Shown: positions 1-64,000 of the stretch, one piece after another
Layout of the letters: each line of letters starts with the position of its first letter
How positions within the stretch are numbered: the stretch's first letter is position 1
Source of the DNA: Pelagibacteraceae bacterium AG-325-C03
Lineage (GTDB): Bacteria; Pseudomonadota; Alphaproteobacteria; Pelagibacterales; Pelagibacteraceae
Length of the DNA stretch: 64,000 nt
NCBI GenBank assembly: GCA_003283025.1
Contig: QBYC01000001.1
Coordinates: 77,308 to 141,307 of the forward strand
Reading direction: 5' to 3'
Notes under the pieces: generated by a model
Database searches by the model: none
What the model was told of the DNA's origin: nothing
Seen by the model: only the letters and a program-made list of their open reading frames with translations
Translations under genes and position numbers: made by a program

Positions 1-726
1 ATTGTTCCTACCCTTGTTGCTGGAGCAATAGGTTATGCTATTTTAGGTCTAAGAGGTCATTATTTTGCGATTTGTACTTTAGGTTTAGGAATTGCGGCAG
101 GTGAAATCGCCGGAGGGATAGAAATTATTGGGGCAGGTCAAGGCTTCACTACTCCACCTTTTCCAGCAGAAATAGTTGACCCTGAAGCAAGAGGACAATT
201 TTTCTACTTCTTAAGTTTTTTAGTATTAGTTCTAGCATTCGTTTTTGTAAAATATATTTATGGCTCTAGATTTAGATTAATTTTAAATGCGATAAGAGAT
301 AACGAGGACAAAGCAGAAGCTATGGGTATTCAAACAATGAAATATAAAATTGTTGGCTGGATGTGCTCTGCATTTTTCTGTGGTCTTGCCGGCGGAATTA
401 TGGGCGGACTAATTGGATATATAGACTCCACTGATGTTGCGTTTGATGGAAGAGAGATGGGAGTATTCATGGTTCTTATGGCAATACTTGGTGGTAAAGG
501 AACTTTATGGGGTCCAGTAATTGGTGCAACTTTATTCCACTTCTTCAAGGAAGGTCTTTGGACTTTTATATTGGGCTGGCAATATGTTGCGCTTGGAGTT
601 TTAATTGTTGTGATCGTAGTTTATTTCCCCGAAGGATTAATGGGTTGGTTAAGAGAAAAATACCCTGATAGATTTGGTGAAGTAATTGACGAAAAAGATC
701 GTAAAGCACAGGTAGAAATAAAATGA
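1..726 (+). CDS. livM: Branched-chain amino acid ABC transporter permease LivM, 5' truncated by window edge
   Basis: Frame 1 is open from base 1 (IVPTLVAGAIGYAILGLRGHYFAICTLGLGIAAGEIAGG...); the track start at 322 is an internal Met; followed by livG and livF. Confidence 0.9.
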   Translation: MVPTLVAGAIGYAILGLRGHYFAICTLGLGIAAGEIAGGIEIIGAGQGFTTPPFPAEIVDPEARGQFFYFLSFLVLVLAFVFVKYIYGSRFRLILNAIRDNEDKAEAMGIQTMKYKIVGWMCSAFFCGLAGGIMGGLIGYIDSTDVAFDGREMGVFMVLMAILGGKGTLWGPVIGATLFHFFKEGLWTFILGWQYVALGVLIVVIVVYFPEGLMGWLREKYPDRFGEVIDEKDRKAQVEIK

Positions 727-1457
727 GTATTTTAGAAGTTAAAAGCGTAAGTAAATCTTTCGGTGGTGTGCAAGCTAACGTAGATATTTCTGTTGCAGTA
801 GAACAAGGGTCAATTGTTGGTCTAATAGGACCTAACGGCTCAGGTAAAACTACTTTATTTAATTCTATCGTAGGAACTCATCCAATAGATAAAGGATCTA
901 TAGTTTTTGATAACACAGAGGTATCAGAAATGCCTGTTCCAGCAGTAGCTAAACTTGGTTTGTTAAGAACGTTTCAACAAACAAGAATTTATTCAAAACT
1001 TAATTGCGTAGAGAACATGCTAATAAGTCATAAGGCTAGTGATACTGGATTTATTTTCGCAAAAGTGCCTGCTGAACTTACAGAGAAAGCAGAAACTCTT
1101 TTAAACTTTGTAGGTCTTTACCAAAAAAGAAATTTAAGAGCAGGAGATTTATCATTTGGACAGCAAAAATTACTAGAATTAGCAATGGCTCTAATGAATG
1201 AACCAAAAATGCTTTTATTAGATGAACCTACAGCTGGAATTAATCCCACTTTAATTAATGGTATTATAGATCGGTTGATTAAAATAAATAAAGATTATGG
1301 AATAACTTTATTAGTTATAGAACACAATATGAAAGTGATTATGAGTTTAGCACAAAAAATTTTCTGCTTAGCGCACGGTAAAATGTTAGCAGAGGGTTCA
1401 CCTGATCAAATTAAGAATGATAAGCGAGTTATTGATGCTTATTTAGGAGCTCAGTAA
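723..1457 (+). CDS. livG: Branched-chain amino acid ABC transporter ATP-binding protein LivG
   Basis: Walker A GPNGSGKTT, signature LSFGQQKLLELA, operon context. Confidence 0.92.
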   Translation: MSILEVKSVSKSFGGVQANVDISVAVEQGSIVGLIGPNGSGKTTLFNSIVGTHPIDKGSIVFDNTEVSEMPVPAVAKLGLLRTFQQTRIYSKLNCVENMLISHKASDTGFIFAKVPAELTEKAETLLNFVGLYQKRNLRAGDLSFGQQKLLELAMALMNEPKMLLLDEPTAGINPTLINGIIDRLIKINKDYGITLLVIEHNMKVIMSLAQKIFCLAHGKMLAEGSPDQIKNDKRVIDAYLGAQ

Positions 1458-2242
1458 TGGCAAATCAATATGATGTTTTAGGAAAAGCGCCTAGTTTAGA
1501 AGACCTTAACAAATTGTCTTCAAGCGATGTCCACTTAACTATTAGAGGTCTAAACGCTGGCTATGGAAAAATGGAAATTCTTCACAACTTTGATTTAACC
1601 GTTAGTAAAGCACAGTCATTATGTTTAATTGGACCAAACGGAGCTGGGAAATCTACGATACTACATTCTATTTACGGCTTCACAAATATTTTTGATGGAA
1701 AAATTGAATTAGAGGGCGATGAAATTACAAAATTAACTCCCGCACAAAAACTAAGCAAAGTTGGTATCGCCTACATCTTGCAAGACAATTCAGTGTTTCC
1801 TGATATGACAGTTGAGGAAAATCTTTTAATGGGTGGATATATTAAAGATAAACAGGACGAAGCTTATGAAGAAGCAGAGAGAATTTTTCAAAAATACGAA
1901 AGATTAAGAAATAGAAGAGATCAACCTGCAAAAGTTTTATCTGGCGGTGAAAGAAGATTATTAGAAATTTCAAGAGCGCTTGTGATGAAACCCTCAATAT
2001 TATTAGTTGATGAACCATCAATTGGATTAGAACCAAGATACATAAATATGGTATTTGAAATTTTATATGATCTTCAAAAAAATGAAAAGAAAACTATTAT
2101 TCTCGTAGAACAGAATGCCAAAAAAGGTTTAGAGTTTGCCGATATCGGATATGTTTTAGTTTCAGGTCAAACTGCTATAGCAGGAAAAGGTGATGATCTT
2201 TTAAAAAATCCAGACGTAGGTAGATTATTCCTCGGTGGATGA
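1457..2242 (+). CDS. livF: Branched-chain amino acid ABC transporter ATP-binding protein LivF
   Basis: Walker A GPNGAGKST, LSGGERRLLEI, overlaps livG stop. Confidence 0.92.
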   Translation: MANQYDVLGKAPSLEDLNKLSSSDVHLTIRGLNAGYGKMEILHNFDLTVSKAQSLCLIGPNGAGKSTILHSIYGFTNIFDGKIELEGDEITKLTPAQKLSKVGIAYILQDNSVFPDMTVEENLLMGGYIKDKQDEAYEEAERIFQKYERLRNRRDQPAKVLSGGERRLLEISRALVMKPSILLVDEPSIGLEPRYINMVFEILYDLQKNEKKTIILVEQNAKKGLEFADIGYVLVSGQTAIAGKGDDLLKNPDVGRLFLGG

Positions 2243-2943
2243 TAAATTCGAGAGTATTTTTTCAAGGATTAATATCATTAAAAGGTTCTAAAAGTCCGGC
2301 AATACCGCTTGGTGCGTGCTTTATAGCATTAGGAGCTTTATTAAAAGATGCTGGATTTAATATTCAACAAAGCGCTGCCTCAAGTTTATTTACTTATGCC
2401 TTACCAGGTCAATTAGTAATGGCGGAGTCATTATTATTAGGTGCTTCTGTAATAAATATATTCATAGCAGTATGGTTGGTAAATTTTAGACTTTATCCAA
2501 TGACTGTTTCATTATTTCCTCTTTTAAACCATAAGTCTCAACCTAAATGGAAATATTATTTATCCTGTCATTTCTTAGCCGTTTCATCTTGGTTAATTGC
2601 AAAAGATAGTTATAAAAACATTAACAAAAGACACAGGATTGATTTTTGGATTGGTATAGGTATTGGAACTTGGTCTACAGCCATTTTAATGACTGTACTT
2701 GGATATCTAGCAGCTGACTATTTAAATAAAGATATGTTGATAGGTTTAGCAATTGTAAACCCAGTTTATTTTTTTTGTATGATGATAGGAGCAATGCAAA
2801 ATTTAAGTATGTCCTTAGCAGTCATTCTTGGAACAGTGTTAGGTCCAATTATTTATTTATTTTCTTCAGAATGGGCTTTATTATTTGCTGGATTAATAGC
2901 TGGCACAATTGCTTTTTTATTTGGGGAAAAAAATGGAAAATAG
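2239..2943 (+). CDS. AzlC family branched-chain amino acid permease
   Basis: AzlC-like protein (IPLGACFIALGALLKDAG...), overlaps livF and precedes an AzlD-like ORF. Confidence 0.8.
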   Translation: MINSRVFFQGLISLKGSKSPAIPLGACFIALGALLKDAGFNIQQSAASSLFTYALPGQLVMAESLLLGASVINIFIAVWLVNFRLYPMTVSLFPLLNHKSQPKWKYYLSCHFLAVSSWLIAKDSYKNINKRHRIDFWIGIGIGTWSTAILMTVLGYLAADYLNKDMLIGLAIVNPVYFFCMMIGAMQNLSMSLAVILGTVLGPIIYLFSSEWALLFAGLIAGTIAFLFGEKNGK

Positions 2944-3259
2944 TCAGATTATTATATTAGCAATCATCGCTACTTCCTTAGCAACTTTCATATCTAGATT
3001 TATGGGTGCTTTAACCTCAGAGAAAGTAAGTGTAAAATCCAAAATTTTTCAATGGTTTAACTGTGTTGCTTATTCAACATTAGCTGCTCTTTTAGGAAGA
3101 ATGATTATATTTCCTGCTGGAGTTTTGGCAGGCTCTGAATTGATTATAAGACTTGTAGTGATGATAGCATGTGTAGCATTATTTGTACTAACAAAGAAAA
3201 ATCTAGTTATACCAACTGTATTTTCTGCAATTTTTTTAAGTTTTTTAATAAATTTTTAA
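2933..3259 (+). CDS. AzlD-like small membrane subunit
   Basis: Start MENSQIIIL at 2933 preferred over track start 2909; about 109 aa multi-TM protein paired with AzlC. Confidence 0.75.
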   Translation: MENSQIIILAIIATSLATFISRFMGALTSEKVSVKSKIFQWFNCVAYSTLAALLGRMIIFPAGVLAGSELIIRLVVMIACVALFVLTKKNLVIPTVFSAIFLSFLINF

Positions 3260-3303
3260 TTATCAATTAAATAAAATTTTTTAATACATTCTAATACAAA
3301 AAT

Positions 3304-3375
3304 ATGCTAAAAATGCATATGGAAGTGATATTGCTTATTTTAATCGCCCTTTGGGCATCAGGTTCAGTCAGTTAA
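3304..3375 (+). CDS. Possible 23-aa hydrophobic leader/upstream peptide MLKMHMEVILLILIALWASGSVS
   Basis: Open frame ATG..TAA ending 7 nt before the glaH-like start; not in ORF track; no homology available. Confidence 0.3.
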   Translation: MLKMHMEVILLILIALWASGSVS

Positions 3376-3382
3376 CTTTTAA

Positions 3383-4279
3383 ATGGGCTTTTCAATTTCC
3401 GATCACGAAAACTCAAAAAGAATTAAATTAATTAAATTTAAAGAAGATGATTTAGATCGACTAATTTTTCCATTTAAAAAACACTCAATTTTGTCATTGG
3501 AATACAAACCTTTTTCAAGATTTAGTCTAGCTAAAAGTTTAGATGAAGTTTTTGAAAATAAATTAAGTAAGACTTTAAACGAAATTCTTAATGATCGTAA
3601 AACAGGTACAGTCATTGTAGAACCTGAGGTTAGTAACAAGAAATTTGATAAAGATTTCTTAATAAAAATATCAACTGGACTTGCATATTTAATTGGAAAC
3701 CCAAATTTTGACTCAATGAGCGGAAAATATTACGCAAGATTTCATGTTAAACATCAAGATAGCAGCGATTCATATTTGAGAAAAGCTTACACAAATTTAG
3801 ATCTTCATACAGATGGAACATATGTAAAAGAAAAAACCGATTGGTTAATTATGACTAAAATGGAAGAACAAAATGTGAATGGCGGTGAAAGTGTAATTCT
3901 GCATTTAGATGACTGGGAACATCTTGATGAACTAAGTCAAGATCCTGTAGGACAACAAAATTTTATATGGGGATCACCTAAAAGTAAAAATGTAGATTAT
4001 AAAGTAGAACATCCGGTATTTACAAAAGATAAAAAAGGCAAACCTACTATTTCTTATATTGATCAATTTCCAGAGCCAAAAAATATGGAACAAGGTTTAT
4101 TTCTCCAAAAATTATCTGATTCTCTTGAAGAAAGTAAAAAAAAAGTTATTTTCCCCTTACCTGTTGGATCTATCATTTTTTCTAATAACTATTTTTGGTT
4201 ACATGGAAGAAAAGCATTTATTGAGCATACTGGGTTATCTAGAGAATTATTAAGAATTAGGGGAACTTTTTTCAATTAA
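3383..4279 (+). CDS. glaH: CsiD/GlaH family glutarate 2-hydroxylase (2OG/Fe(II) dioxygenase)
   Basis: Closely resembles E. coli CsiD/GlaH along its length (NFDSMSGKYYARFHVKHQDSSDSYLRKAY, LHTDGTYVKEKTDWLIMTKMEEQNVNGGESVILHLDDWEHLD, YIDQFPEPK, NNYFWLHGRKAF, RELLRIRG). Confidence 0.88.
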   Translation: MGFSISDHENSKRIKLIKFKEDDLDRLIFPFKKHSILSLEYKPFSRFSLAKSLDEVFENKLSKTLNEILNDRKTGTVIVEPEVSNKKFDKDFLIKISTGLAYLIGNPNFDSMSGKYYARFHVKHQDSSDSYLRKAYTNLDLHTDGTYVKEKTDWLIMTKMEEQNVNGGESVILHLDDWEHLDELSQDPVGQQNFIWGSPKSKNVDYKVEHPVFTKDKKGKPTISYIDQFPEPKNMEQGLFLQKLSDSLEESKKKVIFPLPVGSIIFSNNYFWLHGRKAFIEHTGLSRELLRIRGTFFN

Positions 4280-4367
4280 TTTATAATAATTTTAATTAGT
4301 GTTATTGACTCTAACTCTCCATTCATTTTTAATAACCTTAATTAATTAATTAACAGAGGGAAATAAT

Positions 4368-5348
4368 ATGTTTAATAATTTGAAAAAATTAATTAGCTTA
4401 GTTTTCACAACTGTTCTTTTAACATCAATCTCATCAACCAGTTTTGCAATCGATAAGTTACATTTTATTATCGGTGGCGGTGCTGGTGGTGGTTGGGATG
4501 GAACTGCTAGAGGAACTGGTGAAGCTTTAACTAAAGCTGGTATGTTAAAAAGTGCTTCTTACGAAAATATGTCAGGTGGTGGTGGAGGAAAAGCCCTATC
4601 TTACATAATCAATTCGAAGCCTGAGGGAACTGTATTAGTTCAATCAACGCCTTTAGTATTAAGATCAATCACAAGACATAAAGGCTATGTAGCTGGGTCA
4701 GGTGTATTATCTTACAAAGACGTTAAACCAATCGCAGGTGTAATTGGCGACTACGGTGCAATTGCAGTTGCTAAAAATTCACCATATAAAAATTTTAAAG
4801 ATGTAGTCGATGCATACAAAAAAGATCCTAAGTCAATCAAAATGGCTGGTGGATCAGTAAGAGGAAGCATGGACCATTTAATTGGTGCACTTGCATTTCA
4901 AGAAGCCGGCGCAAACCCTAACAACGTAGTGTACGTACCCTACGATGCTGGCGGTAAAGCATTAGCTGGACTTTTATCAGGGGAAACACAAATTCTTTCA
5001 ACTGGTCTGGGAGAAGTAATGGGTGCTAGAGACCAAGTAAGAATTATTGGCATTACAGCTCCAGACAGAGTAGGCGATGCTCCAGAAGTTCCTACTTTAA
5101 AAGAACAAGGTTTCGATGTCCAGTTTGTTAACTGGAGAGGTTTCTTTGCTCCTAAAAGTATGCCAAGTGGAGATGTAAAGAAGATTGCTAAAATGTTAGG
5201 CGATGTTCAAAAAACTCCTGAATGGGAAACGGTTAGAAAAAGAAATGCTTGGGTAAATATTTATAACCCAGGAAGTAAATTCGATAGTTTCTTAAAAAAA
5301 CAAACAAAAGAAATGACAACGTTAATGAAAAAACTAGGTGTTATCTAG
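4368..5348 (+). CDS. tctC: Tripartite tricarboxylate transporter substrate-binding protein (TctC family)
   Basis: Signal peptide, GGGAGGGWDGTARG, Bug/TctC fold motifs; followed by TctB and TctA. Confidence 0.9.
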   Translation: MFNNLKKLISLVFTTVLLTSISSTSFAIDKLHFIIGGGAGGGWDGTARGTGEALTKAGMLKSASYENMSGGGGGKALSYIINSKPEGTVLVQSTPLVLRSITRHKGYVAGSGVLSYKDVKPIAGVIGDYGAIAVAKNSPYKNFKDVVDAYKKDPKSIKMAGGSVRGSMDHLIGALAFQEAGANPNNVVYVPYDAGGKALAGLLSGETQILSTGLGEVMGARDQVRIIGITAPDRVGDAPEVPTLKEQGFDVQFVNWRGFFAPKSMPSGDVKKIAKMLGDVQKTPEWETVRKRNAWVNIYNPGSKFDSFLKKQTKEMTTLMKKLGVI

Positions 5349-5371
5349 TTAGTTAACTTTAAGGAAGAGCA

Positions 5372-5842
5372 GTGAAAATAAATTCAGTAAAAATTATTTC
5401 GCTGCTCTTCTTTATTTTATCAGCATTTTATTTATATACAGCACATCAAATACAAGTTTTTACCTTCGATGAAAATGCACCTTTTAATGCCAAAACTTTT
5501 CCAATTTATTTAGGTTATGCTGGAATGTTTTTTTCTGGTTTAAAACTTGTTTTGCCAGACCAAAAACCTATAGAGGTAGATTCAAAACACTTAGAGTTTA
5601 AAAAAACTTTTTTGTTAGTTTTAACTATGATTATTTATGGAGCGACAATTCTTAAAGTTGGTTTCTTTTTGTCTACTTCATTATTTTTAGTTTTTTCTTA
5701 TTATTTTTTAGGAGAGAGAAGATGGAAATATATTTTAATATTTTCTTTTCCTTTTGTTGCAATCTTTATGTATCTTCTTCATGGTTTATTAGCAGTATAC
5801 CTTAGAGATCCATTGTTGAAATATATAGGAATAATGGGATGA
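5372..5842 (+). CDS. tctB: Tripartite tricarboxylate transporter small membrane subunit (TctB family)
   Basis: GTG start, about 156 aa, four TM-like segments, between tctC and tctA. Confidence 0.85.
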   Translation: MKINSVKIISLLFFILSAFYLYTAHQIQVFTFDENAPFNAKTFPIYLGYAGMFFSGLKLVLPDQKPIEVDSKHLEFKKTFLLVLTMIIYGATILKVGFFLSTSLFLVFSYYFLGERRWKYILIFSFPFVAIFMYLLHGLLAVYLRDPLLKYIGIMG

Positions 5843-7341
5843 TCGAAGGAATACTTATTGGTTTAAAAACCGCTTTATCTTTTCAAAACCTTTTAATGGT
5901 TACGACTGGATGTTTTGCAGGAACTATAATTGGAATGCTACCTGGTTTAGGTCCAATGACTGCTATAGCTTTAATGATCCCTATTACCTATGGCTTCGAT
6001 CCAGCTACTGGATTAATTTTAATGGCAGGAGTTTATTATGGCGCTGTTTTTGGAGGATCAACATCTTCAATCTTAATTAATGCACCCGGAGTTCCAGGTA
6101 CTGTTGCAACATCATTTGATGGCTATCCAATGGCACAACAAGGTAAGGCTGGTAAAGCCCTAGCGATCGCTGCATACAGTTCATTTGCTGGAGGAACAAT
6201 TGCAGCTATTTTTTTATTAATCGCAGCTCCAAGTTTATCTAAAGTAAGTTTATCTTTTAGATCACCAGATTATTTTGGGTTAATGATATTAGGATTGACA
6301 GCTGTCGCTGCATTTTCCTCTAAAGGAAATTTTTTAAAAGCAATGATGATGTGCGTTTTTGGTTTAATGTTAGCCTCAATTGGTCAAGACACTTTATCCG
6401 ATATTCCAAGATTTACTTTTAATACCATGAATTTATCTGACGGAATTAGTTTCGTATTAGTAGTAATGGCTACTTTTGCTATGAGTGAAGCTTTAACTAT
6501 TATTATTAAAGGAAATGACCCTACAAAAGCTGCAAAACAAATTTCTTTAACAGATTTAGGATCAATAAAAGTTACTAAAGAAGAAACAAAACAAATGGCT
6601 AAAACTATTCCACGCTCTTCAATTCTTGGATTTATTGTTGGAGTTTTACCAGGCGCAGGAGCAACAATTGCATCTTTTTTAGCTTATGGAATGGAGAGAA
6701 ACTTTGTCAGCAATACGGAAAAAGAAAAGTTTGGTAAGGGTAGTGTTCAAGGTTTGTCTGCACCAGAGACGGCAAATAATGCCGCTTGCTCAGGGGCGTT
6801 TGTACCACTTTTAACCTTAGGAATTCCTGGTAGCGGAACTACAGCAGTTATGCTTGGAGCTCTATTAGGCTTTGGGATTCAACCGGGTCCAAGACTGTAT
6901 GAAACTAATCCAGAAATTTTTTGGTCCGTAATAATGTCTATGTATATTGGGATGGTTGTTCTTTTGATTCTCAATCTTCCTTTAATTCCATATATCGCAA
7001 GGATACTTGCTGTACCTAGAACATTTTTAATTCCAATGATTTTATTTTTTTCTGTTACAGGAATTTATCTAATGTCGTTTAATAATTTCGATATTTTTTT
7101 AATGATTGGTATTGCAGTCTTAGCAACTATTTTAAGACTTTATGATTTCCCTATGCCCCCGTTAATTTTAGCATTTGTTCTAGGAGGTTTAATGGAGGAA
7201 AATTTAAGAAGATCGCTTTTAATTAGTGATGGATCCTGGTCGTTCTTATGGAGTAGACCTTTAACAATATGTATAATGATATCGATTCTGTTAATTATTA
7301 TTTGGCAAATTTATTCTGGTTTAAAATCTAAAAATAAATAA
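5839..7341 (+). CDS. tctA: Tripartite tricarboxylate transporter large permease (TctA family)
   Basis: GTIIGMLPGLGPMTAIALMIPITYGFDPATGLILMAGVYYGAVFGGSTSSILINAPG and LGIPGSGTTAVMLGAL motifs. Confidence 0.93.
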   Translation: MIEGILIGLKTALSFQNLLMVTTGCFAGTIIGMLPGLGPMTAIALMIPITYGFDPATGLILMAGVYYGAVFGGSTSSILINAPGVPGTVATSFDGYPMAQQGKAGKALAIAAYSSFAGGTIAAIFLLIAAPSLSKVSLSFRSPDYFGLMILGLTAVAAFSSKGNFLKAMMMCVFGLMLASIGQDTLSDIPRFTFNTMNLSDGISFVLVVMATFAMSEALTIIIKGNDPTKAAKQISLTDLGSIKVTKEETKQMAKTIPRSSILGFIVGVLPGAGATIASFLAYGMERNFVSNTEKEKFGKGSVQGLSAPETANNAACSGAFVPLLTLGIPGSGTTAVMLGALLGFGIQPGPRLYETNPEIFWSVIMSMYIGMVVLLILNLPLIPYIARILAVPRTFLIPMILFFSVTGIYLMSFNNFDIFLMIGIAVLATILRLYDFPMPPLILAFVLGGLMEENLRRSLLISDGSWSFLWSRPLTICIMISILLIIIWQIYSGLKSKNK

Positions 7342-7478
7342 GATATGTTGCAATTTTGTCACTTAAAAACCTCTAAAATAGCTGTTTTTTTCATTAATAC
7401 GGCAATTTTTTTGATTGACCGGTCGTAAAATACAATGTTATTTACGAATTAACGTTAATTTATAAATTAAGGAAATCT

Positions 7479-8168
7479 ATGATAAATGTTAAAAAATCAT
7501 TGTTGATTGTTGCTTCAGCAATCTTAATTACCTCTAAAGCATTCGCAGGTAGTTTTGGTCTAGGAGTAGCAGGTCACGTAGCTAGCGTAAGCGCTGATGG
7601 TACAGAGTCAACTCCTAGTGATACTGGGACTGAAAATTCTGTGAAGAGTGCAACAGCTGGTAATGAATTTATGTTTGGATCAGTTTTTGCTGAATATACT
7701 TTTGGCGAAAGTGAAGTTTTCACTTTTGGTATAGACTATGTTCCAGGATCTGCTGATGTTAACAGAAAGAATTTATCTAGAACGAATGTAACTTCAGATG
7801 CTCTCGAAGATAACCAACAAGATGGAGTTAGAACAGCTAACGCTGAAATTTCTGACCACATAACATATTACACTGAGTTTGGTGGTATGAATAGCTTGTA
7901 CGGTAAAATCGGTTTTTCTCAAGTTGATATTGAAACAAAAGATACAAGCACATCTTCTGGTACAGAAGGGTTTTATCCAGATAAAACTTTAGATGCTTGG
8001 ACTTATGGCTTTGGTTACAAAGGTGAATTTGGAACTCAAGGATATTATAAAGTTGAAGGGTATTATACAAACTACGATAGTTTTAATGCTACCTCTACAA
8101 CTAGTAATACCGTAAGTGCTGATCTTGATGTAGTAGGTGCTGCACTAAGATTAGGATATAAGTTTTAA
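7479..8168 (+). CDS. Small outer-membrane beta-barrel/porin-like protein
   Basis: Signal peptide (..SKAFAG), alternating strands, C-terminal LRLGYKF typical of OMPs. Confidence 0.65.
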   Translation: MINVKKSLLIVASAILITSKAFAGSFGLGVAGHVASVSADGTESTPSDTGTENSVKSATAGNEFMFGSVFAEYTFGESEVFTFGIDYVPGSADVNRKNLSRTNVTSDALEDNQQDGVRTANAEISDHITYYTEFGGMNSLYGKIGFSQVDIETKDTSTSSGTEGFYPDKTLDAWTYGFGYKGEFGTQGYYKVEGYYTNYDSFNATSTTSNTVSADLDVVGAALRLGYKF

Positions 8169-8190
8169 AAATTCTAGATAGTTAAATTTA

Positions 8191-8222
8191 AAACCCGCAA
8201 TCTTGTGTTGCGGGTTTTTTAT
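8191..8222 (+). terminator. Rho-independent terminator
   Basis: Perfect 10-bp stem AAACCCGCAA-tcttgtg-TTGCGGGTTT followed by T-rich run. Confidence 0.85.
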
Positions 8223-8493
8223 TTTTAAGCCTCTTTTATCTCCTTCTAATATCTAGGAATAAATCTCTTATTCTATAATTTACTGAAATAAAAAAATTAG
8301 CAATGCTATCTATGCCGTTGAGATGAAGTAAATCATTAACAATTTATATTTCACGAAGCTGATGAGGAAAAACAGCCTTCAATCTAAGTACAATAATAAA
8401 AGATCTTGCATACACAATTTCTGTTTGCGTATGTTAATTCATTAAGTTTCATTAAATTTAAACTTTTTACATTTAGATGTGAGATGTGTCTTT

Positions 8494-8883
8494 TTATAAT
8501 CTAACGTATTTTTTTTCTCTATCAACTGACCAATTTTTTGTCCCATTGACCACAATAAATAAAAGACCCCCGGCTAAACTTAAATTTTTAAAAAAAGCTA
8601 TACTCTGCATTTGATTAGCAAAATCATAGTGAAAAATAAATGCCGTCGCAATACAGAAGATTGCAAGAAAAAACGCTGATAATTTAGCTTTGTATCCAAT
8701 AATGATTAAGATAGGCAAAATAATCTCTATTGCTATTGCTGGGTATAACAATAGGCCGGGCAAACCAAATCCCTCCATCCAACTCATTGTTCCATCAACG
8801 CTAAAAAATTTTATTGTAAGCAGAAAATAAAAAAGATGGCTGAAATAAAAAAATCTTGCCAAAAGGTCTATTAAGTTATTCAT
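8494..8883 (-). CDS. DoxX family membrane protein
   Basis: DoxX-like topology and EGFGLPGLLLYPAIAIEIILPILIIIGYKAKLSA. Confidence 0.7.
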   Translation of the reverse strand: MNNLIDLLARFFYFSHLFYFLLTIKFFSVDGTMSWMEGFGLPGLLLYPAIAIEIILPILIIIGYKAKLSAFFLAIFCIATAFIFHYDFANQMQSIAFFKNLSLAGGLLFIVVNGTKNWSVDREKKYVRL

Positions 8884-8934
8884 AGCAATTTGTACTTAAA
8901 AATTACAGTTGAGTCAAAAAAAGATAAGATTAAT

Positions 8935-10011
8935 CTAGGTTTTTTTTGAAATTATTTTCAAAATTATAGGAACAATAAACAAAATCATTAGTAATCTAAT
9001 GATATGATGAAAAGAGACAAACTCTGGATCCAGATCAAAGAAAATTGCAATTACTGCCACTTCATAAATACCTCCGGGACAATATGAAAGAAGAAGTGTA
9101 AAAAAATTTTTATCAATTATTAGTCCAGCAATAAAAGCAGCAAAAATTCCTAAAATTACTAAAAGAAATGTTGCAACAAAACTATGAAGTGCATTTCTTC
9201 CAATTTCACCAAAAGTTTTTTCAGCAAACCTACAACCAACTGATGAACCTAAAATTAAAAGACAATAATCAATAATATTATGTGAGATTTGATAACTCGC
9301 AATATCTGTAATTTGTAAAAAACCGCTCGCTACCAAGGTCCCTGAAAGTAAAGCAGCTGGTATCTTGAACTTTTCAAATAACAAAATAAGGGTTATTGAG
9401 GATGCAATTAATATTAATAAATGTGCTAAATTTTGATTACTTAAAACTTCATCTACAACTTTTAGTTTCTCTACTTCATAAAAGCTATTAACAATAAATG
9501 GAAAAATAGTGATTATGATAATTAATCTAATAAGATGAGAAGTTGCGACCTGGCTTAAATCAGATTTTTCATCTTCAGCTAAAATCATCAAAGGACCAAG
9601 TGCACCAGGAGCAGCTGAAAATATTGAAGTTTTTCTCTCGTATTTAGAAAAAATTTGAAGATATTTTGAAACAATCAATACACTGAGAATAATATAAACT
9701 AGCATAATTATAGAGGTCCAAATCCATTGATGCATTTGAGCGAGTAAGCTCTTGTCGATATAATTCCCAATGTATAATCCCAAAACAATGAGCACCAAGG
9801 ACAAGACTAATCTTGGCATTTTGACTCTTAAACCCAATAATGCAGCTAGAGATGTAATAATCATTGGCCCTAAAAACCAAGCTAGAGGAATATTGAAATA
9901 ATCAGCTACAAGAGAACTTGGAATAGATATGATAATGACAGTTATAAATTGTAGGGAGAATATTTGTTTAAAATTTTCTTTATTAAAAGGAAGAGCTTGG
10001 TTATTCTGCAT
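8935..10011 (-). CDS. AbrB family (ammonia monooxygenase-like) membrane protein
   Basis: IPLAWFLGPMI...ILGSSVGCRF...YCPGGIYEVAVIA motifs of the AbrB duplication family. Confidence 0.8.
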   Translation of the reverse strand: MQNNQALPFNKENFKQIFSLQFITVIIISIPSSLVADYFNIPLAWFLGPMIITSLAALLGLRVKMPRLVLSLVLIVLGLYIGNYIDKSLLAQMHQWIWTSIIMLVYIILSVLIVSKYLQIFSKYERKTSIFSAAPGALGPLMILAEDEKSDLSQVATSHLIRLIIIITIFPFIVNSFYEVEKLKVVDEVLSNQNLAHLLILIASSITLILLFEKFKIPAALLSGTLVASGFLQITDIASYQISHNIIDYCLLILGSSVGCRFAEKTFGEIGRNALHSFVATFLLVILGIFAAFIAGLIIDKNFFTLLLSYCPGGIYEVAVIAIFFDLDPEFVSFHHIIRLLMILFIVPIILKIISKKT

Positions 10012-10016
10012 TATTC

Positions 10017-10781
10017 ATGATTTTAGGATTTATAGGAACAGGAAAAATTTCATCTTCAATTATTCTTGGTATTTTTAAGTCTAAATTAAAAGTTAGGAGA
10101 ATTTATATCTCTTCGAGGAATAGAAGCATAGCTAAAAAGCTAGATAAAAAATACGGTAAAATAAAAGTATTAAACAACAATCAAGACATTATTGATAAAT
10201 CTTCAGTGGTATTTTTAGGAGTTACACCAAATATAGGAAATCAAATATTACCTAAATTGACTTTTTCAAAAAATAAAAAAATCATAAGTTTAATTTCTAC
10301 AATTAAATTAGATAAATTAAAGAAAATTACTAAAAATATGAACGTGGTAAGAGCTACACCTCTCCCACCAATAGAGATTAAAAAGGGGCCTGTAATTATT
10401 TACCCACCTAAAAAGTTTGCTAAAAATATCTTTAAGCATATAGGAAAAGTGTTGGAGATAAGAAATGAAAAACTCAGTTATAAGTTTTGGTCTACAGCTT
10501 CTTTAATGGCAGCTTATTATGAAATACTTAATACAAGTTCTAATTGGCTTGCTAAAAAAGGTATTAATAAAAAACTGGCTGATACTTATGTTGCTGAATT
10601 ATTTTTAGCCCTAAGTCAGGATGCTTTAAATAAATCTTCTCAAGGTTATAAAAAACTTGTGGCAGACTCCCAGACACCAAACGGTTTAAATATGCAGGTT
10701 CTTAACGAATTGAAAAAAGGAAATTTTTTTTCAAAGTTTAGTAAAGCTCTTGAAAATGTAAACAAAAGAGTAAGTAACTAA
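10017..10781 (+). CDS. Pyrroline-5-carboxylate reductase family protein (ProC-like, divergent)
   Basis: N-terminal MILGFIGTGKISSSIILG Rossmann motif; VVRATPLPP. Confidence 0.7.
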   Translation: MILGFIGTGKISSSIILGIFKSKLKVRRIYISSRNRSIAKKLDKKYGKIKVLNNNQDIIDKSSVVFLGVTPNIGNQILPKLTFSKNKKIISLISTIKLDKLKKITKNMNVVRATPLPPIEIKKGPVIIYPPKKFAKNIFKHIGKVLEIRNEKLSYKFWSTASLMAAYYEILNTSSNWLAKKGINKKLADTYVAELFLALSQDALNKSSQGYKKLVADSQTPNGLNMQVLNELKKGNFFSKFSKALENVNKRVSN

Positions 10782-10861
10782 AATTAAGCGCTCAAAACAT
10801 TTTAAAAAATAGAAAAGTTGTCCTAGTGTATAGAATTTAGAAATCTGATAAATTAATTAAA

Positions 10862-11197
10862 ATGTTTATTATATTTAAAACTTTACTAGCGGGTTTAATC
10901 ATTGCTTTTTCTTCTTGGTTTGCAGGCCAGCATCCAAGAATAGCGGGCTTTATTATAGCTTTACCCATGACATCTTTAATAGCTATTGCATTTGTATATT
11001 TTGAACATAACAGTGTAGAAAAGACTATTTTGTTTGCAAAAAGCATTTTAATTGCTGTTCCTATAAGTTATTTATTTTTTCTTCCTTTCTTTTTTGCAAA
11101 ACAATTCAGTATGAATATTTGGATGATTTACGGCTCTGGAATTCTTTTACTTACTGTAGGCTATTTTATACATCGATATATTGTTAATTTTTTATAA
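10862..11197 (+). CDS. Small integral membrane protein (GlpM/DUF3147-like)
   Basis: LLAGLIIAFSSWFAGQHPRIAGFIIALPMTSLIAIAFVYFE, four TM-like segments. Confidence 0.55.
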   Translation: MFIIFKTLLAGLIIAFSSWFAGQHPRIAGFIIALPMTSLIAIAFVYFEHNSVEKTILFAKSILIAVPISYLFFLPFFFAKQFSMNIWMIYGSGILLLTVGYFIHRYIVNFL

Positions 11198-11634
11198 TGA
11201 GTTCAGAAACTTTTCATTGGAGCTGTAAGCATACTTGGTCAAGAAGTGCTAAAAATACTGCTTGGTGTTTATTAGGTTGTTCGATTGGAGATTTTGGAAC
11301 TATTTTATTTTTTCAATTAACTCGAATCCCTTTTCCTGTTTTAGCAATAATGACTTTAGCTATAATTAATGGAATTATAACAAGCATCATTTTAGAAACC
11401 ATCATATTGCTGAGACAAAAATTTACTTTTAAAGATGCATTTAAAACTGCCGTTGGCATGAGTTTAATTTCTATGATTAGCATGGAAGCTGCAATGAATT
11501 TAACAGACTATCTTTTAACTGGAGGAGCTATGTTAACGTGGTGGGTTGTGCCTATTATGCTAGTGGTAGGGTTTGTTACTCCATGGCCATATAATTACTG
11601 GAGACTAAAAAAGTTTAACGAGGCTTGTCACTAA
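11197..11634 (+). CDS. DUF4396-like membrane protein
   Basis: WSCKHTWSRSAKNTAWCLLGCSIGDFGTILFFQLT and AMNLTDYLLTGG; overlaps upstream ORF. Confidence 0.65.
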   Translation: MSSETFHWSCKHTWSRSAKNTAWCLLGCSIGDFGTILFFQLTRIPFPVLAIMTLAIINGIITSIILETIILLRQKFTFKDAFKTAVGMSLISMISMEAAMNLTDYLLTGGAMLTWWVVPIMLVVGFVTPWPYNYWRLKKFNEACH

Positions 11635-12243
11635 TTATTTTATTTTTAGTATAGTTTCTTTAATAGTTTTACTAACTACCAAAGTTCCTTCATAATTTGG
11701 ATGCATCCCATCATTTTGATTTAATTTAGGATTAAGAGCTACACCATCTAATAGAAAAGGAATTAAAGTTAGTTCATATTTTTTTGCAAGATTAATATAA
11801 ATCTTATCAAAATTTTTTTTAAAATTATTACCATGAGTGGTTGGTGCATACATTCCAGCTAAAACTACTTTTATATTTTTGGCTTTAGCAGCAAGAATTA
11901 TTTTTTCCAAATTTTTTTCAGTTTCACTAGGATTAATACCTCGTAACATATCATTAGCTCCAAGGCCTAAAATCATTAAATCAATGTTAGGCTCTGATAA
12001 GGTCCAGTCAACTCTATTAAGGCCGCCAGAAGAAGTACTTCCAGAAACACTTCCGCTAATAACTTTAATATTGTAACCAGATTTTTTTAAATCATTTTCT
12101 AAAACTACTGATAAGTGTTGATCATTTGGTAATCCGTATCCAGCCATCAAACTATCGCCGAATAAAAGAACTTTATCAATGGCGTAAGCCTTAATGCTTA
12201 CTAGACAGAGAACAATAATTTTAATAATAAAATATCTAATCAT
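11635..12243 (-). CDS. tesA: Arylesterase/TesA-like SGNH hydrolase
   Basis: LLFGDSLMAGYGLP, GANDMLRG, DGMHPN catalytic blocks; divergent from ybbA-like ABC gene. Confidence 0.88.
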   Translation of the reverse strand: MIRYFIIKIIVLCLVSIKAYAIDKVLLFGDSLMAGYGLPNDQHLSVVLENDLKKSGYNIKVISGSVSGSTSSGGLNRVDWTLSEPNIDLMILGLGANDMLRGINPSETEKNLEKIILAAKAKNIKVVLAGMYAPTTHGNNFKKNFDKIYINLAKKYELTLIPFLLDGVALNPKLNQNDGMHPNYEGTLVVSKTIKETILKIK

Positions 12244-12907
12244 GAGCGAACTTCTAAAGTTAAATCAAGTTAATCTTACATACCAAACTGGCATAGATAA
12301 TATCAAGGTTTTAAAAGATATTGATTTAAAAACAATGAAAAAAGAGACCATTTCTTTTGTAGGAGAAAGTGGGTCAGGAAAAACAAGTTTAATTATGCTC
12401 ATTGCAGGACTTGAGAAAGTAACATCGGGTCAAATTTTTTTTCGAAATCAAGACATTACAAGATTAAGTGAAGACGAAGTTTCAAAAATAAGAAGAAAAA
12501 ATATTGGAATTATTTTTCAATCCTTTTATTTAATTCCAAATTATACAGCAGTTGAAAACGTTGCTTTAACTCTTGAATTAAATAAGTTTAAAGATCCTCA
12601 AAATGAGGCCAAAGAATTATTAGAAAGATTTGGTTTAAAACATCGATTGAATAATTTACCTAGCCAGTTATCTGGCGGGGAACAACAACGTGTTGCTATT
12701 GCCAGAGCGATTGCTACGAAACCAGAATTAATTTTAGCAGATGAACCAACAGGTAATTTAGATAGTGAAAATTCTGCAATGATTTCAGAGATATTATTTA
12801 ATTATGTTAAAGAAGAAGGATCTTCACTTATCTTGGTAACGCACGATGAAAAATTAGCTGATAAAGCCCAGAGAAAAATAGAAATAAAAGATGGAAAAAT
12901 TGATTAA
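12242..12907 (+). CDS. ABC transporter ATP-binding protein (LolD/YbbA-like)
   Basis: [10 protein letters not shown] start; [25 protein letters not shown]. Confidence 0.88.
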
Positions 12908-15425
12908 ATTAAACGTATTAGGTTTAGTCATTAAATATGCATTTAAAGATTTAAGTAGAAATTTTAAAAAAATTTTTAGCATCATAGTTACACTGTTTAT
13001 AAGTTTATTTATTTTAAGTTCAATTCTAACCCTTGAAGATAGTTTAAAAAAAGAACTTAATGATAATGCCAAAGCACTTTTGGGAGGTGACCTTGAAATT
13101 GATTATAACAGATCTCAAGGAAATTTAGATCTTGTTAATAGAGTAAAAGATATAGCTACTCTTTCTCAGATGGTTGAATTTAGTACAATGATTTCAACTC
13201 TAGACCGCCCAAATAATCAGTCTTTATTTACAAGAATTAAAACTATAGATGAACAATATCCACTATATGGTTCCGTTACTTATGAACCCGAAGATGCATT
13301 TAATCGTATTCATCAAGAAGATAATACTATTTTAGTTAATGAAAACATTTTTAAATCTTTAAAGCTTAGAGTAGATGAAAAAATCAAAGTCCAAGATCAG
13401 GTTTTTACTGTTGCGGGTATGGTTAAGACTGTTCCTGATGTAAGTGGATTTGTCGCCTTTGGAGAATTTGCTTTAACCGGAAAACAAACATTAGATTTAA
13501 TTAAATTAAATATTGGAAGTTTTTTAAATTATGAATACAAGGTTCGATTTAATGATGGTGATGATATAGAAACCCTAAGAAAAAAAATTCAAGATATTTT
13601 TAAAGATGACCAAAAAGTTATTTTGAGATATCCAGAAAACTCAGCAAGCGGAATTAAAAGAATAATCAATAATTTTTCTCAGTTTTTATCACTAGTCTCA
13701 ATTAGTGCTATGCTGATTGCAGGAATAGGAATAGCTAATACTCTGCTTTCATTTATTAATCAAAACAATATGTCCATTTCAGTCAGAAAAGCTGTGGGGT
13801 TTTTTTCAGGAGATATAAAAATCATTTATTATCTTCAACTTCTTATTCTTCTAACAACAATAACCATTGCATCATTTGCTTTAAGTTTTTTATTTGTACC
13901 TATTGCAAATATTTATATTTCAAAAGGTTTAGGTTTAAGTATTCAACCGTTATTTTCAGTCATTAATCTTTTCAAGGTTTTTACGGTTGGTTTATTGGTT
14001 TTAATCATTTTTTCTATACCGACTATTAATGCAATTGATCGAGTCAAGGCATCAAATTTGTTTAGGAATGTTTTTCAAAATTTACAATTTTACTATTCTA
14101 AGAAATCTATTCTATTCAGCATTATTTTATTGTGCTTATTAATAATTTTATTTACAATTAAATCAGCTAATCCAAGTTATAGCTTGATTTACTTTGGTAG
14201 CTTTTTTACTTGTCTATTAGTTTTTTTCTTACTTTCAAGAACAATAATTTTTTTACTCAAAAAACTAAAAGTTAATTCAAATATCCCGTTTAAAGTGTCT
14301 ATTAAAAATATCACCCAAACCAAAAGCATTACACCCATAACTATTATGTCTCTTGGGTTGGGAGTAACTTTATTGCTTACACTTGCCATGGTGGGTACTA
14401 ATTTTAAAAGAGAAATAGGTAAGTCTATTCCTGAAATTGCACCTGATTATTTTTTTGTTGGTATTCAACAAAATGAAAAAGAAGCTTTTGTTCAAAAAGT
14501 TTTGGGTATGGAAAAAGATATAAACTTAGAAGTGGTTCCTATAATTACATCTGGAGTTTCTAAAATAAATGGCAAAGATCCAAAAACTTTTATTAAACCA
14601 AGCAATGATAGCTATTGGGTAATAAGAAGTGAGAGAAGATCATCTTGGTCAGATATTGCACCTAAGGATAATCCTATTATCGAAGGAAACTGGTGGGATC
14701 TTATGAGACCCAACCAATTGCAAATTTCACTAGATGCAAAAGTTGCTAGAGATTTTGGAATTAAAATTGGAGATATTTTTACTTTAAATATCTATGGAAA
14801 AGAAATCGATGGAGAAGTAATTAATTTTAGAGATGTTGACTATAGAGATTTAAGTATCAATTTTGCCATGTTGTTTAATCCTCAATTTGCAAAAAATATT
14901 CCACATGAATATCTAGCAACTGCAAAGTTTAAAGATGTCAATCAATTTAATGAAATTAACATGATAGATAGTTTCCCAAGTATATCTATCATCAAAATTG
15001 CAGATTATTTAACAAAAGTAACCGCAATCCTTAATCAGGTCTTTGTAGCGGTAACATTAATTTCCGCAATTACGATCATTATTGGCTTAATTGTAATATC
15101 AAGCGCAATAATAGTTCAAGGTAAAATCAAAGAGTTTCAAAATTTAGTTTTTAAAATTTTAGGATTTTCTAAGAAAGAAATTATTTATTCATCCATAATA
15201 GAATTTTTAATTATGTTTATGTCAGTGATTTCAATTGCAATGTTATTTGCTGCTATAGGTTCTTATTTTATTATTGAAAATATATTTGAGCTGAATTGGC
15301 TTTTTGATTTTAAATCTTTAATTTTATTAGGGTTTATTATTGGTTTAATAACTTTATTTTTAATTATCACAACTAATCTTAAGTTTCTAAGTCCAAAAGT
15401 TTATCCTTTAATAAGAAACCAATAA
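12891..15425 (+). CDS. FtsX-like ABC transporter permease (YbbP-like)
   Basis: 844 aa, two FtsX-like TM blocks, overlaps ABC ATPase; tesA/ybbA/ybbP gene order. Confidence 0.85.
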   Translation: MEKLIKLNVLGLVIKYAFKDLSRNFKKIFSIIVTLFISLFILSSILTLEDSLKKELNDNAKALLGGDLEIDYNRSQGNLDLVNRVKDIATLSQMVEFSTMISTLDRPNNQSLFTRIKTIDEQYPLYGSVTYEPEDAFNRIHQEDNTILVNENIFKSLKLRVDEKIKVQDQVFTVAGMVKTVPDVSGFVAFGEFALTGKQTLDLIKLNIGSFLNYEYKVRFNDGDDIETLRKKIQDIFKDDQKVILRYPENSASGIKRIINNFSQFLSLVSISAMLIAGIGIANTLLSFINQNNMSISVRKAVGFFSGDIKIIYYLQLLILLTTITIASFALSFLFVPIANIYISKGLGLSIQPLFSVINLFKVFTVGLLVLIIFSIPTINAIDRVKASNLFRNVFQNLQFYYSKKSILFSIILLCLLIILFTIKSANPSYSLIYFGSFFTCLLVFFLLSRTIIFLLKKLKVNSNIPFKVSIKNITQTKSITPITIMSLGLGVTLLLTLAMVGTNFKREIGKSIPEIAPDYFFVGIQQNEKEAFVQKVLGMEKDINLEVVPIITSGVSKINGKDPKTFIKPSNDSYWVIRSERRSSWSDIAPKDNPIIEGNWWDLMRPNQLQISLDAKVARDFGIKIGDIFTLNIYGKEIDGEVINFRDVDYRDLSINFAMLFNPQFAKNIPHEYLATAKFKDVNQFNEINMIDSFPSISIIKIADYLTKVTAILNQVFVAVTLISAITIIIGLIVISSAIIVQGKIKEFQNLVFKILGFSKKEIIYSSIIEFLIMFMSVISIAMLFAAIGSYFIIENIFELNWLFDFKSLILLGFIIGLITLFLIITTNLKFLSPKVYPLIRNQ

Positions 15426-15434
15426 TCAATATTA

Positions 15435-15965
15435 TTAAAAAATTTTCTTTAAAATTCTATCTTTAAAAATAAGATGATGAACAATAACAGCTAAGATGTG
15501 TAAGGTTACTAGTGTGATAAGAAGGTAATTGGCGTAAATATGAACTTCATAATAAGCTTCCGCTAAAACAAAGTTATCTTTTTCAAAACCATATTTAAAA
15601 AATATAAAATTAAGTATTTCTCCCATGTAAAGTTTTTTAAGAATTCCAGAAATGGTGATAATAAAAATACTAAGATAGAGTAAAAAATGGTTTGCTTTTC
15701 CAATAAAAACTTGTCCTTTAAAATAATTTTTTGTACCAGATGGACTCGGGTTAAAAAATTTCCAGATTAGTCTAAATAAAGTTATATAGAATATAGTAAT
15801 ACCTACAAGGATATGGATGTTTTCAAGATCAATTCTTTTATCAGAGAATTCAAGGCCTACTAAATAAAATCCAAAAGGAACCTGTGCTATTAAAACAATA
15901 AATGTTACCCAGTGGAACAATTTGGCTAATAGACCGTACTCACTTTGACTGTTAATTATTTTCAT
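15435..15965 (-). CDS. Cytochrome b561 family protein
   Basis: LAKLFHWVTFIVLIAQVPFGFYL, four-TM b561 architecture with paired His. Confidence 0.85.
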   Translation of the reverse strand: MKIINSQSEYGLLAKLFHWVTFIVLIAQVPFGFYLVGLEFSDKRIDLENIHILVGITIFYITLFRLIWKFFNPSPSGTKNYFKGQVFIGKANHFLLYLSIFIITISGILKKLYMGEILNFIFFKYGFEKDNFVLAEAYYEVHIYANYLLITLVTLHILAVIVHHLIFKDRILKKIF

Positions 15966-15983
15966 AATTAATTATATTAGTAT

Positions 15984-16466
15984 ATGAAACTCAAAAAAAA
16001 TTTATTAAAACTAACAGTTCCAATAGTATTAATACTCACTTTTTTTTACATTTTAAATTTTGTCACAGATAAAAAAAATGCTTTGGCAAATATTAACAAC
16101 AAACAAATTGTCGAAGTTTTTAAAACTCCTTCGTGTGGATGTTGTTATGGTTATGTTTTATTTTTAGAAGAAGAAAAATTCGAGGTAAAACAAACAGATA
16201 TGAGAAGCCTTCATACAATAAAACAAAAATATAATATACCGGTAGAAATGCAGTCTTGTCATACTACAATTATGGGTAAGTACTTTATAGAAGGTCACGT
16301 ACCCTTTGAAGCGGTAAATAAATTACTAAAAGAGCAACCCGATATTGACGGTATAGCTTTGCCTGGAATGCCGATCGGTACACCGGGCATGCCAGGTGAT
16401 AAAGATGAACCCTATGTTATTTATCAACTTAAAGATGGGAAATCCTCAGTATTCATGACAATATAA
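15984..16466 (+). CDS. DUF411 domain metal-binding protein
   Basis: VFKTPSCGCCYGYVLFLE, MQSCHTTIMGKYFIEGHVPFEAVNKLL, GMPIGTPGMPG. Confidence 0.85.
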   Translation: MKLKKNLLKLTVPIVLILTFFYILNFVTDKKNALANINNKQIVEVFKTPSCGCCYGYVLFLEEEKFEVKQTDMRSLHTIKQKYNIPVEMQSCHTTIMGKYFIEGHVPFEAVNKLLKEQPDIDGIALPGMPIGTPGMPGDKDEPYVIYQLKDGKSSVFMTI

Positions 16467-16471
16467 ATTTA

Positions 16472-16921
16472 ATGATACAAAAGATAAAAATAATTAAAAC
16501 TTTTATTATTATCTTATCCTTAACCTTTTCTTTTTCTGCTAGTGCACAAACTGTAGAAGAAATTATTAAAGGTAGAAAAGCGATGTTTAGTGAAAATTAT
16601 CAAAATGGTAAAAAAATATCCATTTTGCTTAAATCAAATAAGATAGAAGAGGCTAAACCTTTAATGAAAAAAATTTCAGATAACTATATAAAATTATTAG
16701 ATTATTTTCCTGAAAATACAAAAGAGGGTTTTAAAACAGAAGCTCTTCCAAGTATTTGGGAAAATAAAGACGAGTTTAATGCCTTAATGCAAAAAGCTTC
16801 AGATGATATGATTAAATTAGCTAAGGCTATTGATACCGCAGACGATCTAAGAGCATTACAGAAAGAATTAATGTGGGGTAACTGCTCTTCTTGCCATAAT
16901 AGGTTTAGAGCCCCTCACTAA
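16472..16921 (+). CDS. Cytochrome c (c'-type)
   Basis: Signal peptide, C-terminal heme motif CSSCH in LMWGNCSSCHNRFR. Confidence 0.82.
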   Translation: MIQKIKIIKTFIIILSLTFSFSASAQTVEEIIKGRKAMFSENYQNGKKISILLKSNKIEEAKPLMKKISDNYIKLLDYFPENTKEGFKTEALPSIWENKDEFNALMQKASDDMIKLAKAIDTADDLRALQKELMWGNCSSCHNRFRAPH

Positions 16922-17512
16922 ATGCTTTCTCATATAATTTCTTTGCTACTTTTTGGAGTAGCAACTTCTTTTTCACCTGGTCCAAACAATATTATGACTG
17001 CTTACACAATGTTTAATTTTGGCTTTAAAAAAACTATACCCACCATATTAGGGGTTATTACGGGTTGGACTGTTTTAATTATTGTATTGCAGTTAGGTTC
17101 TTCAGCAGTTTTTCAAAAAATTGATAATTTGCAAAATATTATAAAAATATTTGGATCTTTTTTTTTAATTTATATGGCGTATAAAATTTCATTTGTAAAA
17201 GACAAGTCAGAAAAAACTAGCCCAAAACCAATAACTTTTATTAATACATTCTTTTTCCAATTTATTAATCCAAAAGGAATAATCATCGCATTAGTTGGAA
17301 TTTCTACATTTATAGATGTTCAAAATAACTTTTTTAGAGACACAATTATTTTCACAATCGTTTTTTTCTTAATGGCAGCAAGCAGTCAAGCTGCATGGTG
17401 TTTAACAGGAAAATACATGAGAAAATTCGCCACAACCGATCGTTTTATCCAAAATTTTAATTACTCTATGTCTTTTTTACTTATCGTTTGTGTTATTTTG
17501 TTCTATGTATAG
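16922..17512 (+). CDS. LysE family translocator
   Basis: FGVATSFSPGPNNIMTAYTMFNFG...FQFINPKG motifs. Confidence 0.88.
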   Translation: MLSHIISLLLFGVATSFSPGPNNIMTAYTMFNFGFKKTIPTILGVITGWTVLIIVLQLGSSAVFQKIDNLQNIIKIFGSFFLIYMAYKISFVKDKSEKTSPKPITFINTFFFQFINPKGIIIALVGISTFIDVQNNFFRDTIIFTIVFFLMAASSQAAWCLTGKYMRKFATTDRFIQNFNYSMSFLLIVCVILFYV

Positions 17513-17515
17513 CCC

Positions 17516-20191
17516 ATGAAATTTAATAGTAAAAATTCATTTCAATCTCTCGATACTCTTAATTCATCAGGAAAAAATTATAAAATTTTTAACTTAAAAA
17601 TCGCAGAGAAAAACGGTTTAGAGGGAATATCAAAACTTCCAAAATCTCTTAAAGTCTTACTAGAAAATCTTCTACGTTATGAAGATGATACTACCGTTGA
17701 TAAAAAACAGATTTTAGCTTTGAAAGAATGGCTTAAGAATAAAAAATCAAACACAGAAATAGCTTACAGACCTGCAAGAACCTTATTACAAGATTACACC
17801 GGAATACCAGCTATTGCAGATCTTGCGGCAATGAGAGATGCCGTTAAAGAAAAAAATAAAGATCCAAATCAAATCAATCCATTATCGACAGTAGATTTAG
17901 TAATTGATCACTCTGTTATGGTTGACGAATATGCGTCAGGTAAATCATTTAATCAAAATGTCGAAAAAGAATTTTCTAGAAATGGCGAGAGATACGCATT
18001 CCTTAAGTGGGGTCAAAAAGCTTTTGATAATTTTAGAGTTGTTCCTCCTGGAACAGGCATTTGTCATCAAGTTAATCTAGAATATTTAGCTAAAGTAGTT
18101 TGGTCATCAAAAAGCGGTGATGATCTTTATGCTTATCCAGATACGTTAGTCGGAACAGACAGTCACACGACAATGGTTAATGGATTATCAGTTTTAGGAT
18201 GGGGTGTTGGCGGAATAGAGGCAGAAGCAGCTATGTTAGGTCAACCTATTTCAATGTTAATCCCTGAGGTTATTGGAGTAGAGATCAAAGGAAAATTGCT
18301 TGAAGGATTAACTGCTACAGACTTAGTGTTAGCAATTGTTGAGATGCTTAGAAAAAAAGGTGTAGTAGGAAAATTTGTAGAATTTTATGGTGAAGGTTTA
18401 AAAAATCTTACGTTAGCTGATAGAGCTACCATAGCAAACATGGCACCTGAGTACGGTGCAACGTGTGGTTTTTTTCCTGTAGATGAAGAAACTTTAAAAT
18501 ATTTAAAACTTTCTGGCAGAGATAAGGAGACAATCGAACTTGTAGAAAAATATTCAAAAGCACAAGGACTTTGGGCAAGCGAAGGTATTGAGTTTACTGA
18601 TACTTTGTCTTTAGATATAAGCACTGTTGTTCCAAGTATTTCTGGCCCTAAAAGACCACAAGATAAAGTTTTATTAACAGAGTCTTCTACTGGCTTTGCT
18701 AAAGCTTATAAAGAAAATACTAAAAGAGAAAAACCCATTCAAGTAGATGTTGCTAGTGCTGATTACAAAATCAGCGATGGAGATATAGTAATAGCGGCTA
18801 TTACTTCTTGCACAAACACTTCAAATCCAAGCGTAATGATTGGTGCGGGACTACTTGCGAAAAAAGCTATTGAAAAAGGTTTAAAAATTAAACCGTGGGT
18901 AAAAACTTCTTTGGCTCCTGGATCTAAAGTAGTTACAGACTATTTAGAAAAAGCAGGTTTAAATAAATATCTAGATGAACTTGGATTTAATCTAGTTGGT
19001 TACGGTTGCACAACATGTATTGGAAATTCTGGTCCACTAAATAAGAATATTTCTGATGCGATACACAAAGATAACTTATATGCAGTTTCTGTTTTATCGG
19101 GAAATAGAAATTTCGAAGGAAGAATAAGTCCAGATGTTAAAGCTAATTATCTTGCTTCACCTCCGCTTGTAGTTGCTTTTGCTTTAGCTGGTAATATGAA
19201 TTTCGATATGTATAAAAATCCTCTTGGTACTGACAAAGAGGGTAAAGAAGTATTTTTAAAAGATATTTGGCCAAGTAATAAAGAAATTGAAGACATAATG
19301 TTAAAGTCAATTAATGCAGAGATGTTTATTGATCGTTATTCAAATGTTTCGGAAGGACCTAAAGAATGGAGTGCTATTAAAACAGTAGATAGCAGTATTT
19401 ATAATTGGGAAGACAACTCTACATATGTAAAAAGACCTCCTTTCTTTGATAATTTACCAGATCAACCAGATGGCTTTAAGCCAATCAAAGATGCAAGATT
19501 ATTACTTTTACTAGCAGACTCAGTTACTACAGACCATATTTCTCCTGCGGGTAATATAAAAAAAGATAGTCCTACAGGTGATTATTTTATGAAAAATCAA
19601 GTTCAACAAAAAGACTTTAACTCTTATGGCGCAAGACGAGGTAATCATGAAGTTATGATGAGAGGTACATTTGGAAATATTAAAATTAGAAATGAAATGG
19701 CACGAGGGACTGAAGGAGGATTTACAACTTTACAGCCAGATGGAAAAGTAATGAGTGTTTATGATGCTGCAATTGAATACAAGAAAAGAGGAAATGATTT
19801 AGTTGTTATGGCTGGAAAAGAATACGGGACAGGCTCCTCAAGAGACTGGGCCGCTAAAGGTACAAAACTTTTGGGAATAAAAGCTGTAATAGCAGAAAGT
19901 TTTGAGAGAATTCATAGATCAAACTTAATCGGAATGGGAGTTTTACCTCTTCAATTCAAAAAAGGTTTTGACCGTAAAAAATTAAATATCACAGGAGCAG
20001 AGTTAATTTCAGTTATTGATATTGATAAAGGTGTAAGGCCAAGACAAGAATTGACTTGTGAGATTAAATATCAAGACGGAACTATTAAAAAAATTCAAAT
20101 GCTCTGTAGAATTGATACTGCTAATGAAGTTGAGTACTATAAAAACGGAGGAATTTTACAGTACGTTTTGAGAAATATGCTTGCTAGTTAA
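17516..20191 (+). CDS. acnA: Aconitate hydratase AcnA
   Basis: Full-length aconitase; AITSCTNTSNPSVMIGAGLLAKKA, GYGCTTCIGNSGPL, GKEYGTGSSRDWAAKG. Confidence 0.96.
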   Translation: MKFNSKNSFQSLDTLNSSGKNYKIFNLKIAEKNGLEGISKLPKSLKVLLENLLRYEDDTTVDKKQILALKEWLKNKKSNTEIAYRPARTLLQDYTGIPAIADLAAMRDAVKEKNKDPNQINPLSTVDLVIDHSVMVDEYASGKSFNQNVEKEFSRNGERYAFLKWGQKAFDNFRVVPPGTGICHQVNLEYLAKVVWSSKSGDDLYAYPDTLVGTDSHTTMVNGLSVLGWGVGGIEAEAAMLGQPISMLIPEVIGVEIKGKLLEGLTATDLVLAIVEMLRKKGVVGKFVEFYGEGLKNLTLADRATIANMAPEYGATCGFFPVDEETLKYLKLSGRDKETIELVEKYSKAQGLWASEGIEFTDTLSLDISTVVPSISGPKRPQDKVLLTESSTGFAKAYKENTKREKPIQVDVASADYKISDGDIVIAAITSCTNTSNPSVMIGAGLLAKKAIEKGLKIKPWVKTSLAPGSKVVTDYLEKAGLNKYLDELGFNLVGYGCTTCIGNSGPLNKNISDAIHKDNLYAVSVLSGNRNFEGRISPDVKANYLASPPLVVAFALAGNMNFDMYKNPLGTDKEGKEVFLKDIWPSNKEIEDIMLKSINAEMFIDRYSNVSEGPKEWSAIKTVDSSIYNWEDNSTYVKRPPFFDNLPDQPDGFKPIKDARLLLLLADSVTTDHISPAGNIKKDSPTGDYFMKNQVQQKDFNSYGARRGNHEVMMRGTFGNIKIRNEMARGTEGGFTTLQPDGKVMSVYDAAIEYKKRGNDLVVMAGKEYGTGSSRDWAAKGTKLLGIKAVIAESFERIHRSNLIGMGVLPLQFKKGFDRKKLNITGAELISVIDIDKGVRPRQELTCEIKYQDGTIKKIQMLCRIDTANEVEYYKNGGILQYVLRNMLAS

Positions 20192-21697
20192 ATGAGAGTA
20201 ATAAAAGTAAAAGTTCACCCATCAAAATCAAATCTTAAAAAAGAAGATCAATTAGCATGGAAAATTGCTGAAATTGCATCTGATAAAGCTAATATAGATA
20301 AAGATGCAATTGATATGGTTATTAATAGAATTATTGATAACGCATCAGTCGCAATTGCTTCTTTTAATAGAAGACCAGTTGTTTCAGCAAGAGCAATGGC
20401 CTTAGCTCATACCAGAAAAAATGGGGCTACTGTTTTTGGTTTAAAATCTAAAATTAAAGTAGATTGTGAGTGGGCCGCATGGGCAAATGGAACAGCAGTT
20501 AGAGAGTTAGATTATCACGATACTTTTTTAGCAGCTGATTATAGCCATCCAGGAGACAATATTCCTGCTATCTTAGCAGTATCACAACAAAAGGGTTGTG
20601 ATGGAAAAGATTTAATTAAGGGAATACTTACAGGTTACGAAGTCCAAGTAAATTTAGTAAAAGGAATTTGTTTACATGAACATAAAGTTGATCATATAGC
20701 ACACTTAGGACCAAGTATTGCTGCTGGTTTAGGAAGTCTATTAAATTTAAAAACTGAAATAATTTATCAATCTGTTCAACAAGCATTACATATAACTGTT
20801 TCAACAAGACAATCTAGAAAAGGAGAAATCTCAAGTTGGAAGGCTTTTGCACCTGCACATGCAGGTAAGCTTGCAGTAGAAGCAGTCGACAGATGTTTGA
20901 GAGGCGAGGGTGCGCCTTCACCAATTTATGAAGGTGAAGATAGTGTTATCGCTTATATTTTGTCAGGACCTGATAAAGAATATTCAGTTCCTTTACCAAA
21001 CATAAATGAACCTAAAAGAGCAATACTTGAAACTTATACGAAGGAACATTCAGCTGAATATCAATCTCAAGCTTTAATTGATTTAGCTATTAGATTAAAT
21101 AAAAAAATTTCCAATATAAATGATATTAAAAATATTATAATTGAAACAAGTCATCATACTCACTATGTGATAGGTACTGGAGCTAATGACCCTCAAAAAA
21201 TGGATCCAAAAGCAAGCAGGGAAACTTTAGATCATTCAATAATGTATATTTTTGCAGTTGCACTCGAAGATGGAGCATGGCATCACGTTAAATCTTACAC
21301 TCCTCAAAGAGCACAAAAAAAAAGTACAGTCGAGCTTTGGCAAAAAATTTCAACCAAAGAAGATCCAAAATGGACTGAAAAATATCATGATCCTAATCCT
21401 AAAAATAAATGTTTCGGTGGAAAAGTAATAATTACTATGAGAGATGGATCCACAATTTCAGAGGAAATCAATGTTGCCGACGCTCATCCCGCAGGCAATA
21501 GACCTTTTACTCGAAAAGAATATATTAAAAAGTTTAAAATTTTGACTGATGGCATAATTTCTAAAAAAGAATCAGATAGATTTTTAATGTGCGTACAAAA
21601 TCTTTCTTTATTAAAAGCTAAAGATTTAATGGGTTTAAACGTAGAGATTAAATCTTCAATAAAAGATAAATCTAAGAAGAGTAAAGGTATTTTTTAA
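20192..21697 (+). CDS. prpD: MmgE/PrpD family protein (2-methylcitrate dehydratase-like)
   Basis: [25 protein letters not shown]; immediately after acnA. Confidence 0.85.
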
Positions 21698-22660
21698 TTA
21701 TTTTATTTTTTTGGCAAGGTCGTTAGCGCTTAGCCATGCATTTTCAACCTTTGGGCCATTTAACCAATCTCCACAAACACCTAAATTATATTTTTTATTC
21801 CATAAGCTTAAATAAGGTGTTTTTTTATAATTATATGAATACTTCCAACCATGAATTTTTTTAAATATTAATTTATTTTTTTCAATGCCTGTTAATTTAA
21901 TAAAACGTTTAATTAATTGATTCATAACTGATTTATCAATTTTATATTTATTAATTTTTTTTTTTGACCATTTGAGCGTTGCTTGTAGTGTCCATAAATT
22001 TATATTAGATCTAAATCTTTTTTTACTATTTTCATTTGCTGCCCAAGCTAAAATATCATCATCAAATTTTATTGAACTAATAGGAAGCTCTTTCTGATTT
22101 TTAAATGCAACCATTACAGTAATATTTGGTTCCATGTTTACCTTAAGTTTTAAAATTTTTTTATCTAAGTAATTTTTCGCCAATTTTTTTAATTGAGGAA
22201 AGGGACAAGTTAAAATTAAGAATTTAAATTGATGAGTTGAATTGTCCTTTAAAGTTATTTCCCAAAAGTAATTATTAAAATAAATTTTTGATATCGGTGA
22301 AGTAAATGATTTTTTTATACCTTTTAAATTATATTTTACTAAATCGTTATTAGCTTTCGTGCCTATGAATTTATTTGAAATAGGTTTTTTTTCATAAGTA
22401 AAATCTAAGTGATTATTTTCCCAAATTTTTAATATTTTATTTTTATAAAGCTTTTTAATATATTTTGAAAAAAGTTCTGATTTTGGAGAAATATACTGAA
22501 CTCCATGGTCAAAGATCAAATTATTTTTAAATTTTTTATTTGATGATCTTCCTCCAGGACCCCTTGCTTTATCAAATAAGTGGACTGAGTATTTTTTTGA
22601 TAAAAGATTTGCTATTGTAGAGCCAGCAATACCTGACCCTAGAATACAAAAATCTATCAT
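21698..22660 (-). CDS. FAD-dependent oxidoreductase, renalase-like amine oxidase
   Basis: N-terminal ILGSGIAGSTIANLLSKKYSVHLFDKARGPGGRSS and C-terminal LGVCGDWLNGPKVENAWLSANDLA. Confidence 0.8.
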   Translation of the reverse strand: MIDFCILGSGIAGSTIANLLSKKYSVHLFDKARGPGGRSSNKKFKNNLIFDHGVQYISPKSELFSKYIKKLYKNKILKIWENNHLDFTYEKKPISNKFIGTKANNDLVKYNLKGIKKSFTSPISKIYFNNYFWEITLKDNSTHQFKFLILTCPFPQLKKLAKNYLDKKILKLKVNMEPNITVMVAFKNQKELPISSIKFDDDILAWAANENSKKRFRSNINLWTLQATLKWSKKKINKYKIDKSVMNQLIKRFIKLTGIEKNKLIFKKIHGWKYSYNYKKTPYLSLWNKKYNLGVCGDWLNGPKVENAWLSANDLAKKIK

Positions 22661-23277
22661 ATTGAAAATAAGAACTTAAATTTTTCGTTAATTGAAAGAA
22701 CTTCATAATTTACAAGTCCACCAATTATTAATTGTAGAGCTATTAAAAGAATTACGAATAAACCTAAATAACCTAGCCATTGATGTTTTTTAATGTAGTC
22801 AGCAAAGTAACTTGCTAGTGTTGCTATCAAAAATACAGATAATAAAAGACCTATGACCATGATATGAAAGTTGCCTTTAGAAGCGGCTACAACAGCTAAT
22901 ACGTTATCGAAACTTAAAGTTAAGTCAGCAATTAAAACTTGATAAACGCCTGAAGAGAAGCTTTTTGTTTCTTTTGATTTTATTTGTGGAGATTTTATTT
23001 TGTTTTGACCAAAAAAATCTTGTCTTAAATTATTTATTACCCAAATTAAGAGTAATCCACCTAATATTTTAACCCAAGCAAATTCGAATATATAATTCGC
23101 ACCAGTTGCAAAAAATATTCTAAATATAAAAGCTGCTGCTACACCCAATGCTATAATTTTTTTTCTATTATCAGGCGCAAAATTCGCAGCAATAATACCT
23201 ATAATTATTGCATTATCAGCAGCCATAACAACATCAATTACCAGTATTTGAAATGTAATAAAAAATTGCTCTAACAT
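22657..23277 (-). CDS. TerC family membrane protein
   Basis: DVVMAADNAIIIG...DLTLSFDNVLAVVAASKG. Confidence 0.88.
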   Translation of the reverse strand: MLEQFFITFQILVIDVVMAADNAIIIGIIAANFAPDNRKKIIALGVAAAFIFRIFFATGANYIFEFAWVKILGGLLLIWVINNLRQDFFGQNKIKSPQIKSKETKSFSSGVYQVLIADLTLSFDNVLAVVAASKGNFHIMVIGLLLSVFLIATLASYFADYIKKHQWLGYLGLFVILLIALQLIIGGLVNYEVLSINEKFKFLFSI

Positions 23278-23324
23278 TATTTCAGATGTGTATATAAGCT
23301 TAATTTAAAATTCTAAAGAAAAAT

Positions 23325-24644
23325 ATGAAAAATTCAGCAAAATTTACAAAAAAACAAATTATTTTATTGTCCATTCCGGTTTTTTTTTCAAACTTAGCAA
23401 CTCCTTTTGTGGGTATTGTTGATACAGGATTAATGGGTAATTTAGGAGAAACAAAATATATAGTTGCAACAAGCATAGCGACTTCAGTTATGACAATGGT
23501 TATTTGGAGTTTTGGTTTCTTACGAATGGGCACTGTAGGTATAGTCGCCCAATTTTTTGCAAGAGGAAATTACCAAGAAATTGTTAGAACATTATTGAGA
23601 AATTTAATTATTGCTATGTTGTTTGCCGCGATAATTATTATCTTAAAACCTTTAATATACTTAGCTATTCAATATTTTTTTAACACTTCATCTGAAATAA
23701 ATTTTCTAATAAATACCTACTTAAGTGTGAGAGTATTATCGGTTCCAGCAGAGCTAACGATTTATATTTTAATCGGTTTTTATCTTGGAATACAAAAGAC
23801 AACAATATCTAGTTTAATAGTAGTAATTTTATCTATCTTAAACATAATTTTTAGTTCTTTTTTAGTTTTATTTTATAATTTAAATGTATTAGGTGTTGCT
23901 TTAGGCACTTTATTTGCAAGTTTTTTAACGTTAATTATCTTTGCTTTATTTACTGTTAAATTTATTATTAAAAATTTTAAATTAATTCCTAGATTTAAAA
24001 AATTATTCATAAAATCAAAGCTTTTAAATTTATTTAATATAAATTTTAATATTTTCATCAGAACTTTATTCTTAACTTTTTCATTTTTGTGGATAACCTA
24101 TATGGGCTCAAAACTAGGAGAAAATTATTTAGCAGTAAATACCATACTTATGCAATTTATAATATTAGCTGCCTTTTTTTTAGACGCATATGCTTTTTCT
24201 ACTGAAGGTATTATTGGCTTCACTATCGGAAGAAAGAATAAAAATTCTTTTTTAAAAGCTATAAAAAACTCTATACATTTAAGTTTTCTTACAGCAATCA
24301 TAATATCTTTTATTTTTATATTTTTTTTTAAGAATATAATAAATATTTTTACCGATATAGAAATATTAAGATTTATTTCATATAAACATTTTATATGGAT
24401 CGTTATAATACCTCCTGTTGCTTCTTTCTGCTATCAGCTTGATGGTATTTTCATTGGAGCATCTCAGACAAAAGAAATGAGAAATGCTATGATAATTTCT
24501 GTTATAATATTTATAATTATCTCTATCTATATGACAAAATTTTTTGGAAATCATGGATTATGGTTTTCACTAATGTGTTTTATGATATTAAGATCTTTAA
24601 CTTTGAGTTTTAATTTTAAAAAAATTTTAAGAAAATTTAAATGA
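23325..24644 (+). CDS. MATE family efflux transporter
   Basis: LATPFVGIVDTGLMGNLGE...FGFLRMGTVGIVAQFFARG; 12-TM-like. Confidence 0.88.
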   Translation: MKNSAKFTKKQIILLSIPVFFSNLATPFVGIVDTGLMGNLGETKYIVATSIATSVMTMVIWSFGFLRMGTVGIVAQFFARGNYQEIVRTLLRNLIIAMLFAAIIIILKPLIYLAIQYFFNTSSEINFLINTYLSVRVLSVPAELTIYILIGFYLGIQKTTISSLIVVILSILNIIFSSFLVLFYNLNVLGVALGTLFASFLTLIIFALFTVKFIIKNFKLIPRFKKLFIKSKLLNLFNINFNIFIRTLFLTFSFLWITYMGSKLGENYLAVNTILMQFIILAAFFLDAYAFSTEGIIGFTIGRKNKNSFLKAIKNSIHLSFLTAIIISFIFIFFFKNIINIFTDIEILRFISYKHFIWIVIIPPVASFCYQLDGIFIGASQTKEMRNAMIISVIIFIIISIYMTKFFGNHGLWFSLMCFMILRSLTLSFNFKKILRKFK

Positions 24645-25505
24645 AATTTCTTTATAATATACCAGGTTTTGTATTACTTATGTTTGGTGGTTTCTGTTTA
24701 AGTTGGGGAGGGTTTATCATTAGATCTTTTGAGGAAGCAAGTATTTGGCAAATCTTATTATTGAGATCTGTTTTTTTTATGATTGCATTGACGATTTTCT
24801 TAATTGTTACTTACAAAAAAAATACGATTAAAATTATAAAAAAATCAGGGTACCAAGCTTTAGTTGGAGGATTGGTAATGTCCTTGAGTTTTGTTGCATT
24901 TGTATTTTCTATGAGCAATACTACAGTTGCTAATGTGGTTTTTTATAATAAGCACGCAAACAATGTTTTTAGCAGTTTTTGGTTACTTTTATTTAAAAGA
25001 AAAAGTTTCATTGGTAGGTTTCTTCTCTATTTTATTAGCAATGGGAGGAATTACTATTATGGTTGGAGACTCTCTTTCAACTGGTTCTTTTTTTGGAAAT
25101 ATGGTTGCTCTAGCAATTCCAATTAATTTTGCAATACTAGTTATGATTATAAGAAAAAACAAAAATTTAGATATGGTGCCAGCAATATTTTATTCGGGTA
25201 TTTTTAGTGTCATCTATGGACTCGCCCTTTCTGAAAATTTTGCATTTACTAATCATGATCTTTTAATGGGTTTTTATTTAGGTGTTCCACAACTTGCATT
25301 AGGTTTTATCTGTATCACTATTGGATCACGAACAACTGCTTCAACAACAATTGGACTTCTGATGTTAACCGAAACTGTATTTGCTCCTATATGGGTATGG
25401 TTATTTTTAAATGAAATACCACCAATAAGTGTGTTTATTGGAGGAGCCATAATAATCGGCGCAATTATCCTAAAAAGTTTTGACAAAAATAAAGCCACAT
25501 CATAA
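24641..25505 (+). pseudogene. DMT/EamA family transporter interrupted by a one-base frameshift in a T6 run (24939-24944)
   Basis: Two overlapping ORFs in frames 2 and 0 carry N- and C-terminal halves; removing one T gives ...NTTVANVVFIISTQTMFLAVFGYFYLKEKVSLVG... Confidence 0.85.
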
Positions 25506-25551
25506 TAATTATATTTGACATTTTATCACTTTTAGATGAAAGTCTAAATTA

Positions 25552-25695
25552 ACGGGAGAGACCAATTTTTGGCGCCGAAGGAGCAACCACCCCGGAAACT
25601 CTCAGGCAAAAGGACCGTTGAAGTAATAACTCTGGAAAGCAGGCTTAAGCCTCACCGAAGGATTAAATCTCTCAGGTACATAGACAGATGGGGTT
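25552..25695 (+). ncRNA. Tandem glycine riboswitch (two aptamers) upstream of gcvTHP
   Basis: CGGGAGAGACC..GGCGCCGAAGGAGCAA..CCCCGGAAACTCTCAGGCAAAAGGACCG and ACTCTGGAAAGC..CACCGAAGGATTAAATCTCTCAGGTACATAGACAG. Confidence 0.95.
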
Positions 25696-25711
25696 AACAA
25701 GAAGAGTTATT

Positions 25712-26806
25712 ATGAATGTACAAAAAACAGCTTTATATGATTATCATAAAAATTTAGGAGCAAAGTTTGTTCCATTCGCTGGTTATGAAATGCCAATCCA
25801 ATATAAAGATGGAATTGTAAAAGAACATATTTCTACAAGAACACATGCTGGATTTTTTGATGTATCACATATGGGACAGTTTTTTTTAGAAGGTGATGAT
25901 ACATTAACGGTCGCATTGGAAAAAATTATACCTGCAGACTTAAAATCTTTAAAAATAAATCATTTAAAATACTCATTTTTACTTAATAATGAAGGTGGAA
26001 TAATTGATGATCTAATAATTACAAAAACAGAAAAAGGTTTTTGTGTAATTTTAAATGCAGCCTGTAAGGAAAACGATATAAAACAAATTTCTCAATTATT
26101 AACAAAAAATCACAAATATCTTTTAAACAATGATCTATCTTTAATAGCTTTGCAAGGACCCAAATCTGTAGAAATTTTAGAAAAACTTATATCAGGTGTA
26201 AAAAATTTAAAATTTATGACAGGAAGTCATTTTAAACATGAAGGAGAAAATATTTATATAACAAGATCAGGATATACAGGTGAAGACGGCTTCGAGATTT
26301 CTATTTCTAATAAAAAAGTTGAAAAGTTTATCGATTACTTAACCTTAAATAAGGTTAAACCAATTGGCCTAGGAGCAAGAGACACATTAAGATTAGAAGC
26401 CGGTCTATGTTTATATGGCCATGATTTAAATGAACAAATAAATCCAGTTGAGGCTAATTTAAAATGGGCTATAGCAAAAAAAAGAAAAGAAGCTGGAGGT
26501 TTCAATGGATGGGAAAAAATAAAAAGTTTGTTAGCCAACGGAAGTGAAAAAATTAGAGTTGGCATCAAGCCAGATGGTAAGGTTATTGCTAGAGAAAATA
26601 CTAAAATTTATTCTTCAGATAATAATGAAATTGGATTCGTCACAAGTGGCACTTTTGGCCCAAGTGTAAACGCTCCAGTTGCAATGGGATACGTAAAATC
26701 AGAATTTTCTGGAATCGGGACATCTATTCAGCTTGAAGTAAGAGGAAAAAAATATGGGGGTAAAATTTCTGAACTTCCATTTTATAAAAAAAGTTATGTT
26801 AAATAA
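25712..26806 (+). CDS. gcvT: Glycine cleavage system T protein (aminomethyltransferase)
   Basis: MNVQKTALYDYHKNLGAKFVPFAGYEMPIQYKDG; start at 25712 preferred because 25688 lies within the riboswitch. Confidence 0.95.
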   Translation: MNVQKTALYDYHKNLGAKFVPFAGYEMPIQYKDGIVKEHISTRTHAGFFDVSHMGQFFLEGDDTLTVALEKIIPADLKSLKINHLKYSFLLNNEGGIIDDLIITKTEKGFCVILNAACKENDIKQISQLLTKNHKYLLNNDLSLIALQGPKSVEILEKLISGVKNLKFMTGSHFKHEGENIYITRSGYTGEDGFEISISNKKVEKFIDYLTLNKVKPIGLGARDTLRLEAGLCLYGHDLNEQINPVEANLKWAIAKKRKEAGGFNGWEKIKSLLANGSEKIRVGIKPDGKVIARENTKIYSSDNNEIGFVTSGTFGPSVNAPVAMGYVKSEFSGIGTSIQLEVRGKKYGGKISELPFYKKSYVK

Positions 26807-26820
26807 AAGGGTGAATGCAT

Positions 26821-27201
26821 ATGAGTGAAAAAAAATTTTCAAAGAAACACGAATGGGTTTCATTGGATGGTGATTTGGCTACAGTTGGAATAACTAAACA
26901 TGCAACAGAGATGCTCGGAGATATTGTTTTCGTAGAAGTTCCTGATGTAGGAAAAGCTGTAGAAAAAGAGGGTCAAGCGGCTGTTGTAGAGTCCACTAAA
27001 GCTGCAAGTGATGTTTATTCCCCTGTTTCAGGAGAAATTACTGAGGGAAATAAAGCTATTGCAGATGACCCAGGAAGCGTTAACACTGATCCAGAGGGAG
27101 CAAGTTGGTTTTTTAAGTTGAAGATAAAGGACAAAGGTGAATATGACTCCCTTATGTCAAAAGATGAATACGATAAATTTTGTAAGGAGAACCCAAGTTA
27201 A
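26821..27201 (+). CDS. gcvH: Glycine cleavage system H protein
   Basis: [34 protein letters not shown]...[15 protein letters not shown] lipoyl site. Confidence 0.95.
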
Positions 27202-30069
27202 ATGATTGACGATAATTCAAAAGAATTTATTAAGAGACATATTGGTCCGTCCGAGCAAGAGCAATCTAAAATGTTGCAATACATTGGATATGATTCACTT
27301 CAAGATCTGATGAAAAATACTGTGCCAGAAAAGATCTTATTAAAAGACAATCTAAAAATCGATCAGCCAATGTCGGAAAATGATGCTTTGAAAAAATTAA
27401 AATCTATTTCTAAAAAAAATAAAATTTTTAGAAACTTTATTGGGATGGGGTACTATAATTCTATTACCCCTAATGTAATTCTTAGAAATATTTTAGAAAA
27501 TCCAGGATGGTACACATCTTATACACCTTATCAGCCTGAAGTGGCGCAAGGTCGACTTGAGATGCTTTTGAATTTTCAACAATCAATAATCGACTTAACT
27601 GGTATGGATATTGCTAATGCTTCTTTATTGGACGAAGCAACAGCAACAGCAGAAGCTGTAGGTTTAAGCCAGAGATTAGATAAGACTAATTCAAATAAAA
27701 TATTTATTTCAAGCAACTGCAATCCTCAGACTATTGATCTAATTAAAACAAGAACAAACCCTTTTGGTTTAGAACTGATCATAGGTGATGAAAAAACAGA
27801 ACTTAAAAAAATTAATAGAGATATTATTTGTGGAGTTCTATCTTATCCAGGAACTTTGGGTGAAATAAACGACCCTTGTGAAAGCATTAGTCAGATACAC
27901 AAAAAAAATGGAAAAGCTATTATGATTTGTGATTTATTGGCATTAACAAGACTAAAAACTCCAGCAGAACTTGGAGCTGATATCGCTGTTGGTAGCGCCC
28001 AAAGATTTGGCATCCCAATGGGATATGGCGGTCCTCATGCAGCATTTTTTGCAACTAAAGAGGAATTTAAAAGATCAATGCCTGGAAGGATTATAGGAGT
28101 CTCAAAAGATAGACACGGAAAAAAAGCTTACAGACTATCTTTACAAACTAGGGAACAACACATTAGAAGAGATAAAGCAACAAGTAATATTTGTACCGCT
28201 CAAGCATTATTAGCTATCATTTCTGCTGCTTTTGCAATTTATCATGGACCAGAAGGAATACTAAAAATTGCTAATAGAACTTCTAAATTAGCTAAAATTT
28301 TTGCTGATAATATTAAAGCAGGTGGTTACAAAATTTTATCAGATCATTTTTTTGATACGGTTACTATTAAAACTAATGAAAAAACAAATTCTATTTATGA
28401 GGCTGCATTAAAAGAAAATATTAATTTGAGAAAAGTTGATAAAGAGCATTTATCAGTTGCTTTTGATGAGGCAAAAAAACTTGATGATGTCGATTTATTA
28501 TTAAAGTTATTTGGAATTTCTAAAACAATAAAACAAGACGTTAAGGTTGAATTAGATAATCTTCCAAAAAATCTTTTAAGAACTTCAAAATACCTAACTC
28601 ATCCAGTTTTTAATAAATATCATTCCGAAACTGAAATCTTACGATATTTAAAGAAACTCGAAGATTGTGATATTGCGCTTAACAGATCAATGATTGCTTT
28701 AGGCTCTTGCACTATGAAACTCAATGCAACAGCAGAATTAATTCCTATAACCTGGAAAGAGTTTTCACTTCCGCATCCTTTTGTCCCTACTAATCAAATG
28801 GAGGGTTATAAGATCCTTTTTGAAGATCTAATTAATGATTTAAAAGAAATTACTGGATATGACGCTGTCTCTTTACAGCCTAATTCTGGAGCTCAAGGAG
28901 AGTATGCTGGTCTAATGACTATAAGAAAGTTCCATAGGAATAACAAACAAGAAAATCGTAACGTTTGTCTAATCCCGGACTCAGCTCACGGAACTAATCC
29001 AGCCAGTGCTCAAATGTGTGGGATGAAAGTGGTTGTAATCAATTGTGACAATGATGGAAACGTAGACATAGCAGATCTTAAAAATAAAGCTGAAAAATAT
29101 TCAAAAGATTTAGCTGCCTTGATGGTTACATATCCCTCTACTCACGGAGTATTTGAGGAAAAAATCATCGAAATTTGCGATGTTATTCATAAGCATGGCG
29201 GACAAGTTTATATGGATGGAGCAAATCTAAATGCACTTGTGGGTGTTGCAAAACCAGGAAAATTCGGACCTGATGTTTGCCATATAAATTTACACAAAAC
29301 TTTTTGCATTCCTCATGGAGGGGGCGGACCAGGGATGGGGCCAATAGCTTGCGCTAAGCATCTAGCCAATTTTTTACCAACACACGAAATTATTAAAGAA
29401 GCTGGCCCTAAGAATGGAATGGGAGCTGTCTCAGCTGCTCCTTGGGGTAGTTCAAGTATTCTTCCAATATCTTGGATGTACATAAAGATGATGGGTGCAG
29501 AGGGTTTGAAAAAAGCCTCACAAGTTTCAATTTTGAACGCAAATTACATTTCAAAGAAATTATCAAAAGATTATAAGGTTCTTTATACTGGTAAAAATGG
29601 AAATGTAGCACATGAATGCATAATTGACATTCGACCAATTAAAGCAAGTTCAGGAATTTCTGAAGAGGATTTAGCAAAAAGACTAATTGACTTTGGTTAC
29701 CACGCGCCAACTATGTCATGGCCTGTTGCAGGTACAATAATGATTGAGCCAACAGAAAGTGAAAATTTAGAGGAGATCGATAAGTTTTGTAATTCACTTA
29801 TAAAAATTAAAAAAGAAATTAATTTAGTGCAGACATCAAAATTTGATAAAATTGATAATCCATTGAAGAACGCTCCTCATACTTATATTGAATTAGCTTC
29901 AAATGTGTGGAACCACGCTTACACTAGAGAAGAAGCAGCTTTTCCAACTGAATACGTAAAAAATAATAAATACTGGGCGCCAGTTGCAAGAGTTGATAAC
30001 GTTTTTGGCGATAGAAATTTAGTATGCTCATGTCCTTCAATGGATGAATATAAAGATGAAGCTGCATAA
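27202..30069 (+). CDS. gcvP: Glycine dehydrogenase (P protein), full length
   Basis: 955 aa, FIGMGYYNSITPNVILRNILENPGWYTSYTPYQPEVAQGRLE; NLHKTFCIPHGGGGPGMGP. Confidence 0.97.
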   Translation: MIDDNSKEFIKRHIGPSEQEQSKMLQYIGYDSLQDLMKNTVPEKILLKDNLKIDQPMSENDALKKLKSISKKNKIFRNFIGMGYYNSITPNVILRNILENPGWYTSYTPYQPEVAQGRLEMLLNFQQSIIDLTGMDIANASLLDEATATAEAVGLSQRLDKTNSNKIFISSNCNPQTIDLIKTRTNPFGLELIIGDEKTELKKINRDIICGVLSYPGTLGEINDPCESISQIHKKNGKAIMICDLLALTRLKTPAELGADIAVGSAQRFGIPMGYGGPHAAFFATKEEFKRSMPGRIIGVSKDRHGKKAYRLSLQTREQHIRRDKATSNICTAQALLAIISAAFAIYHGPEGILKIANRTSKLAKIFADNIKAGGYKILSDHFFDTVTIKTNEKTNSIYEAALKENINLRKVDKEHLSVAFDEAKKLDDVDLLLKLFGISKTIKQDVKVELDNLPKNLLRTSKYLTHPVFNKYHSETEILRYLKKLEDCDIALNRSMIALGSCTMKLNATAELIPITWKEFSLPHPFVPTNQMEGYKILFEDLINDLKEITGYDAVSLQPNSGAQGEYAGLMTIRKFHRNNKQENRNVCLIPDSAHGTNPASAQMCGMKVVVINCDNDGNVDIADLKNKAEKYSKDLAALMVTYPSTHGVFEEKIIEICDVIHKHGGQVYMDGANLNALVGVAKPGKFGPDVCHINLHKTFCIPHGGGGPGMGPIACAKHLANFLPTHEIIKEAGPKNGMGAVSAAPWGSSSILPISWMYIKMMGAEGLKKASQVSILNANYISKKLSKDYKVLYTGKNGNVAHECIIDIRPIKASSGISEEDLAKRLIDFGYHAPTMSWPVAGTIMIEPTESENLEEIDKFCNSLIKIKKEINLVQTSKFDKIDNPLKNAPHTYIELASNVWNHAYTREEAAFPTEYVKNNKYWAPVARVDNVFGDRNLVCSCPSMDEYKDEAA

Positions 30070-30078
30070 TTTTTCTTA

Positions 30079-31305
30079 ATGAAAATTGCAGTTATCGGCT
30101 CCGGAATCTCAGGATTATCCTCCGCATATTTTCTTTCAAAAAAATATAAAGTTGATCTATACGAAAAAGAAGACCATTTTGGAGGTCACTCTCTCACTTA
30201 TGATATTAAAGATGGTGATAAAATAGTTCCAGTAGATCTTGGTTTTATTGTTTTTAATAAAACTACTTACCCAAATTTAATAAAGTTTTTTAATGAATTA
30301 AATGTTCCTTATGAAAAAAGCGATATGTCTTTTTCTGTAACAATCAAAAATAGTAATGTTGAATACAGCGGAAGTGGATTAGGAGGTATTTTTGCTAATA
30401 AACTTAATTTATTTAACTTTAAGTTTTTATACATGATTAAAGAAATAATCTCATTTTATAAAACAACGCCAAAATTACTTAAAGGCGAAATAAAAGAAAA
30501 AACACTGGGGGATTTTTTAAAACATGAAAAATTATCTAATTATTTTGTTGAATATCACTTAATACCTATGGTCGCTGCTATCTGGTCTATGCCATTTAAC
30601 AAAGCAAAGGAAATGCCATTAAAATTTTTTCTAAATTTTTTTACTAATCATGGTTTGTTTAAATTTAAAAATAGACCTCAATGGTACACAGTTTCAAACA
30701 GAAGCAGAGCTTATGTTAATAAGGTCACAGAGAAAATTAGTGGAGAAATTTATAAAAATTACAAAGTAGAAAAGTTAATTAGAAGTGATGACAATATCAG
30801 AGTAATTATTGGTAATGAATATGTTGATTATGATCACGTAGTTTTAGCATCCCATGCAGACCAAAGTCTAAGAATGTTAGAAAAACCAACCGAAGAGGAG
30901 AAGAATATACTAGAAAAATTTAATTATGTAAAAAATGAGGCTTATTTACATACTGATGAAAAATTAATGCCACGTAAAAAAAGGGCTTGGTCTAGTTGGA
31001 ATTCTGTTTCAGATGGAGACAAGACATGTATCACTTATTGGTTAAATAAACTGCAAAACCTAAAAACTTCCAAAAATTATTTTTTAACTTTAAACCCTGT
31101 TTTAGGAATTGATAATTATTATGTCATTAAAAAGATTGATTTTACTCACCCCTTCCTTAATTCAGAGAATACCGCACTTCAGAAGGATTTAAGATTAATT
31201 CAAGGTAAAAAAAGAACATGGTATTGTGGAAGTTATTTTGGTTATGGATTTCATGAAGATGGATTAAAATCTTCTATTGATTTAATAAATAACTTTAAAA
31301 TTTAA
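30079..31305 (+). CDS. FAD-dependent NAD(P)-binding oxidoreductase (amine oxidase family, cfa-associated)
   Basis: IAVIGSGISGLSSAYFLSKKYKVDLYEKEDHFGGHSLTYDI; followed by DUF1365 and cfa. Confidence 0.88.
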   Translation: MKIAVIGSGISGLSSAYFLSKKYKVDLYEKEDHFGGHSLTYDIKDGDKIVPVDLGFIVFNKTTYPNLIKFFNELNVPYEKSDMSFSVTIKNSNVEYSGSGLGGIFANKLNLFNFKFLYMIKEIISFYKTTPKLLKGEIKEKTLGDFLKHEKLSNYFVEYHLIPMVAAIWSMPFNKAKEMPLKFFLNFFTNHGLFKFKNRPQWYTVSNRSRAYVNKVTEKISGEIYKNYKVEKLIRSDDNIRVIIGNEYVDYDHVVLASHADQSLRMLEKPTEEEKNILEKFNYVKNEAYLHTDEKLMPRKKRAWSSWNSVSDGDKTCITYWLNKLQNLKTSKNYFLTLNPVLGIDNYYVIKKIDFTHPFLNSENTALQKDLRLIQGKKRTWYCGSYFGYGFHEDGLKSSIDLINNFKI

Positions 31306-32063
31306 TGAACTCTTGCATTTATAATGGTGAAATAACTCATACAAGATTTAAACCGGTAAGACATTTTTTAAAATATGAAACTTTTTCACTACTAATTGAT
31401 TTGGATGAGATATATCAATTAGATAGTAGCATTAGCATATTTTCACATAATAAATTTAATATTTTTAGCTTTTATAATAAGGATCACGGTGAACGTGATG
31501 GAAGTAACTTAAAAGATTGGGTACTTACTAATATAAGAAAGTTTAAGATCGAAGGAAAAATTAATAAGATCAAACTTCTTTGTTATCCAAGAATATTTGG
31601 ATACGTCTTTAATCCTCTAAGTATTTTTTATTGTTACGAGGGTAATAATTTAAAAGCAATTTTTTATGAAGTTAAAAATACTTTTAATGAGCAGCATACA
31701 TATATTTTTAAGATTAAAAACAATGAAGAAATAACTCAAAAATGTAAAAAAAAATTTTACGTATCGCCGTTTATGGATATGGAAACTTACTATAATTTCA
31801 AATTACTTAATCCAGATAATAAGCTTTCGGTTTTTATTAAACAAACAGACACTATAGGAACAATTTTAACAGCCACCCAAACGGGAGAAAAAAAGGAATT
31901 CAGTTCTAAACAACTTGTAAAAAATTTTTTTAAATATCCTTTAATGACAATTAAAATTATTAGTTCGATACATTATGAAGCATTACTTTTATGGAAAAAA
32001 GGAGCAATATATAAAAGCAAGTGTGTTAAATTTAAAAACAATTTAAGTTATGAGGAGTATTAA
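31305..32063 (+). CDS. DUF1365 domain protein
   Basis: GEITHTRFKPVRHFLKYETFSLLIDLDEI, CYPRIFGYVFNPLSIFYCYE. Confidence 0.9.
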   Translation: MNSCIYNGEITHTRFKPVRHFLKYETFSLLIDLDEIYQLDSSISIFSHNKFNIFSFYNKDHGERDGSNLKDWVLTNIRKFKIEGKINKIKLLCYPRIFGYVFNPLSIFYCYEGNNLKAIFYEVKNTFNEQHTYIFKIKNNEEITQKCKKKFYVSPFMDMETYYNFKLLNPDNKLSVFIKQTDTIGTILTATQTGEKKEFSSKQLVKNFFKYPLMTIKIISSIHYEALLLWKKGAIYKSKCVKFKNNLSYEEY

Positions 32064-33253
32064 TGAGCTTATTTAAAATTTCAGAAAAATTTGTCCTAAA
32101 TAAATTAAAAAATATTTCACAAGGTAATTTAAAATTAATTAACTATGACGGAAAAGTATATCATTTTGGTGATTTAGAAAGTAAATTATCCTCAGATATA
32201 AAAATAAATAACCCTCACTTTTATTTTAATGTGGTGATGGGTGGAAGCTCAGCTTTAGGAGAGGCATATATGAAAAAAGATTTTTATACTTCAAATTTGA
32301 CAAATTTAATCGAGCTCACTGCAAGAAATATTAATACTATTTATTCTTTTTCAGGCAGTTTAAAATTGCAAAAGATCAAAAATTTTTTAAAAAAAATATT
32401 TGCATCGAATACAAAATCTAAAAGTATTAAATATATTTCAAAACATTACGACCTAGGTAACGAGTTCTTTTCATTGTGGCTTGATAAAACTCTCACTTAC
32501 TCGGGTGCTGTTTATAATAACGGGATAGACGATTTAGAAAGTGCTCAAAAAAATAAATTTCAGGAGCTTATAAATTTGCTAAATATCAAAGATGGAAATA
32601 AGGTTTTAGAGATAGGATGTGGTTGGGGTGGTTTCGCAGAATATTTGGCTAAAAACTATGATGTGAGTGTTGATTGTATAACGATTTCAAAAAATCAATA
32701 CGATTTTAGCAAAAAAAAAATATCTAATTCAGGATTAAACAATAAAGTAAATGTAAAGTTTTTAGATTACAGGGATCTTAAAGATAAATATGACCATGTT
32801 GCTTCAATTGAAATGATAGAGGCAGTTGGTGAAAAATATATGGATAAATATTTTGGTACAATTAAAAAAGTTTTAAATTATAATGGCACCGCTGCCATTC
32901 AAGGTATCGTTATTAAAGATGAATTGTTTGAGAGATATAGAGCAAATGAGGACTTTATACAAAAATACATATTTCCAGGCGGATTTTTACCTTCAATTAA
33001 ATTTATGGAAAATCTTATAAAGAAAAATGAGATGCAACTAGAGAAAATTAATAATTATTCTGGAGATTATGCTAGAACTCTTGCAACTTGGAGAAAAAAC
33101 TTTTTAGCTGTCTGGGATAAAATAGGTCCACTTGGTTTTGATGATTATTTTAAACATATGTGGGAATTTTACCTTTCTTATTGTGAAGGTGGTTTTAAGT
33201 CAAAAAACATTAACTTGATTCAATTCTCTATGTCTAATAGATATTCGTCATGA
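32063..33253 (+). CDS. cfa: Cyclopropane-fatty-acyl-phospholipid synthase family SAM methyltransferase
   Basis: SKHYDLGNEFFSLWLDKTLTYSGAVY, VLEIGCGWGGFAEYLA. Confidence 0.9.
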   Translation: MSLFKISEKFVLNKLKNISQGNLKLINYDGKVYHFGDLESKLSSDIKINNPHFYFNVVMGGSSALGEAYMKKDFYTSNLTNLIELTARNINTIYSFSGSLKLQKIKNFLKKIFASNTKSKSIKYISKHYDLGNEFFSLWLDKTLTYSGAVYNNGIDDLESAQKNKFQELINLLNIKDGNKVLEIGCGWGGFAEYLAKNYDVSVDCITISKNQYDFSKKKISNSGLNNKVNVKFLDYRDLKDKYDHVASIEMIEAVGEKYMDKYFGTIKKVLNYNGTAAIQGIVIKDELFERYRANEDFIQKYIFPGGFLPSIKFMENLIKKNEMQLEKINNYSGDYARTLATWRKNFLAVWDKIGPLGFDDYFKHMWEFYLSYCEGGFKSKNINLIQFSMSNRYSS

Positions 33254-33774
33254 GAAAAATTATCGGACTTTTTTTACTAATTTTAATAACAGGATGCGCA
33301 AATAAAATGAAACCAACTGATTTTAAAGACCAAAAACCAAGACTTGTTATCGAAAATTATTTGTCAGGCAATATAAAAGCATGGGGAGTATTACAAAATA
33401 GATCTGGAAAAGTTACAAGACAATTTAAAGCTGACTTAGACGGAAAATGGGATGGCTCCCAATTAATTTTGGATGAGGTTTTTGATTGGAATGATGGAGA
33501 GAAGCAAACTCGAAAATGGACTATTAAAAAAATTGATGAGAACAATTATGAAGGAACAGCTTCAGATGTAGTAGGAACTGCAAAAGGATATTCATATGGC
33601 CCAGCTTTTAAATTTGAATATGTTTTACTAGTACCGGTAAAAGGGAAGAATATTAAGATTACTTTTGATGACTGGATATTTATGCAAGATGAGCGTGTGG
33701 CAATTAACAGAGCGACAATGACTAAATTTGGAATTAAAGTTGCAGAGTTAACAGTAATGTTTGTAAAAAATTAA
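33250..33774 (+). CDS. DUF3833 lipoprotein
   Basis: Lipobox LITGCANK; IENYLSGNIKAWGVLQNRSGKVTRQFKADLDGKWDG; cfa-cluster context. Confidence 0.85.
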   Translation: MRKIIGLFLLILITGCANKMKPTDFKDQKPRLVIENYLSGNIKAWGVLQNRSGKVTRQFKADLDGKWDGSQLILDEVFDWNDGEKQTRKWTIKKIDENNYEGTASDVVGTAKGYSYGPAFKFEYVLLVPVKGKNIKITFDDWIFMQDERVAINRATMTKFGIKVAELTVMFVKN

Positions 33775-33775
33775 T

Positions 33776-34360
33776 ATGTTTGAACTTCCTAAATTAGATT
33801 ACGCTAATTCAGCTCTTTCTCCAATAATGTCAGAGCAAACTTTGGATTTGCATCATGGTAAACATCATCAAACATATATTACAAATCTAAATAATTTTAT
33901 AAAAGACTCTGATTATGAAAAATTTTCTTTGGAAGATATAATTAAAAAATCATCGGATGAAAAAAAAGCTAGTATTTTTAACAACGCAAGTCAACACTGG
34001 AATCATAATCTTTTTTGGAAGTGCATGAAACCTAATGGCGGAGGAAATATTCCATCTAAACTTGAAAATAAGATTAAACAAGACTTTGGGAGTTTTGAAA
34101 AATTTAGAGAAGAATTTATCAATGCTGGAGTAACTCAGTTTGGGTCTGGATGGTGTTGGCTATCTTTAAAAGAAGACAAATTAGTGGTAACTAAATCACC
34201 TAATGCAGAAAATCCTTTAATTCGCAATATGAAGCCAATATTAGGATGTGATGTTTGGGAGCATTCTTATTATTTAGATTATAGAAATAAAAGGCCAGCT
34301 TACTTAGAAAATTTTTTTGATAAACTTATTAATTGGGAGTTTGTTGACTCAAACTTATAA
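33776..34360 (+). CDS. sodB: Fe superoxide dismutase
   Basis: FELPKLDYANSALSPIMSEQTLDLHHGKHHQTYITNLN; GCDVWEHSYYLDYRNKRPAYL. Confidence 0.94.
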   Translation: MFELPKLDYANSALSPIMSEQTLDLHHGKHHQTYITNLNNFIKDSDYEKFSLEDIIKKSSDEKKASIFNNASQHWNHNLFWKCMKPNGGGNIPSKLENKIKQDFGSFEKFREEFINAGVTQFGSGWCWLSLKEDKLVVTKSPNAENPLIRNMKPILGCDVWEHSYYLDYRNKRPAYLENFFDKLINWEFVDSNL

Positions 34361-34373
34361 TAATTTAATATTT

Positions 34374-34784
34374 TTATTCCTTATTTTTTCTTGCGAAAAT
34401 AAACGATCTTACACATTGAATTAAAAAGTAGAATCCAGTTAGCAACATCATTATCTTAGAAGTATCTGCCCAAATATTTTTAAATGCATATCCACTTATT
34501 AGAGTCCTAACGAAATCCAATCCACCAAGAAAAATGATAAGAATAAAAATCACAACAATATGCATAAATAATTTTTTTTTCGATGAAAACTTTATAGCTA
34601 AGTATGAAAAAATAATTAAAGGAAAACCTAAAAAAGAAGGAATATAAGAAGTTGCTGAAGAGCTTCCGCTGACTAAACTTAATATTATTCCCCAACAAAC
34701 TAAAAAGACTCCGTAATATAACGATAACTTTTCAATTGCTAAATTTAAAACTTTAAATTCTTTTTTTAATTCTTCTTTTTCCAT
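34374..34784 (-). CDS. Hypothetical membrane protein
   Basis: 136 aa, several TM-like segments. Confidence 0.5.
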   Translation of the reverse strand: MEKEELKKEFKVLNLAIEKLSLYYGVFLVCWGIILSLVSGSSSATSYIPSFLGFPLIIFSYLAIKFSSKKKLFMHIVVIFILIIFLGGLDFVRTLISGYAFKNIWADTSKIMMLLTGFYFLIQCVRSFIFARKNKE

Positions 34785-34786
34785 TC

Positions 34787-35089
34787 TTAAATTACTTTTT
34801 CAAAACCCTCAAAATTTGGATGACCTAAATATATATCCTGATGTTGACCAGCATTCTTATGAGCAAGCCTAAAAGCTTCAGATTTAGTCCAGTTTATGAA
34901 ATCTTCCTTTGAGTCCCAAATACTGTGAGACGCATAAAGAGTATGATCCTCTTTTTTTTCGCTTTTAACTAAATTAAAATTTTTAAATCCAGGCACATTG
35001 TCTAAATGTGTTTCTCTATTTTTCCACACATCTTCAAAAGCTTTTTCTTTTCCAAGAACTATTTTAAATCTATTCATTGCTATATACAT
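34787..35089 (-). CDS. Antibiotic biosynthesis monooxygenase (ABM) family protein
   Basis: MNRFKIVLGKEKAFEDVWKNRETHLDNVPGFKNFNLVKS...YASHSIWDSKEDFINWTKSEAFRLAH. Confidence 0.85.
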   Translation of the reverse strand: MYIAMNRFKIVLGKEKAFEDVWKNRETHLDNVPGFKNFNLVKSEKKEDHTLYASHSIWDSKEDFINWTKSEAFRLAHKNAGQHQDIYLGHPNFEGFEKVI

Positions 35090-35259
35090 ATTAAAAAAAT
35101 TACTTATTTCTTAGGCAGTTACAATGATTAAAACAAAACATATTAACCCTTTTATTAAAAAAAAATAAAATCCTCCCAGAATTAAGTTTTATAAATTTTT
35201 TTCTCACAAATCATAATACAAAATTTTTATTAGATAATCGAAGTCTTTTTGTCTCAAGT

Positions 35260-36012
35260 TTAACGTTTAACTAATTTATCTACTAAAAATAAATAAAGAC
35301 TATAAGGTAATATCCTTAAAAATTTTAAAAGTAAAGTTAGTCCTTTAGGAAAGTGAATTTCGAAAGAATTACTTTTGACTAAACCATTGAAAATTTTTTC
35401 AGCAGCATATTTGGGAGTTTTTAAAAATGGCATAGGAAACTCATTTTTATCAGTCAAAGAAGTTTTGATAAATCCTGGAGAGACGATTGAAACTCTCACG
35501 CCGTATTTTTTAAAATCAAAGTAAATACTTTCACTAAAATTAGTCAAAGCAGCTTTTGAAGGACCGTAGCCGCTTGAATTAGGTAGCCCTCTGTATCCTG
35601 CTATGGATGAGACAATTGAAATATGTCCAGATTTCTTGTTCTTAAAATAATCTTCAACACCTTTTACACAATCTATCACAGCTAAAAAATTTACATTTAT
35701 TACATTTTTTATTTTATCAGGATTTATGCTTTGTTCGTCTTTTGGCTCATAGGTTCCGCTCGAAAATAAACACAAGTCTAATTCATCAAATTCACTTAAA
35801 ATATTTTTAAATGTAATATTTATTTGAGATTTATCAGTAACATCCAAAGGAAAAGAAGAAATATTCTCATTTTTGGCTAACACGTTCAACATTTCTTTTC
35901 TTCTAGCTGAAACTGCTACTTTCCAACCTTCTTTAGCAAATTTTTCTGCAACTGCCTTGCCAATACCACTGCTTGCTCCAGTTATCCAAATTTTTTTCTG
36001 ATTTTTAGACAT
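35260..36012 (-). CDS. Short-chain dehydrogenase/reductase
   Basis: WITGASSGIGKAVAEKFA; SSGYGPSKAAL active site. Confidence 0.9.
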   Translation of the reverse strand: MSKNQKKIWITGASSGIGKAVAEKFAKEGWKVAVSARRKEMLNVLAKNENISSFPLDVTDKSQINITFKNILSEFDELDLCLFSSGTYEPKDEQSINPDKIKNVINVNFLAVIDCVKGVEDYFKNKKSGHISIVSSIAGYRGLPNSSGYGPSKAALTNFSESIYFDFKKYGVRVSIVSPGFIKTSLTDKNEFPMPFLKTPKYAAEKIFNGLVKSNSFEIHFPKGLTLLLKFLRILPYSLYLFLVDKLVKR

Positions 36013-36036
36013 TAATTAGTTATATCTTATTTATCT

Positions 36037-36498
36037 GTGAAAAATAAATATTTATCTTTAATTATTTTACTTTTAATAACATTTATAGCGCCGATGATAG
36101 GCAGTTATGCAACGTCAACTTTTAAAGAGCCTTGGTATTCACAAATTATTTTACCAAGTTTTAATCCTCCGAGTTGGGTTTTTCCTCCTGTGTGGTCGAC
36201 GCTATATCTTTTAATGTCACTAGCGATTTGGAAAGTTTGGATAAAATCTTTTGAAATAAAATTATTAAAAATTTATTTTATTCATTTGTTTTTTAATAGT
36301 ACATGGAGCCTAGCATTTTTTGGATTTCATTTAATTGGTGTAGCCTTAGTAAATTTAATAATTATATTAATATTCATTATAATTTTGATGAGAGAGTATT
36401 TTTCAAGAGATAAAATAAGCTTTTATTTAATGACACCTTATTTGATTTGGTCAAGTTATGCATTAATTCTCAATAGTTCAATTTTTTTATTAAACTAA
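36037..36498 (+). CDS. TspO/MBR family protein
   Basis: PWYSQIILPSFNPPSWVFPPVWSTLYLLMSLAIWKVW; GTG start. Confidence 0.9.
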   Translation: MKNKYLSLIILLLITFIAPMIGSYATSTFKEPWYSQIILPSFNPPSWVFPPVWSTLYLLMSLAIWKVWIKSFEIKLLKIYFIHLFFNSTWSLAFFGFHLIGVALVNLIIILIFIIILMREYFSRDKISFYLMTPYLIWSSYALILNSSIFLLN

Positions 36499-36965
36499 AA
36501 CCATTTAACAGGGTAATTTCTTTTCAGAAGATATCGATTGATTAACACAGAAAGGATTATAATTACTATTGAACCAACTATTACAGGAAAAACTATATAA
36601 CTTAATGAAACATCAGCAAACAATGCAATCAAAGGATTGGCAGCTGCAGGTGGATGGATAATTTTAAAATACATCATTAGTGTTATTGTTGTACCTACGG
36701 ATAATCCAAGTGTTAGGTAAGACATCCCAAAGAACTCATTAAAAAGTATTCCTACAATTATTGCTAATAAATGACCAAAAAAAATATTTGTTGGTTGAGC
36801 AAATTTACTATCATGAAACACTAGAACAATTAAGGAAGAAGAACCAAAAGAAAATATTAACCAAAAACCTGTGGATGTTTCAAAACTAAGGAAAGAAAGA
36901 AATCCAATAATAATTGAAGCAAATAGTCCTAAAAGTAGAGGTTCAAATTTTTTTGATATTTTCAT
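36495..36965 (-). CDS. HPP family membrane protein
   Basis: FSFGSSSLIVLVFHDSKFAQPTNIFFGHLLAIIVG and KIIHPPAAANPLIAL. Confidence 0.88.
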   Translation of the reverse strand: MKISKKFEPLLLGLFASIIIGFLSFLSFETSTGFWLIFSFGSSSLIVLVFHDSKFAQPTNIFFGHLLAIIVGILFNEFFGMSYLTLGLSVGTTITLMMYFKIIHPPAAANPLIALFADVSLSYIVFPVIVGSIVIIILSVLINRYLLKRNYPVKWF

Positions 36966-37000
36966 ATATATTTTTTTTTAATTTAAGCTATATACACATA

Positions 37001-37795
37001 ATGGATTATAACAAACCATTCAATTTTCTTAAAAATTTACCACCTAAGTTGAACTCATTTTATAAAGCAAAATCAAAATTTAGCTTGGTAGTAAGCAATA
37101 AATCTAACTCGAAAAAAGATTTCGACCCCGTAACTAATTTTGATAAAGCATTTGAAAAATATGTAAGATCACTAATCAATAAAAAATTTCCAAAAGACTC
37201 TATAATTGGAGAGGAATTTGAGGATAAACTTTCATCAAATGATTATAAATGGTCTATTGATCCAATAGATGGAACAAGAGCTTTTGTAATTGGAGCTCCT
37301 ACGTGGTCAAATTTAATAAGTTTATCATTTCAAGAAAGATCTTTAATAGGCTTAGCTAACTTTCCGGAGCTTGATAAATATTATATTAATGATAGAAAAA
37401 AATCTTTTTGTTTCAAAAATAAAAATAAATTTATTTTAAAGTCATCTAATAATAATAATTTAAAAACAATCAAGATAATCGGAAACTTTCATGGAACAAT
37501 AAGTTATGAAAAACAACGCAAAGTGATTAAAAAATTTGGTTGGTCATTCAGATTAGCTGGGTTTGATGCCCTAAACTATTGTTTGTTAGCTGAAGGAAAA
37601 GTTGATGCTGTAATTGAGGCTAACTTAAAACCATATGATATATTACCTTTGATACCCATACTAAAAAATTCTGGAGCAATAGTAACAAATTGGAAAAATC
37701 AACCAGCTGAAAATGGTGGAAATATTATAGCAACATCTAATAAAATTTTGCATAATAAGATTTTGAAATTATTAAAGCCATTTACAAAAAGGTAA
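37001..37795 (+). CDS. Inositol monophosphatase family protein (HisN-like)
   Basis: DFDPVTNFDKAFEKYVR, GEEF, WSIDPIDGTRAFVIG; start MDYNKPF at 37001 preferred over track start. Confidence 0.85.
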   Translation: MDYNKPFNFLKNLPPKLNSFYKAKSKFSLVVSNKSNSKKDFDPVTNFDKAFEKYVRSLINKKFPKDSIIGEEFEDKLSSNDYKWSIDPIDGTRAFVIGAPTWSNLISLSFQERSLIGLANFPELDKYYINDRKKSFCFKNKNKFILKSSNNNNLKTIKIIGNFHGTISYEKQRKVIKKFGWSFRLAGFDALNYCLLAEGKVDAVIEANLKPYDILPLIPILKNSGAIVTNWKNQPAENGGNIIATSNKILHNKILKLLKPFTKR

Positions 37796-37796
37796 A

Positions 37797-38318
37797 ATGA
37801 TAAATATATTTTTAAACAGAGTTTTAAGGGCCATTAAAATTGACATTGATTTGTTTGAAGAGGTCGAAAAAGATAAAAACGCAACTTTTCAGGCAGGTGC
37901 CGTTGTAGTTTTATCTAGTTTAGCAGCTGGTGTTGGCTCAATTCATTTAGGAGCTTCTAATTTTTTAATAGCTCCAGCTCTTTCTTTATTAAGTTGGTAT
38001 GTATGGGCATATATAATCTATTTTGTTGGAGTAAAATTATTTGGAGGAGTTAAAACAAAAAGCAATCATGGAGAACTTTTAAGAACGATCGGTTTTTCAA
38101 GTGCGCCAGGATTAATTAGAGTTTTTGGAATTACACCAGAGTTAATGACTGTTACTTTTATTGGTTCTGCATTTTGGATGTTAGCTTGTATGGTTGTAGC
38201 AGTAAAAGCAGCCTTAGATTACGATAGTTTATGGAGAGCATTTGGGGTTGTTGTAGTTTCTTGGTTATTTCAAGCTTTTTTCTTATTTTTGGTAATAGTT
38301 TTATTTAAAGGTATTTAA
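37797..38318 (+). CDS. YIP1-like membrane protein
   Basis: Hydrophobic, LRTIGFSSAPGLIRVFG segment typical of Yip1-domain bacterial proteins. Confidence 0.65.
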   Translation: MINIFLNRVLRAIKIDIDLFEEVEKDKNATFQAGAVVVLSSLAAGVGSIHLGASNFLIAPALSLLSWYVWAYIIYFVGVKLFGGVKTKSNHGELLRTIGFSSAPGLIRVFGITPELMTVTFIGSAFWMLACMVVAVKAALDYDSLWRAFGVVVVSWLFQAFFLFLVIVLFKGI

Positions 38319-38479
38319 ATTGGAAATATCGTCTTGGCTAAATTACAGCTTTTGCAAATTTTATATCCGTGCATAATTAAATTTTGCTTAACGCTTTCAT
38401 CTTCTTTTTTACATTCTTCACACAAATTATCTATTTTGTGCAAATAATCCTCTAAGACAATATAGTCATCGTTTTTCAT
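38315..38479 (-). CDS. 54-aa Cys-rich putative zinc-ribbon protein (not in ORF track)
   Basis: Manual translation MKNDDYIVLEDYLHKIDNLCEECKKEDESVKQNLIMHGYKICKSCNLAKTIFPI with CxxC..CxxC; fills an otherwise empty gap. Confidence 0.65.
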   Translation of the reverse strand: MKNDDYIVLEDYLHKIDNLCEECKKEDESVKQNLIMHGYKICKSCNLAKTIFPI

Positions 38480-38502
38480 CTTATTTAAGATATCATAATT
38501 AA

Positions 38503-39072
38503 ATGAAAAAAGTTCTAATTATTCTCGCTTGTATATTTCATTTTAATTTAAATGCTATTGAAAATAAAAAAGCTTATTTTGCAGGCGGTTGCTTTTGGTG
38601 CATGGAAGAGTCATTTGATCAAGTTGAAGGTGTGATTTCAACTATCTCAGGTTATTCAGGGGGACATTTGAAAAATCCAAAGTATGCTGATGTGATTTAT
38701 ACTGACTCAGGGCATGTAGAGGCGGTAGAAATTACATATGATCCAAATGTTATTAATTATAAAAAACTTTTAGATATCTATTGGAAGAATATAGATCCTT
38801 TTGATGCAAACGGACAGTTTTGTGATAAAGGTAAAAGCTATAGATCGGTTATTTTCTTTGAAGATCAAGAACAAAAAAAATTAATAGACAATTCTTTTAA
38901 GAAAATACAAAATGATTTAGACAAAAAAATTGTAACTTTAGTTTGGAAATTTGAAAAGTTTTATAGAGCAGAAGATTATCATCAAGACTATTATGAAAAA
39001 AATTTTATTAGATACTTAATGTATAAAAAAGGCTGTCAAAGAGAGGAAACTTTAAAAAAAATATGGAATTAA
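38503..39072 (+). CDS. msrA: Peptide-methionine (S)-S-oxide reductase MsrA
   Basis: KAYFAGGCFWCMEESFDQVEGVISTISGYSGG. Confidence 0.95.
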   Translation: MKKVLIILACIFHFNLNAIENKKAYFAGGCFWCMEESFDQVEGVISTISGYSGGHLKNPKYADVIYTDSGHVEAVEITYDPNVINYKKLLDIYWKNIDPFDANGQFCDKGKSYRSVIFFEDQEQKKLIDNSFKKIQNDLDKKIVTLVWKFEKFYRAEDYHQDYYEKNFIRYLMYKKGCQREETLKKIWN

Positions 39073-39518
39073 AAAGAATATTTTTTTTTATTATTATAAT
39101 TTTATTTAGCAATAAACTTAATAGTAAAATTATAAACCCAAATACTAAACTTTTACCTTATGATGTAGTCAAAATACAATTAGAAGCTCTTAAAAATAAC
39201 GATAAAAATGATGAAGGTATAAAACAAACTTGGTTGTTTGCCCATCCCGAAAATAAGAAATATACAGGACCATATGAAAGATTTAGAATTATGATTTATG
39301 GAGCTCAATATAGATCATTACTTAATCATTCCTCTCACAAAATTAGTCTTATAATGAATACTCCTATTAAACATATTTTTAAAATTGAAATATTAGCAAA
39401 AGACAAACAACTATTAATATATGAATGGCATGTAAAAAAAGCTTCTGAAAAAAATTGTAACGATTGTTGGTTTACTTCAGCAGTATCAATGCCAGTGGAC
39501 CAAGGAAATACTATTTAA
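39063..39518 (+). CDS. Secreted hypothetical protein (DUF4864-like)
   Basis: Signal peptide; FAHPENKKYTGPYERFRIMI; overlaps msrA stop. Confidence 0.5.
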   Translation: MELKRIFFFIIIILFSNKLNSKIINPNTKLLPYDVVKIQLEALKNNDKNDEGIKQTWLFAHPENKKYTGPYERFRIMIYGAQYRSLLNHSSHKISLIMNTPIKHIFKIEILAKDKQLLIYEWHVKKASEKNCNDCWFTSAVSMPVDQGNTI

Positions 39519-39721
39519 TGAAAAAACCACCATATATGTATAGGCTTTTAATAATTGCTTTAATATTAACTGTTATTCCAATAGGAACTACGCAAATAGC
39601 ATCATTATATTTGGGTTCTAAAGATGGTGTCTTATTAGGTTTCTGTGTTGGAATTCCATGTGTAACTTTTGCATGTTGGAAAATGTTTATGGATGATTGG
39701 AGAAATGAGGATGAAGAATGA
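39518..39721 (+). CDS. Small two-TM hypothetical protein
   Basis: Start MKKPPYMYRLL at 39518 overlaps previous stop (TAATGA); 67 aa. Confidence 0.6.
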   Translation: MKKPPYMYRLLIIALILTVIPIGTTQIASLYLGSKDGVLLGFCVGIPCVTFACWKMFMDDWRNEDEE

Positions 39722-40854
39722 TATTTAAAAGGACCAGAGTAGAGGCTCTACAAAATTTAGAATATTATATAAATAAAGAAATAACTAATTATTGTTCCAA
39801 AAGAAATTTTGATTTTGGACCTAACAACAGGAAAAATGTATCTTGCTTATCTCCTTATATATCCCATAGATTAATTACAGAATTTGAAGTTGTAAAAAAA
39901 GTTTTAAGCAAATTTCCTTATCGGAAAGTTGAAAAATATATTCAAGAAATTTTTTGGAGAGTTTATTGGAAAGGTTGGTTAGAATTAAGACCTCGAGTAT
40001 GGTCAGATTTTATTGAAGATTTGAAAGCACTAAATGAAGATGATAATTATAAAAAGGCTGTCAATGGGAAAACTCAAATACAATGTTTTAACGATTGGGT
40101 AAATGAACTTAAAGAAAATAATTATTTACATAATCATACAAGGATGTGGTTTGCGAGCATTTGGATATTTAATTTAAACTTACCTTGGCAAAAGGGTGCA
40201 GAGTTTTTTATGAAACACTTATTTGATGGCGATGCCGCTTCAAACACTTTAAGTTGGAGATGGGTTGCTGGACTTCAAACTAAGGGTAAACATTATTTAG
40301 CTCAGGCGTGGAATATTAATAAATTTACAAATAATAAGTACCAAAATATAAAATTACAAGAAAATGTTTTGCCTCTTAAAGATAAAAGAGAGTACAAATT
40401 AAGTCCAATAAATTTAAATTACGAAGATAGCTCTAATGAAAATTTATTAGTATTTGAAAACGAATTAAATTTAGAAAATCGTAAACTAAAAAACTATAAA
40501 AATATTTATTTAATTTTATTAACAAATGAAGTTAGAAAGATAAAACTTGAGAAAAAAGTGTTAGATTTCAAGATGCAAATAATTAATGATCAAAAAAAAA
40601 GGCTTGATCAAATTAAAGTACTTAATGAGAAAAAATTGCAATCTTTAGCTAAAGAAATAATTTCTTTTGATGTTATTCATCCTTGTATAGGAGAAAATTA
40701 TTCCTTTTTAAATAATATTAGAAAAAAACATAATTTAAAATTAAACTTTATTTTGAAAGAAGAAGATAAATATTCTTGGCAGTTTTCAAATAAAGGATAT
40801 TTTAACTTTAAAAATAATATCCCAAATATTCTTTCTAAATTTAAATTAAATTGA
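39718..40854 (+). CDS. Photolyase FAD-binding-domain protein lacking the N-terminal photolyase alpha/beta domain
   Basis: YIQEIFWRVYWKGWLELRPRVW, HNHTRMWFASIWIFNLNLPWQKGAEFFMKHLFDGDAASNTLSWRWVAGLQTKGKHYLA. Confidence 0.82.
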   Translation: MIFKRTRVEALQNLEYYINKEITNYCSKRNFDFGPNNRKNVSCLSPYISHRLITEFEVVKKVLSKFPYRKVEKYIQEIFWRVYWKGWLELRPRVWSDFIEDLKALNEDDNYKKAVNGKTQIQCFNDWVNELKENNYLHNHTRMWFASIWIFNLNLPWQKGAEFFMKHLFDGDAASNTLSWRWVAGLQTKGKHYLAQAWNINKFTNNKYQNIKLQENVLPLKDKREYKLSPINLNYEDSSNENLLVFENELNLENRKLKNYKNIYLILLTNEVRKIKLEKKVLDFKMQIINDQKKRLDQIKVLNEKKLQSLAKEIISFDVIHPCIGENYSFLNNIRKKHNLKLNFILKEEDKYSWQFSNKGYFNFKNNIPNILSKFKLN

Positions 40855-43464
40855 CTAGTTAATTTTAACTATTTCATCCCTTAAAAACTTACTTAACAAA
40901 CTATATCCTAAATCGTTCATGTGTAATTGATCTTCATCGTAAAATTTATCATATCCTGCTTTTAACATTGGATTACAAATATCAATAAACTTCCATTTTT
41001 CTAGGGTGTTTATTGAATTTTTTATTTTATCATTTGTATTTGTAATCTCTGTTAAAAATTTTTTCCTGAAAGGACTTGGTTTTATTGAAATAAAAAAACA
41101 ATTAGTATTTTTTAATTTTTCTGCAGTTTGTGTTGCAAACAATAAAAATTCTTGATTAATTTGATCGGAATTTAAACCTCTTCCTATATCGTTATCTCCT
41201 CCGTAAAAAAAAAGTATTTTGGGACTGTAGTTTGAAAAAATTCTTTCAAAATAAGTTCTACATGAGGATAAAGTTGATCCTCCAAATGCAAGATTCAAAA
41301 TATTATTTCCACCAAGATCTTGTTCATAGTTCTCCCACATCCGAAAAGTAGAGCTACCAAATAATATTATTTTTTTCTGATTGACAGAGCGGTTTATAGC
41401 ATTTAATTCAAGCTCTCTTATATCTAATTCAAACTCTTCCTCAATTGGACTTACAAGATTATAATTAGTAGTTAAATTCGATAATTCATGAGTATCAAGT
41501 TTAACTTTATTTGATAATTCATATGCTTCCTCAACATAACCTTTAAAAGTTTTTCTATACTTTAATAAAAATGATTTGATTTCTTTGATACTAGTTGTGT
41601 CTTTCACGAAATTCGAAATTTTTATTGGTTGTTTAATTACTGCCGAATAAACAGTTGAGGATACTGGTTTATCGAAATTGGCTAAAGCAATAGGAACTAA
41701 ATAAGGTTCAGGCTTTAATTGACCTGCCAAAGTAAATGCGCCGGGTTTAAATGGACCAGGAGAAGTATCAGTAAAATTGTCATCTGTTTCTGATGTTCCT
41801 TCAGGAGCAATTACCAGTGGCTGACCCTTATCAATTATACCTTGTGCATCTTTAAAAAATTTATCTTTTCTATATTTTTTTTCTTCATCACTCTCATTAA
41901 GTGCATCTGACTCTTTAGTGTGAACAAATATGTAATCCAAATTTTCATAAAAATTATGCCTCCAATATTCAGTATTTCTACTCGCACGAACTATTCTTTT
42001 TCCTCCATTCCCGTATTTAGGGTATATAATTTTTGCACTTACGAAATGACTATCTATTGAAAAAGCATGACCATTAGCTAGCTTATTTTCATCATTAGCT
42101 GCTAAATGATTATAAAAAAAAATATTATTAGCTTTATCTGGAAGATTTTCTAATCCCTTTATAACGTAAGGAACATGGTCGAATGCTTTTATAAAATTAG
42201 AAAGCGTTAATTTATCTAAAGAGGCTTTACTTTTAATTTTTTTGAATTGTTCTACTCGATTATAAATTATATTTAATTCTTTAAAAAATCTTTGTTGTTT
42301 TTCAAAACTTTTAAGAGCATCGGACATCAAATTTGCAATAGATTTTTCAATATCATTACCTGTTACCATCAGATTATAAATAACATCAAAAGCTAACTCA
42401 TGAGAGTAACGATTTTCTAATAAGTGTGGCACACTATATATTTTTGAATTTACAGGAAGTTTAGAAAAATTATCTTCAATTAAAAATTTTAAAAGTTCTA
42501 TTTCATTTTTAGCAGCGTATCTTGCAAGTCCTGTTGCACTTTGTTGATATCTTCCTAATTGCCAAATTTCTCTTTTAAGAAGTTTGATAGCTAGCTCAGG
42601 ATTATTTTTAATTAAATTATTAATTACCTCATTAGATAAATGTAAAATTCTTGTGTCTCTAGTTACTTTAATCGAATACGGAAATTTAATTAACCTTTTA
42701 CCACAAGATAACGAGAGCGCAACTCCTGGTCTTGCTATAGATCTATATTTTTTTTTTATAGAATTATCTATTTTACTATTAAAAGATCCTTCAACCTTGC
42801 CAGAAAGTAGGATATTTAACCCGCTGCAATCATTACCCTCTAACGTTATGTATTCATCTGTTGAATATAATTTTATTTCACCTAAATTCAGTAATTTTTT
42901 AACATCTTCTTCAAGTATAGTAGAAAAAAATGTTGTATCTTTTATTTTTTCATAATTACTTTCTTTAATGCCAGAATTAGATCCCTTAGATATTTGATGA
43001 TTATTTTGTTTATAAACATTATCAAGATTTCTGGTTGACCATAAAAGATTAGTAGAAAAGAATAATATATAAGATAAAAAAGTTGCTACAAAGCTTGGAT
43101 CAAGACTTTCAATTTCATCTAAATAATCTAAATCAAAAGAATAGTATTCACTGTTTTTATCAATCATTATCTCAGCCATAAATCTTCCTGGGGGATTTAA
43201 TCCGGAAATACCTAATGGAGAATTTTTCTTATTAATTGTAGCAAATGTAAGAGAATTTTTTTCAAAATATTTATTAAATTTTACGCTTCCATTTAGTAGA
43301 AAATAGATTTTTTTTGTAATTTCATGTTGTCTCGTTAATACAGTTTTTTTATTACATTTTGAGAATTGAATAGCATTTTCTAAAATTTTTTTAGTTACTG
43401 GTTTATTAGAAAGGGCAAACCCAGCATCTTTCATAATTATTCTAAACTGCTCATAATTGCTCAT
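40855..43464 (-). CDS. Multidomain protein: two cyclic-nucleotide-binding-like domains + PlsC-like acyltransferase + C-terminal SGNH/GDSL hydrolase
   Basis: cNMP-like beta-rolls near N-terminus; HX4D in YNHLAANDE and APEGTSETD (PlsC-like); FGSSTFRMW, GGDNDIG, DQLHMND (SGNH blocks). Confidence 0.75.
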   Translation of the reverse strand: MSNYEQFRIIMKDAGFALSNKPVTKKILENAIQFSKCNKKTVLTRQHEITKKIYFLLNGSVKFNKYFEKNSLTFATINKKNSPLGISGLNPPGRFMAEIMIDKNSEYYSFDLDYLDEIESLDPSFVATFLSYILFFSTNLLWSTRNLDNVYKQNNHQISKGSNSGIKESNYEKIKDTTFFSTILEEDVKKLLNLGEIKLYSTDEYITLEGNDCSGLNILLSGKVEGSFNSKIDNSIKKKYRSIARPGVALSLSCGKRLIKFPYSIKVTRDTRILHLSNEVINNLIKNNPELAIKLLKREIWQLGRYQQSATGLARYAAKNEIELLKFLIEDNFSKLPVNSKIYSVPHLLENRYSHELAFDVIYNLMVTGNDIEKSIANLMSDALKSFEKQQRFFKELNIIYNRVEQFKKIKSKASLDKLTLSNFIKAFDHVPYVIKGLENLPDKANNIFFYNHLAANDENKLANGHAFSIDSHFVSAKIIYPKYGNGGKRIVRASRNTEYWRHNFYENLDYIFVHTKESDALNESDEEKKYRKDKFFKDAQGIIDKGQPLVIAPEGTSETDDNFTDTSPGPFKPGAFTLAGQLKPEPYLVPIALANFDKPVSSTVYSAVIKQPIKISNFVKDTTSIKEIKSFLLKYRKTFKGYVEEAYELSNKVKLDTHELSNLTTNYNLVSPIEEEFELDIRELELNAINRSVNQKKIILFGSSTFRMWENYEQDLGGNNILNLAFGGSTLSSCRTYFERIFSNYSPKILFFYGGDNDIGRGLNSDQINQEFLLFATQTAEKLKNTNCFFISIKPSPFRKKFLTEITNTNDKIKNSINTLEKWKFIDICNPMLKAGYDKFYDEDQLHMNDLGYSLLSKFLRDEIVKIN

Positions 43465-43540
43465 TATTTAGAATACTAATTTTTTATGTTACTATTACAT
43501 TATTTTTTGCATATCTGATTTGAATTAGATTTATTTTAGA

Positions 43541-43675
43541 TTATTTACTTAATTTTGAGCATTTTTTAGAGCAATATTTAACCAGAACCCAATTCAGTCT
43601 CCATTTTTTTCGCCATATGAAAGGCCTATTACAAATTGGGCAGTTTTTTTTAGGAAGATCAGATTTTTTTATCAC
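43541..43675 (-). CDS. DUF2256 family protein (44 aa, GTG start, not in ORF track)
   Basis: Manual translation (V)IKKSDLPKKNCPICNRPFIWRKKWRLNWVLVKYCSKKCSKLSK; GTGA overlap with upstream DCC1 stop. Confidence 0.88.
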   Translation of the reverse strand: MIKKSDLPKKNCPICNRPFIWRKKWRLNWVLVKYCSKKCSKLSK

Positions 43676-44019
43676 TTAAGAAGATGTTTGTTTTTTAAAA
43701 ATAAGAAATAAGCTGTTATCTCATAAAAAATATTTAACAAATAAAATAAAGGTTTAATTCTAAATATTTTGTATAAAAAATTATACTTAGGTATATTTTT
43801 CCATATAATTAAAAATACTTCTGCACCCTCGATTAATTTTTTGTCTTGAATTACATGCATTCTTCGTAAAAGTTCTTTATATGATTTTGAGGTAATTTTT
43901 TGAGCTTCTTGATTGTCAGTGACATCTACCCATTCAACGTTACCTTCACTATGTTTTTTATAATGATTAATCTCAGCTCTACAGATATTACATGAGTTAT
44001 TAAAAAAAACTTTAACCAT
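43672..44019 (-). CDS. DCC1-like thiol-disulfide oxidoreductase family protein
   Basis: VFFNNSCNICRAEINHYKKHSEGNVEWVDVTD. Confidence 0.85.
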   Translation of the reverse strand: MVKVFFNNSCNICRAEINHYKKHSEGNVEWVDVTDNQEAQKITSKSYKELLRRMHVIQDKKLIEGAEVFLIIWKNIPKYNFLYKIFRIKPLFYLLNIFYEITAYFLFLKNKHLLK

Positions 44020-45493
44020 TAGTATTTTCTTTTATAAAATTATTTGCAGATTTGAAAATTCTAGATTTTCGTTCTTTGTTCATTTTTTCAGAAACTCTTA
44101 CCATCATCGCAAGTCGTGGATTTTTTAAAAAGAATTTTTTATGTCTATCTATAAATTTCCAATATAAACCATCCACAACATCACACCAGGGACCCTTTTT
44201 AAAATGCATCATCTTTAGGAAATAACTTGAACCGCATATATATGGTTTTGTAGCAAAAATTCCTCCATCACTATGAAGACCCATTCCATAAACATTTGGA
44301 GCCATAACCCAATCAGAAGAGTCCACAAACATTTCCATGAACCATCTATAAACTTGTTTTGGGTTTATTTCACATAAGTTCATAATATTTGCTAATATCA
44401 TTAACCTCTCTATATGATGTGACCAACCATAGTTTTTAGCATTATTAATTGCATGATCTAATGGATCTAGACCCGTGTTTCCATCGTACCAAGATTTTTT
44501 CATTTTTCTCTTATGATTAAAAAAGTTAGTTTTATCTAAGCGTTGATCATAGTTTTGATAAATACCTCTCATAAACTCTCTCCAACCAATTATCTGTCTG
44601 ATGTAACCTTCTAAAGAGTTCATAGGCACTTTATTTTCTATCTTTCTTAATTTTTCTATTATTTCTTCAGGAGTAATTAAACCCAGATTAACAAGAGGAC
44701 TTAAGGCGCTATGAAATACAGTATTGGACTTATCTGTAACTGCGTCTTCGTAGTCGCCAAAAAGTTTTATTCTTTCTTTTAAAAATTGATCAAGCCATTT
44801 ATTTGCGTCTTGCCTTGTAGTTGGAAACCAAAATTTTTCAGTATTACCCGGGTGATCTTTAAAATTAGAACTGATAAATTTTTTTAGAGTTACCGTATCT
44901 TTAGTTTCTTTCACTTTAGAAATTTCAGGGATCTTAATTATTTTAGGTAATTTTTTCCTATTTTCCTCATCAAAGCTCCACTTATTCCCTTTTGGTGTTC
45001 CATTTTTATTCATTAATAAATTCATCTTAGTTCTCACAATCTTGTAGAAATTAGCCATAAAAGGTCGCTTATTTTTAGAAAGATAATTTTTAAATTCATT
45101 TCTTTCCATTAAAAACATTGGAGATTTAACTTGATTTACATTCAGGGAATTGTTTTTTGCTAAGCTTAATATTCTCTTTTCAAAAAATTTATCTTCAATT
45201 TCAAAAAATGAAATTTCTTTTATTTTCTTTTCTTTAATAGTTTTTTCCAACTTTTTTTCATAAGATAATTTAAAATCTTTATTTACATCTTTATAAACAA
45301 CATTGAAATTTTTTGACTTTAATTCATCTTTGAAAGATCTCATTGAGGATAAAAATAATAAAATTTTAAGTTTATGGTGTTTTTCAAAAGTACATAGACC
45401 GTAGTCTTCAGCCATAAAAAAAGTATGGTCTTTGAAATCAGAAAGATATTTGGGGCTAAATAGTTGATTACCTAATATCAAAAAAAGCTTCAT
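44012..45493 (-). CDS. Cryptochrome/photolyase-related protein (FeS-BCP/PhrB-like)
   Basis: LILGNQLFSPKYL, GYIRQIIGWREFMRGIYQNY, GWSHHIERLMILANIMNLCEINPKQVYRWFMEMFVDSSDWVMAPNVYGM. Confidence 0.88.
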   Translation of the reverse strand: MKLFLILGNQLFSPKYLSDFKDHTFFMAEDYGLCTFEKHHKLKILLFLSSMRSFKDELKSKNFNVVYKDVNKDFKLSYEKKLEKTIKEKKIKEISFFEIEDKFFEKRILSLAKNNSLNVNQVKSPMFLMERNEFKNYLSKNKRPFMANFYKIVRTKMNLLMNKNGTPKGNKWSFDEENRKKLPKIIKIPEISKVKETKDTVTLKKFISSNFKDHPGNTEKFWFPTTRQDANKWLDQFLKERIKLFGDYEDAVTDKSNTVFHSALSPLVNLGLITPEEIIEKLRKIENKVPMNSLEGYIRQIIGWREFMRGIYQNYDQRLDKTNFFNHKRKMKKSWYDGNTGLDPLDHAINNAKNYGWSHHIERLMILANIMNLCEINPKQVYRWFMEMFVDSSDWVMAPNVYGMGLHSDGGIFATKPYICGSSYFLKMMHFKKGPWCDVVDGLYWKFIDRHKKFFLKNPRLAMMVRVSEKMNKERKSRIFKSANNFIKENTNG

Positions 45494-45576
45494 GATGTTA
45501 AACTACACATTTTAAAGTGTTATTACACGCGTCATTATTTGCATTTAATTAGTCAATAATGATGTTATTTATAGTT

Positions 45577-46287
45577 ATGAAAAAAGTTATTTTAGGTGCC
45601 ACAGGGTCAATAGGCTCTTCTTTGGCAAAGAAATTAATTGAAAGTGGAGATAAAGTTCATCTTGTTGGAAGGGACGAAGCCAGTATCTCAAGCTTAGCTG
45701 ATGAATTAAATTCTTCTTACACAACATGTGACGTTCTTGAGGAAAATTTTTCAGATAAAATTTTAAGTGACCTAGGAGAAACTCCAGTTAATGGATTAGC
45801 ATTCTGTGTGGGTTCTATAGATTTGAAACCTCTTAAGCTGACGAAAAGAAGTGACTTTATGCAGTCATTTAATTTAAATTTAATTTCTGCGACAGAAGCA
45901 ATTAAAGCCTTAGCAGATAATCTAAAAAAAAATAAAGGGTCAGTTGTTTTATTTTCTACAGTAGCAATAAAACAAGGATTTCCAAATCATGCTATTATTG
46001 CATCAGCTAAAGGTGCAGTTGAAGGTTTAACAGTTTCGTTAGCTGCTGAATTTGCTCCAAATATAAGAGTTAATTGCATTGCCCCAAGTTTAACTAATTC
46101 AAAAATTGCTGAATTTTTGTTAAAAAATGAAAAAGTTGCTGAAGGAATAGCTAAAATGCATCCTCTTAAAAGGATTGGAGATGGAAGCGACTCATCCTCA
46201 ATGGCTAAATTTTTATTGAGTGACGAAAGTTCTTGGATAACTGGACAAATAATAGGTGTAGATGGTGGAAGATCATCTGTCGCATAA
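45577..46287 (+). CDS. Short-chain dehydrogenase/reductase
   Basis: VILGATGSIGSSLAKKLIESGDKVHLVGRD; ITGQIIGVDGGRS; start MKKVILG at 45577 preferred. Confidence 0.88.
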   Translation: MKKVILGATGSIGSSLAKKLIESGDKVHLVGRDEASISSLADELNSSYTTCDVLEENFSDKILSDLGETPVNGLAFCVGSIDLKPLKLTKRSDFMQSFNLNLISATEAIKALADNLKKNKGSVVLFSTVAIKQGFPNHAIIASAKGAVEGLTVSLAAEFAPNIRVNCIAPSLTNSKIAEFLLKNEKVAEGIAKMHPLKRIGDGSDSSSMAKFLLSDESSWITGQIIGVDGGRSSVA

Positions 46288-46318
46288 CAATTATTTAAAA
46301 ATGAATTAAATAAATATT

Positions 46319-46807
46319 ATGAAAAAAATATTAGTTTTATTTATAAGTATCTTTTTAAGTTTAAACGCTTTTGCGGCTGGTAGTGATAGCAGTGGAAGTT
46401 CTAGCTCAAAGGCTTCAATGTATGATGAAGGAATTAAATTAGTCAAAAGAGCAGGTAAATTAGAAAAAAAAGATAAGGCGGACAAAGCAAAAAAACTGTA
46501 TTCGCAAGCTTTTAAGAAGTTTGAAAAAGCTTATGAAAAAGATAAAAAAAATCCAGACATACTTAACTATCTAGGTTTTACTTCTAGAAAATCAGGAAAT
46601 TTCACTGAAGCAGAAGATTACTATCTAAAAGGCTTAAGTCTAGATCCAAAGCATAACGGTATAAATGAATATCTAGGAGAACTTTACGTTCAAACTGACA
46701 GAATTGATAAAGCAAACGAAAGATTAGAAGTTTTAAAAAATTGTAATTGCGATGAATTCCAAGAACTTGAGTTGATTATAAAAACTCGAGGTACTAAAAT
46801 TTACTAA
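46319..46807 (+). CDS. TPR-repeat secreted protein
   Basis: Signal peptide; NPDILNYLGFTSRKSGNFTEAEDYYLKGLSLDPKHNGINEYLGELYVQT. Confidence 0.82.
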   Translation: MKKILVLFISIFLSLNAFAAGSDSSGSSSSKASMYDEGIKLVKRAGKLEKKDKADKAKKLYSQAFKKFEKAYEKDKKNPDILNYLGFTSRKSGNFTEAEDYYLKGLSLDPKHNGINEYLGELYVQTDRIDKANERLEVLKNCNCDEFQELELIIKTRGTKIY

Positions 46808-47181
46808 GATAAATCTACGGCAAATTTTTTTAATTTCTCAATTGGAATTAGCTCTAAAGTTTTAATATTAGTTTTTTTAAGATAAATAGAACATGCAGCA
46901 TTTTCTTCAATTGCTCGTGCGTACCAAGTAGCACACACGCACCAATTATCACCATCTTTTAAGCCAGGAAAACCAAACTCTGGGTGAGGAGTAATTAGAT
47001 CATTACCAACTTTTTTTGACCAAATTAAAAATTTGTCTGTGACTTTTGCGCAAACGGTGTGGACGCCTCGATCATTTTTGTCAGTATTACAACAACCATC
47101 TCTTAACCAACCTGTAAGCGGATCATTTGAGCATGACTCTAGCGGTTCTCCAAAAACGTTTTTTTGTGATTGATTACTCAT
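46804..47181 (-). CDS. DUF2237 family protein
   Basis: NVFGEPLESCSNDPLTGWLRDGCCNTDKNDRGVHTVCAKVTDKFL...DGDNWCVCATWYARA. Confidence 0.92.
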   Translation of the reverse strand: MSNQSQKNVFGEPLESCSNDPLTGWLRDGCCNTDKNDRGVHTVCAKVTDKFLIWSKKVGNDLITPHPEFGFPGLKDGDNWCVCATWYARAIEENAACSIYLKKTNIKTLELIPIEKLKKFAVDLS

Positions 47182-47786
47182 CTGCTGAAAACATTAGCAA
47201 TTTTTTTATCAATTTCTAGATTAAAAGAGAAAGATCTTCTTTCTCCGTTTGATTTAAAAGGATAAGCAGTATGCATTAAATAATGTGGAAATAGTATCAT
47301 ATCTCCTACTTTTGGTTGATGATTATAAATACTCTCACTTAAAAGCATTCTATTTCCATTTATAAAATCAATTGATCCATCAATATTAGATTTTTTTCTA
47401 TTTTTTAAAATAAATTTAGGAATTTTTAAATAACCAACACCAGAAATATGTCCATCGTGAAAGTGAATTGGGTTATATTCATTATTAAATTGCCGAACAA
47501 CCCAAAAATTTTTAATTTTAATCTTTGAAATTTTCTTACCTAAACTTTTATAAATATATTTATTTACCTCTTTAAATATCGTTTTTTCAAAATTTTTTTT
47601 AATAAAGTTTTTTGGGATCTGAAACTCCTGTTTTACTTGACCAACTAACTTATTTGAATAATCAAATTTTTTTATTAAATTCTTTTTAGAAAGAATTCTA
47701 TCAACTTCTTTATTTAATTTATTGATTAAGTTATTTGATATTTTTAATTTTGCAATTTTAGGGCCAAACGGACTTACAATTTTCAT
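47178..47786 (-). CDS. Putative 2OG-Fe(II) oxygenase
   Basis: NPIHFHDGHISGVGYLKIP...GDMILFPHYLMHTAYPF; HxD..H pattern. Confidence 0.75.
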   Translation of the reverse strand: MKIVSPFGPKIAKLKISNNLINKLNKEVDRILSKKNLIKKFDYSNKLVGQVKQEFQIPKNFIKKNFEKTIFKEVNKYIYKSLGKKISKIKIKNFWVVRQFNNEYNPIHFHDGHISGVGYLKIPKFILKNRKKSNIDGSIDFINGNRMLLSESIYNHQPKVGDMILFPHYLMHTAYPFKSNGERRSFSFNLEIDKKIANVFSR

Positions 47787-48253
47787 TATAACTTCGTAGG
47801 GTTAGGTTGGCCTTTGTAAATTTCTTCAGGATCGAATTTTTTTTCTTTTTCTTTAAAATCTAACTCTATTTCCTCTGAATTTTTTATAGGACCCAAAGGT
47901 ATTGATCGATAAAAACAAGATTTATATCCAACGTGACAGCTTGCACCGTTACCAATATCAACCGACATCCATAACGCGTCTTGATCATCGTCAATTCTTA
48001 AATCAATTACTTTTTGAATAAATCCGCTCGTTTTACCTTTATGCCATAATGCTTTTTTTGACCTACTCCAATAGTGAGCCTCTTTTGTTTCGATTGTTTT
48101 TTTTAAAGCCTCTATATTCATGTAACCATGCATTAACAAATCGCCAGAACTGCTATCTGTAGTCGTTACAGGTATAAGGCCATTATCATCAAACTTTGGT
48201 GAAAGAAATTTACCTTCTTCTACCTCAAAAATATTTTCTCTTTTTTTGAACAT
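47786..48253 (-). CDS. hisI: Phosphoribosyl-AMP cyclohydrolase
   Basis: GLIPVTTTDSSSGDLLMHGYMNIEALKKTIETKEAHYWSRSKKALWHKGKTSGF. Confidence 0.93.
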   Translation of the reverse strand: MFKKRENIFEVEEGKFLSPKFDDNGLIPVTTTDSSSGDLLMHGYMNIEALKKTIETKEAHYWSRSKKALWHKGKTSGFIQKVIDLRIDDDQDALWMSVDIGNGASCHVGYKSCFYRSIPLGPIKNSEEIELDFKEKEKKFDPEEIYKGQPNPTKL

Positions 48254-48327
48254 GTCAGTAAATTAGTGAAAAAAAGACAAAATAGCAATTTGCAATAATT
48301 AATTATGTCCTATAAAAACATCACTAT

Positions 48328-48936
48328 ATGAAGTTAGTTAAAGACATCGATAAAGAGTCTTCGATCAAACCTCAAGTTAGTGACAAAGAGGCAGAAGAAG
48401 CAATAAAAAAAATTCTTACGTGGATTGGAGAAGATCCAACTAGAGAGGGTTTAATAGAAACTCCTAAAAGAGTTGTAAAGGCATTCAAAGAATATTTTAA
48501 AGGTTATAGCCAAAACGCAGAGTCAGATTTATCTAAAACTTTTGGAGATGTAGAAGGTTATGACGATATGGTGATAGAAAAGAATATTACTTTAGAAAGT
48601 CATTGTGAGCATCATATGGCTCCAATTATTGGGGTAGCCCACGTATCTTATATTCCTAACAAAAAAGTTGTTGGACTTAGTAAATTAGCTAGAACAGTTG
48701 AAATTTTTTCTAAAAGACTACAAACACAAGAGAGACTTACAATGCAAATCGCAAAAACTTTAATGAGTGCTTTAGATGCAAAAGGTGTTGCTGTTACTAT
48801 TGATGCTGCCCATCAATGTATGACTATGCGAGGTATTAAAAAAGAAAGAGCAACTACTGTTACAAATTATTTTCTAGGTTCATTTAAAGAAGATTTAAGT
48901 ATTCAAAATAGATATTTAAAATATATCGGACATTAA
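48328..48936 (+). CDS. folE: GTP cyclohydrolase I
   Basis: EDPTREGLIETPKRVVKAFKEYFKGY, SHCEHHMAPIIGVAHVSYIP. Confidence 0.95.
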   Translation: MKLVKDIDKESSIKPQVSDKEAEEAIKKILTWIGEDPTREGLIETPKRVVKAFKEYFKGYSQNAESDLSKTFGDVEGYDDMVIEKNITLESHCEHHMAPIIGVAHVSYIPNKKVVGLSKLARTVEIFSKRLQTQERLTMQIAKTLMSALDAKGVAVTIDAAHQCMTMRGIKKERATTVTNYFLGSFKEDLSIQNRYLKYIGH

Positions 48937-49938
48937 ATGTCAGAAAAATTTAAAGCGATCATTATAGATAATCAAAACGATAAATTTTCAAGAGATATAC
49001 AAGAAATTGATACAACTCATCTTAAGGATGGAAACGTTTTAGTAAAAATCGATTATTCCAGTTTAAATTTCAAAGACGCTATGATTTTAAATAATGGTGG
49101 ACGAATTGTTAGAAAATTTCCTTTTGTTCCAGGTATAGATTTTTCAGGAACAGTAGTTGAAAGCGAGGACAGCAAGTTTGTAAAAGATGATAAAGTTATA
49201 CTAACAGGCTTTAGAGTTGGAGAGGCTTTTTTTGGAGGTTTTGCACAATATGCAAAAGTTGATTCAAATTTTTTAATTAAAATACCAAAGGATTTAGATA
49301 GCTATAAAGCGATGATGCTAGGTACAGCTGGATTTACTGCTTTGCTATGTAGTTTTGCTGTAAAAGCAAAAGAAGAATTATTGTTAGGTGAAAAAGTTAA
49401 AGATGTTTTAGTTACAGGCGCCACAGGCGGAGTAGGGAGTATTGCGGTAATGATTTTATCAAAAATGGGTTACGACGTTCATGCGGTTACAGGAAAAAAA
49501 GATAAAAATAATTATTTAAAAGACTTAGGTGCAAAAAATATTATTGATAGAAAAGAATTTGAAGGTGAAAGTAAATTGTTAGAGAAAGGAGTATGGGACG
49601 GTGTAGTTGATACTGTTGGTGGCTCTGCATTAACTAAAATTTTCGCACAAACAAAACCAGGAGGAATAGTTGCTGCTTGTGGAAACGCTGGTGGAATTAA
49701 AATAAATACAACCGTAATGCCTTTTATAATTAGAGGTGTAAAACTTTGGGGTATAGATTCCTCTGGTTCATCACTAAAAAGAAGAGAATTCATTTGGGGA
49801 GAATCAGCTAAATTAGTAGATTTTTCAAAAGTTCAATCTTTTACTAAAGAGCTTTCTTTTACTGAGCTTTTAGAAACTTATCCTAAACTTTTAAAAGGCG
49901 AGTTTTTTGGAAGAGCTATAGTAAATCCAAATAAATAA
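48937..49938 (+). CDS. acuI: Acryloyl-CoA reductase/YhdH-AcuI family quinone oxidoreductase
   Basis: YSSLNFKDAMILNNGGRIVRKFPFVPGIDFSGTV; VLVTGATGGVGSIAVMIL. Confidence 0.85.
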   Translation: MSEKFKAIIIDNQNDKFSRDIQEIDTTHLKDGNVLVKIDYSSLNFKDAMILNNGGRIVRKFPFVPGIDFSGTVVESEDSKFVKDDKVILTGFRVGEAFFGGFAQYAKVDSNFLIKIPKDLDSYKAMMLGTAGFTALLCSFAVKAKEELLLGEKVKDVLVTGATGGVGSIAVMILSKMGYDVHAVTGKKDKNNYLKDLGAKNIIDRKEFEGESKLLEKGVWDGVVDTVGGSALTKIFAQTKPGGIVAACGNAGGIKINTTVMPFIIRGVKLWGIDSSGSSLKRREFIWGESAKLVDFSKVQSFTKELSFTELLETYPKLLKGEFFGRAIVNPNK

Positions 49939-49957
49939 CTTATAATTAAATTTATCT

Positions 49958-50848
49958 ATGGATTGGGATAAACTAAAAATTTTTCATACTGTTGCAGAGG
50001 CTTCTAGTTTTACAAAAGCCTCAACAATTTTAAACTTAAGTCAATCAGCTATAAGCCGCCAAATACAAGCATTAGAAAGCGATTTAAAAGTTCAGCTTTT
50101 CGAAAGGCATGCTAGAGGTTTAGTTTTGACTGAGAACGGTGAGTATCTTTACAAATCTGCACATGAAATTATATCGAAATTAAAAGATGTAGAGTCGAAT
50201 TTAAGTGGACATAAAGATAAATTAAATGGAAAACTTACAGTTACAACAGTTGTAAGTTTTGGCACTACATGGCTTACGCCAAGAATAAAGGAATTCATGG
50301 ATTTACACCCAGATATTGAAATTGAATTAATATTTAATGATAATGAACTTGATTTAAGCACGAGAGAAGCAGACGTTGCAATTAGAATGAGAAGACCTAA
50401 ACAATTAAATTTAATTCAAAAAAAATTTGTTGATTTTAATTATCACATATATGGTTCAAATGATTATCTCCAAAAAAACGGATATCCAAAAAATCTAAAA
50501 GATTTAGATGAGCATAAATTTATAACTTATGGAAAAGGCGCTCCTTCGCCGGTTTATAATCCTGACTGGGTTCTAAAACACGGTATAAAAAATGGAAAAA
50601 AAAGAAAATCAATCATGAAAGTAAACAGTGTTTATGGATTATTACTAGCAGTACAAAGTGGCGTAGGCTTAGCTGCTTTACCAGATTATATTTCGCATAA
50701 TGTGAATAATATAACCAAAGTTTTACCTGAGGAAGCCGGTAAACCTACCGAAACTCATTTTGTTTATCCTGCTTCTTTAAAGAATAACGCGAGGTTGATG
50801 GCTTTTAGAAACTTTATATTTACGAAGGTAAACGAATGGAAATTTTAA
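49958..50848 (+). CDS. LysR family transcriptional regulator
   Basis: DWDKLKIFHTVAEASSFTKASTILNLSQSAISRQIQALE. Confidence 0.93.
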   Translation: MDWDKLKIFHTVAEASSFTKASTILNLSQSAISRQIQALESDLKVQLFERHARGLVLTENGEYLYKSAHEIISKLKDVESNLSGHKDKLNGKLTVTTVVSFGTTWLTPRIKEFMDLHPDIEIELIFNDNELDLSTREADVAIRMRRPKQLNLIQKKFVDFNYHIYGSNDYLQKNGYPKNLKDLDEHKFITYGKGAPSPVYNPDWVLKHGIKNGKKRKSIMKVNSVYGLLLAVQSGVGLAALPDYISHNVNNITKVLPEEAGKPTETHFVYPASLKNNARLMAFRNFIFTKVNEWKF

Positions 50849-51954
50849 TATCTTTCATAATTCCATTTATAATTCTACTTACTATTGTTGTTTTTATTCA
50901 TGAATATGGACATTATTATTTTGCAAGAAAATATGGTGTTGGCATAACTGACTTTTCAATAGGTTTTGGTAAGGAATTATTTGGTTTTAAAGATAAATCA
51001 GGTACAAGATGGAAATTTTGTGTAATACCTTTAGGTGGATATGTTAAATTTTTTGGCGATAGAAATGTTTTTAGTCAAGCAGAGCAGGAAGAACTTTTAA
51101 AAGAATATAACTATGAAGACCAAAAAAAACTTTTTGTTATTAAACCTCTCTATCAGAGATCATTAATTGTAGCAGCTGGACCCTTAGCAAATTTTTTATT
51201 GGCTATAGTTATTTTCGCATTTATTTATATGTTTGCGGGTAAGGATTTTACTCCAGCACAAATTCAAGAGGTTCAGTCTGAAAGTCCAGCCTATGAGGCA
51301 GGAATTAAATCAGGCGACTTAATTCAATCGATTAACGAAAGAGAGGTAAAAAGCATTATGGAGGTCTCGACTTTTATAAATGCATCATCCTCAGAAATTA
51401 TTGATATCCAAGTTTTAAGAAATGGAAATGAAATCACTTTAAAAGTAAAGCCAAAATTTATTGAAGGAGAAGATTCATTGGGAAATCGAATAAACAAGAA
51501 AATTATAGGAATAAAAGTTGTTCCTTTAAATGAGGAGATAAATAGGCAGCGATTAGGCCCTGCTACAGCCCTATTTTATGCTGTGAAAGAAACTTGGTTT
51601 GTTGTAGATGCTTCGTGGGATTTCGTTGTTTCAATGATTAAAGGGACAGGGGATACCTCTCAATTAGGTGGTCCGATAAAAATTGCTAAAATTACTGGTC
51701 AAGTTGCAAAATTTGGAATTGTCGCTTTTTTGAGTATTATGGCTTATATATCTATAAGTTTAGGATTTATTAATCTTTTCCCAATTCCTATGTTAGACGG
51801 TGGTCATTTAATGTTTTATGCTTTTGAAAAGGTTCTAGGGCGTCCTTTGACACAAAAAACTCAAGAGGTATTTTTTCGAATCGGTCTATTTTTATTACTT
51901 TCATTGATGTTTTTCACAACTTTTAATGACTTAAAAGATTTAGGCTTATTTTAA
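50836..51954 (+). CDS. rseP: Site-2 RIP metalloprotease RseP
   Basis: HEYGHYYFARKYGVGITDFSIGFGKELFG, one PDZ, NLFPIPMLDGGHLMFYAFE. Confidence 0.92.
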   Translation: MEILISFIIPFIILLTIVVFIHEYGHYYFARKYGVGITDFSIGFGKELFGFKDKSGTRWKFCVIPLGGYVKFFGDRNVFSQAEQEELLKEYNYEDQKKLFVIKPLYQRSLIVAAGPLANFLLAIVIFAFIYMFAGKDFTPAQIQEVQSESPAYEAGIKSGDLIQSINEREVKSIMEVSTFINASSSEIIDIQVLRNGNEITLKVKPKFIEGEDSLGNRINKKIIGIKVVPLNEEINRQRLGPATALFYAVKETWFVVDASWDFVVSMIKGTGDTSQLGGPIKIAKITGQVAKFGIVAFLSIMAYISISLGFINLFPIPMLDGGHLMFYAFEKVLGRPLTQKTQEVFFRIGLFLLLSLMFFTTFNDLKDLGLF

Positions 51955-51957
51955 GCC

Positions 51958-51986
51958 ATTTTATTGGTAAAAAAAGCCAATAAAAT
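51958..51986 (+). terminator. Intergenic hairpin after rseP, possible terminator/processing element
   Basis: Perfect 10-bp stem ATTTTATTGG/CCAATAAAAT; no strong T tract. Confidence 0.45.
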
Positions 51987-52000
51987 CAACACTTTTAAAC

Positions 52001-52016
52001 ACACAACATGTTGTGT
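52001..52016. promoter_or_regulatory. Perfect 16-bp palindrome ACACAACATGTTGTGT upstream of HU gene, operator-like
   Basis: Exact self-complementarity; lies 84 nt before the HU start. Confidence 0.45.
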
Positions 52017-52099
52017 TAACATTTACGTGAAACACCAAAAAAACATTGATTTTACTAGCTTTTTCTGCAGATTAGAAAATAATCAAAAAGGGGCATAAA

Positions 52100-52375
52100 A
52101 TGAATAAAAAACAATTAGTAGCAAAAATATCTTCAACTTTGGGTCAAAGTAAGGCTGATGCTGAGAGAACTTTTGACTCAATAACGACTATAATTTTAGA
52201 TGCTTTAAAAAATGACGATACTGTTAAGATAGCTGGTTTTGGTACTTATAAAGTAGCTAAGAGAAAAGCTAGAGTAGGAAGAAACCCTAGAACAGGTGAG
52301 TCAATTCAAATCGCTGCATCTCAAAAAGTAAAATTTTTACCTGCTAAAAGCTTAAAAGAAATGTTTAATCGATAA
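52100..52375 (+). CDS. HU family DNA-binding protein
   Basis: MNKKQLVAKISSTLGQSKADAERTFDSITTIILDALKNDDTVKIAGFGTYKVAKRKARVGRNPRTGESI. Confidence 0.95.
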   Translation: MNKKQLVAKISSTLGQSKADAERTFDSITTIILDALKNDDTVKIAGFGTYKVAKRKARVGRNPRTGESIQIAASQKVKFLPAKSLKEMFNR

Positions 52376-52380
52376 ACTTT

Positions 52381-52415
52381 TTAGCCCTTATTTAACAAAC
52401 TTAAATAGGGGCTAA
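52381..52415 (+). terminator. Hairpin after HU gene
   Basis: 15-bp stem TTAGCCCTTATTTAA/TTAAATAGGGGCTAA with one wobble; no T tract. Confidence 0.5.
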
Positions 52416-52510
52416 ACTACCTGCAAAAATTGCATATCTAAAATCATTATAATTCAGTTCTTTTTCAATACTTAAAATTCTATAACGCACGATCAACAAA
52501 GGGAGAACTT

Positions 52511-53803
52511 ATGAAAAAATACATTGGTTACTTTTTAGCAGGTACAGCCATTTACTTTGGCTTTGCTAGTTTAGGCTATGCCGAAACTACAGTATCTGCG
52601 GAAGTACAATACATATTTAATACTATATTATTTTTGATGTCAGGTTTCTTGGTCATGTGGATGGCCGCAGGATTTGCAATGTTAGAGTCGGGGTTAGTAA
52701 CATCAAAATCTGTTTCAGCAATCTGTGCAAAAAATATAGGTTTATACTCAATCGCCGGGGTTATGTTCTGGTTGGTTGGTTACAATTTAGCTTACGGTAT
52801 TCCTGAAGGAGGATATATAGGAACATTTACACCATGGAGTGATGGATCAAAACTTGAAACGGGTTATTCAGATGGATCTGATTGGTTTTTCCAAATGGTT
52901 TTCTGTGCTACTACAATGTCAATCGTATCTGGTACGTTAGCTGAAAGAATTAAGATATGGCCATTTTTCTTATTTGCCGCAATTTTAACTGGAATTATAT
53001 ATCCAATTTCAATGGGTTGGCAGTGGGGTGGCGGATGGTTATCGGCTGCTGGATTTTCAGACTTTGCTGGCTCAACATTAGTACATGCTGCAGGCGGAGC
53101 TGCCGCTTTAGCGGGTGCAATAGTGCTTGGAGCAAGATCTGGAAGGTTTAGTTCAAGCGGCGGAGTTAAAGCTATGACACCATTTGCTGCATCATCAATT
53201 CCATTAGCAACTTTAGGAGTATTTATACTTTGGTTAGGTTGGTTCGGATTTAATGGTGGATCGCAATTGGCCGCTGGAACACTAGAGGATGTGTCTTCAG
53301 TAGCAACAATTTATATCAATACAAACTTAGCTGCAGGTGGCGGCGTATTAGCTGCTGCGGCTGTATCAAGAGTAATTGGTGGTAAAACTGACGTAGTTAT
53401 GATGCTGAACGGTGCTATTGCCGGATTAGTAGGAATTACTGCTGAACCATTAACGCCAAGTCCGTTAGCCGCAATCTTCATCGGAGCGATAGCTGGGATA
53501 CTAATGTACTTCTCAACAAAACTATTGTTCAAAATGAAAATTGATGACGTAGTAGGCGCCATACCTGCACACTTAGTAGCTGGAGTATGGGGTACGTTAG
53601 CAGTGCCATTAACAAACGGTGATGTTACTTTTGGAGCACAGTTCCTAGGAACTGTCTCAGTATCTGTGTTCGTATTCGTAGTTTCGTTTATTGTTTTCCA
53701 AATTATCAAAAGTACAATTGGATTAAGAATAAGTAAAGAAGCTGAAAGACTAGGAACCGACAAATCAGAGGTCGGTGTAATAGCTTACGGTATAAGAGAC
53801 TAA
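52511..53803 (+). CDS. amt: Ammonium transporter Amt
   Basis: FAMLESGLVTSKSVSAICAKNIGLYSIAGVMFWLVGYNLAYG; DFAGSTLVHAAGGAAALAGA. Confidence 0.96.
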   Translation: MKKYIGYFLAGTAIYFGFASLGYAETTVSAEVQYIFNTILFLMSGFLVMWMAAGFAMLESGLVTSKSVSAICAKNIGLYSIAGVMFWLVGYNLAYGIPEGGYIGTFTPWSDGSKLETGYSDGSDWFFQMVFCATTMSIVSGTLAERIKIWPFFLFAAILTGIIYPISMGWQWGGGWLSAAGFSDFAGSTLVHAAGGAAALAGAIVLGARSGRFSSSGGVKAMTPFAASSIPLATLGVFILWLGWFGFNGGSQLAAGTLEDVSSVATIYINTNLAAGGGVLAAAAVSRVIGGKTDVVMMLNGAIAGLVGITAEPLTPSPLAAIFIGAIAGILMYFSTKLLFKMKIDDVVGAIPAHLVAGVWGTLAVPLTNGDVTFGAQFLGTVSVSVFVFVVSFIVFQIIKSTIGLRISKEAERLGTDKSEVGVIAYGIRD

Positions 53804-53836
53804 AATAAATCCCTCCCTCGTTAGTTGGGACAAATT

Positions 53837-53877
53837 ATAAGGCCTGGTTCGGTATACCGTCCAGGCCTTATTTATTT
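53837..53877 (+). terminator. Rho-independent terminator after amt
   Basis: ATAAGGCCTGG/CCAGGCCTTAT perfect 11-bp stem with inner CGGTATACCG palindrome, followed by TTATTTT. Confidence 0.85.
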
Positions 53878-54266
53878 TACAGGTCTAATGTATATGACTC
53901 AATCAAGCTATTATTATTTAAATTTTAATAAATTTGATTAAAGTTTTACAAAAAAGAGACAAAACATGGAAAAATTAATTTTCATTTTAACTGGTTGTAT
54001 TTTGCATTAGTGGGCGTCTCCCAGAGTTTCGAAGTAAAATAATGTTTTATGAAGGATAACATTTTTTTAAAAATTAAGGATTTTTATTCGGGTTTATTTT
54101 TTTATACTTTTAAGATTGCAGGTTTTTGCATTCTTTAGTTTGGATTATATACCAAAAAGAGTACTCGACAATTCCCTTGATAAATATAGGTAAATTCGCT
54201 GCATAACCTTTGTATTTTTCTTAGTAATGTATAATTTATCTTAAATTTTAGTAATTAGGATCTTTT

Positions 54267-54734
54267 TCATTTGTAAGAATTTACAAAATCATAAACTTCC
54301 TTTGCATGATTTTTAACTCTTACATTTGACCAAATTTTTTTGATTTTCCCTTTATCAAGAAACACAGTTGATCTGATTGTGCCAAGAAATTTTTTTCCCA
54401 AAAAAGATTTCATTCCCCAAACACCATATCTTTTTTGTATTTTTACTTCTTGATCTGATAAAAGTTCAAATGGAACTTTATACTTCTTTTTAAATTTTTC
54501 ATGGCTTTCGACAGAGTCTTTTGAGATCCCAATCACCTCACATTTAGAAATTTTAAATTTTTTATATAATCTTGAAAAATCTTTAGTTTCTAAAGTGCAC
54601 CCAGGTGTATCATCTTTAGGATAAAAATAAATTATTAATTTTCCTTTAAATTTATTTAAATCAAATTTTGTATTTTTTGTCCCAGAAAGTTTAAATAAAG
54701 GGGCTTTTTTATTCACTTTAATTTTTACTATCAT
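54267..54734 (-). CDS. bcp: Thioredoxin-dependent thiol peroxidase (BCP/PrxQ)
   Basis: FYPKDDTPGCTLETKDFSRLYKKF. Confidence 0.92.
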   Translation of the reverse strand: MIVKIKVNKKAPLFKLSGTKNTKFDLNKFKGKLIIYFYPKDDTPGCTLETKDFSRLYKKFKISKCEVIGISKDSVESHEKFKKKYKVPFELLSDQEVKIQKRYGVWGMKSFLGKKFLGTIRSTVFLDKGKIKKIWSNVRVKNHAKEVYDFVNSYK

Positions 54735-55731
54735 CCCAAAGTTTTTTTAAATTTATGAAAGGCGATAAACCAAATATTGAATTTATATTTGCACAGTGAA
54801 CAGCTAAAGAAGGAATTGGAGATAAGCATGGATAAAAGTTATATATTTCATGTAATGGTTTTTCCCAAGGGTCAATCCACTCGATACCCATCTTTTCTAA
54901 ATTATCATAATTCTCCTCTATTACTCTCTTACTTGTCATGAAAGTTACTAAACTTTCAGAAACTATTCTCCAATGATATTTTTCGCCCAAATAAATTTTT
55001 GTTGATTCATCTTTTGTATATAAATAAGGATAATCAGTCGGGAGTAGAACTAAGTCTTTAGAGAAGATTGTACTTAATTTTTCAAAAGCAAAAAGCATTT
55101 CCGTGATGGTTTCTTCTGAATGCAAATAATCATCTTCAACAAAATAAATAACGTCAGCACTTTCTTTTTTTGCAATCATCAAAGAATTATAAAAATTAGC
55201 CATATTCGAAAATTTTGCTTTAGAATAACCTGACTTAATCTTAGTTTTAAAATCTTCAAGCTTTATTGGCATAAATACACTTTTTATATTGGATTGATTT
55301 AATATTTCTTTAATTTTATCTACATCCTGTTTTACGGAATTAGTGTCTGTAACCATAAGATCAAATTTAATATTTTTAAATTGCAAAGATGCTTTATTAA
55401 TTGATTTTATTAATGACTTTAGAGTTCTAAAAGTATACTCATTTTTCTCTTTATCAAATATTCTTCTTTTATTTTGATCCATTATGAGTTCAGACGTACA
55501 AGTTCTAACTATTATTTTAAGACTATTTATTCTGTTTTTAATGTTAATCTGACCTAAAGGAATAGTAATAGATTTTTTTCCTTGAATACTTAAAGTTTCG
55601 TTTAAATCTTTGTTTAAAGTAGGAGAGTTAAAGTTTGATTGGTCAATAATTTCAAATCCAAGTAATCTACAGAATTTAATAAATATTTTTTTTAAAAAAT
55701 TTGTTTTTTGCTTATTTTTAATTTTTTTCAT
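54718..55731 (-). CDS. Glycosyltransferase-like hypothetical protein
   Basis: IIVRTCTSELIMDQ...FVEDDYLHSEETI (DxD-like), 337 aa. Confidence 0.5.
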   Translation of the reverse strand: MKKIKNKQKTNFLKKIFIKFCRLLGFEIIDQSNFNSPTLNKDLNETLSIQGKKSITIPLGQINIKNRINSLKIIVRTCTSELIMDQNKRRIFDKEKNEYTFRTLKSLIKSINKASLQFKNIKFDLMVTDTNSVKQDVDKIKEILNQSNIKSVFMPIKLEDFKTKIKSGYSKAKFSNMANFYNSLMIAKKESADVIYFVEDDYLHSEETITEMLFAFEKLSTIFSKDLVLLPTDYPYLYTKDESTKIYLGEKYHWRIVSESLVTFMTSKRVIEENYDNLEKMGIEWIDPWEKPLHEIYNFYPCLSPIPSLAVHCANINSIFGLSPFINLKKLWDDSKN

Positions 55732-55769
55732 AGTGGTTAATTTTATATATTAGTTTATATTTTAGATCT

Positions 55770-56168
55770 ATGAACATAAAATCATCTCAAAAGCTTGTAG
55801 AAGAAGCTCTTAAAAGTATTGAAACCTTAGATTCTATACAGGTAAAAAAATTAGTAGAAAATAATGAAATAACTTTGATCGATGTGAGAGATATTCGGGA
55901 AATTTGGAAAGAAGGCACTATCGAAAATTCAAAACATATTCCAAGAGGCATGATAGAATTCTGGCTTGATCCTGAAAGTACTTATTATAAGTCTAAGAGT
56001 ATTAAAAATTTAAAAAAAATGGTTTTATTTTGCGCACTGGGATTGAGATCAGCTTTGGCAACTAAATCTTTAGTAGATATGGGCTTTAAAAATGTAGCTC
56101 ACGTAGAAGGTGGATTTGATGCACTTAAAAAAAGTGGTTTAAAAGTTACTATAAAACAAAAAAAATAA
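55770..56168 (+). CDS. Rhodanese-like domain protein
   Basis: TLIDVRDIREIWKEGTIENSKHIPRGMIEFW; LFCALGLRSALATK active-site loop. Confidence 0.92.
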   Translation: MNIKSSQKLVEEALKSIETLDSIQVKKLVENNEITLIDVRDIREIWKEGTIENSKHIPRGMIEFWLDPESTYYKSKSIKNLKKMVLFCALGLRSALATKSLVDMGFKNVAHVEGGFDALKKSGLKVTIKQKK

Positions 56169-56169
56169 A

Positions 56170-56757
56170 TTATTTTCTAGCTTCTCTTAAAGCAAATTCA
56201 ATTCTGTCTTGTCCCCAAAAAATTTTATTATTAGCTACAAATGTTGGAGCACCAAATATTCCTTTTTCATAGGCATCATTAGTTTTTCTTCTGAGTGAAT
56301 CTTTGATTAAAGACGATGTAGATCTTAATTCAAAAGTTTTTGGATTAATATTCATATTTTTTAAAACTTTATGAATTATTATTTCATCATTCATATTTAA
56401 TCCATCTTGCCAAATAGTATTAAAAACACTATCAATATAGTAACTTTTTATTTTATCCTCTTCTGCTACTATTACTCCTCGCATTAAATTTAAAGTACGT
56501 ATTGGAAAATAATAATTAAATTTAAATTTAATATTGTTTTTTTTAGCTATAAGCTTACAGTCTCTGATCATATGCTTGGCTTTTGCTGGAATAAAAGCGG
56601 GGGCTTTAATCCCGTGTAAATTATGAAGACCCCCTAACAAAATTGGGTTATATCTTATTTTTATTCCTTCTTTATTTTCAACTTTTTTAATTTCCTTATG
56701 TGCGAGAAACGAGTAAGGACTTACAAAATCAAAATAAAATTCAAAAGGCTTAATCAT
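56170..56757 (-). CDS. 2-hydroxychromene-2-carboxylate isomerase/DsbA-family oxidoreductase
   Basis: FEFYFDFVSPYSFLAHKEI; GIFGAPTFVANNKIFWGQDRIEF; start MIKPFEF preferred. Confidence 0.9.
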   Translation of the reverse strand: MIKPFEFYFDFVSPYSFLAHKEIKKVENKEGIKIRYNPILLGGLHNLHGIKAPAFIPAKAKHMIRDCKLIAKKNNIKFKFNYYFPIRTLNLMRGVIVAEEDKIKSYYIDSVFNTIWQDGLNMNDEIIIHKVLKNMNINPKTFELRSTSSLIKDSLRRKTNDAYEKGIFGAPTFVANNKIFWGQDRIEFALREARK

Positions 56758-57220
56758 TAAAGCTAATTTTTTTAGCAAATAAAATTCTAAAAAACCAATA
56801 AACAACTAATCCAATTGGCCCAGTAAAATAAGTTAAAATCAATGACGGAATAATGATTAATTTAGGTATAAAATATTTTCTACCATCTCTAACAATCCAT
56901 GATCCTGCAAATAAACTAATTGCTAAGAAATGAAGCCAAAAAACTAATAATAATACTTCATTTGCAAACATTGAATAAAGGCCGTCTAATCCGTTGTATA
57001 ATTCAAAACCGTCTAGAATATTTCCTTCTTTGTAAATTAAGTAAGTTAAATAAGTGTAACCTATTGCTAAAAGCAACAGGATGACCACAGACTGGTTAAA
57101 AAAATTTGATAATTGATGATTTGGAATAAAAATTAACAATAGCCAAAAAGGAATTACTCCCCAATTAGCAATTAAATAAATATTTTCATATGTTAAAAAA
57201 GTCAATAAATTATTTATCAT
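56750..57220 (-). CDS. ABA4-like (DUF4281) membrane protein
   Basis: LHFLAISLFAGSWIVRDGRKYFIPKLIIIPSLILTYFTGPIGLVVYWFFR. Confidence 0.85.
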   Translation of the reverse strand: MINNLLTFLTYENIYLIANWGVIPFWLLLIFIPNHQLSNFFNQSVVILLLLAIGYTYLTYLIYKEGNILDGFELYNGLDGLYSMFANEVLLLVFWLHFLAISLFAGSWIVRDGRKYFIPKLIIIPSLILTYFTGPIGLVVYWFFRILFAKKISFND

Positions 57221-57246
57221 GAAAAATAATATAGTATATTAGAGAA

Positions 57247-57807
57247 ATGAATCCCACACTTAATAAAAGTGATTTTGAAGATTTAACTACCAATCTTAGA
57301 GATTTAGCATATTCATATTTAGAAAAATATAGTCCTTCTAAACAACAATTAAAAGTTTACTTACTCAAAAAATATTTAACTAAAGTCAAGGGAACTAAAT
57401 CAAAAAAAGAAATAACTTCAATAATAGATAAAATAATTTCCAATCTTGAAAAAAATAAAATTTTAAATGATGAAATGTATTCAGACTCTAAAGCTAGAAT
57501 GTTTTTACGACGAGGTTATTCTTTAAATAAAATAAACCAATCTTTAAAAAATAAAGGAATAGATGGTAAATTTATCAAGCAAAGCATAGATAAAATTAAA
57601 GAGGATGAAATAGAGCCAGATTTTGTTTCAGCTTTAAAATTATGTAAAAGAAGAAGAATAGGACCAACAAGACCAGATGATAATCGAGAATTATTTTATA
57701 AAAAAGATATGGGAATTTTAGCAAGAGGGGGGTTTAGTTTTGAATTATCAAAAAAAATTTTAGAGTTAAAAAAAAATGAATTTAATAAATTAATCAAGAT
57801 TATCTAG
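57247..57807 (+). CDS. recX: RecX family regulatory protein
   Basis: RecX-like helical repeats: YLEKYSPSKQQLKVYLLKK, FLRRGYSLNKINQSLKNKGI, GILARGGFSFELSKKIL. Confidence 0.8.
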   Translation: MNPTLNKSDFEDLTTNLRDLAYSYLEKYSPSKQQLKVYLLKKYLTKVKGTKSKKEITSIIDKIISNLEKNKILNDEMYSDSKARMFLRRGYSLNKINQSLKNKGIDGKFIKQSIDKIKEDEIEPDFVSALKLCKRRRIGPTRPDDNRELFYKKDMGILARGGFSFELSKKILELKKNEFNKLIKII

Positions 57808-57933
57808 TTTTCTTTTTTTTTCTTCTTCGACCAGATTATCTAATTTCCTCTTAAGTGCGTTTCTAACTAAAATAAAAAATAAAATGCCAAAAAAAGTTAC
57901 TGATAAAACAATTATTGAAATAGTCTTAATCAT
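57790..57933 (-). CDS. 47-aa single-TM peptide (not in ORF track)
   Basis: Manual translation MIKTISIIVLSVTFFGILFFILVRNALKRKLDNLVEEEKKRKLDNLD; overlaps the cysQ 3' end and, convergently, recX. Confidence 0.55.
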   Translation of the reverse strand: MIKTISIIVLSVTFFGILFFILVRNALKRKLDNLVEEEKKRKLDNLD

Positions 57934-58705
57934 CCAATTTTTCTGCTCTTTTAATCAGTAGACTAGGATTCCTGTAATCTTCCTTTCCATATAAAAATGG
58001 TTTTTCGTCAAGGGTTTTTATAATTGCACCTGCATTTTGTGCTATTGCGTGGCCAGCAGCATAATCCCATTCGTTAGCTCGTTCTTTAGCAGCATATATA
58101 TCATATTCTCCTGTTGCTATAACACAGAATTTATATGAACTTGCCATTTTTACTATGTTAGTAACATTAAACTCTTTTAATTTATTTAAAATTGTATCAG
58201 AAGGTTTTATTACACTTGATAAAGCTACTATTTTTCCTTTTGGTTGTTGTTTTTTACAATTAATCTTTTTAGTATTTCCATTTTCAATCAAATAACTTTC
58301 TCCAGGTGAATAGGTAAAAAAAAGTCTATTTTTCTTTGGAACACCGACAAGACCAAGCACGGGAACAGTGTTTATTACTAAAGCTGCGTTAAGAGTATAT
58401 TCATCTTTTCCAGCAATATATTCTTTAGTTCCATCAATAGGGTCTATAAGCCAAAATATTTTTGCCTTATTCTTTATCCTCAAATTTACAGTTTCTTCTG
58501 AAATTACCGGAAGATTGGGGGTAACCTCTTTAATCTTAGAAGTTATTAACTCATTAACTTTTAGATCTCCATTGCTTACGGGGGATTTGTCTTCTTTAAT
58601 TTGAATCTCTAAACCTTTTTTATAAAGATCAATAGAAACTTTCCCGGCATTAAGAAAAGTATCAATTAAATTTTCACTTAAGGATTTAAGGTCACTGCTT
58701 TTCAT
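57926..58705 (-). CDS. cysQ: 3'(2'),5'-bisphosphate nucleotidase CysQ
   Basis: PVSNGDLKVNELI, PVISEE, FWLIDPIDGTKEYIAGKDEYTLNAALV. Confidence 0.92.
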   Translation of the reverse strand: MKSSDLKSLSENLIDTFLNAGKVSIDLYKKGLEIQIKEDKSPVSNGDLKVNELITSKIKEVTPNLPVISEETVNLRIKNKAKIFWLIDPIDGTKEYIAGKDEYTLNAALVINTVPVLGLVGVPKKNRLFFTYSPGESYLIENGNTKKINCKKQQPKGKIVALSSVIKPSDTILNKLKEFNVTNIVKMASSYKFCVIATGEYDIYAAKERANEWDYAAGHAIAQNAGAIIKTLDEKPFLYGKEDYRNPSLLIKRAEKLDD

Positions 58706-58871
58706 CGTTTACTTTTTCTAAATTTATATTTTCTACGTTAATTACTCTTTTACCGTAATTTACAAAGTTTACAGTAACCTTGTTACCAATAATTGATTGA
58801 ACTTGTCCAATACCCCAATCTTTATTAAGAGGATTTGTGACATAATCTCCGGGTTCAAAATCAATAAGCAT
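58692..58871 (-). CDS. DUF3553 domain protein (59 aa, not in ORF track)
   Basis: Manual translation MLIDFEPGDYVTNPLNKDWGIGQVQSIIGNKVTVNFVNYGKRVINVENINLEKVNDEKQ; overlaps cysQ start. Confidence 0.85.
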   Translation of the reverse strand: MLIDFEPGDYVTNPLNKDWGIGQVQSIIGNKVTVNFVNYGKRVINVENINLEKVNDEKQ

Positions 58872-58910
58872 GATGGAAAATAACTGTATTTTCGATTATA
58901 CACTTTAATT

Positions 58911-60065
58911 ATGAATTCACTAGGAATTAATAAATCAACAAAAAATACTAAAGTTGTTGTAGCGATGTCTGGAGGAGTAGACTCGTCTGTAGTTGCCGCT
59001 TTAATGAAAAAAGAAGGCTATGAGGTAACAGGCATAACACTTAAATTATATGATGATACAAAACAATCAAAAGAAAACCGTCAATGTTGTGCTGGGCAAG
59101 ATATTTTGGATGCCAAAAGAGTTTCGGAGAAAATTAATATAGACCATAAAATTTTATTTTATCAAAAAAAATTTAAATCTGAAGTAATAGAATCTTTTAT
59201 AGATAGTTATGCTGCAGGTGAAACTCCAATTCCTTGTGTACAATGTAATCAGACAGTAAAATTTAGAGATTTATTCAAATATGCAAAAGATTTAAAAGCG
59301 GATGCACTCGTTACAGGTCATTATGTTTCGAGACTTCAAGTCAATGGTCATGCAAACATGTATAGAGCTAAAGACCAAAAACGAGATCAAAGTTATTTTT
59401 TATTTAGCACAACTCAAGAACAATTAGATTACTTAAGATTTCCTTTGGGTAAAATTGACAAGTCTGAAACAAGATCAATAGCAGAAAAATTAAATTTAAA
59501 TGTGGCTACTAAACCAGACAGTCAAGATATTTGTTTTGTACCTAATGGAGACTACGCTTCAGTAATAAAAAAATTTAGACCAGAGTCTTTTAAACCAGGT
59601 AAAATTCTTGACATTGGAGGAAGACAAATTGGCGATCATGAAGGAATAATTAATTACACGATTGGTCAAAGAAGGGGAATTAGGGTATCAAGCGCAAATC
59701 CTCTATATGTTATCAATATAAATCCAGAAAAAAATATTATTATCGTTGGAGAAAAAGATTGTCTTGAAATAGGAAAAATTACTTTGAGAAATTTAAACAT
59801 TCTAGGATCAAAAAAAGAACTTGATCAAATAATAAATATCAAAGTTAGATCCACAGGGAAAATGTTGAAGGCAAAAGTAAAAATTTTAAAAACATATGCA
59901 GATGTAGAAATTCTTGATAAAGAAACTGGAATTTCACCAGGTCAAGCATGTGTTTTTTATTCAAAAGATAAAATTGGGGATAAGGTTCTTGGCGGAGGGT
60001 GGATACATAAGACTATCAATAAAAACTTATCCACAAACTTAACAGATCTAATAATTACACGCTAA
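58911..60065 (+). CDS. mnmA: tRNA 2-thiouridine(34) synthase MnmA
   Basis: [56 protein letters not shown]. Confidence 0.96.
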
Positions 60066-60103
60066 AAGTGATAACTTTTTTTTTTAAGTGTGATTTAATG
60101 AAT

Positions 60104-60292
60104 TTAATTAAGAGGCAACTCTTAACTGGCCAATTAAGGAAAAGCCGAAAGGTTCAAGCTTAAGGGGCAGAAAGGTGGACCTAGTAGCGCTAGAATAGTT
60201 CATCGGGTACGGCTTGGCGGTAGCGCCTAAACGACGAGCCAAAACTACTAAATTTCTGGGCGAAAGCCTAGAAATTTACGTGGTTTCCTTCC
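60104..60292 (+). ncRNA. Candidate structured ncRNA of unassigned family
   Basis: Locally GC-rich gap with GNRA-capped helices (TTAAGAG-GCAA-CTCTTAA; AAATTTCTGGGC-GAAA-GCCTAGAAATTT), GGCG-gtag-CGCC, and a long-range AAGGAAA/TTTCCTT closing pair; strand is inferred. Confidence 0.6.
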
Positions 60293-60977
60293 ATAGAAAT
60301 CTAGTTAACAAGTAAAATAATATAACACCAACAAAATAATTCCATTCTAAAGCATGTTTAAAATGTGTATTACCTTTAACCAAAAGTATTGGTAGACTTA
60401 ATATTGCTATTGAAGCTAAAACCGAAACTAAAATTGCTTTTAAAACTAAAATTTTTTTATTAATTAAAGCTGAAATTTTATTTTTTAATTTAAAAAAATG
60501 GTAAACAAGTATTCCTTGAGCTATGATTTCAAAAATAATAAATAATAATAAAATTACCCTTCTCATTAATTTATACAATTGAATATCAAATTTAATACCT
60601 AAAAAAATTGAATGGATAGCCAAAAAAAAAGCAGAAAGAATTCCAAAAGTCTTAAACTTATAATTTATATTAGTAAGTCTGCATCTGTTTACTAGATCAT
60701 TATTATTTGACCAATAAAAATATAGAATTATTGCTGTGATAATCATAGCTGGTTTAAAAATTAAATATTGAGGAAAAGTTCTAGAAGCCCTACTTATTGA
60801 TAAGCTCCCATCTAAATAAGGTATTGAAAAACCAGATCGTCCAATTTGATCAACAGTAAAATATGTATTCTCTAGTAACTCAGGATTTTGAGATATAAAA
60901 AGACAAAAATTTATAGCTATTAATGGAATAAAAAATATCCATAGACTCAATTTTCTTATTTGAGTTATTTCATTCAT
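60276..60977 (-). CDS. Pr6Pr-like multi-TM membrane protein
   Basis: 233 aa, six TM-like segments, YFTVDQIGRSGFSIPYL. Confidence 0.5.
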   Translation of the reverse strand: MNEITQIRKLSLWIFFIPLIAINFCLFISQNPELLENTYFTVDQIGRSGFSIPYLDGSLSISRASRTFPQYLIFKPAMIITAIILYFYWSNNNDLVNRCRLTNINYKFKTFGILSAFFLAIHSIFLGIKFDIQLYKLMRRVILLLFIIFEIIAQGILVYHFFKLKNKISALINKKILVLKAILVSVLASIAILSLPILLVKGNTHFKHALEWNYFVGVILFYLLTRFLWKETT

Positions 60978-60991
60978 AAAAATTTTAGTGA

Positions 60992-61075
60992 TTATTTTTT
61001 CTTATTTCTTTTTCTAGCTCGCCTTTTTTTTGAGCCAATTTTTCTTCTTCCCCGGTGTTTTTTTGGGTAACCCAT
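60992..61075 (-). CDS. 27-aa strongly basic peptide, ribosomal-protein-like (not in ORF track)
   Basis: Manual translation MGYPKKHRGRRKIGSKKRRARKRNKKK with GGAGG Shine-Dalgarno upstream. Confidence 0.7.
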   Translation of the reverse strand: MGYPKKHRGRRKIGSKKRRARKRNKKK

Positions 61076-61140
61076 ATTTTTGCCTCCTTTTTTATATAAT
61101 AACTAAGTAATTATAATATAAATTTAAGTACACTTATTTT

Positions 61141-62334
61141 ATGAAAAAGTCCATTAACACCTTTTTAAAACATCCTACGAAAGATAATATTAATAGATCA
61201 GCAAACCCGCCAGTAGCAAGAGCTTCAACTATATTATTTCAAACAATGCAAGAAATGCATAAGCATGAAGCAAAAATCAAGCAACACAAAAAAATAAGTT
61301 ATTACAACTATGGTCGCTATGGAAGCACGACTACAATTGAACTTGAAAATATTTTAAAAGAATTAGAAAAAGCATATCATGTTTTTTTAACTGGAACTGG
61401 CTTTGGCGGGATAGCGCTTGCTTTAATGAGCCTATGTAGACCTGGAGATGAAATTTTAGTTTCTGACAATGTATATGGTCCAACAAAAGAAATTTCTGAA
61501 AAACTTTTAAAAGAATTTAATATAAATGCTAAATTTTATGATCCAAACTCTTTAGATGATTTAAAGAGGAAAGTTACAAAAAAAACTAAAATGATTTTAG
61601 TTGAAAACCCTGGAAGTAATACTTTTGAATTTCAAGATCTGTCTAAAATCGTAAGTTTAGCCAAGAATAATAAAATATTAACTTTATTAGACAATACTTG
61701 GGGAACTCCTTTATACCTTAAGCCTTTAGAATTGGGTTTTGATATGTCTTTTTCTTCAGCAACTAAATATTTTTCAGGCCACTCTGATGCTATGGGAGGA
61801 TCTTTAGCTGTAAATAAAAAAGTTTTTAATAAAATAATGTTTTTTTATAAACTATCAGGCTATCGAATGTCAGCTGACGAAGCCTACTTAATTATTAGAG
61901 GTTTACGTACTTTAGATACAAGGCTCAAACAGCATTATCAAAATACAAAGATAGTAATAAACTTTCTAAAAAAACAGAAAAAGATTTTAGAAATACTTTA
62001 TCCGCATGAACCTGGAAGCAAAAATTATAAACTTTGGAAAAAATATTATACAGGCGCGACAGGATTATTTTCTGTTGTTATAAAATCAAAAAAAAAATCC
62101 TCAGTTGTAAAGTTTGTAAACTCATTAGAATTATTTGGAATAGGTTATAGTTGGGGTGGATTTGAAAGCCTTGCTATTTTGCAAGAACTTAAAGCAAGTA
62201 AAGATGAATACAGTCAAGGTAGAAGGTTTTTTAAATATGGAAAAAATGAACATATTGTGAGATTGCATATTGGTCTCGAAGATCCTAATGATTTAATAAA
62301 TGATTTAAATAAATCTTTAAGATATATAAAATAA
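61141..62334 (+). CDS. metC: Cystathionine beta-lyase/Cys-Met metabolism PLP enzyme
   Basis: ILVENPGSNTFEFQDL, SATKYFSGHSDAMGGSLAVN PLP-lysine motif. Confidence 0.9.
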   Translation: MKKSINTFLKHPTKDNINRSANPPVARASTILFQTMQEMHKHEAKIKQHKKISYYNYGRYGSTTTIELENILKELEKAYHVFLTGTGFGGIALALMSLCRPGDEILVSDNVYGPTKEISEKLLKEFNINAKFYDPNSLDDLKRKVTKKTKMILVENPGSNTFEFQDLSKIVSLAKNNKILTLLDNTWGTPLYLKPLELGFDMSFSSATKYFSGHSDAMGGSLAVNKKVFNKIMFFYKLSGYRMSADEAYLIIRGLRTLDTRLKQHYQNTKIVINFLKKQKKILEILYPHEPGSKNYKLWKKYYTGATGLFSVVIKSKKKSSVVKFVNSLELFGIGYSWGGFESLAILQELKASKDEYSQGRRFFKYGKNEHIVRLHIGLEDPNDLINDLNKSLRYIK

Positions 62335-63554
62335 TGAATAAATTTTTTCCAAATAAATTAGCATTGGTTGTTTTAATTTCAGCATGCAGTATTATTTTTA
62401 TTTCAATGGGATTAAGACAAACCTTTGGTTTGTTTTTCGATGCTTTTGAAAAAGGTTTAGGCATCACAAGGACAGAGTTTGGTTTAGCAATTGGTATTCA
62501 AATGCTCTTTTGGGGAGTATTTGCACCAATATTTGGCTTTCTTGCTGACAGACTTGGGGGAAATAAAGCAGTCTTCATTGGTTTTATAATATTCGGTATA
62601 GGGATTTATTTACTTTTTTCAGGTCCAAATACTGGAGTTTTTTTTCAAATTGGTCTTGGTGTTTTAGTTGGCATAGCTTTAGGTGCTACAGCTATCGGTG
62701 TTCCGGTATCAGAGGTTGGTAAACACTTTCCCAATGAAAGCAGAACTATGGCCACTGGAATTGTAACAGCTGCTGCATCAATAGGTTATTTTTTATCACC
62801 TTTACTTACAAAATATAGTCTCGAAAATTTTGATTGGGAAAAAACATTAATGAATTTTATGTATTTTATTGTTTTTGGGTTAATTGTCTCGATTTTTTTA
62901 TTTCCTACAAAAAATATAATAAATTCATCTCAAGCAGATAGAGATCAAACTTTTAGTTCTGCAATTAAAGAGGCATTTTCTCATAAAGGTTATGTTTTGC
63001 TAGTCTTAGGTTTTTTTGTATGTGGTTTTCAAATTACATTAGTTGGAACTCATGTTCCAGGTTATATGCAAGATAGAGGTATGGACGGTTGGTCGGCTAC
63101 AATTATCTTAGCTTTAATTGGTTTTTTTAATATTTTTGGAACATTGGGAATGGGTTATCTTGGAACAAAATATAAGAAAAAAAATTTACTTAGTATACTT
63201 TATGCTTTGAGAGCAGTGAGTATTTGCGTATTTATTTTTTCTCCTCCATCACTATTAAACTCGATCATATTCGGAATAACATTTGGATTGTTATGGCTCT
63301 CAACAGTTCCGCCCACTAACGGGATTGTAGCTCAAATTTTTGGCACTAAATACTTAAGCACTTTATTTGGGATAGTTTTCTTATGTCATCAGTTTGGCGC
63401 TTTTGCAGGAGCATTTTTAGGAGGATATTTTTTCGATCTTTATGGTTCTTACGATAACGCATGGTATATAGCCATAGCACTCTCAATTTTTGCTACAATT
63501 GTCCATTACCCTATAGATGAAGCTAAGCTAGTCCGTATTGATAAGACTATCTAA
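62334..63554 (+). CDS. MFS transporter
   Basis: 12-TM MFS; FAPIFGFLADRLGGNKAVFIG. Confidence 0.9.
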   Translation: MNKFFPNKLALVVLISACSIIFISMGLRQTFGLFFDAFEKGLGITRTEFGLAIGIQMLFWGVFAPIFGFLADRLGGNKAVFIGFIIFGIGIYLLFSGPNTGVFFQIGLGVLVGIALGATAIGVPVSEVGKHFPNESRTMATGIVTAAASIGYFLSPLLTKYSLENFDWEKTLMNFMYFIVFGLIVSIFLFPTKNIINSSQADRDQTFSSAIKEAFSHKGYVLLVLGFFVCGFQITLVGTHVPGYMQDRGMDGWSATIILALIGFFNIFGTLGMGYLGTKYKKKNLLSILYALRAVSICVFIFSPPSLLNSIIFGITFGLLWLSTVPPTNGIVAQIFGTKYLSTLFGIVFLCHQFGAFAGAFLGGYFFDLYGSYDNAWYIAIALSIFATIVHYPIDEAKLVRIDKTI

Positions 63555-63694
63555 GGTTGTATTTTGAGTCTTAAAGTGAATCAAAAGTGAATCAAAAGGT
63601 GAACATTTAGATAAAAATAGAAAATGGTTGTGGATAATTTTTTTGTTTAATCTAGTGGTTTTTTTTAATACCTTAATATTAACCAAGGAGCAAA

Positions 63695-64000
63695 ATGTTT
63701 TCAAAAGAATTAAATAAAAAATTAGATCAATATCATCTATTAAATCATTCATTTTACAAATCATGGAATGAAGGAAAACTTACAAGAGAAATTATAAAAG
63801 ACTATGCTGAACAGTACTACCAGCATGTAAAAGCGTTTCCTAGGTATATAAGCGCAACTCATTCATTGTGTGAAGATATAGAAAAAAGAAAAATTCTTTT
63901 AGAAAATCTTCAAGATGAAGAAAATAAAGATGCAGATCATCCAAAATTATGGAAAAATTTTGCAATAGAAATGGGTTCAGACTCAAAAAAAATTGAAGAA
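63695..64000 (+). CDS. CADD/PqqC-like (TenA-superfold) protein, 3' truncated by window edge
   Basis: MFSKELNKKLDQYHLLNHSFYKSWNEGKLTREIIKDYAEQYYQHVKAFPRYISATHS; open to window end. Confidence 0.82.
   Translation, partial: MFSKELNKKLDQYHLLNHSFYKSWNEGKLTREIIKDYAEQYYQHVKAFPRYISATHSLCEDIEKRKILLENLQDEENKDADHPKLWKNFAIEMGSDSKKIEE

Follow-up and report, generated by a model that had tools for sequence, protein, structure and literature searches.

In the window, by which we mean the whole 64,000-nucleotide stretch of DNA that was analyzed, mnmA (tRNA 2-thiouridylase; Pfam PF03054, PF20259 and PF20258) occupies positions 58911-60065 on the + strand. It is followed by a convergent open reading frame of 233 aa at 60276-60977 on the - strand, which the initial annotation called a membrane protein and which has no Pfam family. 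The gap between them is, as that annotation had noticed, richer in GC than its flanks (0.42-0.52 versus 0.14-0.36 in 100-base windows). Using cmscan with Rfam 15, we found that 60101-60242 (+) matches RF02035, the IMES-2 RNA, at 143.4 bits (E 3.3e-37) over model positions 1-141 of 141, an end-to-end match 89 bits over the curated gathering score of 54.7 bits. A permissive Rfam scan of 59950-60450 gave no believable second family, and the genome has a single copy of IMES-2. The locus is a full-length IMES-2, a marine small RNA already in Rfam, and not a new kind of RNA. The initial annotation had described a candidate RNA of unassigned family, which is wrong, and had stipulated that a family assigned by cmscan would make the RNA known, so by its own clause this one is known and not novel. 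A literature search found no paper on IMES-2.

Two other features of the window are worth recording. There is a glycine riboswitch aptamer (RF00504; 68.8 bits, E 3e-12) at 25543-25627 (+), and an open reading frame of 186 aa at 57247-57807 (+) matches the second domain of RecX just under the Pfam cut-off (24.2 versus 26 bits). ARAGORN called no tRNA or tmRNA anywhere in the window.

That the gap encodes a structured non-coding RNA, as first proposed, is strongly supported by both fold energy and covariation. The + strand folds at -69.3 kcal/mol compared to a mean of -48.9 for shuffled sequences (z -5.3; none of 200 shuffles was as low), while folding of the - strand is weaker (z -2.3). For the alignment we took 39 distinct copies, which represent six genera within one family. 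Two-sided changes, the compensatory covariation that had been proposed as a check, occur in 34 of 45 pairs, and not one of 500 shuffles gave as many. Counts of this type are inflated by kinship among the rows, and the nested structure guided the alignment, yet the excess is large. The covariation score is 0.47 versus 0.20 in shuffles, and standard pairs fill 94% of the cells of the 39-copy alignment, with all of the slid controls falling far short.

Based on the cmscan alignment and the pair counts, all four consensus helices of RF02035 are present in the window copy. Helix 1, with a GCAA tetraloop, lies at 60108-60125 and has seven pairs, all of them formed in 100% of cells and five with two-sided changes; it is the 7-bp helix that was picked out by eye, and it covaries. 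Helix 2, with its inner helix and a GNRA-type apical loop (60126-60170), follows the Rfam consensus and has two-sided changes in 13 of 15 pairs. In helix 3 (60174-60181 with 60197-60204) all eight pairs have them, and in helix 4 (60211-60219 with 60232-60240) five of nine do. One position of helix 4 is never paired in any of the 39 copies, and is a G.A mismatch in the copies that we read.

The hexamers GCGCUA in loop 3 (60187-60192) and UAGCGC in loop 4 (60221-60226) are complementary and form a kissing contact, with two-sided changes in three of the six pairs and 94% of cells paired. Five combinations keep five or six of the six pairs: GCGCUA/UAGCGC, GUGCUA/UAGCAC, GUACUA/UAGUAC, UCGCUG/UAGCGA and GCACUU/UAGUGC. 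Two-sided changes at three of the pairs preserve the contact across lineages (seven loci). A scan of all unpaired columns found no other unnested contact with two-sided changes. The structure line that cmscan prints for RF02035 does not include the contact between loops 3 and 4. Covariance models omit pseudoknots. We do not claim the contact as new, and the original description of IMES-2 may already show it.

Other helices proposed from the letters of the sequence fared less well. The GGCG-gtag-CGCC hairpin enclosed by GGCT/AGCC holds up in its outer part, as GGCT/AGCC belongs to helix 4 of the Rfam model, but the inner GGCG/CGCC helix does not. None of its pairs changes on both sides, its outermost pair can form in only 11 of 35 sequences, and its bases lie instead in helix 4 and loop 4; because the loop 4 bases pair with loop 3, the inner helix would compete with the kissing contact. 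Pairing of TAGTT with AACTA would disrupt the strongly covarying helix 3. The long-range AAGGAAA/TTTCCTT pairing would break helix 2, and its TTTCCTT is not conserved in the sister loci.

Beyond the end of the RF02035 model lies the 12-bp hairpin with a GAAA loop (60250-60277) that had also been noted by eye. It is present, as the core of a longer hairpin at 60243-60285, and on its 3' side it runs into the stop of the convergent gene (60276-60977 in the ORF list), as had been stated. All 27 loci that we examined have a hairpin at the equivalent place, with energies of -16 to -26 kcal/mol, and in most a T run comes after it; on the simplest reading, the longer hairpin is most likely the intrinsic transcription terminator of IMES-2. 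The U tail is weak in the window copy and strong in most relatives, and a generic terminator scan did not call the window copy's hairpin, its T run being poor.

The likely start signals are found on the other side of the RNA. An extended -10 element, TGATTTAAT, lies at 60091-60099 (+) and is TGNTATNNT-like in most relatives, and a candidate promoter element, GTGATA, lies at 60068-60073 (+), separated from the -10 hexamer by 20 nt (21 nt in several relatives), with GNGAT invariant in an 18-sequence upstream alignment. Upstream of these, two tandem 9-mers, TTATCCACA AACTTAACA, at 60027-60044 (+) overlap the end of mnmA and have conserved core columns. The 18 diverse copies have in common TTATYCACA-like 9-mers about 66-84 nt before the RNA, tandem in many of them, AAGTGATA about 35 nt before it, and the extended -10. 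The whole transcript, as predicted from the conserved extended -10 and the terminator hairpin, would run from 60105 to 60290 (+), about 185 nt. A generic promoter scan found no promoter upstream of IMES-2. We also considered a regulon sharing GTGATA and the -10 within this genome, and rejected it, as matches were at control level using a pattern whose 21-nt gap misses the window copy (gap of 20).

The first 9-mer, TTATCCACA, is a perfect match to the DnaA-box consensus; read as a TTATNCACA box that might place the promoter under DnaA control, it is perfect in the window copy, with near-matches in relatives. DnaA-box-like 9-mers occur across the whole window at the frequency expected by chance, so it is only their conserved position that counts. 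Tandem boxes upstream of the promoter might mean that DnaA controls IMES-2, so that a compact RNA with kissing loops is tied to the state of replication in SAR11 cells, and that the RNA has a global regulatory role in an order where 6S RNA was not detected; we regard this as a long shot.

Among 398 sampled genomes of the window's order of marine bacteria, 207 have RF02035, with one copy each. A sample of 386 genomes from the class gave matches in only three, all of the same family, and in no other order. A broader model (R2) added only six weak matches; we rejected these as divergent IMES-2, since those that we read resemble coding sequence and pair poorly, and we took them to be chance. Phages do not appear to carry IMES-2: none was found in the phages collection, and 16 viral contigs that match an 18-base motif have no real IMES-2 match, so we rejected that idea.

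Within the order, the presence of IMES-2 is patchy. In the window's genus, nine genomes without IMES-2 have no full-length mnmA match either, so these absences look like assembly gaps. Eight genomes of this genus, with completeness up to 94%, have no believable mnmA match, probably because assemblies repeatedly break at the IMES-2 locus. In g3 the absence looks real, because several complete genomes have the MGMT locus but no RNA. At seven IMES-2-negative g3 loci we noted a GATAAC-N-ATTAATTATC-like inverted repeat upstream of MGMT, beside an integrase-like gene, which is possibly an integrase site. In one of these g3 genomes without IMES-2 (G011), position 626973 is the end of recA, and the unassigned gap between recA and a protease listed for 'Ca. 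P. ubique' HTCC1062 (PMC2704228) starts at the next base. On the basis of this adjacency, G011 is evidently HTCC1062, where IMES-2 looks truly absent; this also identifies the order as Pelagibacterales. We considered whether the recA-protease gap of P. ubique (PMC2704228) could be a hidden IMES-2, and rejected this because we saw no IMES-2 features in the sequence. In three g3 loci, the stretch from recA to the next gene is rich in hairpins, with GGTTACAGG...CCTAACC in two of the three. A RecA tree places one carrier as sister to a non-carrier (support 93/98). Given that some genomes of the order live without IMES-2, its function is not essential to all of them.

In the genomes that have it, IMES-2 is found in four unrelated neighbourhoods: between mnmA and the membrane protein (g1, g6 and g9), between DUF2938 or an integrase and MGMT (g3), between SNase and SRAP (g2), and between RmuC and SelO (g8). 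Despite these differing neighbours, it is accompanied by the upstream elements, with the 9-mers at nearly the same distance, and by the 3' hairpin. IMES-2 is thus not the leader of one gene, and because its promoter elements are kept despite differing neighbours, it is best read as an independent gene.

Comparison across relatives shows that the RNA has four hairpin domains, all of which covary, that loops 3 and 4 form a kissing contact, and that RF02035 is matched in full. With these features, we consider it probable that the window locus is a single-copy, separately transcribed, trans-acting IMES-2 of about 185 nt that is compact and works by binding protein. Transcription would begin just before helix 1, from the extended -10 promoter, which is conserved and would have a regulator site upstream of it, and would end at the 3' hairpin. 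We are less sure of the protein-binding step, which is suggested by structure alone: the folded RNA may be a compact particle to which a protein binds, serving as its scaffold or titrating it, instead of pairing with mRNAs.

A contrasting view is that IMES-2 is an antisense-type sRNA pairing with mRNAs, probably with Hfq on the terminator tail. Its promoter elements, its position in trans and the terminator hairpin, which in most relatives carries a U tail, would all suit such an RNA. However, apart from loops 3 and 4, which are taken up by their mutual contact, no conserved unpaired stretch reaches seed length, and conservation covers the whole fold and not one segment. The conserved unpaired bases are in GNRA loops, short internal loops and the mutually pairing loops, leaving no obvious exposed seed, and for this reason we favour the protein-binding particle and consider the antisense reading unlikely, though with a real chance of being correct.

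A further idea is that IMES-2 binds RNA polymerase, either as a diverged form of 6S RNA or in its place. The lengths are similar, and 6S RNA (RF00013) was detected in none of the 398 genomes of the order at the stricter filters used, while four control genomes were positive. But IMES-2 has four covarying hairpins and not one long bulged rod, and there is no RF00013 match in 59950-60450 at E up to 10. The genomes without IMES-2 also lack a 6S match, so the two are not mutual replacements, and we rejected IMES-2 as a 6S replacement given that RF00013 is missing from all 398 genomes, with or without IMES-2. We regard the 6S reading as very unlikely. If 6S were truly missing from an abundant marine order, that would merit a proper search.

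A cis element, either a structure in the mnmA 3' UTR or a terminator between the convergent genes, would fit the window copy, which sits between mnmA and the convergent gene with its 3' hairpin overlapping that gene's stop, but in other genera this RNA, along with its upstream elements, has different neighbours, making this reading highly improbable. That the locus is part of the chromosomal replication origin is barely credible and was rejected, as the DnaA-box-like TTATCCACA, although upstream at a conserved position, has no box cluster around it, GC skew is positive on both sides of the site within the window with no switch there, and two sampled complete genomes have no clear skew minimum at IMES-2.

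We therefore return to an independently transcribed, probably protein-binding RNA. The window's IMES-2 belongs with good support to a known orphan family, and its gene model is fuller than the Rfam match alone. For an orphan RNA from a bacterial group that ranks among the ocean's most abundant, this gene model is one that can be put to use, supplying a likely start, end and promoter, a loop-loop contact that can be mutated, and natural genomes with and without IMES-2. If the promoter reading is true, it would be a first lead to the function of this RNA.

Among known RNAs, IMES-1 (RF02034) belongs by name to the same series of marine motifs. We rejected it as a substitute for IMES-2 because it had no match in 30 genomes of the order, although the search matched nowhere, so its absence is unproven. 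6S RNA (RF00013) is like IMES-2 in its length of about 185 nt and in being an independent gene, but it forms a long rod with a central bubble, whereas IMES-2 has no such rod and is not matched by the RF00013 covariance model. RF02035 itself is like the window copy in sequence and in all nested helices over the full model, in its occurrence in marine bacteria and in being a single-copy gene, and we found no difference that would set the window copy outside the family. What the window copy adds to the printed model structure line is the probable terminator hairpin, the candidate promoter elements and the contact between loops 3 and 4, so that likely signals for start and end and a loop-loop contact stand beside the RF02035 match.
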